DNA of 64,000 bases from Oxalobacteraceae bacterium (lineage in GTDB: Bacteria > Pseudomonadota > Gammaproteobacteria > Burkholderiales > Burkholderiaceae_D): NCBI GenBank assembly GCA_013284265.1, contig JABTBR010000005.1:1-64000 (forward strand). The letters are read 5' to 3'. The notes below the pieces were generated by a model, which saw only the letters and a list, made by a program, of their open reading frames with translations, ran no database searches and was not told the origin of the DNA. Position numbers and translations under genes: made by a program. Positions 1 to 64,000 of this stretch are shown piece after piece; position 1 is the first letter of the stretch; each line of letters begins with the position of its first letter.

Positions 1-1220
1 GTCCGGAACGCGAAGAGCGTCCCCAGGCCGCCCCCGTCAAGGAAGAGAGCATCCGCGTCGACGCCGTCAAGCTCGACGCGCTGCTGGAAGTGGCCGGCGA
101 ATCGGTGCAGGCCGCCAACCAGGCCGCCGTGCTGCTCGAACGCCTGCTGCAATTCAAGTTCGAAGGCCAGGCCGCGACGCTGATGGCCACCCTGGCCGAA
201 ACGCTGGAACGCGCTTCGCGCTACTCCACCGAACTGCAACGCGCCACGCTGGCGACGCGGATGCAGCCGGTCGGCCGCCTGTTCCAGAAATTTCCCCGCC
301 TGGTGCGTGAACTGGCCAAGGACCTGGGCAAGGACGTCGAGCTGACCATCGAGGGCGCCGAGACCGAAGTCGACCGCGTCGTCGTCGACAGCCTCTACGA
401 TCCGCTGGTGCACATGCTGCGCAACGCGCTCGATCACGGCGTCGAATCGCCCGAAGAGCGCGTCGCGGCCGGCAAATCGACCAAGTCCTTCATTTCCCTG
501 AAGGCCTGGCAGGAAGCCAATAGCGTGATGATCGTGCTGCAGGATGACGGCAAGGGCATGGACCCGCTCAAGCTGCGCAAAAAGGCGCTGGAAAAGGGCC
601 TGATCAGCGAATCCGCGCAGCTCAGCAACGACGATTGCTTCCAGCTGGTATTCTTACCGGGTTTTTCGACCAAAGATGTTGCTTCCAGTGTATCGGGACG
701 CGGGGTCGGCATGGACGTGGTCAAGACCGCCGTGGAGAAGAACCGCGGCGCCATCCACATCGATTCGGCGCTCGGCCATGGCACCAAGTTCGCCATCCGC
801 CTGCCGATCGAGCTGTCCATCGTGCCGACCATGCTGGTATCGACCTCGGGCGCCGCGCTGGCGCTGCCGATGGCCGTGGTCCAGCGCGTGGTGGAATTGC
901 CCGAAGTGTTCATGGAAGTGGGCGGCTCGCCGGTGCTGAAAGACCAGGGCCGGCCGCTGCCGGTGCGTTCGCTGGCCGATTCGCTCGGTTACGAGCCTTG
1001 CCGCGAGAAGGTGGGCATTGTGGTCGCAGCGCCACAGCCCTATATCCTGGCGGTGGAAAAGGTCGACGGCACCGCCGACCTGGTCATCAAGCCGATGACG
1101 GCGATCTCGGTCGAAGGCATTACCGGCACGGCGCGCTCCGCCGAGGGCGAGCTGGTGCTGGTGGTGGGACTATCCTTCCTGATGGATGGATGCAGGGGCA
1201 GTGTCCGCATGGCGGCCTAG
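1..1220 (+). CDS. CheA-type chemotaxis histidine kinase, C-terminal part (5' end outside window)
   Basis: The reading frame is open from base 3, so the N-terminus with the phosphotransfer domain lies outside the window. The visible part starts near the dimerisation helices (VDAVKLDALLEVAGES). It continues into a CheA-type ATP-binding domain with an N box (MLRNALDHGVES), a G1 box (DDGKGMD) and a G2 box (GRGVGMDVV). It ends with a CheW-like P5 domain starting at LSIVPTMLV. No receiver domain follows. In the CheA family this protein autophosphorylates and passes phosphate to CheY or CheB-like regulators at receptor arrays. Which chemosensory operon it belongs to cannot be told, because upstream neighbours are missing. 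A strong terminator follows it directly. Confidence 0.9.
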   Translation, partial: PEREERPQAAPVKEESIRVDAVKLDALLEVAGESVQAANQAAVLLERLLQFKFEGQAATLMATLAETLERASRYSTELQRATLATRMQPVGRLFQKFPRLVRELAKDLGKDVELTIEGAETEVDRVVVDSLYDPLVHMLRNALDHGVESPEERVAAGKSTKSFISLKAWQEANSVMIVLQDDGKGMDPLKLRKKALEKGLISESAQLSNDDCFQLVFLPGFSTKDVASSVSGRGVGMDVVKTAVEKNRGAIHIDSALGHGTKFAIRLPIELSIVPTMLVSTSGAALALPMAVVQRVVELPEVFMEVGGSPVLKDQGRPLPVRSLADSLGYEPCREKVGIVVAAPQPYILAVEKVDGTADLVIKPMTAISVEGITGTARSAEGELVLVVGLSFLMDGCRGSVRMAA

Positions 1221-1243
1221 CGCACGGCGCAAGCCGGACACCG

Positions 1244-1273
1244 AAGCCTGCGGAGACCGCAGGCTTTTTTTTT
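1244..1273 (+). terminator. Rho-independent terminator after the CheA gene
   Basis: A perfect stem AGCCTGCGG / CCGCAGGCT with a 3-base loop (AGA) is followed by eight T. It separates the chemotaxis gene from the leu operon. Confidence 0.9.
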
Positions 1274-1380
1274 GGGCAGGACAGAATATCAATGGAGTCA
1301 TAAAAATTGTATCAAAACGCGAAACCGTATCGGCTCACGAGGCGGAAAGGGGGCTTCGCTTTTGCATTTCACAAATATGG

Positions 1381-1386
1381 CATAAT
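1381..1386 (+). promoter_or_regulatory. Possible -10 element of the leu operon promoter
   Basis: CATAAT lies 45 bases before the leuC start, inside an AT-richer stretch between the terminator and leuC. No convincing -35 element is found at 16-18 bp; TTGCAT at 1362 is too close. The assignment is weak. Confidence 0.3.
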
Positions 1387-1430
1387 CAAAGTGGATCACT
1401 CACACAGGCTGTAGCAGGACTGCACATAAC

Positions 1431-2834
1431 ATGATGAAGACGCTTTACGACAAACTCTGGGAATCGCACGTGGTCAAGGCCGAAGATGACGGCACCACGA
1501 TCCTGTATATCGACCGCCACCTGGTACACGAAGTGACCAGTCCGCAGGCTTTCGACGGCCTGCGCGCCGCCGGCCGCGCGCCGTGGCGGGTTTCGGCCAA
1601 CCTGGCCGTGGCCGACCACAACGTGCCCACCACCGACCGCGCCGACGGCATCGCCGACCCGGTCTCGCGCCTGCAGGTCGAAACGCTGGACAGCAACGCC
1701 AAGTCCTTCGGCCTGACCTATTTCAATATGAACGACAAGCGCCAGGGCATCGTCCACGTGATCGGGCCGGAGCAGGGCGCGACCCTGCCGGGCATGACCG
1801 TGGTCTGCGGCGACTCGCATACCTCCACCCACGGCGCCTTCGGCGCGCTGGCGCACGGCATCGGCACCTCGGAAGTCGAGCACGTGCTGGCCACCCAGAC
1901 CCTGCTGCAAAAGAAATCCAAGGCCATGCTGGTGCAGGTCGACGGCGCGCTGCCGGCCGGCGTCACCGCCAAGGATGTGGTGCTGGCCATCATCGGCAAG
2001 ATCGGCACGGCCGGCGGCACCGGCTACTGTATGGAATTCGGCGGCTCGACCATCCGTGCGCTGTCGATGGAAGGGCGCATGACGGTCTGCAATATGGCGA
2101 TCGAGGCCGGCGCGCGCGCCGGCATCATCGGCGTCGACGACATCACCATCAACTACGTCAAGGGCAGGCCCTTCTCGCCGGCCGGTCCGCACTGGGACCG
2201 CGCCGTCGATTACTGGCGCACCCTGCATTCGGACGCCGGCGCCCGTTTCGACCTGGTCGTCACGCTCAACGCGGCCGAGATCAAGCCCCAGGTCACCTGG
2301 GGCACCTCGCCCGAGATGGTCGTCGCCATCGATGGCCGCGTGCCGGACCCGGACCTGGAAAAAGACAGCGTCAAGCGCGATGCGATGGAAAAGGCCCTGG
2401 TCTACATGGCCCTGAAGCCGAACACCGCGATCGAGGACATCCGCATCGACAAGGTCTTCATCGGTTCCTGCACCAACTCGCGCATCGAAGACTTGCGCGC
2501 CGCCGCCGAAGTGGTGCGCGGCAAGTTCCGCGCCTCCAACGTCAAGCTGGCGCTGGTGGTGCCAGGCTCCGGCCTGGTCAAGGACCAGGCCGAACGCGAA
2601 GGCCTGGACCGCATCTTCCGCGACGCCGGCTTTGAGTGGCGCGAACCGGGCTGCTCGATGTGCCTGGCGATGAACGCCGACCGGCTCGAGCCGGGCGAGC
2701 GCTGCGCTTCGACCTCGAACCGCAACTTCGAAGGCCGCCAGGGCCAGGGCGGCCGTACCCACCTGGTGTCGCCTGCGATGGCGGCGGCGGCGGGCATTGC
2801 CGGCCACTTCGTCGACGTGCGCGCGCTGCGCTGA
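1431..2834 (+). CDS. leuC: 3-isopropylmalate dehydratase large subunit
   Basis: LeuC and LeuD together isomerise 2-isopropylmalate to 3-isopropylmalate in leucine synthesis. The 467-residue length matches E. coli LeuC (466). The [4Fe-4S] ligands are visible as C347 (GSCTNS), C408 and C411 (GCSMC). The aconitase signature [19 protein letters not shown] is also present. The start is the first of two tandem ATG codons. It is the first gene of a leuC-entericidin-leuD-leuB run in which all genes point the same way with short gaps. Confidence 0.97.
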
Positions 2835-2865
2835 ACGCCGACTTACAGAACTGCGAGAACCCAAC

Positions 2866-2991
2866 ATGAAAAAGCTATTCGCCCTGTCCCTGATTGCCCT
2901 GTTCCTGTGCGGCTGCAACACCGTCAACGGCTTCGGCAAGGATGTCAAAAAAGTCGGAGAAGCCGTCGAAGGCGCTTCCAGCAAAAAATAA
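2866..2991 (+). CDS. Entericidin A/B family small lipoprotein
   Basis: This 41-residue protein begins MKKLFALSLIALFLCGCNTV. That is a lipoprotein signal peptide with a lipobox (LCGC) whose second Cys would be lipidated. The short mature part, NGFGKDVKKVGEAVEGASSKK, is amphipathic and Lys-rich and typical of the entericidin/EcnAB family. It lies 31 bp after leuC and 52 bp before leuD, so it is probably co-transcribed with the leu operon. E. coli entericidins form an antidote/toxin lipoprotein pair; only one member is present here. Why it sits in a leucine operon is unknown, though I recall the same placement in related Burkholderiales. Confidence 0.85.
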   Translation: MKKLFALSLIALFLCGCNTVNGFGKDVKKVGEAVEGASSKK

Positions 2992-3043
2992 CCAGTAGCG
3001 CGGCGGGCCGGTGGTCCGCCGCCGCACAACCTGCACGAGAGTC

Positions 3044-3691
3044 ATGGAAAAATTTACGATCTACGAAGGACTGGTGGCCCCGCTGGACCGCGCCAATGTC
3101 GACACCGACGCCATCATCCCCAAGCAATTCCTCAAGTCCATCCACCGCACCGGTTTCGGCCAGAACCTGTTCGATGAATGGCGCTATCTGGACCACGGCG
3201 AGCCGGGCCAGGATTGCACCCACCGTCCACTGAACACCGACTTCGTGCTCAACGAGCCGCGCTACCAGGGGGCTTCCATCCTGCTCACGCGCAAGAACTT
3301 CGGCTGCGGCTCCTCGCGCGAGCACGCGCCCTGGGCGCTGGACCAGTACGGCTTCCGCGCGATCATCGCGCCCTCGTTTGCCGACATCTTCTTCAATAAC
3401 TGCTACAAGAGCGGCTTGCTGCCGATCGTGTTGCCAGAAACGCAGATCGATCATCTGTTCAATGAAGTCAAGGCCTTCCCCGGTTACCGTCTGGTGGTCG
3501 ACCTTGAACAGCAACGCATTTCCACCAGCAACGGCAGCGTCTCCTACCCCTTCGAGATCGACGCCTTTCGCAAATACTGCCTGATGAACGGGCTCGACGA
3601 TATTGGCCTGACCCTGCGTCACGCCGACGTGATCCGCGGCTTCGAAGAGCGCCATCTGGCATCCCAGCCATGGTTGGCCAACGTCATCTGA
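3044..3691 (+). CDS. leuD: 3-isopropylmalate dehydratase small subunit
   Basis: LeuD supplies the swivelling domain that completes the LeuCD isomerase. The chosen start, [16 protein letters not shown], gives 215 residues, typical for bacterial LeuD. An upstream in-frame GTG at 3011 would add 11 residues without family support. The substrate-binding signature around [15 protein letters not shown] is intact. It is followed by leuB after 25 bp. Confidence 0.96.
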
Positions 3692-3716
3692 TTCATCACC
3701 ATTTCGATCGAATAAC

Positions 3717-4787
3717 ATGAAAATTGCAATCCTCCCGGGCGACGGTATCGGCCCGGAAATCGTCGCACAGGCCGTCAAGGTCCTGAATGTGCTGGGCGAA
3801 AAATTTGAGCTCGAAAGCGCGCCCGTCGGCGGCGCCGGCTATGCGGCCCATGGACACCCATTGCCGGAAGCCACGCTGGCGCTGGCCAAGGCGGCCGACG
3901 CGGTACTGTTCGGCGCCGTCGGCGACTACCAGTACGACAATCTGGAGCGCGCGCTGCGCCCGGAACAGGCGATCCTGGGCCTGCGCAAGCAGCTCGGCCT
4001 GTTCGCCAATCTGCGTCCGGCCATCCTGTATCCGCAACTGGCCAACGCCTCGACCCTGAAACCGGAAGTGGTGTCCGGCCTGGACATCCTGATCATCCGT
4101 GAACTGACCGGCGACATCTACTTCGGCCAGCCGCGCGGCGTGCGCGAGTGCCCGGACGGCGCCTTCAAGGGCCAGCGCGAAGGTTTCGATACCATGCGCT
4201 ACGCCGAAGGCGAAATCCGCCGCATCGCCCATGTCGCCTTCCAGGCCGCGCAAAAGCGCGACAAGCGCCTGACCAGCGTCGACAAGGCCAATGTGCTGGA
4301 AACCTTCCAGTTCTGGCGCGACATCGTCACCGATGTGCACAAGGAATACCCGGACGTCGCGCTCGAACATATGTATGTCGACAACGCCGCCATGCAACTG
4401 GTGCGCGCGCCGAAGAAATTCGACGTCCTCGTCACCGGCAATATGTTCGGCGACATCCTGTCGGACCAGGCCTCGATGCTGACCGGTTCGATCGGCATGC
4501 TGCCGTCGGCTTCGCTCGACGCCAACAACAAGGGCCTGTACGAGCCTTCGCACGGTTCCGCGCCCGATATCGCCGGCAAGGGCATCGCCAATCCGCTGGC
4601 CACCATCCTGTCGGCCGCGATGATGCTGCGCTTCTCGCTGAACAAGGCCGAACAGGCCGACCGTATCGAGGCCGCCGTCCAGACCGTGCTGTCGCAGGGC
4701 TTGCGCACTGGCGACATCTACGAAGCCGGCACCACCAAGGTCGGCACCGAAGAGATGGGCAACGCCGTCGTCAAGGCACTGGGCTGA
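3717..4787 (+). CDS. leuB: 3-isopropylmalate dehydrogenase
   Basis: LeuB oxidises and decarboxylates 3-isopropylmalate with NAD+, the third step of leucine synthesis. The protein is 356 residues. It opens with [16 protein letters not shown] and carries [14 protein letters not shown] and the isocitrate/isopropylmalate dehydrogenase signature [20 protein letters not shown]. It is the last leu gene of the operon. The asd gene follows after about 50 bp in the same direction. Confidence 0.97.
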
Positions 4788-4837
4788 TTTCGCCCGCACT
4801 CGCACTGTAATGCATACATGAACTTGAAGGAATGATG

Positions 4838-5965
4838 ATGAAACTAGTAGGCTTGGTAGGTTGGCGCGGTATGGTCGGTTCGGTCCTGATGCAGCGCATG
4901 CAGGAAGAGGGCGATTTCGCCCACATCGAACCAGTGTTCTTCACCACCTCGAATCCGGGCGGCGCCGCACCGGCGATGGCGAAAAATGAAACCACGCTGA
5001 AAAGCGCCACCGACATCGACGCGCTGAAAAAGTGCGAGATCATCATTTCCTGCCAGGGCGGCGACTACACCACCGAGGTGTTCCCGAAACTGCGCGCGGC
5101 CGGCTGGAACGGTTACTGGATAGATGCGGCCTCGACCCTGCGCATGGAAAAAGACGCCGTCATCGTGCTCGACCCGGTCAATCTGCACGTCATCAAGGAT
5201 GCGCTGGGCAAGGGCGTGAAGAACTATGTGGGCGGCAACTGCACCGTCTCGTGCATGCTGATGGGCCTGGGCGGCCTGTTCCAGCACAACCTGGTCGAAT
5301 GGATGACCTCCATGACTTACCAGGCGGCTTCGGGCGGCGGCGCCCAGCATATGCGTGAACTGCTGACCCAGTTCGGCACCATCAACAGCTCGGTCAAGGC
5401 CCTGCTGGACAATCCAGCGTCGGCGATCCTGGAGATCGACCGCCAGGTGCTGGCCACCCAGCACGGCCTGTCGGCCGAGGAAACCAAGCAGTTCGGTGCG
5501 CCGCTGGCCGGCAACCTGATCCCGTGGATCGACAAGGACCTGGGCAACGGCCAGTCGAAGGAAGAGTGGAAGGGCGGCGCCGAGACCAACAAGATCCTGG
5601 GCCTGGGGGCGGACTTCGGTTCCAAGGCAATTCCTGTCGACGGCCTGTGCGTGCGCATCGGCGCCATGCGCAGCCACTCGCAGGCACTGACCATCAAGCT
5701 GAAGAAGGATGTGCCGATCGACGAGATCCACGACATCATCGCTTCCAACAACCAGTGGGTCAAAGTGGTGCCGAACACGCGCGAAGCGTCGGTGCGCGAC
5801 CTGTCGCCAGCGGCCGCCACCGGTTCGCTGACGATACCGGTCGGCCGTCTGCGCAAGATGAGCATGGGCGACGACTACCTGTCGGCCTTCACCGTGGGCG
5901 ACCAGCTGCTGTGGGGCGCGGCCGAACCGCTGCGCCGCATGCTGCGCATCGTGCTCGACGCGTAA
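4838..5965 (+). CDS. asd: Aspartate-semialdehyde dehydrogenase
   Basis: Asd reduces aspartyl phosphate to aspartate semialdehyde, the branch point to lysine, threonine and methionine and to diaminopimelate. Three ATG codons lie in a row at 4832, 4835 and 4838. I chose the third because the AAGGA at 4827-4831 is then 6 bp away. That start also places the catalytic Cys of GGNCTVSC at residue 135, as in E. coli Asd. The N-terminus [20 protein letters not shown] matches the E. coli type. The gene ends in a strong terminator and may be read together with leuB. Confidence 0.96.
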
Positions 5966-5985
5966 CACTTGAGCAGGAAAAAAAC

Positions 5986-6020
5986 GGGGCGGGCGCCATT
6001 TCGGGCCCGCCCTTTTTTTT
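5986..6020 (+). terminator. Rho-independent terminator after asd
   Basis: Stem GGGCGGGC (5987-5994) pairs with GCCCGCCC (6005-6012) and is followed by eight T. Confidence 0.9.
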
Positions 6021-6217
6021 GCGGCCGGCTTTGCCCTCTATAGCTGAAAATCCGCCACTTGGGGATAAAATCGGACTATATTAGTCATAGAGGTTACACA
6101 TCGGCCTCTGTGATAGGGCAAAGCACGCGCAAAGCTTGCATGCTCCACGGCATGATGTTATGTTGGGCCCTCCGGGAAAGTAACATTTTTCCTCTGACAA
6201 CCAAGATATCGCCAACT

Positions 6218-9046
6218 ATGCATGTACCCACTCGTCCCAGTATCGTTTCGTTCGCGTTGAAAACACTCACCAGCGCAGTCGCCTGTGCAGTGTTACTCTC
6301 TCCAGCAGCGAACGCCGCCGGGCTTGGCAAGCTCACCGTCATGTCCTCGCTGGGCCAGCCGCTACGAGCGGAAATTGAGCTAACCGCCGTCTCCGCCGAC
6401 GAAGCCGGCGCCCTGGTCGCCAAGCTGGCGCCGTCCGAAGCCTTCCGCCTTGCCAATATCGATTTCAATCCCACCCTGCTGTCCTTGCGCTTCGAAGTCG
6501 AGCAGCGCGGCGGCCGTTCGGTGATACGCATCAGCTCCGGCCAGCCCGTCAACGAACCCTTCGTCGACATGCTGCTCGAGCTGAACTGGACCGGCGGCCG
6601 CATGGTGCGGGAATACACTTTCCTGCTCGACCCCGCCGATATGCGCAGTACCCAGTCGGCCCAGGTGGCCGCCCCGGTGGAGCCGAAGGGCCAGGCTGCG
6701 CCTGCGCGCGCGGCCCAGCCGGCCAACGCGGCCCAGACCGCCGCCCAGAATTCCCAGTCGGCCCCGCCGTCGCAAGCGGCGGCCGCTCCCGCGCGCGGCG
6801 CGGCCAGGCCGGCGCCGGAGCGCCAGTCCGCCAGCGAGTACAAGGTCAAGTCCGGCGACAATCTGAGCCGTATCGCCGGCCAGTTGAAGCCCGTCGATGT
6901 GTCGCTCGACCTGATGCTGGTGGCGCTGTACCGCGCCAATCCGGAAGCGTTTTCCGGCAAGAATATGAACCGCCTCAAGTCTGGCCAGATCCTGGCCGTG
7001 CCTGACGCCGACGCGATCCGCGCCGGCGGCAGCGAGGGCGAGGCGCGCGGCGTCGTGGTGGCCCATGCGGCCGACTTCAATGCCTACCGTGCCAAGCTGG
7101 CCGGCCAGGTGGCGATGAGCGCACCGGCCAAGGAAGCCGAAGCGGGCCAGAACGCGGCCGGCAAGATCACCGCCAAGGTCGAGGAGCGCCCGACCGCCGC
7201 CAATGAAGCCAAGGACCAGCTCAAGCTGTCGAAGGCCGCGCCGACGGCCTCGGCCACCGGCCGCACCGCCGTGGCCAGTGTCGAAGACAAGATCGCCAAG
7301 GAAAAGCAGGTCGCCGAAGCGGCCGCCCGCGTCAAGGAACTGGAAAAGAACGTCAACGATCTGGAAAAGCTGATGGCGGTCAAGAGCAAGGCCGCCGCCG
7401 ATGCCAAGAAGGCGTCCGCGTCGGCCTCGGCCGCCTCGCTGCCGATGATAGACCTGAACGCGCCTGCCAGTGCCAGCGCCGTCGCCAGCGCCAGCGCGCC
7501 CGAACCGAAACAGCCCAAGCGCATCGTCGTGCCGCCGCGCACGGTCGAGCCTAGCCTGCTCGATACCCTGACCGACAACATCACCTATATCGGCGTGGCC
7601 GTGGTCGCGCTGCTGGCTGGTGCGGGCGGTTTGATCGCCTCGCGCCGCCGTCGCGGCGCGATCGATCCGGGCCAGCCGGACGCCAATCTGCTGGGCGAAG
7701 CGGCGCCGGTTCAGCCGCTGTTCGCCGAAACCGGCGGCCAGAGCGTGGACACCACCAGCAACAGCGTGTTCAATTCCAATTTCGCCCCCTCGGCCAGCCA
7801 GCTCGACACCAATGAAGTCGATCCGGTCGCCGAAGCCGATGTGTATATCGCTTACGGCCGTGACGCCCAGGCCGAGGAAATCCTCAAGGAAGCCCTGCGC
7901 AGCCATCCGGAACGCATGCCGGTACGCCTGAAACTGCTGGAAATCTACGCCACCCGCAAGGATGCGCGCGCCTTTGAAACCCAGGCCACCGAACTGTTCG
8001 CGCAGACCAAGGGGCAGGGCGATGAATGGGCCCAGGCGGTCGCGCTGGGTCTGACGCTGGATCCTTACAATCCGCTGTACGCCGGCCAGGAGCAGGGCGA
8101 TAGCGCGCCGGCAGCGGCCATCCCCGCCGCCGCCGCCGTCGGTGCGGCCGCCTATGGCGCCGGACAGGATGATCCGCTGGCCGATCTGGATGGCTTCCGT
8201 GAACCGGAAGCAGCCAACCCGGCCAATCCGGCCGCTGGCGCCCTCGATCTGGACTTGAGCCAGGATGCCGCGCCGGCCGCCGACAATGGCATGGACTTTG
8301 GCTCGGACAATGATTTCGCCACGGCCCTGCCGGCCGAAGTGGTCGCCGCGGCGCCTGCGGCTCCGGCCGCCGACGCCGATCACTTCCTCGATTTCGATCT
8401 GGGCGGCCTGAGCCTGGACCCAGTGCCGGCCTCGGCCGTAGCGGATACGCCCAAGGCAGCGGCCGAGGCCGATAGCGGTTTCGATCTGAGCCTGGACGCG
8501 GTGGAAGCCATCACGCCGGCACCGGCGCCGGCGGCCAGCCCGGCCGATGATCTGGGCATGGACTTTGGCCTCGACCTGCCAGAAGCGGCCACGGCCGCAC
8601 CGGCCCCGCTGCCCTCGGTCGGCAGCGATCCGCTGGCCGATCTGGACATGATGGACTTCGACATTCCGGCAGCCCCGGCCCCGGCCCCGGCCGCCAGCAC
8701 AGCGGCCGATGATCTGGCCGGCCTGCCAGGTCTGGACGACTTCGCCCCGCCAACGGCCAGCGCCGCGCCGGCCGCAGCCGACACTGCGCCGGAATTCGAC
8801 CTGTCCGGCATCGACCTCGACCTGGACCAGGGCAAGGCTGGCGCGCCGGCCGCGTCCGCGGCTGCGCTGCCCGAAGAGGAAATGTCGGCCCTGCACATGG
8901 AGATGGATACCAAGCTCGACCTGGCCATCGCCTACCAGGAAATCGGCGACAAGGAAGGCGCGCGCGAACTGCTCGACGAAGTCTTGCGCGGCGGCAGCGA
9001 CTCCCAGGTCAGCAAGGCCAATGCGATGCGGGCTCAACTGGGCTGA
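6218..9046 (+). CDS. fimV: FimV/HubP-family polar hub protein
   Basis: The 942-residue protein starts with a signal peptide (ALKTLTSAVACAVLLSPAANA) and the FimV core domain (GLGKLTVMSSLGQPLRAEIEL). A LysM peptidoglycan-binding module follows (EYKVKSGDNLSRIA to LKSGQILAVP). Next come a coiled-coil stretch (AARVKELEKNVNDLEKL) and one membrane segment (ITYIGVAVVALLAGAGGLIA). The cytoplasmic part has a TPR segment and a long Asp/Ala/Pro-rich region with repeats such as LGMDFGLDLP. The extreme C-terminus (LDLAIAYQEIGDKEGARELL) matches the conserved FimV tail. FimV/HubP proteins organise cell poles and type IV pilus function. The start at 6218 is chosen because it begins the signal peptide; the open frame continues upstream to 6059 without family support. 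Confidence 0.92.
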   Translation: MHVPTRPSIVSFALKTLTSAVACAVLLSPAANAAGLGKLTVMSSLGQPLRAEIELTAVSADEAGALVAKLAPSEAFRLANIDFNPTLLSLRFEVEQRGGRSVIRISSGQPVNEPFVDMLLELNWTGGRMVREYTFLLDPADMRSTQSAQVAAPVEPKGQAAPARAAQPANAAQTAAQNSQSAPPSQAAAAPARGAARPAPERQSASEYKVKSGDNLSRIAGQLKPVDVSLDLMLVALYRANPEAFSGKNMNRLKSGQILAVPDADAIRAGGSEGEARGVVVAHAADFNAYRAKLAGQVAMSAPAKEAEAGQNAAGKITAKVEERPTAANEAKDQLKLSKAAPTASATGRTAVASVEDKIAKEKQVAEAAARVKELEKNVNDLEKLMAVKSKAAADAKKASASASAASLPMIDLNAPASASAVASASAPEPKQPKRIVVPPRTVEPSLLDTLTDNITYIGVAVVALLAGAGGLIASRRRRGAIDPGQPDANLLGEAAPVQPLFAETGGQSVDTTSNSVFNSNFAPSASQLDTNEVDPVAEADVYIAYGRDAQAEEILKEALRSHPERMPVRLKLLEIYATRKDARAFETQATELFAQTKGQGDEWAQAVALGLTLDPYNPLYAGQEQGDSAPAAAIPAAAAVGAAAYGAGQDDPLADLDGFREPEAANPANPAAGALDLDLSQDAAPAADNGMDFGSDNDFATALPAEVVAAAPAAPAADADHFLDFDLGGLSLDPVPASAVADTPKAAAEADSGFDLSLDAVEAITPAPAPAASPADDLGMDFGLDLPEAATAAPAPLPSVGSDPLADLDMMDFDIPAAPAPAPAASTAADDLAGLPGLDDFAPPTASAAPAAADTAPEFDLSGIDLDLDQGKAGAPAASAAALPEEEMSALHMEMDTKLDLAIAYQEIGDKEGARELLDEVLRGGSDSQVSKANAMRAQLG

Positions 9047-9054
9047 GGCGGCGT

Positions 9055-9060
9055 TATAAT
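9055..9060 (+). promoter_or_regulatory. Consensus -10 element upstream of truA
   Basis: A perfect TATAAT lies 31 bp before the truA start and just after the fimV stop. No clear -35 hexamer is visible. It may give truA transcription independent of fimV. Confidence 0.45.
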
Positions 9061-9091
9061 GCGCTGACTCAGACTCTACAATGGGCAGCAA

Positions 9092-9889
9092 TTGAAACGC
9101 ATAGCAATCGGCGTCCAGTACGACGGTACCGCCTGGCACGGTTACCAGAAGCAGGAAGATGGCCACACGGTGCAGGACCAGCTGGAAAACGCGCTGGAAC
9201 AGTTTGCCCGTGTGCGCCTGGCCACCACCTGCGCCGGCCGCACCGACACCGGTGTGCATGCGCTGGAGCAGGTGGTGCACTTCGACACGGACTTGAGCCG
9301 CGACACCCATTCCTGGGTGCGCGGCGTCAATGCCTTCCTGCCCGCCTCGATCGCGGTGCGCTGGGCCAAGGAAATCGCGCCCGATCCGGACGACCAGTTC
9401 CACGCCCGTTTCAGCGCCCGCGCGCGCACCTACCACTACGTTCTCTACAATAACGCGACCCGTTCGCCGCTGCTGGAAGGGCGCGCCGGTTTCTGCTTCC
9501 GTCCGCTCGACGTGGCGCTGATGCAGGCCGCCGTGGCGCCGCTGATCGGCTGGCATGACTTTTCCGCCTTCCGCGCGGCCCAGTGCCAGGCCAAGTCGCC
9601 CGTCAAGCTGATGCACGAGATCCGCATCGAGCGGCGCGGCGAGCTGGTGGTGTTTACCATCACCGCCAATGCCTTCCTGCACCATATGGTGCGCAATCTG
9701 GTGGGCGCGCTGGTGTATATCGGCACCGGCCGCGAAAAACCGGAATGGCTGGGCCAGTTGCTGGAGGCGCGGGCGCGCAAGGATGCGGCGCCCACCTTCA
9801 TGCCCGACGGCCTCTACCTGGCCAAGATCGATTACGACCCGAAATGGGCGCTGCCGCTGGAAACGTCCAGCGCGCTGCCCTGGTTCTGA
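9092..9889 (+). CDS. truA: tRNA pseudouridine(38-40) synthase
   Basis: TruA makes pseudouridine at positions 38-40 of the tRNA anticodon stem-loop. The protein is 265 residues, close to E. coli TruA. The catalytic Asp sits in [12 protein letters not shown], and GTAWHGYQ and [13 protein letters not shown] are family motifs. The start codon is TTG, since no in-frame ATG or GTG gives the conserved N-terminus [12 protein letters not shown]. An out-of-frame ATG at 9081 opens only a 4-codon frame that ends at the TTG. trpF follows after about 100 bp. Confidence 0.94.
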
Positions 9890-9987
9890 GGCGGGCGACG
9901 GATTACCGCCCATCGCGCCATCGTTGCCGGTCGCCCCGTTTGTCCCTGCCGCCCGCCGTCCGGGCCGGCTTATTCAGGAAATTTGCC

Positions 9988-10680
9988 ATGCACCGTACCC
10001 GTATCAAGATTTGCGGCCTGACCCGCGTCGAAGACGTCCAGGCCGTGGTGGCCGCTGGCGCCGATGCGATCGGCTTCGTGTTTTATCCGCCCAGCCCGCG
10101 CTATGTCACGCCCGAGCGCGCCGCCGAGCTGATCGCCGCCGTGCCGCCCTTTGTCACGTGTACCGGCCTGTTCGTCAACGCCAGCCCGGCCGAGGTGGCC
10201 GCCACCTGCAAAGTGGCGCCGCTGTCGCTGGTCCAGCTGCATGGCGACGAGAGCGTGGCCGACAGCGTGGCCATCGCCGCAGCCTGCGGGCGCCAGTTCC
10301 TGCGGGTTTTCCGGGTCAAACCTGACACGGCGCCCGCCGATTTGCTAGAATACGAGCAGCTGTGCCGTGCCGCCAGCCCACTGTTCTCCAGCCTGTTGCT
10401 CGATACCTATGTGGATGCCTATGGCGGCGCAGGAAAGGTATTTGATTGGTCTCTCATTCCAAAAGAACTCGCGCCTCGGGTCGTTTTAAGTGGTGGCTTG
10501 AGCGTACTCAGCGCGACTGACGCCGTGGTCCGTGTACGCCCCTACGCCGTCGACATCAGCAGTGGTGTCGAAGCGTCCAGGGGGATCAAGGACGCCCGCA
10601 AGATCGCCGACTTTGTCGCGGCGGTGCGGGCCGCCGATGCCATCATTGAAAGAGAAAAATCCCATGAAAGCCTTGCCTGA
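9988..10680 (+). CDS. trpF: Phosphoribosylanthranilate isomerase
   Basis: TrpF catalyses the Amadori rearrangement of N-(5'-phosphoribosyl)anthranilate in tryptophan synthesis. The protein is 230 residues. It contains the general-base Cys in [18 protein letters not shown], and the phosphate-binding VVLSGGLS and VDISSGVE segments. The open frame extends far upstream through truA sequence, but [11 protein letters not shown] is the conserved start. Its end overlaps trpB by 17 bp, which suggests translational coupling. Confidence 0.96.
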
Positions 10681-11911
10681 GATCGGCTCCGCCGCTCCGC
10701 TGTTCCACGCCACCGACTACGATATGCCGAACGCCAAGGGCCATTTCGGCCCTTACGGCGGCTCCTTTGTTGCCGAAACGCTCACGTATGCGCTGGCCGA
10801 GCTGAACGAAGCCTACGAGCGCTACAGCAAAGACCCCGAATTCCTGGAAGAGTTCCGCTACGAGCTGAAGCACTTCGTCGGACGTCCTTCGCCGATCTAT
10901 CACGCCAAGCGCTGGTCGCAGCAGGCCGGCGGCGCGCAGATCTACTTCAAGCGCGAAGACCTGAACCATACCGGCGCCCACAAGATCAATAACGTCATCG
11001 GCCAGGCTTTGCTGGCCAAGCGCATGGGCAAGCCGCGCATCATCGCCGAAACCGGCGCCGGCCAGCATGGCGTGGCCACCGCCACCATCTGCGCCCGCTT
11101 CGGCCTGGAATGCGTGGTCTATATGGGGAGCGAGGATGTCAAGCGCCAGGCCCAGAACGTCTACCGCATGAAACTGCTGGGCGCGACCGTGGTACCGGTC
11201 GAATCCGGCTCCAAGACGCTGAAGGACGCGCTCAATGAAGCCATGCGCGACTGGGTCACGAATATCGAAAACACCTTCTACATCATCGGCACCGTGGCCG
11301 GCCCCCATCCTTACCCGATGCTGGTGCGCGACTTCCAGTCGGTGATCGGCGAGGAATGCCTGGTGCAGATGCCGGAAATGACGGGCCGCCAGCCCGACTA
11401 CGTGCTTGCCTGCATCGGCGGCGGATCGAACGCGATGGGGATTTTCTACCCCTATATCGACCAGAAAAACGTGCGCCTGATCGGCGTGGAAGCGGCCGGC
11501 GAGGGCCTGGCCAGCGGCAAGCACGCGGCCTCGCTGACGGCCGGGATTCCGGGCGTGCTGCACGGCAACCGCACCTATCTGCTGCAGGATGAGAATGGCC
11601 AGATCATCGAGACCCATTCGGTCTCGGCCGGCCTGGACTATCCGGGCGTCGGTCCCGAGCATGCCTATCTGAAGGATATCGGCCGCGCCGAATACGTGTC
11701 GATCACGGACGAGGAAGCGCTGCAAGCCTTCCACGACTGCTGCCATATCGAAGGCATCATTCCGGCGCTGGAATCGTCGCATGCGCTGGCCTATGCGGCC
11801 AAGCTGGCGGCGACCCTGCCGAAGGATCAGATTGTGCTGGCCAACCTGTCGGGCCGCGGCGACAAGGACATGCATACGGTGGCCGAGCGCATGGGGCTGA
11901 ACTTCAGCTGA
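10664..11911 (+). CDS. trpB: Tryptophan synthase beta subunit
   Basis: TrpB joins indole and serine using pyridoxal phosphate. The 415-residue protein has the PLP lysine in [10 protein letters not shown], a phosphate-binding glycine cluster [10 protein letters not shown], and the conserved GPYGGSFV and [10 protein letters not shown] motifs. The start MKALPEIG overlaps the end of trpF by 17 bp. trpA follows after 88 bp. The three genes form the trpFBA operon usual in beta-proteobacteria. Confidence 0.97.
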
Positions 11912-11999
11912 ACTTCAGCCGAAGTCCGCCTTGCCTCCAGCCCGTGTCCGGCAGTGCCGGGCCGGGCACCCCACCGCATTTTTCAGATAGAGAATAACC

Positions 12000-12797
12000 A
12001 TGTCCAGAATCGCTCCTACTTTCGCGGCCCTGAAGGCCCAGAATAAAACCGCCCTTGTCACCTTTATCACCGCCGGCGACCCGGCCCCGGAACTGACCGT
12101 GCCGCTGATGCACGCGCTGGTGGCCGGCGGCGCCGACATCCTGGAACTGGGGGTGCCGTTTTCCGATCCGATGGCCGAAGGCCCGGTGATCCAGCGCGCC
12201 TGCGAACGGGCGCTGGCCTTCGGCGTCGGCATCCGCGACGTGTTCGGCTATGTGGCCGAATTCCGCCGTACCAACCAGAGCACGCCGGTGGTGCTGATGG
12301 GCTACGCCAACCCGATCGAACGCATCGGCGCGGACGCCTTCATCGCCGCCTCCAGGGCGGCCGGCGCCGACGGCGCCATCGTGGTCGACTATCCGCCGGA
12401 AGAGTGCGAAGAGTTCGCCGCCGCCATGCGCGCCGCCGAACTCGACCTGATCTTCCTGCTGGCGCCGACCTCCACCGACGAGCGCATCGCCCAGGTGGCC
12501 AAGGTGGGCGGCGGCTTTAGCTACTACGTGTCGCTCAAGGGCGTGACCGGGGCCGGCAATATCGACACCGTCCAGGTGGCGGAGCGTCTGGCCGCGATCC
12601 GCCAGCACGTCAAACTGCCGATCGGCGTCGGTTTCGGCATCCGCGACGGCGCCACCGCGCGCGCCGTGGCCGAGGTGGCCGATGCCGTCGTCATCGGTAG
12701 CCGCATCATCCAGGAAATCGAAAACACCGGCAAAGAGGGCGCTGTCGCCGCCGTGCAGAGCTTCGTGGCCGGCATCCGCAGCGCGCTGGACGCCTAG
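12000..12797 (+). CDS. trpA: Tryptophan synthase alpha subunit
   Basis: TrpA cleaves indole-3-glycerol phosphate and channels indole to TrpB. The protein is 265 residues. It carries the catalytic Glu and Asp in [20 protein letters not shown] and [13 protein letters not shown], plus the phosphate-binding [10 protein letters not shown]. It ends the trp operon. An unrelated solute-binding protein gene starts only 5 bp later. Confidence 0.97.
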
Positions 12798-12802
12798 CCA
12801 CC

Positions 12803-13537
12803 ATGTGCCCCCTGCGCCTGTCCTTGCTTGTGAGCGTCGCTCTGGCGGGGGCGGCGGGGGCGGCCGAGCCGGTCCGGCTCGTTTCCAGCGAAAATCCGCC
12901 GTTTGCCTATGCCGGCGCGGTCGCCGGCCAGGTGCATGGCGTCTCCACCGAGATGGCGCGCGAGGCGGCCAGACGCGCCAGCGTGTCCGCCAGCGTGACC
13001 CTGCTGCCCTGGCCGCGGGCGTATTCGCGGGCCCAGACCGACGCCGATACCTGCGTCTTCCCGGTGGCCCGCCTGCCGGAGCGCGAAGCCCTGTTCCGCT
13101 GGATAGGGCCGCTCAACAAGAACCGCTGGGTACTGTTCGCGCGCCCCGATTTCCTAGCACCGATCACCAGTGTGCCAGAGGCACGGCGCTACCGTATCGG
13201 CGGCCTGCTGCAGGATGGTCCCTCGCTATTTCTGCTGGGGCAGGGCGTGGAAGTCGATCAGGTGGCGACCAATGAACTCAATCTGAACAAGCTGATGGCT
13301 GGGCGCATCGACCTGTGGGCCACCGGCTTCCTGCGCGGCAAAATGATCGCCGCCAAGGCGGGTGCTGGCGAACTCAAGGTCGCCCATACCCTCAGGGATG
13401 TGGATCACTATATGGCCTGCAACCCCAAGCTGCCGGCCGCGACGCTGGCCGCGCTGGAACAGGCCGTCGCCGCCATGTGGCAGGATGGCACGATGCGCAA
13501 GATCAGCGAGCACTACCGCGACAATCCCCCCGAATAA
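12803..13537 (+). CDS. Periplasmic solute-binding protein, family 3 type
   Basis: This 244-residue protein has a signal peptide (MCPLRLSLLVSVALAGAAGAAE). It then shows a family-3 solute-binding fold pattern: VRLVSSENPPFAYAG at the N-terminus, GVSTEMAREAARRA, LLPWPRAYSRAQTDADTCVFPVAR, and a C-terminal MWQDGTMRKISEHYRD. Such proteins bind amino acids or similar small molecules in the periplasm. No permease or ATPase gene lies next to it, so it may be an orphan or a sensor-like binding protein. It starts 5 bp after trpA and may be read from the trp transcript. The ligand cannot be deduced. Confidence 0.75.
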   Translation: MCPLRLSLLVSVALAGAAGAAEPVRLVSSENPPFAYAGAVAGQVHGVSTEMAREAARRASVSASVTLLPWPRAYSRAQTDADTCVFPVARLPEREALFRWIGPLNKNRWVLFARPDFLAPITSVPEARRYRIGGLLQDGPSLFLLGQGVEVDQVATNELNLNKLMAGRIDLWATGFLRGKMIAAKAGAGELKVAHTLRDVDHYMACNPKLPAATLAALEQAVAAMWQDGTMRKISEHYRDNPPE

Positions 13538-13572
13538 GCCTCTTGGCGCCCCGCAAGGCCCGCCCGTCCAGC

Positions 13573-13601
13573 TTGACGCATAGTGCCCTGCTCACTATGT
13601 T
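13573..13601 (+). promoter_or_regulatory. Promoter with a perfect dyad operator in the spacer
   Basis: TTGACG (13573-13578) and TATGTT (13596-13601) are 17 bp apart, a good sigma-70 arrangement. Between them is a perfect inverted repeat, CATAGTG (13579-13585) - 7 bp - CACTATG (13593-13599). It begins right after the -35 and overlaps four bases of the -10. A repressor bound there would block RNA polymerase. It drives the small gene at 13652; autoregulation by that product is inferred. Confidence 0.6.
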
Positions 13602-13651
13602 GAAGAGAGGGCGGCCGTGCGCTTCGAATGGAAAGACGTCCAAGGTGAAAT

Positions 13652-13924
13652 ATGGGCGAAGAATCTGACCTGGCAATACCGGAGGCCGCCAATTTGCTTC
13701 GCATTCCCAATCCATTCCGAGCGAAACTTTGCAAGGATCTGACGATTGGACTGCCTCACGGTACGATTGCCTATTTTCAGGCTATCGCTGACGAACTCGG
13801 CTTGTCCCTTGAACGTGTAATTTCTATTTATTTGCGCAATATTGCTTATACGGGATACAAAATACCCATCGATATGGGCGTGGGCGATACACCAGAGCAG
13901 ACCCCGCCGCTGGCACCGGTTTGA
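13652..13924 (+). CDS. Small ribbon-helix-helix-like protein of unknown function
   Basis: This 90-residue protein is not assigned to a known gene. Its centre, KDLTIGLPHGTIAYFQAIAD, followed by ELGLSLERVISIYLRNIAYT, fits a strand-helix-helix layout as in CopG/Arc-type DNA-binding proteins or antitoxins. The start at 13652 has AAGGTG five bases upstream. Base composition around 13800-13880 is clearly more AT-rich than in the flanking genes, which hints at an accessory origin. The promoter with a dyad about 50 bp upstream would suit an autorepressor. No partner toxin gene is visible. The fold assignment is my reading of pattern only. Confidence 0.55.
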   Translation: MGEESDLAIPEAANLLRIPNPFRAKLCKDLTIGLPHGTIAYFQAIADELGLSLERVISIYLRNIAYTGYKIPIDMGVGDTPEQTPPLAPV

Positions 13925-14003
13925 TTCACACCGGACGAGCCATGGCCTAGTGGATTTCTTCTAAAAATGCCAGCTCGGCATGTCGTAACGCTAAAATTAC
14001 TGT

Positions 14004-14032
14004 ATGACAAAGTTCGACAGAGGGGCGATAAA
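14004..14032 (+). promoter_or_regulatory. Possible accD promoter
   Basis: ATGACA (14004-14009) and GATAAA (14027-14032) have a 17-bp spacer and lie about 40 bp before accD. An alternative pair, TTCGAC/TACACT, overlaps it. A short dyad ATGCC-AGCTC-GGCAT lies just upstream at 13967-13981. Confidence 0.35.
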
Positions 14033-14072
14033 CGGCTACACTTCGGCCACTAGTTAGCAGCAAGGAGAAATT

Positions 14073-14945
14073 ATGAGTTGGTTGGAAAAGCTTCTGCCCC
14101 CGCGAATTCAGCGTTCCGACGCTGCCGCCCGCAAGACCATGCCAGAGGGACTGTGGGTCAAATGCCCGTCCTGCGAAGCGGTACTCTACCGTACCGATCT
14201 GGAATCGAATCTGCACGTTTGCCCCAAGTGCGACCACCACATGCGTATCCGCGCCCGTGAGCGCCTCGACGGCCTGCTCGACGCCGGCGGCCGCTACGAA
14301 ATCGGCCAGGACACCCTGCCGGTCGATACCCTGAAGTTCAAAGACAGCAAAAAATACCCGGACCGCCTGAAACAGGCGATGGAAGCGACCGGCGAGACCG
14401 ATGCGCTGATCGTGCTGGGCGGCGCCATCATGAGCCTGCCGGTGGTCGTGGCCTGCTTCGAATTCGAATTCATGGGCGGCTCCATGGGTTCCGTGGTCGG
14501 CGAGCGCTTCGTGCGCGGCGCCCAGATCGCGCTGGAACAGAAGGTGCCCTTCATTTGCATCACCGCCACCGGCGGCGCGCGCATGCAGGAAGGCTTGCTG
14601 TCGCTGATGCAGATGGCCAAGACCACCGCCATGCTGACCAAGCTGTCCGAGAAAAAACTGCCCTTCATCAGCGTGCTGACCGACCCGACCATGGGCGGCG
14701 TGTCCGCCTCCTTCGCCTTCATGGGCGACGTGGTGATCGCCGAGCCGAAAGCGCTGATCGGCTTTGCCGGCCCGCGCGTGATCGAGAACACCGTGCGCGA
14801 GAAGCTGCCGGAAGGCTTCCAGCGCGCCGAGTTCCTGGTGCAAAAAGGCGCCGTCGACATGATCGTCGACCGCCGCAAGATGCGCGAAGAAATCGCCCGC
14901 CTGCTGGCGCTGCTGCAAAACCAGGCCGCCGACGTACTGGCCTGA
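14073..14945 (+). CDS. accD: Acetyl-CoA carboxylase carboxyltransferase beta subunit
   Basis: AccD with AccA transfers the carboxyl group from biotin to acetyl-CoA, the first committed step of fatty acid synthesis. The 290-residue protein has the N-terminal zinc ribbon ([11 protein letters not shown] and [12 protein letters not shown]). The acyl-CoA binding core follows ([46 protein letters not shown]). AGGAG lies properly before the ATG. folC follows after about 270 bp that contain a palindromic repeat. Confidence 0.97.
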
Positions 14946-14951
14946 TTTTTT

Positions 14952-15018
14952 AAAACCCACGGCCTAACCCTGGGGTCTGACCCGGCGGGTCAGACCCCGG
15001 CTCTTTGCCGTGGGTTTT
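14952..15018 (+). repeat. Palindromic intergenic repeat, copy 1
   Basis: Outer arms (AAAACCCACGGC and GCCGTGGGTTTT) enclose a 27-bp core of GGGGTCTGACCC - GGC - GGGTCAGACCCC. The core is nearly identical to the reverse complement of copy 3 (40399-40465). A 15-base satellite GCGCTGCGGCACGCT follows at 15023-15037. A partial right half recurs at 15067-15088. The whole could fold as a long cruciform or RNA hairpin between accD and folC. Confidence 0.85.
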
Positions 15019-15212
15019 AAACGCGCTGCGGCACGCTTATTTATGTTCACGGCGCTCCCGTCAGAGCCCGGCTTTTTGCCGTGGGTTTGCGATACGGCGC
15101 CATGCCGTGTCATCTGCTTTCCCTTGTAGCCCTGCGGCGCGCAACCGGATACAATCCGCCTGCGCGCCGTTGTACGTCGGCGCTTTCCGCCATTCATTCT
15201 GAAGTCCATCCC

Positions 15213-16502
15213 ATGTCCACATTGCCTACCACTCTGCCAGCCTGGCTAGCCCTGCTCGAATCGCGCCACGCCGAAGCCGTCATCAACATGGGCCTGGAGC
15301 GCGTGCGCGCCGTCAAGGAGCGCCTGCAACTGGCGTTCTCCTGCCCGGTCATCATGGTGGCCGGCACCAATGGCAAGGGCTCGACCTGCGCCATGCTCGA
15401 ATCGGTGCTGCTGCGCGCCGGCTACAAGGTGGGCCTGTACATCAAGCCGCACTTCCTCGACTTCAACGAGCGCGCCCGCGTCAACGGCGAACTGGCGACC
15501 GACGCCATGCTGGTGGCGGCCTTCAACGCCGTCGAAGCCGTGCGCGGCGACACCGTGCTGACCTATTTCGAATTCACCACCCTGGCCATCATGCAGCTGC
15601 TGGCCGGCGCCGGCCTGGATGTGGCGATCCTGGAAGTGGGCCTGGGCGGCCGCCTGGACGCGGTCAACGTCATTGACGCCGATGTGGCCATCGTCACCAG
15701 CGTCGACATCGACCATACCGACTATCTGGGCGACACCCGCGAGGCGATCGGCTTCGAAAAGGCCGGTATCTTCCGCGCCGGCAAGGCGGCGATCTGCAGC
15801 GATCCGGTGCCGCCGCAGTCCCTGATCGACCACGCCGCGGCCATCGGCGCCGACCTGTGGCTGATGGGCCGCGATTTCAATTATTCCGGCGATAAGCAGC
15901 AATGGAACTACGGCGGCCGCAGCCAGCGCCGCAATTCGCTGGCCTACCCTAGCCTGCGCGGCGCCAACCAGATCCTCAATGCCTCGGCCGTGCTGGCCGC
16001 GCTGGAAGTGCTCAAGCTGGACCTGCCGGTGGGCGCCCAGGAAGTGCGCACCGGCCTGGTGACGGTGGAGCTGCCGGGCCGCTTCCAGGTCTTGCCGGGC
16101 CGCCCGACCGTGATCCTGGACGTGGCGCACAATCCCCACGCGGCCGCCGCGCTGAACCAGAATCTGGGCAATATGGGTTTCCATCCCTACACCTACGCCG
16201 TGTTCGGCTCGATGCAGGACAAGGATATCGATGGCGTGATCGCCGCCATGTCCGAGCATGTGGACCACTGGTGCCTGTGCGATCTGCCGCTGCCGCGCGC
16301 GGCCAGCGCCAGCGAACTGGCGGCAAAAGTGCAGATCGTGCAGCCTGAAAAGGCCGAACGGACGGTAAATATATTCGCCGATCCGGGTCAGGCATACGCA
16401 AATGCAATGAGCCGGGCCGGGGAGAATGATAGAATTGTGGTCTTTGGATCTTTCCTCACCGTTGCCGGCGTCATGGCAGCACGAAAATCCGCACTCCACT
16501 GA
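15213..16502 (+). CDS. folC: Bifunctional dihydrofolate synthase / folylpolyglutamate synthase
   Basis: FolC adds glutamate to dihydropteroate and then extends the glutamate tail of folates. The 429-residue protein has the Mur-ligase-type P-loop AGTNGKGSTCAMLES and the conserved segments YTSPHL-like YIKPHFLDFNERARVNG, FEFTTL and VILDVAHNPHAA. The start MSTLPTTLPAWLALLESRH is chosen; the frame is open upstream through repeat DNA. The next gene, for a SPOR protein, starts 22 bp downstream. The order accD-folC-SPOR-cvpA-purF is a conserved cluster. Confidence 0.95.
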   Translation: MSTLPTTLPAWLALLESRHAEAVINMGLERVRAVKERLQLAFSCPVIMVAGTNGKGSTCAMLESVLLRAGYKVGLYIKPHFLDFNERARVNGELATDAMLVAAFNAVEAVRGDTVLTYFEFTTLAIMQLLAGAGLDVAILEVGLGGRLDAVNVIDADVAIVTSVDIDHTDYLGDTREAIGFEKAGIFRAGKAAICSDPVPPQSLIDHAAAIGADLWLMGRDFNYSGDKQQWNYGGRSQRRNSLAYPSLRGANQILNASAVLAALEVLKLDLPVGAQEVRTGLVTVELPGRFQVLPGRPTVILDVAHNPHAAAALNQNLGNMGFHPYTYAVFGSMQDKDIDGVIAAMSEHVDHWCLCDLPLPRAASASELAAKVQIVQPEKAERTVNIFADPGQAYANAMSRAGENDRIVVFGSFLTVAGVMAARKSALH

Positions 16503-16524
16503 ACGCAATCGACTGAAATCACGC

Positions 16525-17598
16525 ATGGGCTTGTTCTCGAAATTGTTTAAAAACAAGCAAGAATCCACCGCCGAAGACAGTGGCCGCTACATCCCTCCGG
16601 AAGAGCGCGACGCCAGCGAACTGGCACGCTCCAAGCGCGCCTCCTCGGCCGATGGTCCCGCCAAGGGGCGCGGCCGGGGCGCACGCGAAGCGGTCGATCC
16701 GGTCTTGCCAGAAAAGAAACGCGCGCGCCGCCGCCTGGTCGGCGCCATCGCGCTGGCGCTGGCCGTGGCCGTGGGCTTGCCGATGGTGCTAGATTCCGAG
16801 CCCAAGCCGCTCGCTTCCGATATCGAGATCAAGATTCCATCGAAGGATAAACCGGCCGAGCCGGCCGCCGGCAAGCCGACCGCGTCGGTCGCGGCCAGCT
16901 CCTCGCTCGACGCCAGCGAAGAGATCGTCAACGAACCGGTGCCGGCCAAGCCCGCCGTAGCCGCCGCCAAGCCGGCGCCGGCCAGCGTGACGGCCGCCCC
17001 GGTGGTGGCCGAGCTGAAAGCCCAGGCCGACGCGCTCAAGCCGAAGGAGACAGTCAAAGCCGCCGAGCCGGCGCGCGATGCGGCCAAGCCGGACGCCGCC
17101 AAAGAATTGGTCAGGGAGCAGGCGAAAGAGCTGGCCAGGGAACAGGCGAAAGAACTGGCCGACGCCAAGGCCAAGGCCCGCGCCGAGGCCGAAGCCAGGA
17201 TCAAGGCGGAAGCCAAGGCCAAGTCGGATGCCGAGCACAAGCTGGCCAGGGCCGAAGCCGACAGCAAGGCCGCCAAGGCCGCCGCCAAGGAGGCGGCCAA
17301 GCCCGCCCAACCCGCCGACGACGCGGCGCGCGCGCTGGCCATCCTGGAAGGCAAGGCCAAGGCCGCCGAGGCGCCGCAGAAGATCGTGCTGCAGGTCGCC
17401 GCGCTGGCGGCCCAGGACAAGGTTGATGAATTGCAGGGGAAATTGCGCGAAGCCGGTATCCCGTCCTACACCCAGAAAGTGCCGGGCGGCGACCGCACCC
17501 GCATCCGCGTCGGACCGTTTGCCAGCAAGGAAGAGGCCGACAAGATGCGCGCCAAGCTGGGCAAGCTGGGCCTGACCGGCAGCGTCGTTCCAGGCTAA
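16525..17598 (+). CDS. SPOR-domain inner membrane protein (DedD-like)
   Basis: The 357-residue protein has a cytoplasmic basic N-terminus, one membrane helix (LVGAIALALAVAVGLPMVL), and a long Ala/Lys/Glu-rich, probably helical or disordered linker. A C-terminal SPOR domain (IVLQVAALAAQDKVDELQGK to RIRVGPFASKEEADKM) ends it. SPOR domains bind denuded glycan strands at the division septum. The position between folC and cvpA is that of dedD in E. coli. The start MGLFSKLFKNKQ is chosen over an upstream ATG inside folC. Confidence 0.88.
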   Translation: MGLFSKLFKNKQESTAEDSGRYIPPEERDASELARSKRASSADGPAKGRGRGAREAVDPVLPEKKRARRRLVGAIALALAVAVGLPMVLDSEPKPLASDIEIKIPSKDKPAEPAAGKPTASVAASSSLDASEEIVNEPVPAKPAVAAAKPAPASVTAAPVVAELKAQADALKPKETVKAAEPARDAAKPDAAKELVREQAKELAREQAKELADAKAKARAEAEARIKAEAKAKSDAEHKLARAEADSKAAKAAAKEAAKPAQPADDAARALAILEGKAKAAEAPQKIVLQVAALAAQDKVDELQGKLREAGIPSYTQKVPGGDRTRIRVGPFASKEEADKMRAKLGKLGLTGSVVPG

Positions 17599-17629
17599 GC
17601 GGCGGCTATGCACAGCGAACGGGTGTGAT

Positions 17630-18118
17630 GTGACGATTTTCGATTACCTGGTGATCTTTGTGCTGCTCGCCTCCATCCTGATCAGCACCATGCGCGGCCT
17701 GGTACGCGAGATGCTGTCGCTGGCCAGCTGGGTGGTGGCCTTCGTGGTCGCCAACGCCTACAGCGCCGCGCTGGCGCGGCTGCTGCCGCAACTGGTGCCG
17801 GGCGAGGTGCTGCGCCTGATCCTGGCCTTTATTGTGCTGTTTATCGGCGTGCGCGTATTGATGGGCCTGTTGATGATGGCGCTCGACGCCCTGGTCAAGG
17901 CCGGCGGCCTGAGCCTGGCCGATCGCGGCCTGGGCGGCTTGTTCGGCCTGGGCCGTGGCTTGATTATTGTGTTGGCCGTCGTCATCTTGTGCGGGATGAC
18001 GGCGATACCGCAGCAGGCGTTCTGGAAGAACGCGCTATTGAGTCCGCTTGCGGAGACCGGAGCGCGCACGGTCAAACCCTTTCTTCCCGCTGCGTTTGCG
18101 CAGCATGTGCAGTTTTGA
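17630..18118 (+). CDS. cvpA: CvpA family membrane protein
   Basis: The 162-residue protein has four hydrophobic segments, beginning MTIFDYLVIFVLLASILIS. The CvpA signature is RGLVREMLSLASWVVAF followed by a Gly-rich turn GLGGLFGLGRGLIIV. It was named for a role in colicin V production in E. coli and is usually next to purF, as here. The start codon is GTG at 17630; no ATG fits the conserved N-terminus. purF begins 37 bp after its stop. Confidence 0.92.
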   Translation: MTIFDYLVIFVLLASILISTMRGLVREMLSLASWVVAFVVANAYSAALARLLPQLVPGEVLRLILAFIVLFIGVRVLMGLLMMALDALVKAGGLSLADRGLGGLFGLGRGLIIVLAVVILCGMTAIPQQAFWKNALLSPLAETGARTVKPFLPAAFAQHVQF

Positions 18119-18155
18119 ATTCTTTAAATCAGTAGCACCAGTCTAGGAGCACACC

Positions 18156-19682
18156 ATGTGTGGCATCGTCGGCGTCGTTTCCCATCAACCTGTCAATCAA
18201 ATCTTGTATGACGCCTTGCTGCTGTTGCAGCATCGCGGCCAGGATGCAGCGGGGATCGCGACCAATCACAGCAGCATGTTCGCCATGCACAAGGCCAATG
18301 GCCTGGTGCGTGACGTTTTCCGTACGCGTAATATGCGTACCCTGCAGGGCAATTCCGGGATCGGCCACTGCCGCTATCCAACCGCCGGTTCCTCGAGCGA
18401 GGAAGAGGCGCAGCCCTTCTACGTCAATGCCCCGTTCGGCATCACGCTGGCCCACAACGGCAACCTGACCAACTGGGAACAGCTGAAGCAGGAAATGTTC
18501 AAGAACGACCGCCGCCACATCAACACCGATTCCGACTCGGAAGTGTTGCTGAACGTGCTGGCCCATGAAATCCAGACCGCCACCACCGGCCTGCTGCTCG
18601 ACGCCGACGCCATCTTCAAGGCCGTGGCCGTGCTGCACCGCCGCGTGCGCGGCGGCTATGCCGCCGTGGCCCAGATCGCCAACGTCGGCCTGCTGGCCTT
18701 CCGCGATCCTTTCGGTATCCGTCCGCTGTGCCTGGGCATGAACGACACTGAGCAGGGTCCGGAGTACCTGATCGCGTCCGAGTCCGTCGCGCTCGAAGGC
18801 ATGGGCTTCCGCTTCGTGCGCGATATCGCGCCGGGCGAAGCGGTCTTCATCGACGCCGACAAGCAGTTGCACAGCCGCCAGTGCGCCGACAATCCCAGCC
18901 TGAACCCTTGCGTGTTCGAATTCGTCTACCTGGCCAGGCCCGACTCCGTCATCGACGGCGCCTCGGTCTACGCCACCCGCCTGAAAATGGGCGAGTACCT
19001 GGCCGAGAAGATCAAGCGCGAATACACGGGTGGCAAGATCGACGTGGTCATGCCGATTCCCGATTCCTCCCGTCCGGCGGCGATCCAGCTGGCGCTGGCG
19101 CTGAACGTGGAATACCGCGAAGGCTTCATCAAGAACCGCTACATCGGCCGTACCTTCATCATGCCGGGCCAGGCTGCGCGCAAGAAATCGGTGCGCCAGA
19201 AACTGAACGCCATCGGTTCCGAGTTCAAGGACAAGGTCGTGCTGCTGGTGGACGATTCCATCGTGCGCGGCACCACCAGCCGCGAGATCGTGCAGATGGC
19301 GCGTGAAGCGGGCGCCAAGAAAGTCATCTTCGCCTCGGCCGCGCCACCGGTGATCTTCCCGAACGTGTATGGCATCGACATGCCTACCCGCGACGAGCTG
19401 ATCGCCTACGGCCGCACCACCGAAGAAGTGTGCCGCGAGATCACCGCCGATTACCTGGTCTACCAGGACATCGAAGCGTTGAAGCGCGCGATTGCCGACG
19501 TCAACCCGGCGCTGACCAGCTTCGAGGCCTCCTGCTTTGACGGCGTCTACATCACCGGCGACATCTCCAAGGATTACCTGGACCGCATCGAACACGCGCG
19601 TCACAATCCGAGCAAGCCGGCCGCGCCAGAAGACGCGGCGCGCTCTCAGCTGAATCTGAATCTGGCCGCCACCGAAAGGTGA
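18156..19682 (+). CDS. purF: Amidophosphoribosyltransferase
   Basis: PurF makes phosphoribosylamine from PRPP and glutamine, the first step of purine synthesis. The 508-residue protein starts MCGIVGVVSHQPVNQ, so Cys2 becomes the N-terminal glutaminase nucleophile after Met removal. It has the glutaminase motif GHCRYPTAGSS and the PRPP-binding loop VVLLVDDSIVRGTTSREIV. The AGGAG at 18146 supports the start. A strong terminator follows. Confidence 0.97.
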   Translation: MCGIVGVVSHQPVNQILYDALLLLQHRGQDAAGIATNHSSMFAMHKANGLVRDVFRTRNMRTLQGNSGIGHCRYPTAGSSSEEEAQPFYVNAPFGITLAHNGNLTNWEQLKQEMFKNDRRHINTDSDSEVLLNVLAHEIQTATTGLLLDADAIFKAVAVLHRRVRGGYAAVAQIANVGLLAFRDPFGIRPLCLGMNDTEQGPEYLIASESVALEGMGFRFVRDIAPGEAVFIDADKQLHSRQCADNPSLNPCVFEFVYLARPDSVIDGASVYATRLKMGEYLAEKIKREYTGGKIDVVMPIPDSSRPAAIQLALALNVEYREGFIKNRYIGRTFIMPGQAARKKSVRQKLNAIGSEFKDKVVLLVDDSIVRGTTSREIVQMAREAGAKKVIFASAAPPVIFPNVYGIDMPTRDELIAYGRTTEEVCREITADYLVYQDIEALKRAIADVNPALTSFEASCFDGVYITGDISKDYLDRIEHARHNPSKPAAPEDAARSQLNLNLAATER

Positions 19683-19687
19683 TGGCC

Positions 19688-19724
19688 AAGCCCGGCGCTT
19701 GTTTCAGGCGCCGGGCTTTTTTTT
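19688..19724 (+). terminator. Rho-independent terminator after purF
   Basis: An 11-bp perfect stem (AAGCCCGGCGC / GCGCCGGGCTT) is followed by a T run that ends 13 bp before the next start codon. Confidence 0.88.
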
Positions 19725-19737
19725 CGACCAGACCATC

Positions 19738-20982
19738 ATGACAGATAAAAAACACTACGGCTTTACCACCACCATCCTGCATAACGACCGCCTCAAAGGC
19801 ATCGAGCACGGCTCCCTGCACAAGCCCATCCACACCTCGGTGGCCTTCGGCTATGCCGATGCGCGCCAGCTCGCGTCCGTGTTCCAGGGCAAGGAGCCGG
19901 GCTTCCGCTACGGCCGCCAGGGCAATCCGACCATCGCCGCGCTGGAAGACAAGGTCAACAAGATGGAGCAGGGCGTGGGCACCATCTGCTTCGGCACCGG
20001 CATGGGCGCCATCGGCGCCGTGTTCCAGGCGCTGCTGCGCGCCGGCGACCAGGTGGTATCGTCGGCCTTCCTGTTCGGTAACACCAACAGCCTGTGGCAG
20101 ACCGCCATGGGGCAGGGCGTGGACGTGGCCTTTGTCGACGCCACCGATGTGGCCAATGTGGCCGCCGCGATCACGCCGCGGACCCGCATCGTGTTCGTCG
20201 AAACCATCGCCAATCCGCGCACCCAGGTCGCCGACCTCAAGCGTATCGGCGCGCTGTGCAAGGAGCGCGGCATTCTCTATGTGGTGGACAACACCATGAC
20301 CACGCCCTATCTGTTCCGTCCCAAGGCGGTCGGCGCCGGCCTGGTGATCAATGCCCTGACCAAATCGATCGGCGGCCACGGCAATGCGCTGGGCGGCAGC
20401 CTGACCGACACGGGCGAGTACGACTGGACCGTGTTCCCGAATATCTTCGAGAACTACAAGAAGGCGGCGCCCTTGCAATGGGGCCTGGCGCAGATCCGCG
20501 CCAAGGGCTTGCGCGACTTCGGTGCTTCGCTGGCGCCGGAAGCGGCCCACCACATCGCCGTCGGCGCCGAGACTCTGGCCCTGCGCATGGAGCGCACCAG
20601 TGCCAACGCGCTGGCGCTGGCCAGGCTGCTGGAGGCGGACGCGCGCGTGGCCGCCGTCCACTATCCCGGCCTCGCTTCCCATCCCCAGCACGCCATCGCT
20701 GGCGAACTGTTCCGCAGCTATGGCTCCTTGCTCAGTTTTGAGCTCAAGGATGGCATCGACTGCTTCGATTTCCTGAACCGCCTGAAGCTGGCGATCCCGG
20801 CCTCGAACCTGGGCGACACCCGCACCCTGATCATCCCGGTCGCGCACACCATTTTTTACGAAATGGGCGCCGAGCGGCGCGCCTCGATGGGCATCGCCGA
20901 ATCGCTGATCCGTGTCTCGGTCGGCATCGAGGACCCGGACGACCTGCTGGCCGATTTCGGCGACGCGCTGGAAGCCTGTTAA
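19738..20982 (+). CDS. Cys/Met metabolism PLP-dependent enzyme (cystathionine gamma-synthase family)
   Basis: The 414-residue protein belongs to the PLP-dependent cystathionine gamma-synthase / O-acylhomoserine sulfhydrylase family. It has RYGRQGNPTIAALEDKV, the cofactor-stacking region CFGTGMGAIGAV, VDNTMTTPYLFRP, and the Schiff-base Lys in NALTKSIGGHGNALGG. Such enzymes handle homoserine esters, cysteine or cystathionine. The N-terminus (HYGFTTTILHNDRLKGIEHG) differs from classic MetZ and MetB as I recall them, so no symbol is given. The ATG at 19738 is used; the open frame upstream lies in the terminator. Confidence 0.85.
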   Translation: MTDKKHYGFTTTILHNDRLKGIEHGSLHKPIHTSVAFGYADARQLASVFQGKEPGFRYGRQGNPTIAALEDKVNKMEQGVGTICFGTGMGAIGAVFQALLRAGDQVVSSAFLFGNTNSLWQTAMGQGVDVAFVDATDVANVAAAITPRTRIVFVETIANPRTQVADLKRIGALCKERGILYVVDNTMTTPYLFRPKAVGAGLVINALTKSIGGHGNALGGSLTDTGEYDWTVFPNIFENYKKAAPLQWGLAQIRAKGLRDFGASLAPEAAHHIAVGAETLALRMERTSANALALARLLEADARVAAVHYPGLASHPQHAIAGELFRSYGSLLSFELKDGIDCFDFLNRLKLAIPASNLGDTRTLIIPVAHTIFYEMGAERRASMGIAESLIRVSVGIEDPDDLLADFGDALEAC

Positions 20983-21011
20983 GCAGCCGCATCTTGGTAA
21001 CTCGCGGTGGC

Positions 21012-21042
21012 AAAAAAAACCGGGGATTTCCCGGTTTTTTTT
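21012..21042 (+). terminator. Rho-independent terminator after the PLP enzyme
   Basis: Stem ACCGGG / CCCGGT with a 5-base loop lies between an A run and a run of eight T, so it could act in both directions. Confidence 0.85.
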
Positions 21043-21094
21043 CGGCCGTACATAAAGGATGGCCAGAAAATCTTGCGGTTATATCAGGAATATT

Positions 21095-21148
21095 ACTAAT
21101 GGTGAGTATTCCAAACGGCGTGCGTGGTAATATTGTTATTAGTATAAA
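21095..21148 (+). repeat. Leader motif, first copy (ACTAATGGTGAGTATT ... TTAGTATAAA)
   Basis: ACTAATGGTGAGTATT at 21095-21110 and TTAGTATAAA at 21139-21148 recur as exact copies at 21448-21463 and 21481-21490. The DNA here is much more AT-rich than the surroundings. The second copy lies before the large RTX gene and the first before a short remnant reading frame. Confidence 0.7.
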
Positions 21149-21184
21149 TATATTAAAAATCCCAAGGGGTAAGTATTCTGTCTG

Positions 21185-21427
21185 GTGGTGATGACGAGCG
21201 CCATGGCGACGGCCAGCACGGCGAATGCGGCCGCGCGGATCGGTTCGGCCGCCGGCGCATACAGCGGCGGCGACAAAGCGGTATTTGCCGTGCCCACCGC
21301 CAGCGATACCGTGCTCTACCTGTTTACCTCGGACGGGGACGATGCCACCGTATCGGCGGGCGAACTGGCCGAGCTGGCGGTACTGACTGGTACGTCAGCG
21401 ACGAGCCTGGCGGACTACGGGCTGTAA
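21185..21427 (+). pseudogene. Remnant of the C-terminal end of a surface/RTX-type protein
   Basis: This short frame (up to 80 residues, starts GTG 21185 or ATG 21191) encodes an Ala-rich beginning. It then has GGDKAVFAVPTASDTVLYLF and a Glu/Leu-rich end (SAGELAELAVLTGTSATSLA). From memory, the latter resembles the last residues of large calcium-binding surface proteins in Oxalobacteraceae. There is no well-placed ribosome binding site, and a stop codon closes the frame at 21170. I read it as the leftover 3' end of a deleted paralogue of the next gene, but a genuine small protein cannot be excluded. Confidence 0.4.
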
Positions 21428-21462
21428 ACATTTTCCATCCCATTGTGACTAATGGTGAGTAT

Positions 21463-21490
21463 TTGGAGTTACTGCCCATGTTAGTATAAA
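21463..21490 (+). promoter_or_regulatory. Candidate promoter of the giant RTX gene
   Basis: TTGGAG (21463-21468) and TATAAA (21485-21490) are 16 bp apart. The whole element lies in the second copy of the duplicated leader motif, which leaves a 5' leader of about 220 bases before the RTX start. Confidence 0.4.
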
Positions 21491-21644
21491 ATCTTAGTGT
21501 AAATGCATTATGTGTTTCGGCGTGTTAATGCTTAGTTGACAATCGCCCGCCCCCCCATCGTGAATTAGCAAGCCCCCCGCTTTGCCATTTCCCCTATTCA
21601 TCGCAACAGTTGGCGCTGCGAGGCGCCCGCTGCAAGGATTTTTC

Positions 21645-21722
21645 ATGCTCGATATTCGCAACTGCCTCTCCCCATCCCAGCACAGCGGCAAGACCGCCCC
21701 ACAGATAGGGAGTGCATCCTGA
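21645..21722 (+). CDS. Possible 25-residue leader peptide coupled to the RTX gene
   Basis: An ATG at 21645, preceded by AAGGA, opens a 25-codon frame. Its stop codon TGA (21720-21722) overlaps the ATG of the large gene as TGATG. Such overlap is typical of translational coupling. The peptide (MLDIRNCLSPSQHSGKTAPQ, then 5 more residues) resembles no family I know. It may equally be a chance frame, since AGGGAG at 21707-21712 could serve the large gene alone. Confidence 0.3.
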   Translation: MLDIRNCLSPSQHSGKTAPQIGSAS

Positions 21723-24700
21723 TGGCGGCCGATTACACCGGTACCGCGGGCGCGGACACCATCCTGGGTGCGGGCTGGATCGACGCGCTGGCCGGCAATG
21801 ATGCGGTGCTGGGCGGCGCCGGCGACGATACGCTGGTCGGCGGCAGCGGCGTGGACAGCCTGTACGGCGCGCTCGGCAACGATGTCTACGAGATCGATGT
21901 CGCGCAGGACCTGGTCAGAGAAGAGGCCGATGCGGGCATCGATACGGTCAATGTCGCGTTCAAAGCGGCCGCCAGCTACAAGCTGACGGCCAATGTGGAA
22001 AACGCCAGGGTGACGGCGGCCGGCACCGTCGCGGTCGGCCTGCAGGGCAATGCGCTGGACAACGTTCTGATCGGCAATGCCGCGGCCAATACGCTGAGCG
22101 GCGATATCGGCAACGATACGCTCGACGGAGGCCTAGGCAACGATACTCTGACTGGCGGCGCCGGCAATGACGTCTATGTGGTCGATTCGCTTGGCGACGT
22201 GGTGGTGGAAGCGGCCGGCGGCGGCGGCGATCGGGTCGAGACCACTCTGGCCAGCTACACCCTGGGCGCCAATGTGGAGGTCTTAAGCTATACGGGAAGC
22301 GGCGCGTTTACCGGCCGCGGTAACGCGCTGGGCAATTACCTGAACGCAGGCGATGCGAGCAGCTCCCTGCTCGATGGCGGTGCCGGCAACGACGGTCTCG
22401 GGGGCGGCGCGGGTAACGATACCTTGCTGGGCGGCGATGGCGACGATGGTTTTTCCGCCACGATCGGTTCTGACGTCATCGATGGCGGCACTGGCTACGA
22501 CACGATCTTTTTGCTCGCAGCCCTGGACAGTTATACGATCAGCCGTACCAGTCCGACGACGCTGGTCCTGACCAGCCTGTTGAATGGCGAGACCACCACC
22601 ATCAGCAATGTCGAGATGATGTACTTCGCCGGCGTGGCCAAGTCGCCGGCGGAACTCCAGTCCTTCGTCGCCAGCGCCTTCAACGATAAGCTCATCGGCG
22701 GCAGTGGCGACGACCTCATTGACGGCAAGGGCGGCAGCGATACCATGAGCGGCGGCACCGGCAATGATGGCTACGTGATCGACGTGGCCACCGACCAGGT
22801 GGTCGAGCTGGCCGACGGCGGCCTCGATACCGTGCTGGTCCAATATACCGCTGACGGCAGTTACACCCTGCCGGCCAATGTGGAATCGGCTGTCGTGATC
22901 GCCACTGGCGTCAAGGTCAATCTGACCGGCAACGCCCTGGCGAACTATTTGGAAGGCAATAACGCCGCCAACGTCATCAGCGGCGGCGATGGCGACGACT
23001 TGCTCGACGGCGCAGACGGCAATGACACCCTGGCGGGCGGCAACGGCAACGATACCCTCGCCGCCGGCAGCGGCGTCGACGTGGTCGATGGCGGCGCCGG
23101 CAGCGACACGCTGTTCGTGCTGGGCGCGCTCGCCGAGTACACCCGCAGCCGCATCAACGCGACCGACACTCTGCTGGTCAACGCCGCGACCGGCGAATCC
23201 ATCACCCTGCGCAATATCGAATTCATCGACTTTGTCGGCGCCGTCGAGTCGCTGGCCGTGGTGCAGCAGAATACGTCCAGCCCGCAGGCCGATGTGCTGA
23301 GCGGCAGCGCCGGCGCCGATACCCTCAATGGTCTGGCCGGCAACGACACCATGAGCGGCGGCCTGGGCGACGACCTGTACGTGGTCGACGTGGCGGGCGA
23401 CAGCGTGATCGAGAACGCCGATGAAGGCCAGGACCAGGTCAACGTCGCCTTCACGGCGGCCGGCACCTATGCGATGACGGCCAATGTCGAGGACGCCACC
23501 GTGACGGCGGCCGCCACGATCGCGGCCAACATCACCGGCAATGCGCTGGATAACAAGCTGAGCGGCAACGCCGCCGCCAACACCCTGATCGGCGGCGCCG
23601 GCAACGACACGCTCGATGGCGGCGCGGGCGCCGACAAGCTCAGCGGCGGCAGCGGCGACGATAGCTATGTGGTGGCCGACGCGGGCGACGTCGTCGCCGA
23701 GCTGGCCGGCGAAGGCAGCGATCTGGTGAAAACCGCGCTGGCTGGCTACACACTGACGGCCAACGTGGAAAACCTGAGCTACACCGGCGTGGCCGCCTTC
23801 AGCGGCAGCGGCAATGCGCAGGACAATGTCATCGACGGCGGCAATGGCGGCGCCAAGCTCGACGGCGCGGCCGGCAATGACACCTTGCTCGGCGGCAGCG
23901 GCAACGACAGTCTGCAAGGCGGCCTGGGCGACGATAGCCTGGTCGGCGGCGGCGGCAAGGACACCCTCGACGGCGGCGCCGGCAGCGATACGCTGCGGCT
24001 GGCCGGCAGCTTCGCCAGCTATACGGTGACGCGTCCGAACGCGAGCGATACCGTGCTGACCGATGCGCTCGGCAATGTGCATACCGTGCGCAATGTGGAA
24101 ACGCTGGTTTTCGCCGGCGGCGATATCCGCACCATCGCCCAGGTGCAGCTGAATATTGTCAGCGCGGGCGCCGACAATTTGCAGGGCGGCGCGGGCGCCG
24201 ACACGCTCAATGGCCTGGCCGGCAACGACACCATGAGCGGTGGTGCCGGTGACGACCTGTACGTGCTCGACAACGCGGGCGACAGCGTCATCGAGAACGC
24301 CGATGAAGGCCTGGACCAGGTCAACGTCGCCTTCACGGCGGCCGGCACCTATGTGATGACGGCCAACGTCGAGAACGCGACCGTGACGGCGGCAGCGGCG
24401 ATCGCCGCCAGCATCACCGGCAATGAACTGGACAACGTCCTGAGCGGCAACGCGGCGGCCAATACCCTGGCCGGCGGCGCCGGCAACGACACCCTGATCG
24501 GTGGCGCGGGCGCCGACAAGCTCATCGGCGGAACCGGTAACGACCGCTACCTGGTGGCCGATGCCGGCGATGTCGTCACCGAACTGGCTGGCGAGGGCAG
24601 CGACACGGTGCGGACCGCACTGGCCAGCTACACGCTGGCGGCCAACGTGGAAAACCTCGACTACAAGGGTGCGACGGCCTTTGCCGGCAGCGGCAATGCG

Positions 24701-27700
24701 CAGGATAACGCCATCAAGGGCGGCAATGGCGGCGCCAAGCTCGACGGAGCAGCCGGCAATGACACGCTCACCGGCGGCAGCGGCAACGACAGCCTGCAAG
24801 GCGGCTTGGGCGACGACAGCCTGGTCGGCGTCGGCGGTAAGGACACCCTCGATGGCGGCGCCGGCAGCGATACGCTGCAGCTGGCCGGCAGTTTCGCCAG
24901 CTACACGGTGACGCGTCCGAACGCCAGCGACACCGTGCTGACCGATGCGCTCGGCAATGTGCACACCGTGCGCAATGTGGAAACGCTGATCTTCGCCGGC
25001 GACGATGCCCGGACCATCGCCGAGGTGCAGCTCAACATCGCCAGCGTCGGCGCCGACAACTTGTCGGGCGGAGCGGGCGCCGACACGATCAATGGCGGAC
25101 TCGGCAGCGATACCATGGCCGGCGGACTGGGCGACGACAGCTATGTGGTCGATGTCGCTGGCGATGTGGTCAATGAAAACCTGGACGAAGGCACCGACCA
25201 GGTCAATGTCGCCTTCACGGCGGCCGCTACCTATGTGATGACGGCCAACGTCGAGAACGCCACGGTGACGGCGGCGACCACCATCGCGGCCAATATCACC
25301 GGCAATGAACTGGGCAACAAGCTGAGCGGCAACGCCGCCGCCAACACCCTGACCGGCGGCGCCGGCGACGACACGCTCGATGGCGGCGCGGGTGCCGACA
25401 AGCTCAGCGGCGGCACGGGCGACGATACCTATGTGGTCGATGCGGGCGACGTGGTCGCCGAGCTGGCCGGTGAGGGCAGCGATAGCGTGAAAACCGCGCT
25501 GGCCAGCTACACGCTGACGGCCAACCTGGAAAACCTGAGCTTCACGGCGCTGACTGCCTTCAGCGGCAGCGGCAACGCGCTCGACAACGTCATCCACGGC
25601 GGCAATGGCGGCGCCAAGCTCGACGGCCTGGCCGGCAATGATCAGTTGTTCGGTGGCAGCGGCAACGACAGCCTGCAAGGCGGCCTGGGCGACGATACGC
25701 TGGCCGGCGGCGCCGGCAAGGACAGCATCGACGGCGGTGCCGGCAACGATGTCGTCGTGCTCGACGACAGCTTCGCCGGTTACACCATCACCCGCCCGAA
25801 CGCGGGCGACACGGTGCTGACCGGCGCCGGCGGCAAGGTGCTCACCGTGCGCAACGTCGAGAGCTTTGTCTTCGGCAGCGATGCGCCGATCACGCTGGCG
25901 CAGATGCAGGACAACAGCGCCGGCACCGGCAACGATGATCTGCATGGCACGGATGGCAATGATGTGCTCAACGGTGGTGTGGGCGCCGACACGCTCAGCG
26001 GCGGCCTGGGCGACGACACTTATGTCGTCGATCAGCTGGCCGACGTGGTCATCGAGGCGGCCGAGGGCGGCACCGACCTGGTCCAGGTCGCCCTGGCGGC
26101 GGCCGGCAGCTATGCGCTGACGGCCAACGTCGAGAACGCTACTGTGACGGCGGCAGCCACGATCGCCGTCAACCTCAGCGGCAACGAACTGGACAATGTT
26201 CTGACCGGCAATGCGGCGGCCAACACCCTGGCCGGCGGCGCCGGCAACGACACCTTGATCGGCGGCGCAGGTAGCGACAAACTGATCGGCGGAAGCGGTA
26301 ACGACAGTTACGTCGTGGCCGATGCCGGCGATGTCGTCACCGAACTGGCCGGGGAGGGCAGCGACACGGTGGAAACCACGCTGGCCAGCTACATTCTGAC
26401 GGCCAATGTGGAAAACCTCGACTTCAAGGGCACGGTCGCCTTCAGCGGCACCGGCAACGCGCTCGACAACGTCGTCAGCGGCGGCAATGGCGGCGCCAAG
26501 CTTGACGGCGCGGCCGGCAACGATACGCTGAGCGGCGGCGCGGGCAACGACAGCCTGCAAGGCGGCCTGGGCGACGATAGCCTGGCCGCAGGCAAGGGCA
26601 AGGACACCATTGATGGCGGTGCCGGCAGCGACCATCTGCTGGGGCTGAAGAACTTCGGCGACTACACCATCGCGCGCCCGAACGCCACCGACATGGTGCT
26701 CACCGACCTGGCCGGCAATGTGCTGACGGTGCGCAACGTCGAACTGCTGCACTTCGGCGATGGCGTGCGCACGCTCGATGAACTGCATCAAGTCGTCGGC
26801 GATGCCGGCAACAATGTGCTGACCGGCACGGGCGGCGACGACCGCCTCGATGGCGGCCTCGGCATCGACACCATGAGCGGCGGCGACGGCGCGGACACCT
26901 ATGTGCTGTCGGTCGCCGCCGACGTGGTGATCGAGGACGCAGGCAGCTTCGGCGGTTACGATAGCGTCGAACTGGCCTTCACCACAGCGGCGACCTATAC
27001 GCTGGCCGCCAATGTGGAACAAGCCAGGGTGACGGCGCCGGTCACGGTGGCGGTCGGCATTACCGGCAACGCGCTGGACAATGTCCTGATCGGCAATGGC
27101 GCCGCGAATGTGCTGAAAGGTGGCGCCGGGCAGGATATCCTGATCGGCGGCGCCGGCAACGATACCCTGGTCGGTGGCGATGGCTACGACATCTACAGCG
27201 TCAGCGAGGCCGGCGACGTGGTCGTCGAGCTGGCCGACGGCGGCGGCGACGCGGTCCGCACCACGCTGCTGGCGTATACCCTGGGCGCGAATGTCGAGGA
27301 TCTGTTTTACGACGGCAGCGCCAACGGCTTTAGCGGTATCGGCAATGCGCTGGACAATGTGCTCAGCAACGCCGGCAGCGCCGGCGTCAGGCTGGACGGC
27401 GGTGCCGGCAACGACACCGTGCAAGGCGGCGTGGGCAACGACAGCCTGGTGGGCGGCTTGGGCGACGACAGCCTCGAAAGCGTTGCCGGCCGGGATACCG
27501 TCGACGGTGGCGCCGGCAGCGATACCCTGGCGCTGTCCCACGAGTCCGCACAATATGCCGTGACGAGTCTGAATTTCTCCGAGACCGTGCTGAGCTATGG
27601 TGCGGACACGATTACGGTGCGCAACGTCGAAGACTTCCTCTTCAGCGATGGCAGCCATCTGTCGCTGGCCCAGGTGCTGGGCATCGGCAGCCCGGGTAAC

Positions 27701-28597
27701 GATCTGCTTCATGGCCACGCCACCGACGATGTGATGGACGGCGGCGCCGGTGCCGACACGCTGATCGGCGGCGCCGGCAATGACACGTATTTCGTTGATA
27801 ATGCAGGTGATGTGATCGTCGAAAATGCCGGCGAGGGTGGCGACTCGGTCATCCTGAGCCTGGGTGTCACGGCCCTCTACGTGTTGCCCGACAATGTGGA
27901 GACTGCGACGACCTACGGCGCCATTGCCGTCAATATCGAGGGTAATGCCTTGGATAATAATTTATTCGGCAGCGCCGCGGATGACAGGCTGAGTGGCGGA
28001 GCGGGGGCGGATCTGCTGAGTGGTAACGGCGGCAACGATACCCTGATCGGCGGTCTGGGCAACGATTACTACTTCGTGGATCAGGCTGGTGACCTCGTCA
28101 TCGAGGCGGATGGCGAGGGCGAGTCGGACACGGTCCTCGCCATGCTCGATAGTTATACCCTGGGCGAGAACGTTGAGGGGTTGTCGAAAGTCGGCGACGG
28201 CTTGTTCACCGGGACCGGCAACGCGCTGAACAACCGTCTCTCCGCCGGCGACGGCGGTTCCAGACTGGACGGTGCAGCCGGCGACGATACGCTCAGTGGC
28301 GGCGCGGGTAACGACAGCATGCTGGGCGGTGTGGGTGACGACGGGTTCTTCCTCCATGGCGGCAGCGATACCGTCGATGGCAGTGAAGGTTTCGATACGC
28401 TTTACCTGACCGAAGCGCTCGCTGACTTTACGGTGACGCTCGCCTTGTCCGGCGATGTCGTGTTGACCGGCCTCGCAGGCAATGGTGTCACGGTGCGCGA
28501 TGTCGAGCAGATTTTCTTTAGCGATGGTTTCAAGACCTGGGACGAACTGGTACTGATCGGTACGCCCGCGGCGGAACCGTCTGGCGGCCCGCTGTAA
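21722..28597 (+). CDS. Giant RTX calcium-binding repeat protein (2291 residues)
   Basis: Almost the whole protein consists of glycine/aspartate nonapeptide repeats of the GGxGxDxUx type (for example GGAGNDTLDGGAGADKLSGG). These form calcium-binding beta-rolls in proteins exported by type I secretion. Repeat blocks alternate with modules ending in VRNVE-type motifs; eight such motifs are visible (from ISNVEMMYF to VRDVEQIFF). In the centre, one composite unit of 294 residues repeats. There is no Sec signal peptide, as expected for type I substrates, and no recognisable catalytic domain. No ABC transporter, membrane fusion or TolC gene is adjacent. A role as adhesin, S-layer or matrix protein is inference only. 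Confidence 0.85.
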   Translation: MAADYTGTAGADTILGAGWIDALAGNDAVLGGAGDDTLVGGSGVDSLYGALGNDVYEIDVAQDLVREEADAGIDTVNVAFKAAASYKLTANVENARVTAAGTVAVGLQGNALDNVLIGNAAANTLSGDIGNDTLDGGLGNDTLTGGAGNDVYVVDSLGDVVVEAAGGGGDRVETTLASYTLGANVEVLSYTGSGAFTGRGNALGNYLNAGDASSSLLDGGAGNDGLGGGAGNDTLLGGDGDDGFSATIGSDVIDGGTGYDTIFLLAALDSYTISRTSPTTLVLTSLLNGETTTISNVEMMYFAGVAKSPAELQSFVASAFNDKLIGGSGDDLIDGKGGSDTMSGGTGNDGYVIDVATDQVVELADGGLDTVLVQYTADGSYTLPANVESAVVIATGVKVNLTGNALANYLEGNNAANVISGGDGDDLLDGADGNDTLAGGNGNDTLAAGSGVDVVDGGAGSDTLFVLGALAEYTRSRINATDTLLVNAATGESITLRNIEFIDFVGAVESLAVVQQNTSSPQADVLSGSAGADTLNGLAGNDTMSGGLGDDLYVVDVAGDSVIENADEGQDQVNVAFTAAGTYAMTANVEDATVTAAATIAANITGNALDNKLSGNAAANTLIGGAGNDTLDGGAGADKLSGGSGDDSYVVADAGDVVAELAGEGSDLVKTALAGYTLTANVENLSYTGVAAFSGSGNAQDNVIDGGNGGAKLDGAAGNDTLLGGSGNDSLQGGLGDDSLVGGGGKDTLDGGAGSDTLRLAGSFASYTVTRPNASDTVLTDALGNVHTVRNVETLVFAGGDIRTIAQVQLNIVSAGADNLQGGAGADTLNGLAGNDTMSGGAGDDLYVLDNAGDSVIENADEGLDQVNVAFTAAGTYVMTANVENATVTAAAAIAASITGNELDNVLSGNAAANTLAGGAGNDTLIGGAGADKLIGGTGNDRYLVADAGDVVTELAGEGSDTVRTALASYTLAANVENLDYKGATAFAGSGNAQDNAIKGGNGGAKLDGAAGNDTLTGGSGNDSLQGGLGDDSLVGVGGKDTLDGGAGSDTLQLAGSFASYTVTRPNASDTVLTDALGNVHTVRNVETLIFAGDDARTIAEVQLNIASVGADNLSGGAGADTINGGLGSDTMAGGLGDDSYVVDVAGDVVNENLDEGTDQVNVAFTAAATYVMTANVENATVTAATTIAANITGNELGNKLSGNAAANTLTGGAGDDTLDGGAGADKLSGGTGDDTYVVDAGDVVAELAGEGSDSVKTALASYTLTANLENLSFTALTAFSGSGNALDNVIHGGNGGAKLDGLAGNDQLFGGSGNDSLQGGLGDDTLAGGAGKDSIDGGAGNDVVVLDDSFAGYTITRPNAGDTVLTGAGGKVLTVRNVESFVFGSDAPITLAQMQDNSAGTGNDDLHGTDGNDVLNGGVGADTLSGGLGDDTYVVDQLADVVIEAAEGGTDLVQVALAAAGSYALTANVENATVTAAATIAVNLSGNELDNVLTGNAAANTLAGGAGNDTLIGGAGSDKLIGGSGNDSYVVADAGDVVTELAGEGSDTVETTLASYILTANVENLDFKGTVAFSGTGNALDNVVSGGNGGAKLDGAAGNDTLSGGAGNDSLQGGLGDDSLAAGKGKDTIDGGAGSDHLLGLKNFGDYTIARPNATDMVLTDLAGNVLTVRNVELLHFGDGVRTLDELHQVVGDAGNNVLTGTGGDDRLDGGLGIDTMSGGDGADTYVLSVAADVVIEDAGSFGGYDSVELAFTTAATYTLAANVEQARVTAPVTVAVGITGNALDNVLIGNGAANVLKGGAGQDILIGGAGNDTLVGGDGYDIYSVSEAGDVVVELADGGGDAVRTTLLAYTLGANVEDLFYDGSANGFSGIGNALDNVLSNAGSAGVRLDGGAGNDTVQGGVGNDSLVGGLGDDSLESVAGRDTVDGGAGSDTLALSHESAQYAVTSLNFSETVLSYGADTITVRNVEDFLFSDGSHLSLAQVLGIGSPGNDLLHGHATDDVMDGGAGADTLIGGAGNDTYFVDNAGDVIVENAGEGGDSVILSLGVTALYVLPDNVETATTYGAIAVNIEGNALDNNLFGSAADDRLSGGAGADLLSGNGGNDTLIGGLGNDYYFVDQAGDLVIEADGEGESDTVLAMLDSYTLGENVEGLSKVGDGLFTGTGNALNNRLSAGDGGSRLDGAAGDDTLSGGAGNDSMLGGVGDDGFFLHGGSDTVDGSEGFDTLYLTEALADFTVTLALSGDVVLTGLAGNGVTVRDVEQIFFSDGFKTWDELVLIGTPAAEPSGGPL
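23312..26865 (+). repeat. Higher-order tandem repeat of about 882 bp inside the RTX gene
   Basis: The segment GGCGCCGA(T/C)AC..(A/C)TCAATGG occurs at 23312, 24194 and 25076, exactly 882 bp (294 codons) apart. A more diverged unit begins at 25982. Within units, stretches such as 23800-24120 and 24680-25000 are nearly identical at the DNA level. This suggests recent duplication and likely copy-number change by recombination or assembly collapse. Confidence 0.8.
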
Positions 28598-28639
28598 CGA
28601 CCCCAGGGCCGGTTAGGGCCGGCCAGGGCAGGGCAAAAA

Positions 28640-28696
28640 AAATCCGCCGGCATCAAACGCGTTCAAGAGCGCGTTTGATGCCGGCGGATTTTTCTA
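28640..28696. terminator. Bidirectional terminator between the RTX gene and the GST gene
   Basis: A perfect 22-bp stem (28640-28661 with 28670-28691) with an 8-base loop is flanked by an A run on the left and a T run on the right. It suits the convergent RTX and GST genes. A second CCGGCGGATTTTT motif recurs at 28738-28750. Confidence 0.9.
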
Positions 28697-28769
28697 TGCG
28701 GGCTCAGTGCCTGCTTAGTGCCTGAACGTGCTCAGACCGGCGGATTTTTTGTGACGGCTTTTTTGATTC

Positions 28770-29381
28770 TTACGGAGTTCGATGCGGCGGCTGCCAGCCG
28801 GGCTGGGCGCTGATTCGATCCAGCCATTCTACAAGCGCCGGCGGCACGGTGACGCGCGCCTGCGCGGCCCAGAACAGGTAGCCGCTCAAAGCGAAATCGG
28901 CCACGCTGGCCTGATCGTCAAGGATGAATTGGCGCCCATCGCTGAATTCCGCTTCCAGCCTGGCGATATCGTCGTCAAAACGCTGGCGCAGCCAGGGCAG
29001 TACGCCGATCGGATAGTCGTTCGGGGCGAACTGCAGGCCGTAGCGCAGATTCGGCAGCGACAGGCCGATCCGGTTGGCCTCCCAGAACAGCCATTCGCGC
29101 ACCCGGTCCATGCGCGCGGCCGATTCGCCGCCAAAGCGCCGCGTGTGCTGCGCCAGGTGGCACAGGATGGCGTTCGACTGTACGTAGGCCTGGCCTTCGT
29201 GCAGCAATAGCGGCACCTCGTTGAACTTGGCCAGTGCGCGGAAGCGCGCGGGACGCAGCGCCTGCGGGCCGAAGATATCGACCTCTTCATATAGATAGGG
29301 CAGGGCGCCGATGTCGAGCATCATGCGCACCTTGAAGGTATGACCGGATTCCCGGTTGCCGAACAGGGTCAGCTGATCCAT
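28770..29381 (-). CDS. Glutathione S-transferase family protein
   Basis: The 203-residue protein has a thioredoxin-like N-terminal half starting MDQLTLFGNRESGHTFKVRM. The GSH-binding turn is seen as FNEVPLLLHEGQAYVQSNAI. An all-helical C-terminal half contains the capping motif SVADFALSGYLFWA. The substrate is unknown. It lies 22 bp downstream of lexA on the same strand, so it may be co-transcribed with lexA and rise in the SOS response. That regulation is inferred from spacing only. Confidence 0.82.
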   Translation of the reverse strand: MDQLTLFGNRESGHTFKVRMMLDIGALPYLYEEVDIFGPQALRPARFRALAKFNEVPLLLHEGQAYVQSNAILCHLAQHTRRFGGESAARMDRVREWLFWEANRIGLSLPNLRYGLQFAPNDYPIGVLPWLRQRFDDDIARLEAEFSDGRQFILDDQASVADFALSGYLFWAAQARVTVPPALVEWLDRISAQPGWQPPHRTP

Positions 29382-29403
29382 CGCGCGCTGGCTCCGTGCG
29401 GGC

Positions 29404-30042
29404 TTAGTGCCAGCTGCGCATCAGCCCGACCGCCAGGCCTTCGAGCGCGAACTCGTCGGCTTCCGGATCGACCCGGATGATCTTGAAGTCCGGGTTTTCC
29501 GGCAGCAGCTCGACCAGGTTGCCAGTCTTGCGGTAGCGCTTGACGGTGACGTCGTTGCCGATGCGCGCCACGACGATCTGGCCATTCTTGGCGCTGTCGA
29601 CTTTTTTGACCGCCAGCAGGTCGCCGTCCATGATGCCGGCGTCGCGCATCGATTCGCCGCGCACCTTCAGCAGGAAGTCGGGACGGGCGCTGAACAGGGC
29701 CGGGTCGACGCTGTAACTGGTCTCCAGGTTTTCCTGGGCCAGGATGGGCGAGCCGGCGGCCACGCGGCCGATCAGCGGCAGCGACATCATCAGCGAGGGC
29801 GGGATCTTGGATGCGGCCGGCTCGGCATGCACGCCCAGCAGACGGATGCCGCGCGAGGTGCCGGCCGCGATCTCGATCGCGCCCTTGCGCGCCAGCGCCT
29901 GCAAGTGTTCCTCGGCCGCGTTGGCGGACTTGAAGCCCAGTTCGTTGGCGATCTCGGCGCGGGTCGGAGGGAAGCCGGTGTTTTCGATGGCATCCTTGAT
30001 CAGATTGAGAATTTGTTCCTGCCGTGCGGTGAGCTTGATCAT
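29404..30042 (-). CDS. lexA: LexA repressor
   Basis: LexA represses SOS genes and cleaves itself when RecA is activated. The 212-residue protein has the winged helix N-terminus ([40 protein letters not shown]). The Ala-Gly cleavage site is in RVAAGSPIL. The catalytic Ser is in [10 protein letters not shown] and the catalytic Lys in DVTVKRYRK. Its upstream region holds two LexA boxes, so it is autoregulated. Confidence 0.97.
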
Positions 30043-30064
30043 GGTTGCAGTGTGCCGCGAGGGG

Positions 30065-30097
30065 CTGTGTATATAGACAGTCTGTATTTTTGTACAG
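30065..30097 (-). promoter_or_regulatory. Two tandem LexA (SOS) boxes upstream of lexA
   Basis: CTGTGTATATAGACAG (30065-30080) and CTGTATTTTTGTACAG (30082-30097) both fit CTGT-N8-ACAG and are one base apart. They lie 23-55 bp before the lexA start codon, the usual place for autorepression. Confidence 0.9.
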
Positions 30098-30211
30098 TGC
30101 GCCGCTTATTGCAAGGGAATTTGTTGCTTTGAACGAAATAATGTCAAATCCGCGCCCCGTAAGGCGCCCGGATGCACCGTTTTCGGCACAGGGGAGGAGC
30201 CGGGCCGGGGA

Positions 30212-30240
30212 TTGATCATTCTGGAAATAGCTGCTATAGT
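30212..30240 (+). promoter_or_regulatory. Promoter of the rpsF operon
   Basis: TTGATC (30212-30217) and TATAGT (30235-30240) are separated by 17 bp and precede rpsF by 70 bp. Confidence 0.65.
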
Positions 30241-30256
30241 CGCGGGCTTACCTCTT

Positions 30257-30284
30257 CCCACACCTGTCTTGACGCCAGGGTGGG
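30257..30284 (+). promoter_or_regulatory. Bulged hairpin in the rpsF leader
   Basis: CCCAC-A-CCTG pairs with CAGG-GTGGG, giving a 9-bp stem with one bulged A and a 9-base loop, in the 5' leader of rpsF. It could be an autoregulatory site for the S6:S18 complex, as known for other rpsF leaders. The match to the known motif was not verified. Confidence 0.35.
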
Positions 30285-30310
30285 CGTTTATCCGTCCTTA
30301 AGGAGTTTGC

Positions 30311-30697
30311 ATGCGTCACTATGAAATAGTATTTATCGTCCACCCGGACCAAAGCGAGCAAGTGCCCGCCATGATCGAACGTTACAAAGCCAGCGTAACC
30401 ACCCGCGGCGGTTCCGTTCACCGTGTTGAAGATTGGGGCCGTCGTCAGATGGCTTACTCGATCCAGAAACTGGCTAAAGCACACTACATCTGCCTGAACA
30501 TCGAATGCGACAACGAGACCCTGGTCGAGCTGGAAACTGCATTCAAATTCAATGATGCGGTTCTGCGTCACCTGACCGTGAAACTGAAGAAAGCGGAAAC
30601 CGCTCCTTCGCCGATGATGAAATCGGTACAACGTGAAGATGCAGCGAAATCCCATCGCGCTGAAGCTCCAGCAGCTGCCGCTGCTCCTGCAGCCTGA
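30311..30697 (+). CDS. rpsF: 30S ribosomal protein S6
   Basis: S6 binds S18 on the platform of the small ribosomal subunit. The 128-residue protein begins [20 protein letters not shown], carries [20 protein letters not shown], and ends in a variable Ala/Pro-rich tail. AAGGAG lies 7 bp before the ATG. It is the first gene of the conserved rpsF-priB-rpsR-rplI operon. Confidence 0.97.
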
Positions 30698-30714
30698 TTG
30701 AACGGAATTCCGAG

Positions 30715-31023
30715 CTGAACCAGCTCCAGGTCCTTGCCCTCATCGCCGAACGGGATAGCTTGCGCTACACCCCGGCCGGTATGCCGATCGTCAATGCTGT
30801 ACTCCAGCATCGGTCGCAGCAGATGGAGGCGGGCATCGCCCGATTGAGCGATTTTGAAATAGCCGCGGTTGCCGCTGGCGAGATTTCGGAACGCTTCAGC
30901 CAGGCGCCCCTGGGAGGGCTGTATCAGTTCACCGGATTTCTGAACAAGAAGACCCGCAATAGCAAAAGCCTGGTGTTTCACATCATTGATTTTCGTGCTG
31001 TCACAGACAGCGCACCTATTTAG
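30715..31023 (+). CDS. priB: Primosomal replication protein N (PriB)
   Basis: PriB is a small OB-fold single-strand DNA-binding protein that helps restart replication with PriA. The conserved body is ALIAERDSLRYTPAGMPI to LNKKTRNSKSLVFHIIDF. The conserved N-terminus lies upstream of the only standard-looking start in frame (TTG 30760). I therefore place the start at CTG 30715, giving NQLQVLALIAERD and 102 residues, a normal PriB length. ATT at 30697, overlapping the rpsF stop, is an alternative. No ATG is available in frame before residue 23. It sits between rpsF and rpsR as usual. Confidence 0.85.
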   Translation: MNQLQVLALIAERDSLRYTPAGMPIVNAVLQHRSQQMEAGIARLSDFEIAAVAAGEISERFSQAPLGGLYQFTGFLNKKTRNSKSLVFHIIDFRAVTDSAPI

Positions 31024-31038
31024 ATACAGGAGCCTAAA

Positions 31039-31329
31039 ATGGCATTCGGTAAAAAGTTCGACAAAAACAAGCTCAAGCTGAAAGAAAAGCGCAAGCAACA
31101 AAACCCACTGTTCAAACGTAAGAAGTTCTGCCGCTTCACCGCAGCACACGTTGAACAGGTTGACTACAAAGACGTCGACACGCTCAAAGATTTCGTCCAG
31201 GAAAACGGCAAGATCATGCCAGCACGTCTGACCGGTACCAAGGCGCACTATCAGCGTCAGGTCGACACCGCTATCAAGCGCGCTCGCTACCTCGCGCTGC
31301 TGCCTTACACCGATCTGCACCACGCTTAA
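31039..31329 (+). CDS. rpsR: 30S ribosomal protein S18
   Basis: S18 pairs with S6 in the 30S platform. The 96-residue protein has a Lys-rich N-terminus ([19 protein letters not shown]), then [20 protein letters not shown] and [20 protein letters not shown]. An AGGAG precedes the ATG. rplI follows after 33 bp. Confidence 0.97.
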
Positions 31330-31362
31330 TCGCGTTGCTCAGATAAGATCCTGGAGAGAACT

Positions 31363-31815
31363 ATGCAAATCATTCTGTTAGAAAAAGTCGTTAATCTCGG
31401 CAACCTCGGCGAAGTCGTCAAAGTCAAAGACGGTTACGCACGTAACTTCCTGATTCCACAAAAAATGGCCCGTCGTGCTACCGCTACTGCTGTAGCCGAG
31501 TTCGAAGTCAAACGTGCTGAACTGGAAAAAGCCGCTGCCGCCAAACTGGCCGCTGCCCAAGCCCAAGGCGAGAAACTGAACGGCATGACCGTGACCGTTT
31601 CGCAAAAAGCTGGTGTCGATGGCCGTCTGTTCGGCTCCGTCACCAACTTCGACATCGCTGAAGCGCTGAGCAAAGCTGGTTTCGCTGTTGAAAAAGCATC
31701 CGTACGCATGCCTAACGGCCCGCTGAAAGTTGTTGGCGAGCACGCTGTTACCGTATCGCTGCACACCGACGTCATCGTTGACGTCACCGTGGCTGTCGTC
31801 GGCGAAGCTGCTTAA
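31363..31815 (+). CDS. rplI: 50S ribosomal protein L9
   Basis: L9 binds 23S rRNA at the base of the L1 stalk. The 150-residue protein starts [20 protein letters not shown] and has the signature [16 protein letters not shown]. An elongated Ala/Lys helix links to the C-terminal domain ([16 protein letters not shown]). It is the last gene of the operon and is followed by a terminator. Confidence 0.97.
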
Positions 31816-31841
31816 GCAGACCTCACCGCGTAGCACCAAAG

Positions 31842-31865
31842 AAGCCGGGCTTGCCCGGCTTTTTT
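31842..31865 (+). terminator. Rho-independent terminator after rplI
   Basis: Stem AGCCGGG / CCCGGCT with a CTTG tetraloop is followed by a T run. Confidence 0.88.
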
Positions 31866-31968
31866 ATTGCCCTTTCGATTGCCCCAGGCCGGGCGCAAGG
31901 CTGTAGCCCAGCTACATCAATGCAAGTCTTTTTTCTCGGCAAAATTATTTTCGCACCGCCGAAGCAGG

Positions 31969-31974
31969 TATAAT
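31969..31974 (+). promoter_or_regulatory. Consensus -10 element immediately before dnaB
   Basis: TATAAT ends 7 bases before the dnaB ATG, so a transcript starting at the normal distance would begin at or within a base or two of the start codon. The best -35 candidate is TTATTT at 31945-31950 (18 bp spacing). Confidence 0.5.
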
Positions 31975-31981
31975 TCGCGCC

Positions 31982-33367
31982 ATGAACGCCCCCTCAGATC
32001 CACAGCTGGATTCCCTCCGTATTCCGCCGCACAGTATCGAAGCAGAACAGTCCGTCATCGGCGGCTTGCTGCGCGATAATGCGGCGTTCGACCGCATTGC
32101 CGACTTCATGCATTCGGAGGATTTCTATCGCTATGATCACCGCATCATCTTCGAACAGATCGTCAAGATGATCAATGCCTCGAAGCCGGCCGACGTGATC
32201 ACGGTATTCGAGACCCTGACCCAGCTGGGCAAGGCCGACGATGTCGGCGGCCTGGCCTATCTGAACGCGATGGCGCAGAACACGCCGTCGGCGGCCAATA
32301 TCCGCCGCTATGCCGAGATCGTGCGCGACCGCGGCATCCTGCGCAAGCTGATCACTGTGGCCGACGAAATCTCCGGCCAGGCCTTCAGCCCGCAAGGCAA
32401 GGAAGTCAAGCAGATGCTCGACGAGGCCGAGTCGAAGATCTTCGCCATCGCCGAGCAGGGCGCCCGCGGCGCCCAGGGCTGGATCGCGGTGCAGCCGCTG
32501 CTGACCCAGGTGGTCGAGCGCATCGACGAACTGTACAGCCGCGAGAACCAGAGCGAGATCACCGGCGTGCCGACCGGTTTTATCGACCTCGACCGCATGA
32601 CCTCGGGCCTGCAGGCCGGCGACCTGGTCATCGTGGCCGGTCGTCCCTCGATGGGCAAGACCGCGTTCTCGGTCAACATCGGCGAGAACGTCGCGATCGA
32701 AGCCGGCCTGCCGGTGGCGATCTTCTCGATGGAGATGGGCGGCGCCCAGCTGGCCATGCGTATGCTCGGTTCGGTCGGCCAGCTCGACCAGCACCGCCTG
32801 CGTACCGGCCGCCTCAACGACGAGGACTGGCCGCGCCTGACCCATGCGATCCAGAAGATGAACGACGCCCAGTTGTTCATCGACGAAACCCCGGCGCTGA
32901 ATCCGATCGAGCTGCGCGCCCGTGCGCGCCGCCTGTCGCGCCAGTGCGGCAAGCTTGGCCTGATCATCGTCGATTACTTGCAGCTGATGACCGGTAGCCA
33001 GCCTGGCGATAACCGCGCTTCCGAGATTTCGGAAATTTCGCGCAGTTTAAAGGGCTTGGCCAAGGAATTGCAGTGTCCCGTGATCGCCCTGTCCCAGCTG
33101 AACCGCTCGCTGGAGCAACGCCCGAATAAACGGCCCGTCATGTCCGACTTGCGCGAATCGGGCGCTATCGAACAGGATGCGGACGTCATCATCTTCCTGT
33201 ATCGCGACGAGGTCTATAACCCTGACTCGCCCGATAAAGGCACCGCCGAGATTATTATCGGCAAACAGCGTAACGGACCGATTGGCGCCGTGCGACTGAC
33301 CTGGATCGGCCAATACACCAAGTTTGGTAATTACACCGGTAACCTGGCGCTTTACCAAGGCGACTAA
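31982..33367 (+). CDS. dnaB: Replicative DNA helicase
   Basis: DnaB is the hexameric helicase that unwinds DNA at the replication fork. The 461-residue protein has the N-terminal DnaG-interacting domain (PHSIEAEQSVIGGLLRDN) and a RecA-like domain. That domain carries Walker A (AGRPSMGKTAFS), Walker B (LIIVDYLQLM) and the arginine-finger region (ISRSLKGLAKELQCPVIALS). No intein is seen. No Shine-Dalgarno sequence is apparent at normal distance, which fits the possible leaderless transcript. Confidence 0.97.
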   Translation: MNAPSDPQLDSLRIPPHSIEAEQSVIGGLLRDNAAFDRIADFMHSEDFYRYDHRIIFEQIVKMINASKPADVITVFETLTQLGKADDVGGLAYLNAMAQNTPSAANIRRYAEIVRDRGILRKLITVADEISGQAFSPQGKEVKQMLDEAESKIFAIAEQGARGAQGWIAVQPLLTQVVERIDELYSRENQSEITGVPTGFIDLDRMTSGLQAGDLVIVAGRPSMGKTAFSVNIGENVAIEAGLPVAIFSMEMGGAQLAMRMLGSVGQLDQHRLRTGRLNDEDWPRLTHAIQKMNDAQLFIDETPALNPIELRARARRLSRQCGKLGLIIVDYLQLMTGSQPGDNRASEISEISRSLKGLAKELQCPVIALSQLNRSLEQRPNKRPVMSDLRESGAIEQDADVIIFLYRDEVYNPDSPDKGTAEIIIGKQRNGPIGAVRLTWIGQYTKFGNYTGNLALYQGD

Positions 33368-33436
33368 CCTCCTTGCGCCGCACGCTCCCGCGGGCGGCCA
33401 TCTGCAGCAACCTCGAATCAATGAACGGAGAATGAC

Positions 33437-34063
33437 ATGTTTGGACGCTTGATGCCCACCGAGGGCAAATTTTTTGACCTGTTTAACCAGCACGCTGAAC
33501 TGTGCGTCAAAGGTGCCAAAGAGATGCTGGCCCTGATGACCAACTTCGACGACCTGGAAAACCGCGTCCACGCCATCGAAAGCATCGAGAAACAAGCCGA
33601 CAAGATCACCTACGCGACGGTCGACATGCTGCACAAGACCTTCATCACCCCGATCGACCGCGACGACATCCACAAGCTGATCACGCGCATGGACGACATC
33701 CTGGACCTGATGGAAGATGCCGGCCAGACCGTCTCGCTGTACGACCTGCACTCGGTCACCCCGGAAGCCAAGCGCCTGGCCGAACTGGTGCTGGCCTGCA
33801 CCGAGAAAGTCCGCGACGCCGTGTCGATGCTGCACAATATGGATAACTCGCGCAAGATCGTCGCCATCTGCGAAGAGATCGACCGCCTGGAATCGGATGC
33901 CGACCACGTGATGCGCGCCGCCATGTCCAAACTGTTCCGCGACGAACCGGACGTGCGCAACCTGATCAAGATGAAAGCGATCTACGAAATTCTGGAAACG
34001 GTGACCGACCGCTGCGAAGATGTGGCGAACATCATCGAAGGCATCATCGTCGAAAACGCTTAA
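33437..34063 (+). CDS. DUF47 (PhoU-like) family protein, partner of PiT transporter
   Basis: The 208-residue all-helical protein (MFGRLMPTEGKFFDLFNQHA) belongs to the DUF47/PhoU-like family. It has repeated acidic helix motifs typical of PhoU metal sites (ENRVHAIESIEKQADKITY, DRLESDADHVMRAAM). The family is usually encoded next to PiT phosphate transporters and is thought to modulate their activity. Here the transporter gene starts 17 bp downstream, so both are surely co-transcribed. It follows dnaB after 69 bp. Confidence 0.9.
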   Translation: MFGRLMPTEGKFFDLFNQHAELCVKGAKEMLALMTNFDDLENRVHAIESIEKQADKITYATVDMLHKTFITPIDRDDIHKLITRMDDILDLMEDAGQTVSLYDLHSVTPEAKRLAELVLACTEKVRDAVSMLHNMDNSRKIVAICEEIDRLESDADHVMRAAMSKLFRDEPDVRNLIKMKAIYEILETVTDRCEDVANIIEGIIVENA

Positions 34064-34080
34064 TCTTAAAAGAATACTCC

Positions 34081-35094
34081 ATGCATACCCTTACCATCAG
34101 CATCTACGTGCTGGGCATCCTGATTGCCCTGGCGCTGGTGTTTGACTTCATGAACGGCTTCCATGATGCCGCCAACGCGATCGCCACCGTGGTCTCGACG
34201 GGCGTGCTGAAGCCGCAGACGGCGGTGGCCATGGCGGCCGCCTTCAACTTCATCGCCATCTTCGTGTTCCACCAGCTGACCGTGGCCGCCACCGTCGGCA
34301 AGGGCACCATCGATCCCTCGGTGGTGGACCAGTACGTGGTGTTTGGCGCGCTGATGGGCGCCATCGTCTGGAACATCTTCACCTGGTACTACGGCATTCC
34401 ATCCTCGTCCTCGCACGCCCTGATCGGCGGCCTGGTGGGCGCGGCGGTGGCCAAGAGCGGTACCGGCGCGCTGATCTCGGCCGGCCTGATCAAGACCGTC
34501 GTGTTCATCGTGCTGTCGCCGCTGCTGGGCTTCGTGTTCGGTTCGCTGATCATGCTGCTGGTGTCCTGGATCTTCGTGCGCTCGACGCCGCGGCGGGTCG
34601 ACAAATGGTTCCGCCGCCTGCAACTGCTGTCGGCCGGCGCCTATAGCCTGGGCCACGGCGGCAACGATGCGCAAAAGACCATCGGTATCATCTGGATGCT
34701 GCTGATCATGGCGGGCTACTCCAGCTCGGCCGACACCGTGCCGCCGCTGTGGGTCATCATCTCCTGCTACACGGCGATCAGCCTGGGCACCCTGTTCGGT
34801 GGCTGGCGCATCGTCAAGACCATGGGCCAGAAGATCACCAAGCTCAAACCGGTGGGCGGCTTCTGCGCCGAAACCGGCGGCGCGATCACCCTGTTTACCG
34901 CCACCGCCCTGGGCGTGCCGGTATCGACCACCCACACCATCACCGGCGCCATCGTCGGTGTCGGCTCGGCCCAGAAGATGTCGGCCGTGCGCTGGGGTGT
35001 GGCGGGCAATATCGTCTGGGCATGGATCTTCACGATTCCAGCGTCGGCGTTTGTCGCCGCCGTGTTCTGGTGGATCGGTCAGCACATCATGTAA
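34081..35094 (+). CDS. pit: PiT-family inorganic phosphate transporter
   Basis: PiT proteins import phosphate as a metal-phosphate complex driven by protons. The 337-residue membrane protein has the two inverted PiT signatures. The first is DFMNGFHDAANAIATVVSTG near the N-terminus. The second is YSLGHGGNDAQKTIGII in the middle, followed by GVPVSTTHTITGAIVGVG. About ten hydrophobic segments are present. It forms an operon with the DUF47 gene upstream and ends in a clear terminator. Confidence 0.95.
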   Translation: MHTLTISIYVLGILIALALVFDFMNGFHDAANAIATVVSTGVLKPQTAVAMAAAFNFIAIFVFHQLTVAATVGKGTIDPSVVDQYVVFGALMGAIVWNIFTWYYGIPSSSSHALIGGLVGAAVAKSGTGALISAGLIKTVVFIVLSPLLGFVFGSLIMLLVSWIFVRSTPRRVDKWFRRLQLLSAGAYSLGHGGNDAQKTIGIIWMLLIMAGYSSSADTVPPLWVIISCYTAISLGTLFGGWRIVKTMGQKITKLKPVGGFCAETGGAITLFTATALGVPVSTTHTITGAIVGVGSAQKMSAVRWGVAGNIVWAWIFTIPASAFVAAVFWWIGQHIM

Positions 35095-35120
35095 GCAGCC
35101 GCGCTGCAAGCAAAAGAAAA

Positions 35121-35145
35121 GGGAGCCGCTGGCTCCCTTTTTTTT
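35121..35145 (+). terminator. Rho-independent terminator after the PiT gene
   Basis: Stem GGGAGCC / GGCTCCC with a GCT loop is followed by eight T. Confidence 0.9.
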
Positions 35146-35175
35146 GCATGTAAACCACGGCGCCCCTGGGTTTGT

Positions 35176-35241
35176 AAACCCACGGCGTAACCCTGGGGTC
35201 TGACCCGCCGGGTCAGACCCCAGATTTATGCCTTGGGTTTT
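35176..35241 (+). repeat. Palindromic intergenic repeat, copy 2
   Basis: It has the same core as copies 1 and 3 (GGGGTCTGACCC - GCC - GGGTCAGACCCC) between arms AAACCCACGGC and a diverged GCCTTGGGTTTT. Partial arm sequences lie on both sides (35150-35174 and 35304-35321), so the gap between the PiT and thioesterase genes is filled by nested copies of the element. Confidence 0.8.
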
Positions 35242-35327
35242 GGGCAGATGCCGGCGGCCCGCCAAGCGGGCATTTCCCCGGCTGATATCAGGATCAAACC
35301 TCCGTTTATGCGGTGGGTTTTACGCGT

Positions 35328-35876
35328 TCAGCCGATTTCCGCCTCTTCCGCGCGCAGCACTTGGCTCAGCGCATCGCAGCTGCGGTTCCATTCCAGCACC
35401 CACTCCGGCAGCGTGGGCGAGGGGTGCTCGATCCGCATCGCCTTGACCAGCATGGCCGGCGCGAGCGGGCCGGACGGTGCCAGGAACAGGCCGCGCATCA
35501 GCACCACGCCCAGCACCCGGCCACCGCGCACGAAACGGTGCTCGACAAAAGCCCATTTCTCATCCCAGCCCAGCATCCGCGTTTCGATGGTGTAGCGCTG
35601 GAAGGGTTTCAGGTCGCGCCGGAACTTGGCCATGGCGTCGCCGACGATGGGCCTGGCCTTCAGGCCGAAGGCGATGCTGGCCATGCCGGTGCGCAGCACG
35701 AAGTCCATGCGCGCCACATCGGCCAGCGTCAGGTAGCGGCCGTTGTTGACGTGGCCATTGAAGTCCAGGTCGTTCGGCAGCACCGTCATGCCCAGCGAGG
35801 TGGTGTCCATCACGCCGGCGCGCTTGCGCCAGCGCAGCGTCAACAGCATCCAGATCAGGCGCAGCCAGAGATTCAT
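35328..35876 (-). CDS. Thioesterase-like hotdog-fold protein
   Basis: The 182-residue protein starts MNLWLRLIWMLLTLRWRKRA, a hydrophobic basic N-terminus. It carries the hotdog signature DLDFNGHVNNGRYLTLADVA. It probably hydrolyses an acyl-CoA or acyl-ACP thioester; the substrate is unknown. AAGGAA lies before the chosen ATG at 35876, while the frame extends further upstream without support. It converges with the PiT gene and is alone on its strand. Confidence 0.75.
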   Translation of the reverse strand: MNLWLRLIWMLLTLRWRKRAGVMDTTSLGMTVLPNDLDFNGHVNNGRYLTLADVARMDFVLRTGMASIAFGLKARPIVGDAMAKFRRDLKPFQRYTIETRMLGWDEKWAFVEHRFVRGGRVLGVVLMRGLFLAPSGPLAPAMLVKAMRIEHPSPTLPEWVLEWNRSCDALSQVLRAEEAEIG

Positions 35877-36050
35877 TGTGTTTCCTTTGTCATGGTGGCG
35901 CCCGGAGCCGAGCGTCAGGGCGTTGGCGCATTGTGCGCCAGCGGACGCCGCCGCGATAGGGCATCCGAGTAGCCCCTCTAGTGAAAAAATTACCAAAAAA
36001 GTAAGTCTTTCCTGTAAGATATTGTGTTTTCATTTTTATCAAGGCTACCC

Positions 36051-36971
36051 ATGTTGCGCTCCCTGCTTGCCGCCCTCCTGTGCCTGAGTCTGGCGCACCC
36101 CTTCGCCAGCGCCAGCGATGCCCCGGCGGACCAGAAACCCACGCCGGCCCAGCTGGTCGAATCGCTGACTTTCCAGCAGGGGAAGATCACCTTGCCGGGC
36201 GGCATAGCCACCCTGGATCTGCCCGCCAATTTCCGCTATCTGTCGCCAGCCGATGCCAGCCGCGTGCTGGTCGAAGGCTGGGGCAATCCGCCCGGCGCGA
36301 CCACCCTGGGCATGATCTTGCCGGCCGGCGTGAATCCGGTCAGCGCGGCGGGCTGGGGCGTGATCGTTACCTATGACAAGGATGGCCACGTCAAGGACGA
36401 CGACGCCGCCAGCATCAAATATGATGAGCTGCTGAAAGACATGCAGCAGTCGGTCAGCGACAATAATGCGGAGCGCAAGAAGGCCGGTTATCCGGCCATG
36501 CAGCTGGTGGGCTGGGCGGAGCAGCCCAGTTACAACCCGGCGCAGCACAAGCTGTATTGGGCCAAGGAATTTCACGGCGAGGGCGCCGACTATAACGATT
36601 TGAACTACAACATCCGCGTGCTGGGCCGCGAAGGCGTGCTGGTGCTCAATGCGGTCGCCAGCATGGACCAGATCGCCGCCATCCGCCAGGAAATGCGCGC
36701 CGTGACGGCCTTCAGCGACTTCACCGAAGGCAACCGCTACACCGACTTCAACGACAAGACCGACAAGGTGGCCGAGTACGGTATCGCCGCGCTGGTGGCC
36801 GGCGGTGTGGCCGCCAAGCTGGGCATGTTCGGCAAGCTGTTCGCGCTGCTGCTGGCGTTCAAGAAAATTATCCTGATCGGCCTGGCTGGCGCGGGTACCT
36901 GGTTCTACAAGCTGATCGGCCGCCGCAAGGAAGTTGCCGCGCAAAGCAAAGTCGACCTGAGCAAAGACTGA
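36051..36971 (+). CDS. DUF2167 family membrane protein
   Basis: The 306-residue protein has a signal peptide (MLRSLLAALLCLSLAHPFASA). A conserved extracytoplasmic domain includes GKITLPGGIATLDLPANFRY, SAAGWGVIVTYDKDGHVKDD and KLYWAKEFHGEGADYNDLNY. Two hydrophobic segments near the C-terminus end with a basic tail. It fits the DUF2167 family, whose function is not known. The start at 36051 has AAGG upstream; a GTG at 36024 is possible. The site-2 protease gene follows after 10 bp, a pairing I recall from other proteobacteria. Confidence 0.8.
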   Translation: MLRSLLAALLCLSLAHPFASASDAPADQKPTPAQLVESLTFQQGKITLPGGIATLDLPANFRYLSPADASRVLVEGWGNPPGATTLGMILPAGVNPVSAAGWGVIVTYDKDGHVKDDDAASIKYDELLKDMQQSVSDNNAERKKAGYPAMQLVGWAEQPSYNPAQHKLYWAKEFHGEGADYNDLNYNIRVLGREGVLVLNAVASMDQIAAIRQEMRAVTAFSDFTEGNRYTDFNDKTDKVAEYGIAALVAGGVAAKLGMFGKLFALLLAFKKIILIGLAGAGTWFYKLIGRRKEVAAQSKVDLSKD

Positions 36972-36981
36972 AAGCGATTTC

Positions 36982-37692
36982 GTGGCTAAATTACTGATGT
37001 GGCTGTTTGCGGCCGGCAAGATGGGCAAGCTCTTGACCACCGGCGGCACCATGCTGCTGTCGCTGGTGGTGTACAGCTGGGTGTTCGGCTGGCGTTACGC
37101 GGCCGGCTTCGTGCTGATGCTGTTCGTGCACGAGATGGGGCATTATGTGGCGGCGCGCCAGCGCGGCCTGGACGTGGGCCTGCCGGCTTTCATCCCCTTC
37201 GTCGGCGCCTGGGTTACCTTGAAGGACGCGCCGCCCGATCCCGAGACGGAAGCCTATGTGGCTTTCGCCGGTCCGGTGGCCGGCACGGTGGCGGCCATGG
37301 CCTGCTACTTCGCCGCGCGCGACACCGGCAGCCAGCTGCTGTTCGCCCTGGCCTATTCCGGCTGCATGCTCAATCTGATCAATCTGATTCCCACCGCCAT
37401 GCTCGACGGCGGGCGCATCTCGGCCATCGTCTCGCCCAAGCTGTGGCTGCTGGGTGTGCCGCTGCTGGCCGCGCTGTTCTTCTATCACCCCAGCCCGATG
37501 CTGATCCTGATCGGCATCATGGCCTATCCGCAGCTGAAGGCGGCGATCTGGGGTGACCCGGAGCTGGCGCTCAAGTATCAATCGGTGCCGCGCGAGGTCC
37601 GCATCAACTATGGCGTGATGTATCTGGCGCTGGTGATCTTCCTGGCCATCATGAGTTACGACATCCACGCCCTGATCGAAAGCCGGCGTTGA
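36982..37692 (+). CDS. Site-2 protease family (M50) membrane metalloprotease
   Basis: The 236-residue membrane protein has the zinc-binding HEMGH motif within a hydrophobic helix (FVLMLFVHEMGHYVAARQRG). The third ligand motif is NLIPTAMLDGGRI. This is the site-2 protease layout, used for cleaving substrates within the membrane. There is no PDZ domain. It starts with GTG 10 bp after the DUF2167 gene, so the two form an operon, and the DUF2167 protein may be its partner or substrate (inference). Confidence 0.88.
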   Translation: MAKLLMWLFAAGKMGKLLTTGGTMLLSLVVYSWVFGWRYAAGFVLMLFVHEMGHYVAARQRGLDVGLPAFIPFVGAWVTLKDAPPDPETEAYVAFAGPVAGTVAAMACYFAARDTGSQLLFALAYSGCMLNLINLIPTAMLDGGRISAIVSPKLWLLGVPLLAALFFYHPSPMLILIGIMAYPQLKAAIWGDPELALKYQSVPREVRINYGVMYLALVIFLAIMSYDIHALIESRR

Positions 37693-37702
37693 CGGCGATG
37701 GC

Positions 37703-39427
37703 CTAGGCCCGCTCGGGCGCGAACAGCTTGTCGTAGGCGGCCAGCAGGGTCTGGTGCATGGCGCTGCCTTCGAAGTCCGGGCCCAGGGTAGCCAGGCCGA
37801 AGAAGCGTTCGGAACCGTCGAGCAGGGCTTCGGCCGTGCGCAGCGTTTCCGCGCCGTACAGCAGCGCCAGCGACACGCGGTAGTTTTCCCGCTCGTCCAG
37901 TTGCAGCATGCTTTCGATGCAGCGGTACACCAGGCGGCGCTGCGGGGCCAGATCGTGGAAGTGGTGAATCCAGTCGCAGCCCTCGAGCACCGCTTCCTCG
38001 TCGCCGACCACCAGGGCCAGCAGGGTTTTCAGTTCGCCGATGCGCAACTGCTTCCATGGCGTGCCCGGCGCGATGGCCAGGCCGAGGATTTCCCACAGCG
38101 GCCGCTCCTCGCTCAGATTGGCCGTTTGCAGTTCGGCCAGCAGGGTGGTGCATTCCTGCACGCTCAGCTCATGCAGGCGCAGCAGCAGCGGACGCAGGGC
38201 GTTGCCCACGCTATTGTTTTCCCATTCCAGATCCTCGACCGGATAGATTTCCGACATGCCCGGTACCAGGATGCGGCAGCAGTAGACGCCCTGTTCGCCG
38301 AAGTCGGCCACATAGATGTCCTTGCCTTCGGCGTGGATGCAGTCGACCAGCCACTGGTAATCTTCATCGGTGCTGGTGCTGAAGTTCCAGTCGACGAAAG
38401 GATAGTCGGCCGTGTCGCTCAGGAAGCTCCAGCCTATCATGCCGCTGGAGTCGACGAAGTGCATTTCCAGGTTGGCCACGGCGGTGATTTCGCTCATCTC
38501 GAAGCTGGGCTCGGGGAAGCCTTCCAGCGCGTCCAGCCCGCGGCCTTGCATCAGCTCGGTCAGCGCGCGCTCGAGCGCGATTTCAAAGCGGGGGTGGGCG
38601 CCGTAGCAGCACAGTACGCCCTGGTCCCCGGGATGGATCAAAGTCACGTTCATCACCGGATATTTCCCGCCCAGCGAGGCGTCCTTGACCAGGATGCCGA
38701 AGCCGGCCTTGCGCAGGCCGGCGATACTGGCCTCGATGCGGGGGAAGCGGGCGATCACGTCGTCCGGCACGTCGGGCAGACACAGGCCTTCGGCGATGAT
38801 GCGGTAGCGGATGGCGTGTTCGACGATCTCGGACAGGGCCTGGCTACGTGCTTCCTTGACGCTGTTACCGGCCGCCATGCCATTGCTGACATACAGATTG
38901 CCGATGATATTGACCGGAATGTAGGCGCTGCCGCCGTCGCGCAGGCGCTGGTAGGGCAGGGCGCAGATGCCGCGCACCACATTGCCCGAATTGAGGTCCA
39001 CCAGCACCTCGGCAGGGATGTCGCCGTTGGGGTTGTAGAAGGCGTGCAGCTCGGGGTTGAGCATCTCCGACGGCCACTCGCCGTCGGCGCCGGGCGTGAA
39101 CCATTTTTCCTGCGGGTAGTGCACGAAGGGGCGGTTGGCGCGGCTCGCGCCCAGGTTGAAGTGGGTCCAGAAATAATGGGTGGCCAGGCGCTCGCAGAAT
39201 GCGCCATAGGCGCTGGCGCGCGCGGCCAGTTCGGTGGTGCCCTTGCCGTTCGAGAACAGCATCGGGCAAGCCTCATCCTTCATGTGGATGGACCAGACGC
39301 CGTCGACCTGATGCAGCAGCGACGATACGCTCAGATGGAAGCCGCGCCTGGCCAGCGCGGCCTGCATGGTGGCGATGGATGTTTCGAGGGCGGCATCTTT
39401 GCCAGGAATAAAGGAAGTGCTTGTCAT
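37703..39427 (-). CDS. ycaO: YcaO-domain protein, E. coli YcaO type
   Basis: The 574-residue protein resembles E. coli YcaO throughout: MTSTSFIPGKDAALETSIA at the start, then NGKGTTELAARASAYGAFCE, PVNIIGNLYVSNGMAAGN, FGAHP-like YGAHPRFEIALERALTELM, and FVDWNFSTSTDEDYQWL. YcaO proteins use ATP to activate peptide backbone amides. The E. coli protein is linked to beta-methylthiolation of ribosomal protein S12 with RimO. No precursor peptide or azoline synthesis gene lies nearby, so a peptide natural product role is unlikely. The start at 39427 follows the family; a longer frame begins at 39511. Confidence 0.9.
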   Translation of the reverse strand: MTSTSFIPGKDAALETSIATMQAALARRGFHLSVSSLLHQVDGVWSIHMKDEACPMLFSNGKGTTELAARASAYGAFCERLATHYFWTHFNLGASRANRPFVHYPQEKWFTPGADGEWPSEMLNPELHAFYNPNGDIPAEVLVDLNSGNVVRGICALPYQRLRDGGSAYIPVNIIGNLYVSNGMAAGNSVKEARSQALSEIVEHAIRYRIIAEGLCLPDVPDDVIARFPRIEASIAGLRKAGFGILVKDASLGGKYPVMNVTLIHPGDQGVLCCYGAHPRFEIALERALTELMQGRGLDALEGFPEPSFEMSEITAVANLEMHFVDSSGMIGWSFLSDTADYPFVDWNFSTSTDEDYQWLVDCIHAEGKDIYVADFGEQGVYCCRILVPGMSEIYPVEDLEWENNSVGNALRPLLLRLHELSVQECTTLLAELQTANLSEERPLWEILGLAIAPGTPWKQLRIGELKTLLALVVGDEEAVLEGCDWIHHFHDLAPQRRLVYRCIESMLQLDERENYRVSLALLYGAETLRTAEALLDGSERFFGLATLGPDFEGSAMHQTLLAAYDKLFAPERA

Positions 39428-39712
39428 CGTGACGTCCCCGGTAGGCGGTGCGAACAGGCGGGCGGCAGAGTCCTCGCCGCGCAGGAAAGTGTCAGTGTGT
39501 CGGTGCAGCATGTCGACAATGCGGATCAGCGTAAAGCTCAGCTAAAGCATACCATTGGTGGCTGCGCCTGTCGCGCGGCGACGACAGTAGCTGGCCGCGC
39601 CGGCATTGGCGCTTGCGCTTTTCCCGCGGCGCACTATGCTGAGTAGGTAGGACATGGCAATAAGGAAATAACTGTAATCAAAATAATAATTTTATATAAC
39701 ACGGGGAAAGCA

Positions 39713-40279
39713 ATGAAAAAAACTCTACTTGCCGCCGCGCTGACCTTGGGCGGTCTGTCGGCCCAGGCCGCCACGTATGTGGTCGATGCCATGGCCAATA
39801 GCAGCAGTGGCGGCAGCGGCCTGGCCACCATCAGCCTGACCATGGGCGAGATGTTTACCGTCACGGCCAGCACCGATGATTTATGGAGCGCCGGCGCCTT
39901 GCCGCGCTTTTCCGACGCCGACGGCCTGGTCGCCAACCGCTACGCCAGCCTGACGGACGATTCCGGCCAGATTGTCGGCAGCTGGATAGGCACTAACTTC
40001 GGCCTGTACACCCAGGCTGGGCATAGCGCGCCGTATGGTTCGCTGGTGGGCGAGATCGGCGGTATGTATATGACCCTGGGCACGAACTTCAGCGGCATGG
40101 CCGCCGCCAGCGGCACCATGAATCTGTACTACTGGGACAGCAATAATGGCGACAATTTCGGCGCCATCACGGTCAACATCGCCGCCGTGCCCGAACCGGC
40201 CAGCTATTTGATGACGGGGGCGGGCCTGCTGCTGCTCGGCGCCGCCTGGCGCCGCAAAGGGGCGCATCAATCCTTGTAA
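39713..40279 (+). CDS. PEP-CTERM sorting domain protein
   Basis: The 188-residue protein has a signal peptide (MKKTLLAAALTLGGLSAQA). A beta-rich, Ser/Gly/Thr-rich domain of unknown function follows. The C-terminal tripartite signal is typical of exosortase (EpsH/XrtA) substrates: VPEPASYLMTGAGLLLLGAA then WRRKG. Such proteins are cut and released or anchored in exopolysaccharide-producing bacteria. No exosortase gene is in the window. The upstream 180 bp are AT-rich near the start, with GGGGAAAG before the ATG. A terminator follows. Confidence 0.88.
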   Translation: MKKTLLAAALTLGGLSAQAATYVVDAMANSSSGGSGLATISLTMGEMFTVTASTDDLWSAGALPRFSDADGLVANRYASLTDDSGQIVGSWIGTNFGLYTQAGHSAPYGSLVGEIGGMYMTLGTNFSGMAAASGTMNLYYWDSNNGDNFGAITVNIAAVPEPASYLMTGAGLLLLGAAWRRKGAHQSL

Positions 40280-40302
40280 ACCGGTGCGCAGACTGGGCGA
40301 GG

Positions 40303-40324
40303 GGGGCGCCGCGGCGCCCCTTTT
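40303..40324 (+). terminator. Terminator after the PEP-CTERM gene
   Basis: GGGGCGC / GCGCCCC stem with a short loop is followed by TTTT. Confidence 0.7.
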
Positions 40325-40398
40325 GTTATGCGCGTCCGGCAGGCACGGTGGATGCGATTCGCAGCTACAATCTGTTGGCGGGCCGCCGGCGGCTATCT

Positions 40399-40465
40399 AA
40401 AACCCACGGCAAAGAGCCGGGGTCTGACCCGCCGGGTCAGACCCCAGGGTTACGCCGTGGGTTTT
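40399..40465 (-). repeat. Palindromic intergenic repeat, copy 3 (inverted relative to copy 1)
   Basis: Read on the minus strand this copy is almost identical to copy 1. The satellite GCGCTGCGGCACGCT is nevertheless on the plus-strand right side in both, at 40470-40484 here. A second satellite copy is at 40527-40541. The 318-bp gap between the PEP-CTERM and GNAT genes contains nothing else recognisable. Confidence 0.85.
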
Positions 40466-40597
40466 AAAAGCGCTGCGGCACGCTAGGCCCCCCGTCGCCC
40501 CGGGCTCTTTGTATTCGGTTCTATAAGCGCTGCGGCACGCTGGAGTTAGCGGCCTTGCCATCGACGGAGAACATGTTTGCTACGACAGGAGAATGAT

Positions 40598-41092
40598 TTG
40601 GATGGAGCGTGCGGCGAACTCGCCACCACAAAGAAAACGCTGGAGCTAGCCATCGTGCAGGAAGACCCGGGCAGTGCGGCAGCGCAGGAGTTGATCGAGG
40701 AACTGTCCGCCGCGCTGGCCGATATCACCGGTGACAGCGGCAAGTCATCCTTCGACCCCGACGATGTGCGCGGCCCGCGCGCGCGCTTTCTGCTTGCGCG
40801 CAACGCGGCTGGTCTGGCGCTCGGTTGCGGCGCGCTGCGCCCCCTGCACGAGGATGTGGCCGAAATCAAACGCATGTACGCACGTCCCGGCCACGCAGGT
40901 ACCGGCAGCGCGCTGCTGCAGGCGCTGGAAGCCCAAGCGCAGGCGCTGGGCTATCGCGCGCTGTGGCTGGAAACCCGGCTGGTCAACCAGCGCGCGGTCG
41001 ATTTTTATGCGGCCCGCGGCTACCGCCGGATTCCCAACTACGGCCGCTACGTAGGCAATCCCCTGGCCGTATGTTTTGAAAAACTGCTCTGA
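40598..41092 (+). CDS. GNAT family N-acetyltransferase
   Basis: The protein (164 residues from TTG 40598) has the GNAT acetyl-CoA binding region AEIKRMYARPGHAGTGSALL. The family end follows: YRALWLETRLVNQRAVDFYA and GYRRIPNYGRYVGNPLAVCF. Substrate is unknown. TTG 40598 is chosen because CAGGAG ends 6 bp before it. An ATG at 40593 belongs to another frame that stops early, and other in-frame starts are TTG 40577 and GTG 40655. Its stop codon directly abuts the stop of the GspE-type gene on the other strand. Confidence 0.78.
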   Translation: MDGACGELATTKKTLELAIVQEDPGSAAAQELIEELSAALADITGDSGKSSFDPDDVRGPRARFLLARNAAGLALGCGALRPLHEDVAEIKRMYARPGHAGTGSALLQALEAQAQALGYRALWLETRLVNQRAVDFYAARGYRRIPNYGRYVGNPLAVCFEKLL

Positions 41093-43462
41093 CTATTTGA
41101 TGCACACCGCCCGCACCATCTTGATGTCGGTAATGCCCAGCATCACCTTCTCGATGCCATCCATCTTCAAGGTCAGCATGCCGTCCTCCAGGGCGGCTGC
41201 CAGCAGCTGGGCCACGCGGCTGTGCTCCTGCAGCAGTTTTTTGACCTTGTCGGTGCCTATCATCAGCTCGTGCAGGCCGACCCGGCCCCGATAGCCCTTG
41301 TTGCACTCGTCGCAGCCGACCGCCCGGTACATGGTGAAGCGGCCATCCTTGTCGGCATAGCGCTGGCGCCAGCCGGCCAGCACGGCGGCGCGCCCGGCCT
41401 TGGCGTCGCGGATGAAGCTCTCGGTATTGAGCAGCTCTTCGCAGAACTCGGTCAGCAGCAGCTCCATCTCCGCATCGCTGGGGGTATAGGCCTGCTTGCA
41501 GGTCGAGCACAGGCGCTTGGCCAGGCGCTGGGCCAGGATGCCGAGCAGGGCGTCGGCGAAGTTGAACGGGTCCATGCCCATGTCGAGCAGGCGCACGATC
41601 GATTCGGGCGCGCTGTTGGTATGCAGCGTGGCGAACACCAGGTGGCCCGTCAGCGAGGCTTCGATCCCCATGCCGACGGTTTCCTTGTCGCGCATCTCGC
41701 CGACCATGATGATGTCCGGGTCGGCGCGCAGGAAGGCGCGCATCACGGTGGCGAAGTCCAGCCCCGCCTTGCGGTTGACCTGCACCTGGCGCAGCCCCTT
41801 CTGGGTGATCTCGACCGGGTCTTCGGCGGTCCAGATCTTGGTGTCGGGCGTGTTCAGGTAGTTCAGCACCGAGTGCAGGGTGGTGGTCTTGCCCGAGCCG
41901 GTCGGACCGCAGACGAAGAACAGGCCGTAGGGCTTTTCGATAGCCGTGCGCAGGCGCTCCAGATTGAAGGGCAGCACACCGAGCTTGTCGAGCGGGATCG
42001 GTTCGCCCGCCGCCAGGATACGCATGACGATATCCTCGACCCCGCCGGCCGAGGGGATGGTGGCCACGCGCAGCTCGATGTCGAGCGGGCCGTATTTCTT
42101 GAACTTGATCTTGCCATCCTGCGGCTTGCGCCGCTCCGAGATGTCCAGGTCGCACATGATCTTCACGCGCGCCACCAGGGCGCTGCGGTAGCTGGCCGGG
42201 ATTTCGATATACGGCACCAGGGTGCCATCCTTGCGGAAGCGGATGCCGGTCTTGCCCTTGCCGGGCAAGGGTTCGATGTGGATGTCGGACACGCCCTGGC
42301 GGTAGGCGTCGATGATGATCTTGTTGAGCAGCTTGACCAGCTCGTTCTCCACCGCTTCCGACACCTCGACGCCGCCTTCGCCTTCCTCGTCGCCATCCTC
42401 CATGCCCGACAGCAGGTCGCCCACGCTGCCGCTGTCGGAGGCCGCGCCGAAGAACTGCTCGACGGTCTGGCGGAACTCGCGGTTGGTGGTGACGCGGTAG
42501 ACGATTTTCGCCTTGGGGAAGATGTGGTTGACGATGTGGCCATTGGCGATGCGCTCGGGGTCGAGCGCCACCACCACCAGGCCCTCCTTGCTTTCCTCCA
42601 GCGGCAGCCAGGCCGATTCGTCCACATACTGGCGCTTGAGGTTTTTCAGCAGGTCGATCGGTTTCAGGCGGTCCGCCTTGAACGGCTCGTACTGCACCGA
42701 GAAGAACTTGGCCAGCGACTGGCCGATGGCGCCCAGCTTGACCTGGAATTCGTCGAGCAGCACATCCTCGATATCGATTTCCTTCTTGCGCGCCGAGCTG
42801 GTGGCCAGCTCCAGTTCCGGTCCGGCGATGACCGCGTCGCTGACCAGGCCATCGTACTTGGTGCGCACCATCTGCGGCGGTTTCAGGCGCTGGCTGAAGG
42901 CCACCGACAGCGTGCTGCACAGCTCCTTGACGCCTTCCACGGCGATCGCCGAGAACGGGCCGTTGTCGCGGTTGTTGATGAACTGGACCACGCCGAGCAG
43001 CTCCTTGGACTGCACCGTGATCAATGGCGCGACCAGCATCTGTTTGGTGCGGTAGCCGGTGCGCTGGTCCACCCCGCGCTGGAAGTGCAGCTCGGGCGAC
43101 AGGCGCGCCAGTTCGGCGTCGTCATACACGTCGGCGATATTGATGGTCTTGCGCGTCAGGGCCACGAAGCCGGCGATGCTGGCTGGCGTCACGGCGAGCT
43201 TGAGGTCGCGGAAGGTGGTCAGCCCGGTCTTGACCTTGGAGACGATGTAATCCTTTTCGTGATCCATCGCATACAGGGTAAAGCGGTCGCAGTTGAACAG
43301 GTCGCAGAACTCCATGCCCAGGTCGAGCATGATCTCGTCCAGATTGCTGGTGGCGTGGATCTTGGTGGTGACGGTCTGGAGTTTTTTGAAGAAGGCCAGG
43401 CGCAGCGCGGTTTCGTCCGCGCCGCCGCTTTGCAGGGTGCCGGGCGCGGCGGCGTCGTTCAT
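41093..43462 (-). CDS. GspE/PilB-type secretion ATPase with N-terminal GAF domain
   Basis: The 789-residue protein has an N-terminal GAF domain at about residues 25-195 (KIHATSNLDEIMLDLGMEFC, VVQFINNRDNGPFSAIAVEG). A T2SSE N-terminal-like domain and a GspE/PilB ATPase core follow. Walker A is GPTGSGKTTT (Lys525), the Asp/His boxes are visible in DPDIIMVGEMRDKETVGMGI, and the zinc motif has CSTCKQAY and CDECNKGY. Such ATPases power type II secretion or type IV pili. Here no pilin, GspD or GspF gene is near, so it is an orphan. Its ATG overlaps the stop of the MBL gene (ATGA). Confidence 0.9.
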   Translation of the reverse strand: MNDAAAPGTLQSGGADETALRLAFFKKLQTVTTKIHATSNLDEIMLDLGMEFCDLFNCDRFTLYAMDHEKDYIVSKVKTGLTTFRDLKLAVTPASIAGFVALTRKTINIADVYDDAELARLSPELHFQRGVDQRTGYRTKQMLVAPLITVQSKELLGVVQFINNRDNGPFSAIAVEGVKELCSTLSVAFSQRLKPPQMVRTKYDGLVSDAVIAGPELELATSSARKKEIDIEDVLLDEFQVKLGAIGQSLAKFFSVQYEPFKADRLKPIDLLKNLKRQYVDESAWLPLEESKEGLVVVALDPERIANGHIVNHIFPKAKIVYRVTTNREFRQTVEQFFGAASDSGSVGDLLSGMEDGDEEGEGGVEVSEAVENELVKLLNKIIIDAYRQGVSDIHIEPLPGKGKTGIRFRKDGTLVPYIEIPASYRSALVARVKIMCDLDISERRKPQDGKIKFKKYGPLDIELRVATIPSAGGVEDIVMRILAAGEPIPLDKLGVLPFNLERLRTAIEKPYGLFFVCGPTGSGKTTTLHSVLNYLNTPDTKIWTAEDPVEITQKGLRQVQVNRKAGLDFATVMRAFLRADPDIIMVGEMRDKETVGMGIEASLTGHLVFATLHTNSAPESIVRLLDMGMDPFNFADALLGILAQRLAKRLCSTCKQAYTPSDAEMELLLTEFCEELLNTESFIRDAKAGRAAVLAGWRQRYADKDGRFTMYRAVGCDECNKGYRGRVGLHELMIGTDKVKKLLQEHSRVAQLLAAALEDGMLTLKMDGIEKVMLGITDIKMVRAVCIK

Positions 43463-44400
43463 GGTGTGCTCCCGCTATGGTCGCCAGCGTCGCCAGCGTC
43501 GCCAGCTTCGTCAAGGTCCACTTCCAGGCCCTCGTAGGCCAGGAAGATTTGCAGGCCGGGCGGCAGCGGCGCGTGGCGTGTCATCACCTCGGCGAACACG
43601 GCTTCGAGTTCATCGTCGCTGCGGGTCGGCTCGTGGTGGGTGCAGTAGAGCCGGCGCGCGCCGCTGCGCAGCGCCATCGCAAAGGCGGAGTCGAAACTGC
43701 CGTGGCCCCAGCCCTGCTTGGACGGATATTCGTCGCGGGTATAGGAGCAGTCGACGATCAGCGCATCGACGCCCTGGATCGCCGCGTCGATGGCGCGGTT
43801 GCGCGCGGCGATATGGCTTGCACGGGCGGCATGCTCGGGATGGCCGGGCGGGTGCGGATTGTAGTGCGGCTCATGGTCGCCGGTGAAGAACACCGACTTG
43901 CCATTGCATTCGACCCGGTAGCCCAGGTCCGTCACCGGGTGGTTCATCTCCACATTGTGCACGGTGGCGTCGCCCACGGCGACCGGCACGCCGATCTGCA
44001 AGGTCTGGTATTCGATGGTGGCGTCCATCTGGGTTTCGCTGACGGGGAAATAGCTGTTTTGCAGCTGCACCCCCATCACATGCTCGATGCCGTGGCCGGT
44101 GTCCGGGTCGGTGGCGCCGTGCAGGCGCACCCGGCTGCCCTTGATGAACAGCGGGGTGAAGAAGGGCAGGCCGTGGATATGGTCCCAGTGGCTGTGGGTG
44201 ATGAAGATATTCGCCTGCACCGCGCCGCCCTGCTGCAGCAGCGACTGGGCCAGGGCGAAGATGCCGGTGCCGCCATCGATGATGATCAGGGTGCCGTCGT
44301 CGCTGCGCACTTCGATGCAGGTGGTGTTGCCGCCATAGCGGGCGGTACGCGGCCCGGGGGACGGTATCGAACCGCGCACGCCCCAGAATCGGAATTTCAT
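43459..44400 (-). CDS. MBL-fold metallo-hydrolase
   Basis: The 313-residue protein has the metallo-beta-lactamase signature ITHSHWDHIHGLPFF and further metal ligands in VFFTGDHEPHY and LIVDCSYTRDEYPSKQGWGH, plus a late His in YCTHHEPTRSDDE. The N-terminus MKFRFWGVRGSIPSPGPRTA is typical of a subgroup often linked to cyclic nucleotide or nucleic acid cleavage; the substrate is not known. It is translationally coupled (4-bp overlap) to the GAF-GspE gene. The C-terminal end EAGDAGDAGD is encoded by three 9-bp repeats. Confidence 0.85.
   Translation of the reverse strand: MKFRFWGVRGSIPSPGPRTARYGGNTTCIEVRSDDGTLIIIDGGTGIFALAQSLLQQGGAVQANIFITHSHWDHIHGLPFFTPLFIKGSRVRLHGATDPDTGHGIEHVMGVQLQNSYFPVSETQMDATIEYQTLQIGVPVAVGDATVHNVEMNHPVTDLGYRVECNGKSVFFTGDHEPHYNPHPPGHPEHAARASHIAARNRAIDAAIQGVDALIVDCSYTRDEYPSKQGWGHGSFDSAFAMALRSGARRLYCTHHEPTRSDDELEAVFAEVMTRHAPLPPGLQIFLAYEGLEVDLDEAGDAGDAGDHSGSTP
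43480..43506 (+). repeat. Three tandem 9-bp repeats
   Basis: GTCGCCAGC occurs three times in a row near the 3' end of the MBL gene, adding Asp-Ala-Gly units. Length change would keep the frame. Confidence 0.8.
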
Positions 44401-44714
44401 CGTCTGTCCCTCGTCCTCGCTTGGCTCACGCTACCCTCCCATGGGCGCCGACTGTGCCGGGAGCTGTATTTGATCCGATCATAGCCTCTTTTCCGGCATT
44501 TCTGGTGCAAAACCGTGGAGCGGAGCGCCCCGGGGTGGGGGAAATTCAGACACTGTGCGCCCGCAAATGCCCCTTGCGCGCAAAAGCCATGTACATGAGC
44601 TTGCACTAGAGATACACTTCTATCCAGCATGTTGTCGGTTTGTGCGCGCTCGAGCCGGGTGCGCCGTCGACATGCCTGCCTTCGGGCGCATCTTTCTACG
44701 GGCGACATCCGACC
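44401..44714. other. Divergent intergenic region between MBL and HD-GYP genes
   Basis: These 314 bases must hold promoters for both directions. TTGCAC at 44601-44606 is the best -35-like hexamer for the plus strand, but it lacks a good -10 partner. No repeat, RNA or gene is recognised. Confidence 0.5.
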
Positions 44715-46331
44715 ATGCCAGAGTTGAACCACACGCAAATCGCGCAAAGGCTGGACCAGCTGACCGAACTGAGCGTCGAGCTCGGCAGTGGTCATGACGT
44801 GGCCGTCCTGCTCGAACGCATTCTGGACGTGGCGCGGGTGATGACCTGCGCCGACGGCGGCACCCTGTACCGTCCCAGCGAGGACGGGCGCGCGCTGTGC
44901 TTCCATATTTCCGTCAACGACAGCCTGAATATCCACCAGGGCGGCGCCAATGGCGATGCGATCAACATCCCCAGCGTGCCCTTGTTCGACGAGCAGGGCG
45001 AAAAGAACCTGGCCTCGGTGGCGGCCTACGCGGCCAACTTCCGCCAGTCGGTCAATATCAAGGACGTCTACAAGGCCGACGTCTTCAATTTCTCCGGCAT
45101 GCGCCAGTTCGACCAGCATTACAACTACCATTCGCAATCGTTCCTGACGGTGCCGATGAGCGACCACGAGGGCGAACTGGTCGGCGTGCTCCAGTTGATC
45201 AACGCGAAAGATCCCGACACTGGCGACATTCTCGCCTTCTCGCCCACCGACCAGCGCTTCATCGAGGCGCTGGCGGCCCAGGCCGCGGTGGCGATCACCA
45301 ACCAGCGCCTGATCGTCCAGCTCGAAGAACTGCTCGAATCCCTGGTCAACCTGATCAATATCGGCATCGACGAAAAATCGCCCTACACCGGCCGCCATTG
45401 CCAGTTCGTGCCCGAGCTGACCATGCTGCTGGCCGAAGCCGTGCACGAGACCGAGACCGGGCCGCTGGCCCACTTCCGCATGACCGACGCCGACCGCAAG
45501 GAACTGTGGCTGGCCGGCCTGCTGCACGACTGCGGCAAGATCACCACCCCGGTGCACGTGGTCGACAAGGGCACCAAGCTTGAAACCATCTGCGACCGCA
45601 TCCAGGTGGTCGACACCCGCTTCGAGGTGCTCAAGCGCGACGCCGAGCTGCGCGCCCTGCGCGCCCAGCTGGCCGGCGGCGACGCCGCCGCCATCGGTGC
45701 GCGCCTGCAGCTGGAATTGAGCCAGCTCGACCTGGACCGCGACTTTTTGAGGCTGGCCAATATCGGCGGCGAAGGCATGCCGCCGGCCGACCAGCAGCGC
45801 GTGCGCGAGATCGCCGCCTACCGCTGGAGCGGCATCGACGGGGTCGAACAGGACCTGCTCACGCCCGAGGAAGTGGCCAACCTGACCATCCGCTTCGGCA
45901 CCCTGACCGATGAAGAACGCAAGATCATCAACAACCACATCGTGGTGACGATCCGCATGCTCGAATCGCTGCCCTGGCCCAAGCACCTGCAGAACGTGGC
46001 CGAATACGCCGGCGGCCACCACGAACGGATGGACGGCAAGGGCTATCCGCGCGGCCTGGTCAAGGCCCAGATGTCGGTGCAGGCGCGCCTGATGGCGATC
46101 GCCGACATCTTCGAGGCGCTGACGGCGCGCGACCGTCCTTACAAAAAAGGCAAGAGCTTGTCCGAATCGCTGCGCATCCTGGGCAATATGAGCATGAGCA
46201 ACCACATCGACCCCGACCTGTTCGACATCTTCATCCGGCGCAAGGTGTACCTGAACTTCGCCCACAAGAATATGGACCCGCGCCAGATCGACGAGATCGA
46301 CGAGGCCCAGATCCCCGGCTACACCCCCTGA
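44715..46331 (+). CDS. GAF domain HD-GYP phosphodiesterase (probable c-di-GMP hydrolase)
   Basis: The 538-residue protein has an N-terminal GAF domain (AQRLDQLTELSVELGSGHDV to LVGVLQLINAKD). An HD-GYP domain follows, with LLHDCGKI (H271, D272) and GGHHERMDGKGYPRGL (H435, H436, E437). HD-GYP enzymes degrade cyclic di-GMP. Between the HD motif and the HHE motif is an insertion of about 115 residues, rich in charged helix-forming residues, that usual HD-GYP domains lack. The start MPELNHTQ is chosen over an upstream frame. The CHASE2 cyclase gene follows after 12 bp. Confidence 0.88.
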   Translation: MPELNHTQIAQRLDQLTELSVELGSGHDVAVLLERILDVARVMTCADGGTLYRPSEDGRALCFHISVNDSLNIHQGGANGDAINIPSVPLFDEQGEKNLASVAAYAANFRQSVNIKDVYKADVFNFSGMRQFDQHYNYHSQSFLTVPMSDHEGELVGVLQLINAKDPDTGDILAFSPTDQRFIEALAAQAAVAITNQRLIVQLEELLESLVNLINIGIDEKSPYTGRHCQFVPELTMLLAEAVHETETGPLAHFRMTDADRKELWLAGLLHDCGKITTPVHVVDKGTKLETICDRIQVVDTRFEVLKRDAELRALRAQLAGGDAAAIGARLQLELSQLDLDRDFLRLANIGGEGMPPADQQRVREIAAYRWSGIDGVEQDLLTPEEVANLTIRFGTLTDEERKIINNHIVVTIRMLESLPWPKHLQNVAEYAGGHHERMDGKGYPRGLVKAQMSVQARLMAIADIFEALTARDRPYKKGKSLSESLRILGNMSMSNHIDPDLFDIFIRRKVYLNFAHKNMDPRQIDEIDEAQIPGYTP

Positions 46332-46343
46332 GCGGGAGCGCGC

Positions 46344-48629
46344 GTGCGCCTGTTATCGTCGGCACTGTGGATCAAGACCGCCCGTAAATATGGCGCGCGC
46401 TGGCTGGCCGGCCTGCTGCTGACGGCCTGCGCCCTGCTGCAGGTCTCGGGCGACCTGCATATCGACGCGATCGAAAGGATGGACACCTTCTTCGCCGGCC
46501 TGCGCATGCGCCTGGTCAAGCCGGTGCACGATCCGAATATCGTCATCGTCGACATCGACGAAAAAAGCATCGCCGAGATCGGCCACTTCCCCTGGAACCG
46601 CAAGATCATGGCCACGCTGGTGTCCCAGCTGACCGAACGCTACGAAGTCGCGGCGGCCGGCTTCGACATCGTGTTCCCCGAGGCGGACAACACCTCCGGC
46701 TACGACGTGCTGGCCGAGCTGGCCGCCAATGAGCTGAAAGGCGTGCCCGGTTTCGCCGCCAGGGTGGCCGGCCTGCGCGAGTCGCTCGACTACGACGGCC
46801 TGCTGGCCGCCGCCCTCGATGGCCAGCCGGTGGTACTGGGCTATAACATCGCCGAGGGTCAGCGCAAGGGCAGCCTGCCCGCGCCCTTCTTCAGCACCGA
46901 GACCCTGAACGGGCGCACCGTGCCGGCGCTGGAGTCGAAAGGCTACCTGGCCAACCTGGAGCGGCTGCAGAAGGCCGCCGCCAGTGGCGGGATTTTCACC
47001 GCCATCACCGACGCCGACGGCATCCTGCGCAAGTCGGCCCTGTTGATGAAGATCGGCGACGGCTACTATCCCACGCTGTCGCTGGCCACGGCCGCCGTGG
47101 CGCTGCGCGCGCGCGCCATCACGCCGCGCTTCCTGACCAATGTGGCCGAGCTGTCGGCGCGCGAAAAAGCCCATGGCGGCCTCGATTCGATCCTGATGTT
47201 CGTCGGCACCGAGAAGCGCCCGATGGTTATCCCGGTGGGCGAGAACCTGACCGGCGTGATCGAGTTCCGCGGCAGCGGCGGGCCGCGCGGCGGTGCCTTC
47301 AGCTATGTGTCGGCGGCCGACGTGATCAAGGGCGCGGTGCCGAAGGCGCTGCTGGAAGGGCGCATCGTGCTGGTCGGCACCACCGCGCCTGGCCTGCTCG
47401 ACCTGCGCGCCACCCCGGTCAACGCCGAGTATCCCGGGGTCGAGGTGCACGCCAACCTGATCAAGTCCATCCTCGACCAGAATTTCAAGCAGCGCCCCGA
47501 CTTCGCCGACGGCCTGGAAGGCGTGGTGGTGCTGGCCATCGGCGTGTTGCTGGCGCTGGCGCTGGGCGTGATGGCGCCGCTGGGCTCCATGCTGCTCGCC
47601 GCGCTGGCCGCCGGCGCCGTGTTCGGCCTCAATTACTGGGCCTATGCCCAGCAGGACTGGGTGCTGAAGATGGCCATGACCCTGGTGCTGATCGGCGCGC
47701 TGTTCGTGTTCAACCTGGGCTGGGGCTATCTGTTCGAATTCCGCAAGGGCAGGGCGCTGGTGTCGCGCTTCGGCGAATACGTGGCGCCGGAACTGGTGGC
47801 CGAGATGGCCGAGAATCCGGAAAAATACAATATGGACGGCGAAAGCCGCGAACTGACTGTGCTGTTCGTCGACGTGCGCGGCTTCACCACGATCTCGGAG
47901 GGGCTCACGCCGAAGGCGCTGCGCGAATACATCAATCTCTACCTGACCGCGATGTCCGAGGATATCCGCGACAGCCACCGCGGCACGCTGGACAAGTATA
48001 TCGGCGACGCCGTCATGGCCTTCTGGGGCGCGCCGGTGGCCTTCGCCGACCATGCCAGCCGCGGTGTGGCCACGGCCCTGCTGATGCAGGCCAGCGCGCA
48101 GCGCCTGAACGACGATTTCGTCGCGCGCGGCTGGCCGCCGCTGAAGATAGGCATCGGCTTGAATAGCGGCTTGATGCATGTGGGCGACATGGGCTCGAAG
48201 ATCCGCCGCGCCTATACGGTGATGGGCGACGCCGTCAACCTCGGCTCGCGCCTCGAGGGCATCACCAAGGTATATGGGGTGGGCATCACGGTGGGCGAGT
48301 CCACCCGCGCGGCGGCGCCCGAATTCGCCTACCGCGAACTCGATCTGGTGCGCGTCAAGGGCAAGAACGAACCGGTGGCCATCTTCGAGCCGCTGGTGCT
48401 GGCGCGCGACCTGGACGAGGCCAGCCGCGCCGAACTGGCCAGCTGGAACACCGCGCTGGCCGCCGTGCGCGCCCAGCGGTGGGACCAGGCCCAGGCGTTG
48501 ATCGACGTGCTGCGCGCGGCCGCGCCGGAGCGCGGCCTGTATGCCTTGTACAGCGAAAGGATCGCGTATTACCGCGCCCATCCGCCGGGGGCGGACTGGG
48601 ATGGCGTGACGACCTTCGCGACCAAATAG
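46344..48629 (+). CDS. CHASE2-domain class III adenylate/guanylate cyclase
   Basis: The 761-residue protein has a membrane segment at the N-terminus (WLAGLLLTACALLQVSGDL) and a periplasmic CHASE2 sensor (DPNIVIVDIDEKSIAEIGHF, FPWNRKI, GFDIVFPEAD). Three hydrophobic segments follow, then a class III cyclase domain with metal-binding Asp in LTVLFVDVRGFTTIS, KYIGDAVMAFWGAP, and the transition-state Asn/Arg in MGDAVNLGSRLEG. It probably makes cAMP. The start is GTG. It is in an operon with the HD-GYP gene, joining two second-messenger systems. Confidence 0.92.
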   Translation: MRLLSSALWIKTARKYGARWLAGLLLTACALLQVSGDLHIDAIERMDTFFAGLRMRLVKPVHDPNIVIVDIDEKSIAEIGHFPWNRKIMATLVSQLTERYEVAAAGFDIVFPEADNTSGYDVLAELAANELKGVPGFAARVAGLRESLDYDGLLAAALDGQPVVLGYNIAEGQRKGSLPAPFFSTETLNGRTVPALESKGYLANLERLQKAAASGGIFTAITDADGILRKSALLMKIGDGYYPTLSLATAAVALRARAITPRFLTNVAELSAREKAHGGLDSILMFVGTEKRPMVIPVGENLTGVIEFRGSGGPRGGAFSYVSAADVIKGAVPKALLEGRIVLVGTTAPGLLDLRATPVNAEYPGVEVHANLIKSILDQNFKQRPDFADGLEGVVVLAIGVLLALALGVMAPLGSMLLAALAAGAVFGLNYWAYAQQDWVLKMAMTLVLIGALFVFNLGWGYLFEFRKGRALVSRFGEYVAPELVAEMAENPEKYNMDGESRELTVLFVDVRGFTTISEGLTPKALREYINLYLTAMSEDIRDSHRGTLDKYIGDAVMAFWGAPVAFADHASRGVATALLMQASAQRLNDDFVARGWPPLKIGIGLNSGLMHVGDMGSKIRRAYTVMGDAVNLGSRLEGITKVYGVGITVGESTRAAAPEFAYRELDLVRVKGKNEPVAIFEPLVLARDLDEASRAELASWNTALAAVRAQRWDQAQALIDVLRAAAPERGLYALYSERIAYYRAHPPGADWDGVTTFATK

Positions 48630-48738
48630 TTGGGTAAGTAGTTCCCCGCGAACTGTGCAAAAAACCCACGTCCGATACAAAAAATAGTCTCCCGGCCGGC
48701 CCAAACAGGACTACACTTTAAAGTAACAACACTTTCTC

Positions 48739-48762
48739 TTAATCCAGTTTTTTTACTGGAAT
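48739..48762 (+). other. Small T-rich inverted repeat upstream of the half-barrel gene
   Basis: AATCCAGT-T(5)-ACTGGAATT can form a short hairpin about 70 bp before the next gene. It may end transcription from the cyclase gene or be a leader structure. Confidence 0.35.
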
Positions 48763-48829
48763 TTGGACGGCGCGCAGCATGGCCGCAGGGCCCCGCCTGG
48801 CCGCTTGCGCATTGTTCCGGAGAGCAGCA

Positions 48830-49672
48830 ATGAACGCTCGTCAACGCCTCGCCATCGCCGCAACGGTCCTCGCCGCTGCTGGCGGCGCTGCGCTGGCGGC
48901 CGACGCCGACAGTGCGGCCCGGCTGGTATTGCCGGGCATGCCCCCGGTGTATAGCCTGGCCCTGCCGGTGCAGCCGTACACGCCGGGCGAGCGCGTCTGG
49001 ACCAGCCAGCTCAGCGCTTCCTATCTCCCCGCCAGCACCGTGTTCAGCGGCTATACCCGGGTCGGCCTGCAACTGCAGGACAGCTTCGCCAACGATACGC
49101 CCAGAAGCGCCGGCGCCTTCGCCAGCACCCAGGCCAGCGCCTCGCTGACCCTGATACGGCGTCCCAATGGGCTCGGGATCGAGGATACGGGAAGGGAGCG
49201 CGGCAGCGCCGGCTACGATCTGTTGCGGGTGGCGGCCAGCCTGACGCGGGCCTTGCCGCGTGACTGGCAGGTGCGCGCCGCCGTCAATGGCCAGCGCGGC
49301 AACGATACCCTGTGGCCCGAGGCGCGCGCCAACGTGCTGCTGCCCGGCGCCTTGCGCGGCATCGCCGACGCCGGCTTCGGCGACCACGGCCTGGCCGCCA
49401 ATCTGGAACTGTATTCCCCCAATCTGTGCGCCGCCCGGCTGGGCTGGAACTGCCGCGCGCTGGCCTTTTACGACCGCGCCTATCTGCGCCGCAACCGCGT
49501 CCAGGGCGGCGAATTGCGCAGCGTGGCGATCGGCAGCGTCGGCGTGGGCATGCGCATGCAAATGTCGCGCCATAGCAATGTGCAAATCGACTACGGCCAT
49601 GTGCTGCATGCCGACCCGGACCAGGTGGTCTCGCCCAACCGGCTGCAGTTCCGGCTGGAGTTCTCCTATTGA
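48830..49672 (+). CDS. POTRA-less TpsB-like outer membrane half-barrel protein
   Basis: The 280-residue protein has a signal peptide (NARQRLAIAATVLAAAGGAALAA is its approximate extent) and beta-strand-rich sequence ending in a C-terminal aromatic residue (LQFRLEFSY), typical of outer membrane barrels. Its second half aligns by eye with the C-terminus of the TpsB 240 bp downstream. Compare LELYSPNLCAARLGWNCRAL with LEAYTPNLCGQRQNWNCRLL, and VQIDYGHVLHAD with LQMDYGHVLKAG. It lacks POTRA domains and the VRGF lid motif is changed to LRGI. It may be a degenerate duplicate or a specialised accessory barrel. Confidence 0.75.
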   Translation: MNARQRLAIAATVLAAAGGAALAADADSAARLVLPGMPPVYSLALPVQPYTPGERVWTSQLSASYLPASTVFSGYTRVGLQLQDSFANDTPRSAGAFASTQASASLTLIRRPNGLGIEDTGRERGSAGYDLLRVAASLTRALPRDWQVRAAVNGQRGNDTLWPEARANVLLPGALRGIADAGFGDHGLAANLELYSPNLCAARLGWNCRALAFYDRAYLRRNRVQGGELRSVAIGSVGVGMRMQMSRHSNVQIDYGHVLHADPDQVVSPNRLQFRLEFSY

Positions 49673-49859
49673 GCCGGCTCCCCTTGCACCCTGCAATGGC
49701 GTGAAATCCAACAGCGCTGTCAAATAAACACGTTCAGCCAAGCTACTTGACGGGCGCTGTGCTAGCATCGAAACAGGCTCGCCGAGTCCGCTTAAAAGTG
49801 TATCTCCGGCAAGCTAAATTTCTTCCAAATGCCGTCATGGTTGCGGCCTGGCCCATGTC

Positions 49860-49877
49860 TTGAGCAATAATGCTCAA
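49860..49877 (+). promoter_or_regulatory. Perfect 7-bp inverted repeat upstream of tpsB
   Basis: TTGAGCA-ATAA-TGCTCAA lies about 60 bp before the tpsB start and could be an operator or a leader hairpin. Confidence 0.35.
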
Positions 49878-49936
49878 AAGCATGGCGGCGTCGCCACGCT
49901 GGCCTAACCGCATTGCCATCACAGCCCGAGACCTCA

Positions 49937-51532
49937 ATGAGCCGACCCATGAACCACTGTCTAGTGCGCCTGTTAGCAGGCTCCGTCCTGGCCGCCGCCG
50001 TTGCCTGCGCCTGGGGTGCCGAACCCGACAATGGAGCGATCCGCTTCGACATCAGCCGCTTTGACGTGCAGGGCAATACCCTGCTGGCGCCGGCCCGCAT
50101 CGAGCAATTGCTGGCGCCGTTTACCGGCAAGGGGCGCGATTTCGGCGACGTCCAGCGCGCGCTCGAGGCGCTCGAAGGGGCTTACCATGCGCTCGGCTAT
50201 AACGTGGTCAGCATCGAACTGCCCGAGCAGGAGTTGAACCGCGGCGTGGTGCAATTCAAGGTGGTGCAGACCCGCGTCGGCCGGGTCAAGCTGCAGGGAA
50301 ATCAATATTTCGACGAAGCCAATATCCGCCGCAGCCTGCCCGCACTGCGCGAAGGCCAGACCCCGAATCTGAAGGATGTGTCGGCCGGCCTGAAGCTGGC
50401 CAACGACAACCCGTCGAAAAAGGTCAATCTGAAGCTCGCCAGCGGCGAGAACGACGACGAAGTCGACGCCACCCTGGACGTGACGGACGAGCGGCTCTGG
50501 CGCGCCATGGTCAACCTGGACAATAGCGGCACCGAGCAGACCGGCAAGACCCATGCCAGCTTCATCTTCCAGCATGCCAATCTGTGGGGCCTGGACCATG
50601 TCGCCAGCCTGCAGTACACCACCACGCTGGAAGAACCGGGCCGTGTCAAGGTGTATGGCGCGGCCTACCATATTCCCCTGTACCGGCTGGGCGATGCGCT
50701 GGACTTCTATGCCAGTTATTCGAATGTGGATTCGGGCAATGTACAGGCCAACGGTTTCGATCTGGCGGTGACCGGCAAGGGCGCCGTCTATGGCGGACGC
50801 TATACCCAGACGCTGGCCAAGCGCGGCGAGTATGAGTCGCGGCTGGCCTATGGCCTCGACTACAAGGCGTTCAAGAACAATGTGCAGTATGCCGGCACGC
50901 AATTGGGCGGCGACGTCACGGTCCATCCGCTCAGCCTGGCCTATATCGGCAGCTGGACCATGGCGCGCGGCGAGCTGGGCGGTTCGGCCACGCTGATCCG
51001 CAATGTCTCGGGCGGCAGCCACGGCGGCACGGCCGAGTTCGAACGCGCGCGCAGCCGCGCGCGCACCGACTATACGATCGTGCGCCTGGGCGGCTCCTAC
51101 AGCCGGGCCCTGGCCAATGAGTGGCAGTTGCGTGCCATCGCCAACGCCCAGTACACGGGCGATGCCCTGATCCCCGGCGAGCAGTTCGGCGCCGGCGGCG
51201 CCAGTTCGGTACGCGGTTTCGCCGAACGTGAAATTTCCAACGATTCCGGTGCCAGCCTGAACCTGGAAGCGTATACCCCGAACCTGTGCGGCCAGCGGCA
51301 GAACTGGAATTGCCGCCTGCTGGGCTTTTACGATATCGCTTACCTGAGCCGCAACAAGGCGCTGGCGGGCGAAGTCGATAGTACTTCCATCAGCAGCGTT
51401 GGCCTAGGCTTGCGCTTCCTGATTGGCAGCAATGTGAACCTGCAAATGGATTATGGCCATGTGCTCAAAGCGGGGGCGACCCAGCGGGTCGATGCCAACC
51501 GCATGCACATCAGGCTAGCCCTGGCTTACTGA
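49937..51532 (+). CDS. Two-partner secretion transporter (TpsB, ShlB/FhaC family)
   Basis: The 531-residue protein has a signal peptide (CLVRLLAGSVLAAAVACAWG). Two POTRA domains follow (FDISRFDVQGNTLLAPARIE; VVQTRVGRVKLQGNQYFDEA). The 16-strand barrel carries the lid-loop motif GGASSVRGFAERE and ends in LALAY. It exports the adjacent TpsA protein across the outer membrane. The start at ATG 49937 is preferred; ATG 49949 and a TTG at 49913 are alternatives. tpsA starts 21 bp after its stop, so the two form an operon. Confidence 0.92.
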   Translation: MSRPMNHCLVRLLAGSVLAAAVACAWGAEPDNGAIRFDISRFDVQGNTLLAPARIEQLLAPFTGKGRDFGDVQRALEALEGAYHALGYNVVSIELPEQELNRGVVQFKVVQTRVGRVKLQGNQYFDEANIRRSLPALREGQTPNLKDVSAGLKLANDNPSKKVNLKLASGENDDEVDATLDVTDERLWRAMVNLDNSGTEQTGKTHASFIFQHANLWGLDHVASLQYTTTLEEPGRVKVYGAAYHIPLYRLGDALDFYASYSNVDSGNVQANGFDLAVTGKGAVYGGRYTQTLAKRGEYESRLAYGLDYKAFKNNVQYAGTQLGGDVTVHPLSLAYIGSWTMARGELGGSATLIRNVSGGSHGGTAEFERARSRARTDYTIVRLGGSYSRALANEWQLRAIANAQYTGDALIPGEQFGAGGASSVRGFAEREISNDSGASLNLEAYTPNLCGQRQNWNCRLLGFYDIAYLSRNKALAGEVDSTSISSVGLGLRFLIGSNVNLQMDYGHVLKAGATQRVDANRMHIRLALAY

Positions 51533-51553
51533 TGACGTAGTCGAGAGAACATC

Positions 51554-54500
51554 ATGAAAAACGATCGCAAGCAGTCTGCGCCGCTGCACCACATGGCAGC
51601 CCTTTCCCTTGGCGGCCAGAGCGCCCCCTTCCCCTTGCGGCCCAAGCTGCTCGCGGTGGTGGTGGCCACCTGCTTCAACGCGGCCCAGGCCAATCCGGTA
51701 GCGCCCCAGGTGGTGCACGGACAGGCCACCTTCAATCAGCAGGGCAGCCTGTTCTCGATCACGAACACCCCGAACACCATCATCGACTGGCAAAGTTTTT
51801 CGATCAAGTCCGGCGAGATCACCCGCTTCATCCAGCAAAACGGCGACAGCCGCGTACTGAACCGCATCCTCGGCCAGGACCCCAGCCAGATCCTGGGGGC
51901 GCTGCAATCGAACGGCAAGGTGTTCCTGATCAATCCGAATGGCGTGCTGTTCGGTAAAGGTTCCCAGGTCGATGTGAACGGCCTGGTCGCGTCCAGCCTG
52001 GCGATGTCGAATTCCGATTTCCTGGCGGGCAAGAATAATTTCAGCGGCGCCGGACCCGGCAAGGTGGTCAACCAGGGCAGCATCCGCACGCCGTCCGGCG
52101 GCCAGGTCTATCTGCTGGCCGCCAGCGTGGAAAACAGCGGCCTGATCACGGCGCCCAATGGCGATGTGGTGCTGGCCGCCGGCCAGCGCGTGGAACTGCT
52201 CGACTCGGCCAATCCCGAGGTGCGGGTGGTGGTGTCGGCGCCGGCCGACCAGGCCCTGAACCTGGGCCAGGTGGTGGCCCAGGGCGGACGGGTCGGCATC
52301 TATGGCGCGTTGCTGAACCAGCGCGGCCGGGTCAGCGCCGACAGCGCCGTCGTCGGCGAGCAGGGCCAGATCATCTTGAAAGCCAGCGGCACAGCCATGC
52401 TCGAGGCGGGCAGCGTCACCAGCGCCACCGGCGCCGGCAAGGGCGGCAGCATCCAGGTAGTGGGCGAGCAGGTGGGCCTGACCGGCAATGCGCGGCTCGA
52501 CGCCAGCGGCGAACAGGGCGGCGGCAGCGTGCTGGTCGGGGGCGACTACCAGGGCGGCGGCAGCCTGCCGCGCGCACGCGCCACCTATGTGGGCAAGGAA
52601 GTGATGATCGTCGCCGATGCCGGCCAGCAGGGCGACGGCGGCACGGTGGTGGTCTGGGGCGACGAGGCCAGCCGCATGTACGGCGGCATCTCGGCCCGCG
52701 GCGGCCTGCTCGGCGGCGATGGCGGGCTGGTGGAAACCTCGGGCCACTATCTGGATGTAAACGGCGCGCGCGTGAGCACGGTGGCGGCCAGGGGCAAGCG
52801 CGGCAACTGGCTGCTCGATCCTCTGAATATCGAGGTGGCCGACGTCAGCAACGCCTACACCCTCAGCGACGCGGCGCTGTTTGCCAGCGGCCCGCAGAGC
52901 GACGTCACCCAGCTCGACGCGAGCCTGATCTCCAACGCCAGCAGCGACGTGACGCTGCAGGCGAAAAATGACATCACCTTCTCCGAGCAGGTCAACATCA
53001 GCGCCAGCGGTGTCAAGCTGACCGCGCGCGCCGGCCACGACATCATCGTCGACAGCAGCATCACCACCAGCAATGGCGCGGTGACCTTGACGGCCAACGA
53101 CGCGGGCGGCGTGGCCAACAACACCGGCATCGTGCACATCACCTCGAACGGCGCGATCACCACCAACGACGCCAAGCTGAGCATGACGGGCACCGGCGTC
53201 ACCATCGACGGCAGCATCGCGCTGGGCACCGGGGCGCTGGCGGTGACGGCCGCCAAGGCGGGGGGCAGCATCCTGCTCTCGAGCAGCGGGGCCATTTCCG
53301 GCAGCGGCCAGACCGGCGCGCTTCCGCTGTTCTCCTTCGTCGGCGACAATATCGCCTTCGACACCGTGGTCAGTTCCGGCGGCGTGTCGGGCGACACCAC
53401 GGTCCAGCTGGCGCCGTACACGGCCAGCCGGGTGATCGACCTGGGCGGCGCCACCAATGGCAGGCTCAATCTGTCGACCACCACGCTCAACCACGTCGAT
53501 ACCTTGTCCCTGATCGTCGGCAACAGCAGCAACACGGGCGGCATCGTCCAGAGCAGCACGCTGAGCCCCAGCCAGGTCGGCAATCTCTACCTCGATAGCA
53601 GCGGCAATATCACGCTCAGCAAGAGTATCAACCTGGTCGGCGAGGGCGCCGCCTTCGGCGCCACCATCCATGGCAGCGGCACGCTGAAAATCGACAGCGG
53701 CAATATCGAGATTCCGGCCAGCGTGACGGCGCAAACCATCAGCCTGCGCACCGACAACCTGACGCTGAACGGCGGGCTGAACGCCGGCACCGTGATGATC
53801 GATGCCAATACCAATAGCCGAGCCATCAATATCGGCGCCGGCGCCTCGGGCGGGCTGGCCATCAGCGCGTCCGGACTGATCGCCGGCAACAGCGACAATC
53901 TCTACATCGGCACCCGCTACGACTATACGGGCGCCGTCAGCGTCGTGTCCGGCGGGCTCGATCTGGCGAGTTCCAGCCAGGCCGGCAGCGACAGCGTCTG
54001 CCTGGGCGGCGCCAGCGTGGCGATCAACGGTCCCCTGAAGGTGGGCGATCTGCTCTACCTGAAGCCGAGCGGCGCGGTGAGCCAGTCCAGCACCGGCATC
54101 ATCACGGCCGACCATGTGTCGGCCGGCGGCACGACGGTGACCCTGTTGTCCAATAACCAGGTCGGTTCGGTCTCCGGCCTGAGCACCGGCGCCTTCCAGT
54201 TCAAGTCGGCGACCGCCCTCGATGTGGGCGCGATCAGCGGCGAGAACGGTATCCACAGCAGCAACAGCATCAAGCTGGTGTCGCCGAATCTGGACCAGGA
54301 TTCGAACGGGCACCTGGTGGCGCCCAAGCTGATCCTGAGCGATTCCGGTTCGGTGAGCTTGACGGCGTCGCCGTCGAACCAGGTCGACGCGCTGGTGGCC
54401 GAGTCGGTCGGCCCCCTGCATTACAAGAACTTCGGCGCGCTGACCCTGGGCGCCGACGGCAAGGGCATCAGCCTGGACAATATCGGCGACACCATTGTCA

Positions 54501-57094
54501 GCATCCAGTCCAGCGGCCTGCTCACGGTGGCGCAGCCAGTCAGCAGCGGCACGGCGAACCTGAATCTGTTCGCACCGTCGATCAAGGTCGGCAATAGCGG
54601 CTCGCCGAGTTCGGCCAAAATCAGCGGTGGCACCGTCTCGCTGGAGGCGAGCGGCTCCGGCATCACGCTCGACAGCGGCGCACTGGTCACCGGCGCGACC
54701 GTCATGCTGAGCGCGAACAGTATGTCGCTGGCCAGCGGCAGCGAGATCAAGGCCGTGAAACCGGTCGGCGACGTCTCCTCCTTCGTGCCCTCGGTGATCC
54801 TGGCTCCGTATTCGAGCGGTAGCAGCATCACCTTGGGCGTGGGTGCGATCGATGGCGAGGGCGGCCTGGGGTTGACCGATACGGAACTGAAAACCATTAC
54901 CGCCGGCCAGTTGACGATCAATAATGTCGCCGGCAGCGCGGGCATCTATGTCAGCGGCGCGCTCAATCTGAGCAGCAGCAACAAGCTCAGCGTGGGTCTG
55001 CAATTGCTCAGCCACGGTACCATCACGGTGGCCGCACCGATCACCACGCCGACCGCGCTGGTGCTGGGAACGACCGGGGCGATCCACAACAACTCGCTGA
55101 TTACCGCGAAAAACATCAATTTGCTGGCCGACGATATCGTGCAGGACACCGGGGCCGGCCACGGCCTGGAGGCGGGCAATAGCGGCAGCCTGTTCATCAG
55201 CCCCTACACCAGCAGTATGAGCATTGAACTAGGCTCGAGCTCGCCGTCCGACAGCGGCGTGCTGCGCTTTTCGACGGCCGCGCTGGACACCATGCACGCC
55301 GGCTACTACAACTTCAGCGCCGCCGGGATCGGCGTGCTCGACGTGCTGAGCAAACCGAATAGCGTGATGGACTTCAACGCCGACGGCGCGCTCAGCATTG
55401 GGGCGGCCCTGACGGCCAAGGGCCTGCGCTTCAAGAGCGATACCCTGACCATCGGCGATACCGTCACGGCCGATATCGTCGGCATCTCCACCTTCACCGA
55501 CGGGCGCAAGATCACGGTGGGCAGCGCCACCTGCGACGCCTCGCCCTGCCTGGCGATCGCCGAGCTGGCGTCCATCGCCGCGCCGACCATCGGCATCGGC
55601 AATTCGGACCCCACCCATGGTTCGGGCGAGCTCAGCGTAGTCGGCATTACTTCCGCGCTGGCGGCGCCGACGGACCGCAATGCGCTCACCACCCGGATCG
55701 GCCTGATGAGCGCGAGCGACATCACCCAGTCCGGCATCATCGATGTGCATGAGCTGGGCGTCGAGTCCGGCAGCGGCGTCACGCTCAACAGTGCGAACAA
55801 TGTCGCCTTCCTGGCGGGCAAACAAACCGGTGGCGGCGATTTCAGTTTTACCAATGCGTCCAATCTGGCCATCGGCAAGCTGGTCGGGCTAGACTTCGCC
55901 GGCAATCTACTGTACGAGATCGATGGCCTGTACTCGGCCAATAACGTGACGCTGAATGTCGCCGGCGCGCTGACCAAGGCCTCCGGCGCCATCCCCGGCG
56001 GCAAGATCAACGCCGCCCATCTGACGCTGAACACCACCGGCGGCGTCGGCACGGCCAGCCTGGGGCTCGATACCACGGTCAGCGAAATGACCATCGAGAA
56101 CAGCGCCGGCAGTGGCAGTAGCGCGCCCATCCATATCACCAACACCACCAATCTGTCGCACCAGGTCTCCGGCCATGCCAACACCAATGTGGTCTACAAG
56201 ATCTGGCAGACCGATACGGGCGGCGGCAATGCCGGCGCGGTCAAGGTCATCAACAAGGGCGGCATGCTGATCAGCGACACCCTGGGCAGTTCGGGCGGCG
56301 TCAAGACCGGCGCCGGCGGCATCACGCTGGAAACCCACAGCCCGCTGTCCATCGATGGCGAGGTCAGCACCGTCTCCGGTCCGATCAATCTGTCCGCCGG
56401 CCCCGGCGGCAGCAACGATGTGCTGACCTTTGGCGGCACGGCCAGCGTCACCTCGGTCAGCGGTAACATCAGCCTGGTCGCCGGCAGCTCGATCGTTGGC
56501 TTCAGCCCATCGATCGTCAACAGCAGTTCGGGCTCGGTTGGCCAGCAGCAGGGCGCCAATAACAGCCCATCGCCAAGCCCAAGCCCGACGCCTACCCCGA
56601 CGCCAACGCCAACGCCAACGCCGACACCAACCCCGGTGCCGACGCCGGTGCCTGATCCATCGCCGACTCCGATTCCAACACCGGTACCGACACCGGTGCC
56701 AACGCCGGTGCCAACCCCGGTTCCGACGCCGACACCAACGCCGACACCAACGCCGACGCCGCCGCCATCGGCCGACATCTGTGCGATCGCACCGAATTCG
56801 ACGCTGTGCCAGGTGCTGTCGCCGCCGACGGCCAGCGAGCCGAACAAGCCGGTCCAGCAGGCCAGCAACGAGATCATCAAGACCGTCACGGCCAGCGTGC
56901 CCAAGTACGATGCGCCTTCGACCTTCCTGGAGAGCAAAAAGGATGGAACGCAGAGCGGCAGCGGCGGCGCCTCGGCCAATTCGAGCACGCCGGACGACAG
57001 CAAGACCGACAAGAAATCGACGACTAAAGAGTTGGCCTCCAACGAGAAGAGTGAGCTGAAAAATGAACCTGTCAAAAAACTCTATTGCAACTAA
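51554..57094 (+). CDS. Filamentous haemagglutinin-type exoprotein (TpsA)
   Basis: The 1846-residue protein has an extended signal peptide region (to about residue 47, [17 protein letters not shown]) and a TPS secretion domain. That domain includes [20 protein letters not shown] and [21 protein letters not shown] very long Ser/Gly/Thr-rich beta-helical shaft follows, then a Pro/Thr/Val repeat stretch (about residues 1670-1738). A small tail holds the Cys pair [10 protein letters not shown] and ends in YCN. No known toxin or peptidase domain is seen. It is likely a cell-surface adhesin or matrix protein held by TpsB or by its Cys-containing tail (inference). Its 3' end overlaps the fecR-like gene by 32 bp. 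Confidence 0.92.
56565..56769 (+). repeat. Degenerate 6-bp tandem repeats encoding Pro-Thr/Pro-Val
   Basis: Units of the type CC(A/G)ACG and CCGGTG repeat for about 200 bp and encode alternating Pro and Thr or Val. It is a rigid extended linker. Six-base steps keep the frame, so the linker could vary in length between strains. Confidence 0.8.
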
Positions 57095-57929
57095 GGCTGG
57101 CGGACTGCTGGCGGCGCTGGCCCTGCTGGGCGCCGCTTCCCTGGCCAGTGCGGCCCAGGTGGCCGGCACGATTGTGCAGTTGAGCGGACCCTTGATGGCC
57201 AAGAAGGGCGACGGGGCGGTCAAGATCCTGTCGCTCAAGTCCGAGGTGGAAAGCGGCGACACCCTGGTGACGGAGAAGAACACCTATGCCATGGTGAAAT
57301 TCATCGACAACAGCGAGATCACGCTCAAGCCGGCCAGCTCGCTGAAGATCGATAACTTCGCCTTCGACGCGGGCAAGCCCGGCGAGGACAGCGCCTCCTT
57401 CAGCCTGGTCAAGGGGGGCCTGCGCTCGGTGACCGGCCTGCTGGGCAAGCGCAGCAAGGAAAAATTCGAGATGAAGACGCCGACGGCCACCATCGGCATA
57501 CGCGGCACCACCTTCCTGGCCGAAATCGTGCCCGAGACGGCCGAAGCGGTGGCGGCGCGCCTGGCTTACCAGCTGGCCAGCACCGCCGCGCTCGACCCGG
57601 CCATGGGCGGCTTGCCGGTGGCGCCTATCCGGCCCCTGCAACTGGCCCAGAACCTGCCCAAGCCTGTCGGCGCCGGTCCGACCCTGGCGCCCGGCCTGTA
57701 TGTGCATGTGATCGATGGGCTGATTCAGTTGAGCAATGGCGGCGGTACCCAGCAGTTCGCGCCTGGCCAGTTCGGCTTTACCCCCTCGTTCAAGCAAGTG
57801 CCGCAGTTGCTGCCGAGCAATCCAGGCATGCTGCTTACACTGCCGCAGGCCTTTGTGCCCAGCAGTGCCGGCAGCGCCGGCGGCAGCGGCGGCGACAAAC
57901 CCAAAACAGTCGATTGCGAAGTACGCTGA
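57063..57929 (+). CDS. FecR-domain periplasmic protein
   Basis: The 288-residue protein has a signal peptide ([20 protein letters not shown]) and a FecR domain with [40 protein letters not shown] and [21 protein letters not shown] Pro/Leu-rich C-terminal part of unknown role follows. It has no membrane segment besides the signal, unlike FecR anti-sigma regulators. The start lies inside the last 32 bases of tpsA in another frame, so translation is coupled. It may help surface presentation of TpsA or sense its state; this is inference. Confidence 0.85.
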
Positions 57930-57949
57930 TCCCTGGCGCCGCTCTGCCG

Positions 57950-57980
57950 TGCATGCCGCGCTGCCCAGGCGTGGCATGCA
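57950..57980 (+). terminator. Inverted repeat after the FecR gene, possible transcription end
   Basis: TGCATGCC (57950-57957) and GGCATGCA (57973-57980) pair perfectly around a 15-base loop. There is no T run, so terminator function is uncertain. Confidence 0.35.
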
Positions 57981-57992
57981 GCTGAATTTCGC

Positions 57993-58023
57993 TTGACCTT
58001 CCCATCATGGGATGGTTGATGCT
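57993..58023 (+). promoter_or_regulatory. CueR/MerR-type operator and promoter of copA
   Basis: The -35 TTGACC (57993-57998) and -10 GATGCT (58018-58023) are separated by an over-long 19-bp spacer. The dyad ACCTTCCC - ATCAT - GGGATGGT (57996-58016) lies across the spacer. This is the classic layout for MerR-family activation, and the arm ACCTTCCC matches known CueR sites. The cueR gene itself is at the end of the operon. Confidence 0.8.
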
Positions 58024-58054
58024 ACGCTGATCCCGTAGCCATCCGACCCTCGCC

Positions 58055-60436
58055 ATGACATCGACCTCTTCCGAAACTTCCTCCGCAGCCGCCTCCTTGT
58101 CCTTCAAGGTCGAGGGCATGAGCTGCGCCTCCTGTTCCGGCCGGGTCGAGCGGGTGCTGGCCGCCTTGCCCGGCGTGAGCCATGCCAGCGTCAACCTCGC
58201 CACCGACATGGCGCGGGTGGAGTCGAGCGTGCCGCTCGATTTCGCCGCCGTGCGCAGCGCCATCGACAAGGCCGGCTTCGTGGCCGTGCCGCCCGCGCCA
58301 GCCATTGCCGACGCGGCGGCTACCGTTCCAGCTGGCGCCGCCAGCGGCCAGGCCGCGACGGGGGCGGGCGGCAATGGCGGCTGGCAGGTGCTGCTGGCGC
58401 TGGCCTTGTCGCTGCCCTTGCTCGCGCCGATGCTGCTGGAACTGGGCGGCGTGCATGCGATGCTCGATGGCCGCCTGCAATGGCTGCTGGCCACGCCCGT
58501 GCAATTCTGGCTGGGCGCGCGCTTTTACCGCGCCGGCTGGAAGGCCGCGCTTGCCGGCACCGGCAATATGGATCTGCTGGTGGCGCTGGGCACCAGCGCG
58601 GCCTATGGCCTGAGCGTCTATCAATTGCTGGTCGCCGGCGCCGCTACTGCGCCGGCGGCGAATCCGATGGCCGCCGCCATGGCGCCGCTGTATTTCGAAG
58701 CCTCCGCCGTGGTCATCACGCTGGTATTGCTGGGTAAATGGCTGGAAGCGCGCGCCAAGCGCCAGACCACGGCCGCGATCCGCGCCCTGCAGCAGTTGCG
58801 GCCGGAAACGGCCATCGTGCGCCGCGCCGGCATCGACGCCAGCATGCCGCTTGCCAGCGTCGTGGTAGGCGATCTGGTGGTGGTACGGCCGGGCGAGCGC
58901 GTCGCCGTCGATGGCGTCATCGTCGAAGGCGCCAGCCATCTGGATGAAGCCCTGATCACCGGCGAGAGCCTGCCGGTGGCGCGCCATCCTGGCGACCGGG
59001 TCACGGGCGGCGCCATCAACGGCGAAGGCTTGCTGCTGCTGCGTACCAGCGCCGTCGGCGCCGAAACCACGCTGGCCCGCATCGTCCGGCTGGTGGAGGA
59101 TGCACAGGCCGGCAAGGCGCCGATCCAGCAGCTGGTCGACAAAGTGAGCGCCGTGTTCGTGCCAGTGGTGCTGGCGCTGGCGCTCATCACGCTGGCGGGA
59201 TGGCTGCTGGCGGGCGCCGCGGCCAATACGGCCATCATGCACGCCGTGGCCGTGCTGGTGATCGCCTGCCCGTGCGCGCTGGGCCTGGCCACACCGGCCG
59301 CGCTGATGGCCGGCACCGGCGTGGCCGCGCGCCACGGCATTCTGATCAAGGACGCCAGCGCGCTGGAAGTGGCGCAGCAGGTGAACACGGTGGTGTTCGA
59401 TAAAACCGGCACGCTGACCGAAGGCAAGCCGCTGCTGGCCGCCGCGCTGCCCTGGCGGATCGACGCGGCACGCCTGCTGCGCCTGGCCGCCAGCCTGCAG
59501 CGCGGCAGCGAGCATGCGCTGGCGCGCGCCGTGCTGGCCGCCAGCGCAGAACGCCAGCTGGGCGACGCCGGTGTGCCGCTGGCGCTGACTGCGCTGCCCG
59601 GTCGCGGCATCGCGGGCAGCGTCGATGGCCAGCGGCTGCTGCTGGGCAGCACGCGGCTGATGGAAGAGCAGGGCGTGGCACTGGCGCCGCTGGCCAGTCA
59701 GGCCGCTGAGCTGGCGGCGCAAGGCTTGACGGTTTCCTGGCTGGCCGGCGTGGCGGGCGCCGATGCCGCTGGCGCCGCCGCCAGCGCCACATCCGCCGCC
59801 AATGCCGGCGGCGCCGCGCCAGCCGGTGGCGCCACGGCGCCGCAGCTGCTTGGCCTGCTGGCCTTTGGTGACCGCATCAGGCCGCAGGCGGCCGGCGCCG
59901 TGCAGCGCCTGCATCGGCGCGGCATCGCCACGGTCTTGCTGACGGGCGATAACGCCGGCAGCGCGCAGGCCGTCGCCGCGGCGCTCGGCGTGGGCACGGT
60001 CATGGCCGGCATGCTGCCGGCCGATAAGGCCGCCTACATCGGCCGCTTGCAGGCGGGCGGCCAGCGCGTGGCGATGGTGGGCGACGGCGTCAACGATGCC
60101 CCGGCGCTGGCTGCCGCCGACATCGGCATCGCCATGGGCGGCGGCACCGACGTGGCCATGCACGCGGCCGGCATCACGCTGATGCGCGGCGATCCGGGGC
60201 TGGTGGCCGACGCCATCGACATTTCCCGCCGCACCCGCAACAAGATACGCCAGAACCTGTTCTGGGCCATGATCTACAACCTGGCCGGCATCCCGCTGGC
60301 CGCCTTCGGCCTGCTCAATCCCATGGTGGCCGGCGCCGCGATGGCGCTCAGTTCCGTCAGCGTGATCGGCAACGCGCTGCTGCTGTCGCGCTGGCGCGGG
60401 CAGGCCGGCCAGCGCCCCGTACAAGGAAAGCCATGA
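58055..60436 (+). CDS. copA: Copper-exporting P1B-type ATPase
   Basis: CopA pumps Cu(I) out of the cytoplasm using ATP. The 793-residue protein has one N-terminal metal-binding domain (EGMSCASC, residues 20-27) and eight membrane segments. It has the TGES loop ([10 protein letters not shown]), the transport-site CPC (C405, C407), the phosphorylated Asp449 in DKTGTLTEG, and the hinge [12 protein letters not shown]. The usual His-Pro motif (SEHPL) reads SEHAL here, a change at a normally conserved Pro. An Ala-rich insertion lies before [16 protein letters not shown]. It overlaps cueR by 4 bp and is preceded by a CueR operator. Confidence 0.94.
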
Positions 60437-60819
60437 ATATCGGACAAGCCGCGGCGGCCAGCGGCGTATCGGCCAAGATGATCCGCTACTACGAGAGCAT
60501 CGCCCTGATCCCGCCCGGCCGGCGCAGCGACGCCGGCTACCGCATCTATGGCGACAGCGATCTGCATGTGCTGCGCTTCGTCAAGCGTGCCCGCAATCTG
60601 GGCTTTTCGCTGGAGCAGATCCGCGGCCTGCTGTCGCTGTGGCAGGACAAGGACCGCGCCAGCGCCGACGTCAAAGCCATCGCGCTGGACCACGTGGCCG
60701 AACTGAACGCGCGCATCGCCGAACTGTCCGAGATGCGCGACACCTTGCAATCGCTGGCCAGCTGCTGCCACGGCGACGCGCGGCCCGACTGCCCCATTTT
60801 GCGTACGCTGTCGGCCTGA
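60433..60819 (+). CDS. cueR: Copper-responsive MerR-family regulator
   Basis: CueR activates copA when it binds Cu(I). The 128-residue protein has the MerR helix-turn-helix ([20 protein letters not shown]), the dimerisation helix, and the metal loop with C112 and C120 ([10 protein letters not shown]). Ser77 is present, which marks monovalent-metal sensors. Its ATG overlaps the copA stop (ATGA), so it is made together with the pump and feeds back through the operator upstream of copA. Confidence 0.93.
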
Positions 60820-60913
60820 ACACCAGTGTGGCGGCGGCTTTGCAGTCCATTGCAAACAACAAGCCAGTCGCTGCCTGAAGCGACATTGCTAGACCGGCAA
60901 GCTTGAATCAACG

Positions 60914-60919
60914 TATAAT
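60914..60919 (+). promoter_or_regulatory. -10 element for the cobalamin riboswitch transcript
   Basis: A perfect TATAAT lies just before the riboswitch. A good -35 at 16-18 bp is not seen. A GTCGCT-GCCTGA-AGCGAC hairpin (60867-60884) lies upstream and may close the copA-cueR transcript. Confidence 0.5.
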
Positions 60920-60920
60920 C

Positions 60921-61125
60921 GCCCGGTTTTGGTGCCCGCAAGCCTGTCCAGGCTTGCAGTTAAACGGGAAACAGGGAGTTGGCGGACACGCCGGCCAACC
61001 TGTGCTGCCCCCGCAACGGTAAACAAGCGTCGTCTCGTACGACTGGCCGCCCCTCAATACCACTGTGCGTCTGCATGGGAAGGTGAGGCGGTCCGACTTG
61101 CTAGCCCGGATACCGGCCAGAACAG
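60921..61125 (+). ncRNA. Cobalamin riboswitch
   Basis: The plus strand shows the conserved elements of an adenosylcobalamin-type riboswitch in order. They are a P2 hairpin (GCAAGCCTG / CAGGCTTGC, 60938-60957), TTAAACGGGAA, the B12 box core GCTGCCCCCGCAACGGTAA (60993-61011), CCACTGTG, GGGAAGGTGAG, and the closing AGCCCGGATACCGGCC (61103-61118). It should reduce expression of the downstream genes when B12 is plentiful. About 300 bases separate it from the next start codon. Confidence 0.92.
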
Positions 61126-61421
61126 GTGGAAGTGTGCGGCCGGGTGGGCGCGCGACACGAAGGTAGGGGCCATGCGCCCGTGCCGCCCTGTCGCCATTGC
61201 CAGTCCAGTCCCGCATTTCTGTTCAACCCGCTCACGGGGAGGTGAGTGGTTTGCTGTCTGTCGCCCCGAATTTCTCATGCAAGCATCGACCCCGTCACGG
61301 CAACGCCGACTGGCGGCCGCGCCCTTGGCGCGCGCCGCAGGCCTTTGCTCGTCCGCCGGGTTCGCATCCCGCTGTTCATCTCGTTTTTCACTCCGCTGCT
61401 CATCTCTCCCAGGATTCCGCC
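61126..61421 (+). other. Long leader between riboswitch and first gene
   Basis: No convincing gene is present in these 296 bases. A hairpin CCGCTCAC / GTGAGTGG encloses the Shine-Dalgarno-like GGGGAG at about 61228-61249. It could be part of the expression platform or the remnant of a lost gene. An open frame through this region lacks protein-like sequence. Confidence 0.4.
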
Positions 61422-62027
61422 ATGTTTAATCTGCCCGACGCGTCCATCCACGCCCTCGAAACCCTGCTGTACTCCATCTCCACCGTACTCTACCTGCCGG
61501 TGCTGCTGGGCATTGCCGCGCTGGTGCTGCATATGCTGCTCTGCCTCGGCATCTATGCCGCCGAATGGCTGGAACGCCGCCGCGGCGTGCGCGTGCTGGT
61601 GGCCACCGCGCGGCGCGACATGGCGGCCGTGCTGACGGCCAGCGATGGCGAGCCCGGTCCTGGCCTGGATGCGCGCCTGGAGCGCGTGGTGCAGCGCGCC
61701 GACGCGGCCGGCGTGCGCCGCCTGGACGCGGTGCGCTTCGTGGTGCGGGTCGGCCCGGCCCTTGGCCTGATGGGTACCCTGATCCCGATGGGGATTTCGC
61801 TGGCCGGCCTGGCCCAGGGCAATCTGCCCAAGATGGCCGAGAGCATGACCACCGCCTTCACCGCCACCGTGGTCGGCCTGGCCTGCAGCGTCACCGCCTA
61901 TGTATTGGGCCTGGCGCGCGAGCACTGGCTGCGCGCCGACCTGACCGATATTTCCTACGCCGCCGAAACGCTGCTGGCCACGCACGAGCACAAGGGCGCG
62001 CCGCATCTGGTGCGCGCGGGAGCCTGA
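61422..62027 (+). CDS. MotA/TolQ/ExbB-family proton channel protein
   Basis: The 201-residue protein has three membrane segments (TVLYLPVLLGIAALVLHMLL; VVRVGPALGLMGTLIPMGIS; MTTAFTATVVGLACSVTAYV). It shows the ExbB/TolQ hallmark GLMGTLIPMG and Thr residues in the last helix. Such proteins form proton-driven motors with an ExbD/MotB partner. The start MFNLPDASIH has AGGA upstream. It lies behind the cobalamin riboswitch and 1 bp before the DUF2149 gene, which suggests one operon for B12-related work. Confidence 0.88.
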   Translation: MFNLPDASIHALETLLYSISTVLYLPVLLGIAALVLHMLLCLGIYAAEWLERRRGVRVLVATARRDMAAVLTASDGEPGPGLDARLERVVQRADAAGVRRLDAVRFVVRVGPALGLMGTLIPMGISLAGLAQGNLPKMAESMTTAFTATVVGLACSVTAYVLGLAREHWLRADLTDISYAAETLLATHEHKGAPHLVRAGA

Positions 62028-62028
62028 G

Positions 62029-62361
62029 ATGCGCTTTCTGAACCGCCACCGCTACAGCCGCATCGGCGAGCATGACGACCCGCTGGCCGGCGTCGCCAAT
62101 CTGTTCGACGCCAGCATCGTCTTTATCGTCGCCATGATGCTGGCCCTGTTCTCGGCCTGGAACATGATGGACCTGCTCGATCCGAATTCGGAAGTCACCA
62201 TCGCCAAGAAAAGCGCCGACGGCCACGTCGAGGTGCTGACCAAGAAGGGCGCCGAGATCAAGGTCAGCCGCGTCAGCGACAAGCCCCTGTCCGGCTCCGG
62301 CAAGCGCCTGGGCACGGCCTATCAGCTCCCCGATGGAAAGGTCGTCTATGTTCCCGAATAA
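62029..62361 (+). CDS. DUF2149 family membrane protein, probable ExbD-like partner
   Basis: The 110-residue protein has a short basic cytoplasmic N-terminus, one membrane helix with an Asp at its start (ANLFDASIVFIVAMMLALFS, Asp27), and a small periplasmic domain. This is the layout of ExbD, TolR and MotB, whose intramembrane Asp carries protons. The family is DUF2149, function unproven. It starts 1 bp after the ExbB-like gene and overlaps the cobN-like gene by 14 bp. Confidence 0.82.
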   Translation: MRFLNRHRYSRIGEHDDPLAGVANLFDASIVFIVAMMLALFSAWNMMDLLDPNSEVTIAKKSADGHVEVLTKKGAEIKVSRVSDKPLSGSGKRLGTAYQLPDGKVVYVPE

Positions 62362-64000
62362 TCTAGGCGCCGGCTTGCGTACCTTGCTGCGCGCGGCTTT
62401 GCTGTTCTCTTGTACGCTGGGCCTGACGGGCGGCGCCCACGCGGCCCCGCGCACCCTGGCCCTGTTGCTGGGCGACGTGGAATCCCGGCCCGCCGTGCTG
62501 GCCGTGCGCGGCTTGCAGGGCGAGTTGAAAGCGCTGGATGTCTCGGTGCGCATCATTCCCGCCAACGGCATGACGCCGGCCGACCGCGCCGCCCTGGCCA
62601 GTGCCGATGTGGCGCTGGTCAATGCCAAGGGCCGCCAGGCCATGCAGGCCATCGTGCCCGAGCTGCAAACGCTGCAGCGCGCGCGCCGGCCGGTGTTCGC
62701 CGTCGGCGGTGCGATCGACGACGGTCTGCGCGAACTGGGCCTGCGCGACGATAAGACCATCCAGTCCTACCACCGCGAAGGCGGCGTGGAAAACATGGGC
62801 AATCTGCTGCGCCATGTGCTGCGCAACAGCTTCGGCGCCAAGCTGACGGCCGCGCCGGTGCATGCGATGCCCGAGGTGGGCCTGTTCGACGTCGCGGCCA
62901 ACCGCAGCAGCACCAGCTTCGCCGAGTTCAAGAATGGCTATGCCAATTACAAGGCTGGCGCTCCCTGGGTGGGCGTGATGTTCTACCGCGCCAGCCTGGT
63001 CGCGGGTCAGACGCTGCCGCTGGCGGCCATCGTCAAGAAGCTGGAGACCAGCGGCTATAACGTGATGCCGGTGTTCGGCTATCCCTACGATGTGCCGCTG
63101 CGCTATTTCCTCGACGACGCCGGCAAGGGTAGGGTCGAGGTCATCGTCGCACTGGGCATGAAGGTGGGCGGTACCTCGTCCACCGGCGCGATCCTGGAGC
63201 AGATCGGCGTGCCCGCCATCAATGCGATCACCCTGAGCCAGCAAACCAAGGCGCAATGGCAGGAATCGAAGATCGGCCTGGACCTGATCGAACGTACCTG
63301 GCAGCTGGCCGGCGCCGAGATCGCGGGCCTGATCCAGCCCACCGTGGTGGCCAGCCGTGAGCGCGTCAGCGATGCGCAGACCGGCCTGGCCTATGTGGAA
63401 GAGCAGCCGATCGCCGAGCGTATCGAGCGGCTGGACCAGCGCATCTCCGCCTGGATGGCGCTGCGCAAGAAGGCCAATAGCGACAAGCAGGTCGCCATGA
63501 TCTACTACAACTACCCGCACGGTTCCGAGACCATAGGCGCGGCCTATCTGAACGTGCTGCCGGAGAGCCTGTGGCAGATCGCCCAGCGCCTGAAGGGCGA
63601 AGGCTATCGCCTCGACGACATGCCGGCCGACAAGCGCGCCTTGCAGGAGCAGATCCAGCTGTGGGGGAATTACCCGGGCAAATCCAAGGGCGACTACATG
63701 GCGGGCCTGAAGTACCTGGCCAACAGCGGCCAGGCCCTGCTGGTGCCGCTGGCCGACTACCAGCGCTGGTATGCCACCTTGGCGCCGTCGCTGCGCGCCG
63801 CCATCGAAAAATCCTGGGGCAAGCCGGAGAACGCGCCGGTACTGTGGAAGAACGCGCGCGGCGAAGCGCAGTTCGTGTTCCCCGCGCGCCGCTACGGCAA
63901 TGTGCTGATGGCGCCGCAGCCGGGCCGTGCCTGGGAACAGAACCTGGAGAAGCTGCACAATGAAGTGAGCATGCCGCCCAGCCACGAGTACATCGCCTTC
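62348..64000 (+). CDS. CobN-like chelatase subunit with signal peptide (3' end outside window)
   Basis: The visible 551 residues start with a signal peptide (LLRAALLFSCTLGLTGGAHA) and then CobN/magnesium-chelatase H-type sequence. That includes GVMFYRASLVAGQTLPLAAI, VMPVFGYPYDVPLRYFLDDA, VALGMKVGGTSSTGAILEQI, MIYYNYPHGSETIGAAYLNV, and VLMAPQPGRAWEQN to PPSHEYIAF. Cytoplasmic CobN inserts cobalt with CobS and CobT. Here a signal peptide and ExbB/DUF2149 neighbours point to an envelope location. Bacteroidetes HmuS, a CobN relative, works beside similar motor genes in haem use. The reaction here is unknown: insertion, removal or remodelling of a tetrapyrrole metal. Confidence 0.88.
   Translation, partial: MFPNNLGAGLRTLLRAALLFSCTLGLTGGAHAAPRTLALLLGDVESRPAVLAVRGLQGELKALDVSVRIIPANGMTPADRAALASADVALVNAKGRQAMQAIVPELQTLQRARRPVFAVGGAIDDGLRELGLRDDKTIQSYHREGGVENMGNLLRHVLRNSFGAKLTAAPVHAMPEVGLFDVAANRSSTSFAEFKNGYANYKAGAPWVGVMFYRASLVAGQTLPLAAIVKKLETSGYNVMPVFGYPYDVPLRYFLDDAGKGRVEVIVALGMKVGGTSSTGAILEQIGVPAINAITLSQQTKAQWQESKIGLDLIERTWQLAGAEIAGLIQPTVVASRERVSDAQTGLAYVEEQPIAERIERLDQRISAWMALRKKANSDKQVAMIYYNYPHGSETIGAAYLNVLPESLWQIAQRLKGEGYRLDDMPADKRALQEQIQLWGNYPGKSKGDYMAGLKYLANSGQALLVPLADYQRWYATLAPSLRAAIEKSWGKPENAPVLWKNARGEAQFVFPARRYGNVLMAPQPGRAWEQNLEKLHNEVSMPPSHEYIAF

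Follow-up and report, generated by a model that had tools for sequence, protein, structure and literature searches.

Class I chelatases that serve in making B12 and chlorophyll run on AAA+ ATPases. A relative of their large subunit, HmuS, is encoded together with HmuU (ExbB) and HmuV (DUF2149) in the haem dechelatase operon of Bacteroidota (PDB 9d26; PMC12583661, PMC10434189), and HmuS purified alone turns haem into PPIX, according to PMC12583661. HmuS is an exported, membrane-held protein, its operon also contains a TonB-dependent receptor gene, and hmu is regulated by iron. In PMC6460266, which cites Rodionov 2003, BtuS1 and BtuS2 of Bacteroides fragilis count as a 'third type' of CobN relative; they are predicted to be exported and membrane-attached, stand apart from the cobalt and magnesium chelatases and were studied for haem iron, and the main text of PMC6460266 has 0 occurrences of riboswitch, ExbB, TolQ and DUF2149. 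Plasmid pSZ77 of Geobacter lovleyi carries cobN-exbB-exbD-tonB near cobalamin genes, without CobS or CobT, a cluster for which the authors suggested a distinct, unknown role (PMC3403914); the terms DUF2149 and riboswitch occur 0 times in the main text of that report. Since the HmuSUV operon, the G. lovleyi CobN-TonB cluster and the 'BtuS' class precede it, the idea developed below is not wholly new; its parts have been noted before, and no paper testing the B12-controlled cassette was found in the literature.

The window, that is, the whole stretch of 64,000 nucleotides analysed here, ends within such a cassette, which lies behind a B12 riboswitch, whereas hmu responds to iron (Table 1). A preliminary description had read the order as riboswitch, ExbB-like, DUF2149 and CobN-like, and had proposed kinship with the hmu set. 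The observation was borne out: the riboswitch, ExbB-like and DUF2149 elements scored above their cut-offs, the CobN-like protein matched PF02514 with 983 bits, and the trio is the same as hmuS-hmuU-hmuV (PMC10434189). When the sequence was extended past position 64000, a check proposed in that description, the CobN frame was found to stop at 66400 (1355 aa) and to be followed by a TonB-dependent receptor gene. The RF00174 match (gathering score 31.5 bits) was the sole one over threshold within the window. The promoter match (1 found against a mean of 0.1 in shuffles) is a pattern match and no evidence of function, as are the three terminator-like sites found on both strands of the window (mean 0.5 in shuffles); the hairpin listed in Table 1 is a possible expression platform of the riboswitch.

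Table 1. Features of the cassette and its leader, in window coordinates
Feature	Position	Strand	Basis and remarks
Sigma-70-like promoter match	60890..60919	+	Consensus scan, 10/12; overlaps the start of the aptamer match
Cobalamin riboswitch aptamer RF00174	60913..61135	+	89 bits, E 1.1e-20, full model 1-189
Terminator-like hairpin and T-rich tail	61228..61259 (stem 61228-61249)	+	Pattern scan; between aptamer and exbB
ExbB/TolQ/MotA-like proton channel protein, 201 aa	61422..62027	+	PF01618, 41.5 bits (cut-off 22.9)
DUF2149 protein, 110 aa	62029..62361	+	PF09919, 104.8 bits (cut-off 27.1)
CobN-like class I chelatase large subunit	62333..64000, on to 66400 past the window	+	PF02514, 983 bits
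TonB-dependent receptor, 680 aa	66397-68439		Overlaps the CobN-like stop codon; outside the window

The N-terminus of the CobN-like protein was judged by eye to be a signal peptide (...LLFSCTLGLTGGAHA-AP), with a hydropathy peak of 1.33 that lies under the 1.8 cut, and a C-terminal membrane helix exceeded that cut (1.83 at residue 1324). The sequence does not look cytoplasmic, in line with the export claimed earlier, and the cell envelope is the probable destination of the protein. As far as sequence can tell, it shares with BtuS1 and BtuS2 the CobN domain, export, membrane attachment and a place outside the CobNST pathway. It belongs to the same fold family as classical CobN (PDB 9uk9, 7c6o), and both have the HxGxHG motif and the DxDDxxQ stretch; however, classical CobN is cytoplasmic and driven by ATP through CobST. 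The earlier observation that CobS and CobT are not seen extends to the whole genome, in which CobT (PF06213) had no match and CobS (TIGR01650) a single match of 20.4 bits on another contig, against a cut-off of 558.55, indicating that the genome contains no true CobS. The protein does not read as a classical CobN, since it appears from its sequence to be exported and CobT is missing; its scores fall under the NCBIfam CobN cut-offs (TIGR02257, 607 versus 822.05 bits; PRK05989.2-2, 807.7 versus 1248). Behind another B12 riboswitch the genome also encodes CbiX domains together with CbiE, CbiD, CbiF, CbiH-CbiJ and a CobW-like protein. A role as the cobaltochelatase of de novo B12 synthesis was rejected, as CbiX, in this separate set, covers cobalt insertion.

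Comparison with HmuS showed that the catalytic histidine of the superfamily is retained (HIGTHG; His575, corresponding to HmuS His538), and His575 was found in 86/86 clade-A rows of the alignment. However, the haem ligands Met79 and His254 of HmuS are replaced by Lys99 and Leu, as counted by eye on the alignment, and the HmuS stretch LSLDHxxEFMGG (His1209, Glu1212) reads LDNDDFFQYLGG, with Asp and Gln at those positions; three residues ahead of His1209, HmuS has Ser and the window protein Asp. In HmuS, moreover, a Met-rich insertion of some 200 residues separates the aligned blocks (699 to 904); the window protein lacks it and has a 51-residue segment without Met at its place. Identification as HmuS proper was rejected because the insertion, Met79, His254 and His1209 are missing. 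Asp1041 was present in clade A and group b as well as in classical CobN, and its position was Thr or Ser in 14/14 haem-clade rows; the named loci were retrieved with two patterns, of which one covers the Asp1041 motif, and few independent events lie behind the distribution because the Asp follows clades. The residue counts omit L031, L060 and the second CobN of G369 and include the duplicates L064 and L067; L077 yielded no sufficiently long frame. The tree was built without L031, which has lost its active-site His, L064 and L067, which duplicate L019 and L017, the L128 frame of 2024 aa and the short L096, and contains no B. fragilis sequence. No DUF2149 was found in 247 genomes from the phylum to which G536, the Chitinophaga genome with L080, belongs, and the tree consequently contains no HmuS locus, although hmu operons with DUF2149 have been published from that phylum.

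The co-occurrence of ExbB, DUF2149 and CobN, which the preliminary description had put forward for checking, held in relatives. All 26 DUF2149 loci over the cut-off sampled in Pseudomonadota lay no more than 2.5 kb from a CobN match (26/26, excluding five DUF2149 matches under the cut-off), and ExbB and DUF2149 both occurred somewhere in the locus in 44/45 loci of named relatives with at least 4 kb on either side of CobN, indicating that the trio is conserved. A cmscan (Infernal) scan covering 42 of the 80 named loci, all non-Oxalobacteraceae, detected an upstream, same-strand RF00174 match in 31/42, from several phyla, and no riboswitch in the scanned DNA of 11/42, including five Bacteroidota loci with ample flanks. 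In Oxalobacteraceae-like loci a riboswitch lay 0.95-1.08 kb ahead of CobN in 14/17, by mapped positions rather than Infernal. That mapping covered 49 genomes of the 80 named loci and omitted L057; its motif check was overly strict (4/49 loci passed), and it was retained for coordinates only. Some mapped coordinates are false, because contig numbers could not be paired with names, for example L070 8672-8877, which Infernal did not report. Many relatives with B12 riboswitches adjoin corrinoid salvage genes. CbiK-like genes were found in 16/80 loci, DUF2162 in 26/80 and BtuF-like proteins of BtuF-CbiZ fusion length in 17/80, the fusion being confirmed by Pfam in 2/2 tested. Genome G081 carries one haem-receptor locus and one B12 locus, and L034 and L035 lie among cob genes, yet have the haem-clade motif and haem-clade placement.

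In the ExbB protein Thr119 was invariant in 87/87 cassette rows, and in DUF2149 Pro18, Asn24 and Asp27 were invariant in 86/86. DUF2149 is predicted to have one membrane helix followed by a small strand domain; its AF2 model shows helix 18-50 and five strands at low confidence (mean pLDDT 64.8). ExbB-ExbD, TolQ-TolR and MotA-MotB likewise join an ExbB family member to a partner that has a single helix and, near its head, an invariant Asp, and the invariant DUF2149 Asp would suit a proton motor. In contrast to these pairs, the outer domain of DUF2149 consists of strands only in that low-confidence prediction, and DUF2149 has no significant ExbD profile match: hhalign gave a probability of 2% for the two families, although their Asp residues align, and ExbD was absent from the two PDB profile matches of DUF2149.

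The reading that we favour, at a probability of roughly 45%, is that the locus is a BtuS-type, B12-repressed cassette for tetrapyrrole acquisition, with a class I chelatase in the periplasm that handles corrinoids or cobalt; judged from its sequence and setting, the CobN-like protein probably acts on B12-like molecules in the envelope. In the scheme that we infer, which extends from export, read from sequence, to substrate, catalysis, direction, motor coupling and B12 response, the riboswitch would permit expression of the operon when B12 is short, and a corrinoid or another tetrapyrrole containing cobalt would enter the periplasm through the TonB-dependent receptor. There the exported CobN-like protein, anchored in the inner membrane through its C-terminal helix, would take up the substrate in its class I chelatase cleft and alter the central metal, while the dedicated ExbB-DUF2149 pair would draw mechanical energy from the proton gradient and so replace ATP-driven CobST/ChlID. 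By analogy with HmuS, which releases iron, we lean slightly towards metal removal (cobalt release) over cobalt insertion into metal-poor corrinoids. We know of no enzyme that extracts cobalt from a corrinoid. The fact that the genome already makes B12 de novo counts against the favoured reading, as do the haem-clade placement of L034 and L035 despite their cob neighbours, the 11/42 scanned relatives lacking a riboswitch, the clade-bound distribution of the Asp and the lack of significant DUF2149-ExbD kinship. The specific proposal that ExbB-DUF2149 is the proton motor of the chelatase, as a CobST/ChlID counterpart, serving in clade A corrinoid cobalt exchange or recovery under B12 control, is tentative and rather doubtful. 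The motor may not drive the chemistry, because HmuS alone converts haem to PPIX (PMC12583661).

ExbB and DUF2149 might instead only energise the TonB-dependent receptor and take no part in CobN action, which is possible but on the doubtful side. HmuU and HmuV are drawn in this role in a figure of PMC12583661, and a receptor lay within reach in 38/44 trio loci. However, no TonB was found among the nine genes scanned in the operon and downstream of it, a separate canonical ExbD is encoded in 11/65 DUF2149 loci, and no recognised receptor was found in reach in 6/44 trio loci. As to the CobN-like protein itself, it may load cobalt in the periplasm into corrinoids that are imported without a metal or with the wrong one, making them usable, which seems somewhat unlikely. 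It has Asp1041 and the DxDDxxQ stretch in common with the cobaltochelatases of known structure and three classical CobN rows, the corrinoid salvage enzyme CbiZ occurs in some trio operons with N-termini that look signal-like by eye, and a speculation on Chlorobaculum tepidum, repeated in PMC8620254, has cobalt inserted into acquired cobalamin. Against this, HmuS, the characterised relative of the trio, takes metal out, and the supply of periplasmic cobalt would be left unexplained. To our knowledge, metal-free corrinoids are not common outside cells, which also weighs against insertion.

Binding and transfer alone, in which the CobN-like protein would take a corrinoid from the outer membrane receptor to BtuF with its metal unchanged, is unlikely: BtuF-like genes were present in 20/80 loci, but the His575 conserved throughout clade A is not obviously needed for pure binding. 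Least probable is a haem or iron cassette with incidental B12 control, like hmu of Bacteroides. The identity of the trio with the hmu genes would fit it, as would the sister lineage, in which haem receptors over the cut-off adjoined 5/8 loci tested, and the two receptors downstream of the window, which match siderophore and haem models, the first under all cut-offs and only the second above that of the siderophore model. However, most clade-A loci and all six loci of group b lie amid B12 riboswitches and cob genes (the L038 riboswitch being sub-threshold), and the marks of the HmuS family are missing.

If the motor proposal is true, a proton-powered envelope chelatase would give one enzyme family a second way to obtain its energy, and a motor-chelatase would account for the gene trio seen across several phyla. 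If corrinoids are the substrate, the cassette would extend B12 salvage by a step that handles the metal, or provide a new cobalt source. The haem-linked and B12-linked lineages, which occur together in G081, offer a comparison for porphyrin versus corrin specificity, for which the Asp versus Thr/Ser position is a first candidate.

The preliminary description placed a nearly gapless trio of ExbB-like, DUF2149 and CobN-like genes behind a cobalamin riboswitch, and the riboswitch score and gene coordinates, all on one strand, bore this out. The exbB-like gene starts 286 bases after the riboswitch end. Extension past position 64000, proposed as a check, located the end of the CobN-like gene and, on the contig beyond the window, a 680-aa TonB-dependent receptor whose start lies inside the cobN-like stop codon, followed after 51 bases by a second receptor of the siderophore type. 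Directly upstream of the operon are genes reading by eye as a heavy-metal P-type ATPase (58055-60436) and a MerR-type regulator (60433-60819); the operon of G089, a genome of the same genus, has a comparable pair in front of it (locus L017). Also read by eye were two briefly overlapping genes, the first (51554-57094) for a filamentous-haemagglutinin-like protein of 1846 aa that ends in a long tail of Ser/Thr-Pro repeats, the second (57063-57929) for a FecR-like exported protein of 288 aa.

Features of the riboswitch-headed operon
Feature	Position	Strand	Remarks
Cobalamin riboswitch	60913-61135	+	89 bits
exbB-like	61422-62027	+	
DUF2149	62029-62361	+	
cobN-like	62333-66400	+	1355 aa; runs past window end
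Terminator-like hairpin	between aptamer and exbB		consensus match only
Promoter-like site	5' end of aptamer		consensus match only

The genome, whose nearest named relatives among the matches listed were Duganella, Rugamonas, Massilia and other Oxalobacteraceae, contains four B12 riboswitches. One heads a de novo cluster (CbiE, CbiX-CbiC, CbiD, CbiF, CbiH-CbiJ and a CobW-like gene), and CbiX domains were confirmed in the genome. Another precedes a BtuB-like receptor (426 bits, under its cut-off) together with genes reading by eye as BtuCD, CobO, CbiA and CbiB. The earlier observation that CobS and CobT partners are missing held for the whole genome, where CobT gave no match and CobS 20.4 bits only. 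The window gene is the sole CobN found there; G089 and G491 encode a classical CobN in addition to the exported one. Given the genome's own de novo cluster with CbiX, the lack of CobT and the low CobS score, the window CobN is not needed for ordinary cobalt insertion, and a role as the cell's cobaltochelatase in de novo B12 synthesis was rejected on account of that cluster.

DUF2149 is patchily distributed, scoring over the cut-off in 8/116 family genomes and 17/398 phylum genomes (the window's own genome included in both counts). The proposed co-occurrence search found a CobN match within 2.5 kb of DUF2149 at all 26 loci over the cut-off; the ExbB-DUF2149-CobN trio is a unit. Gene maps put 13 of these loci in a B12 context, marked by a B12 riboswitch or by cob genes. 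Eleven have a riboswitch over threshold, upstream, on the same strand and within the locus; that of L038 scored 26.9, under threshold, and that of L019 is in the same cob operon, roughly 11 kb further upstream. The remaining 13 loci have no riboswitch upstream, L022 having one downstream of the cassette. A B12 riboswitch was present somewhere in all 24 genomes concerned, indicating that its adjacency to the cassette differs, not its presence. In the non-B12 group, 5/8 receptors tested scored over haem/haemoglobin receptor cut-offs, and a ChaN-like gene occurred at 4 of the 13 loci (confirmed by Pfam in 2/2 tested). G081 carries one B12-context and one haem-receptor locus, and G480 a B12-context and a haem-clade locus, the receptor of the latter (L029) being under the haem cut-offs.

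Individual loci showed further peculiarities. An 81-aa CobN-like open frame directly before the riboswitch of L018 (G016, C16:126995-127171) resembles the remnant of a duplicate. L042 (G369:C92) has a second, divergent CobN-like protein of 1329 aa, which reads as exported, beside classical CobN. The CobN-like protein of L031 (G307) is without the HxGTHG motif, and its neighbours read as a molybdenum hydroxylase.

In a tree of 107 rows (quick search, long-branch warnings, Bacteroides HmuS left out), the window protein fell within clade A (83 rows, SH-aLRT 100). The haem-linked proteins formed a separate clade (14 rows, support 100), which also contains the B12-context L034 and L035, and six B12-context proteins (group b) adjoined classical CobN with support of 97, flagged for the meeting of long branches. 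Active-site marks were taken from PMC12583661 on the haem dechelatase HmuS. By these marks, His538 of HmuS is kept as His575 in the window protein. His1209 and Glu1212 are replaced by Asp1044 and Gln1047, and the protein has neither the ligands Met79 and His254 nor the Met-rich insertion. His575 is kept in 86/86 clade-A, 14/14 haem-clade and 6/6 group-b rows, the first His of the same motif being Ser in 8/86 clade-A rows. Position 1041 is Asp in 86/86 clade-A, 6/6 group-b and 3/3 classical CobN rows, one of the two patterns that retrieved the named loci spanning this stretch, but Thr or Ser in 14/14 haem-clade rows, Ser in HmuS and Thr in ChlH. Among the 26 DUF2149-found loci, Asp occurred in 11/13 B12-context loci and Thr or Ser in 12/13 others, the exceptions being L034, L035 and the degenerate L031. 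Judged from these residues, Asp1041 may mark a corrin as against a porphyrin substrate, with support that is clade-bound.

Pro18, Asn24 and Asp27 of DUF2149, which lie close to where the predicted membrane helix begins, were invariant (86/86), as was Thr119 of the ExbB set (87/87). A canonical ExbD is additionally encoded at 11/65 DUF2149 loci, no receptor was recognised by profile at 6/44 well-flanked trio loci, and DUF2149 and CobN genes are less than 100 bases apart at 43/65 loci. From these invariant residues, the separate ExbD, the receptor-less trios and the close spacing, it is favoured, though not proven, that ExbB-DUF2149 drives CobN rather than TonB. Comparison of DUF2149 with ExbD gave no significant match. 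CobN C-termini exceeded a simple hydropathy cut in 95/105 proteins and N-terminal peaks in 64/105; the window protein's N-terminal peak was below the cut, so that its predicted signal peptide rests on reading of the sequence. A motif, [VIL]xG[YFQ]x[ML], precedes the transmembrane helix in 72/86 clade-A, 8/14 haem-clade, 0/6 group-b and 0/3 classical proteins (mean in shuffles under 1 per set), and VSGFEMQ before the last helix of the window protein fits it. The motif is possibly a docking site.

Among the named relatives, the best 80 of at least 583 (at least 593 stretches), clade A reaches Nitrospirota, Nitrospinota, Thermodesulfobacteriota, Verrucomicrobiota, Planctomycetota and Bacteroidota. 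In 31/42 non-Oxalobacteraceae relatives scanned with Infernal (9/10, 7/8, 7/11, 2/7 and 6/6 loci by batch), an RF00174 match lies upstream of CobN in the same orientation, at a distance of roughly 1.7 to 8.7 kb; the 11 loci without it include short contigs and also five Bacteroidota loci with ample flanks. At 14/17 Oxalobacteraceae-like loci, 0.95-1.08 kb separate the end of the mapped riboswitch from CobN; of the others, L064 has it further up the cob operon, L060 is too short and L057 lay outside the genomes searched. Tandem cobalamin riboswitches (at least two) precede the cassette in L088, L089, L092, L094, L108, L116 and L117, of anammox-type Planctomycetota. Of the best 80 relatives, 26 have DUF2162, a predicted transporter, 16 have CbiK-like genes (three on the opposite strand, one a fragment) and 17 have BtuF-like proteins with the length of BtuF-CbiZ fusions, the fusion being confirmed by Pfam in 2/2 tested (L090 and L024); Pfam checks were made on some of these assignments. 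L024, L090 and L105 encode CbiZ either as a fusion with the binding protein BtuF or as a separate protein with a signal-like N-terminus, an arrangement that suggests corrinoid remodelling in the periplasm.

A search of open-licence papers found none on a system in which CobN, ExbB and DUF2149 genes stand behind a B12 riboswitch. Partial precedents appear in PMC6460266, PMC3403914, PMC8620254, PMC10434189 and PMC10846266, and Rodionov 2003, as cited in PMC6460266, may already include them among B12-regulated genes. The cassette is real, widespread and little studied, a relative of a known kind, and its mechanism is accessible to testing.
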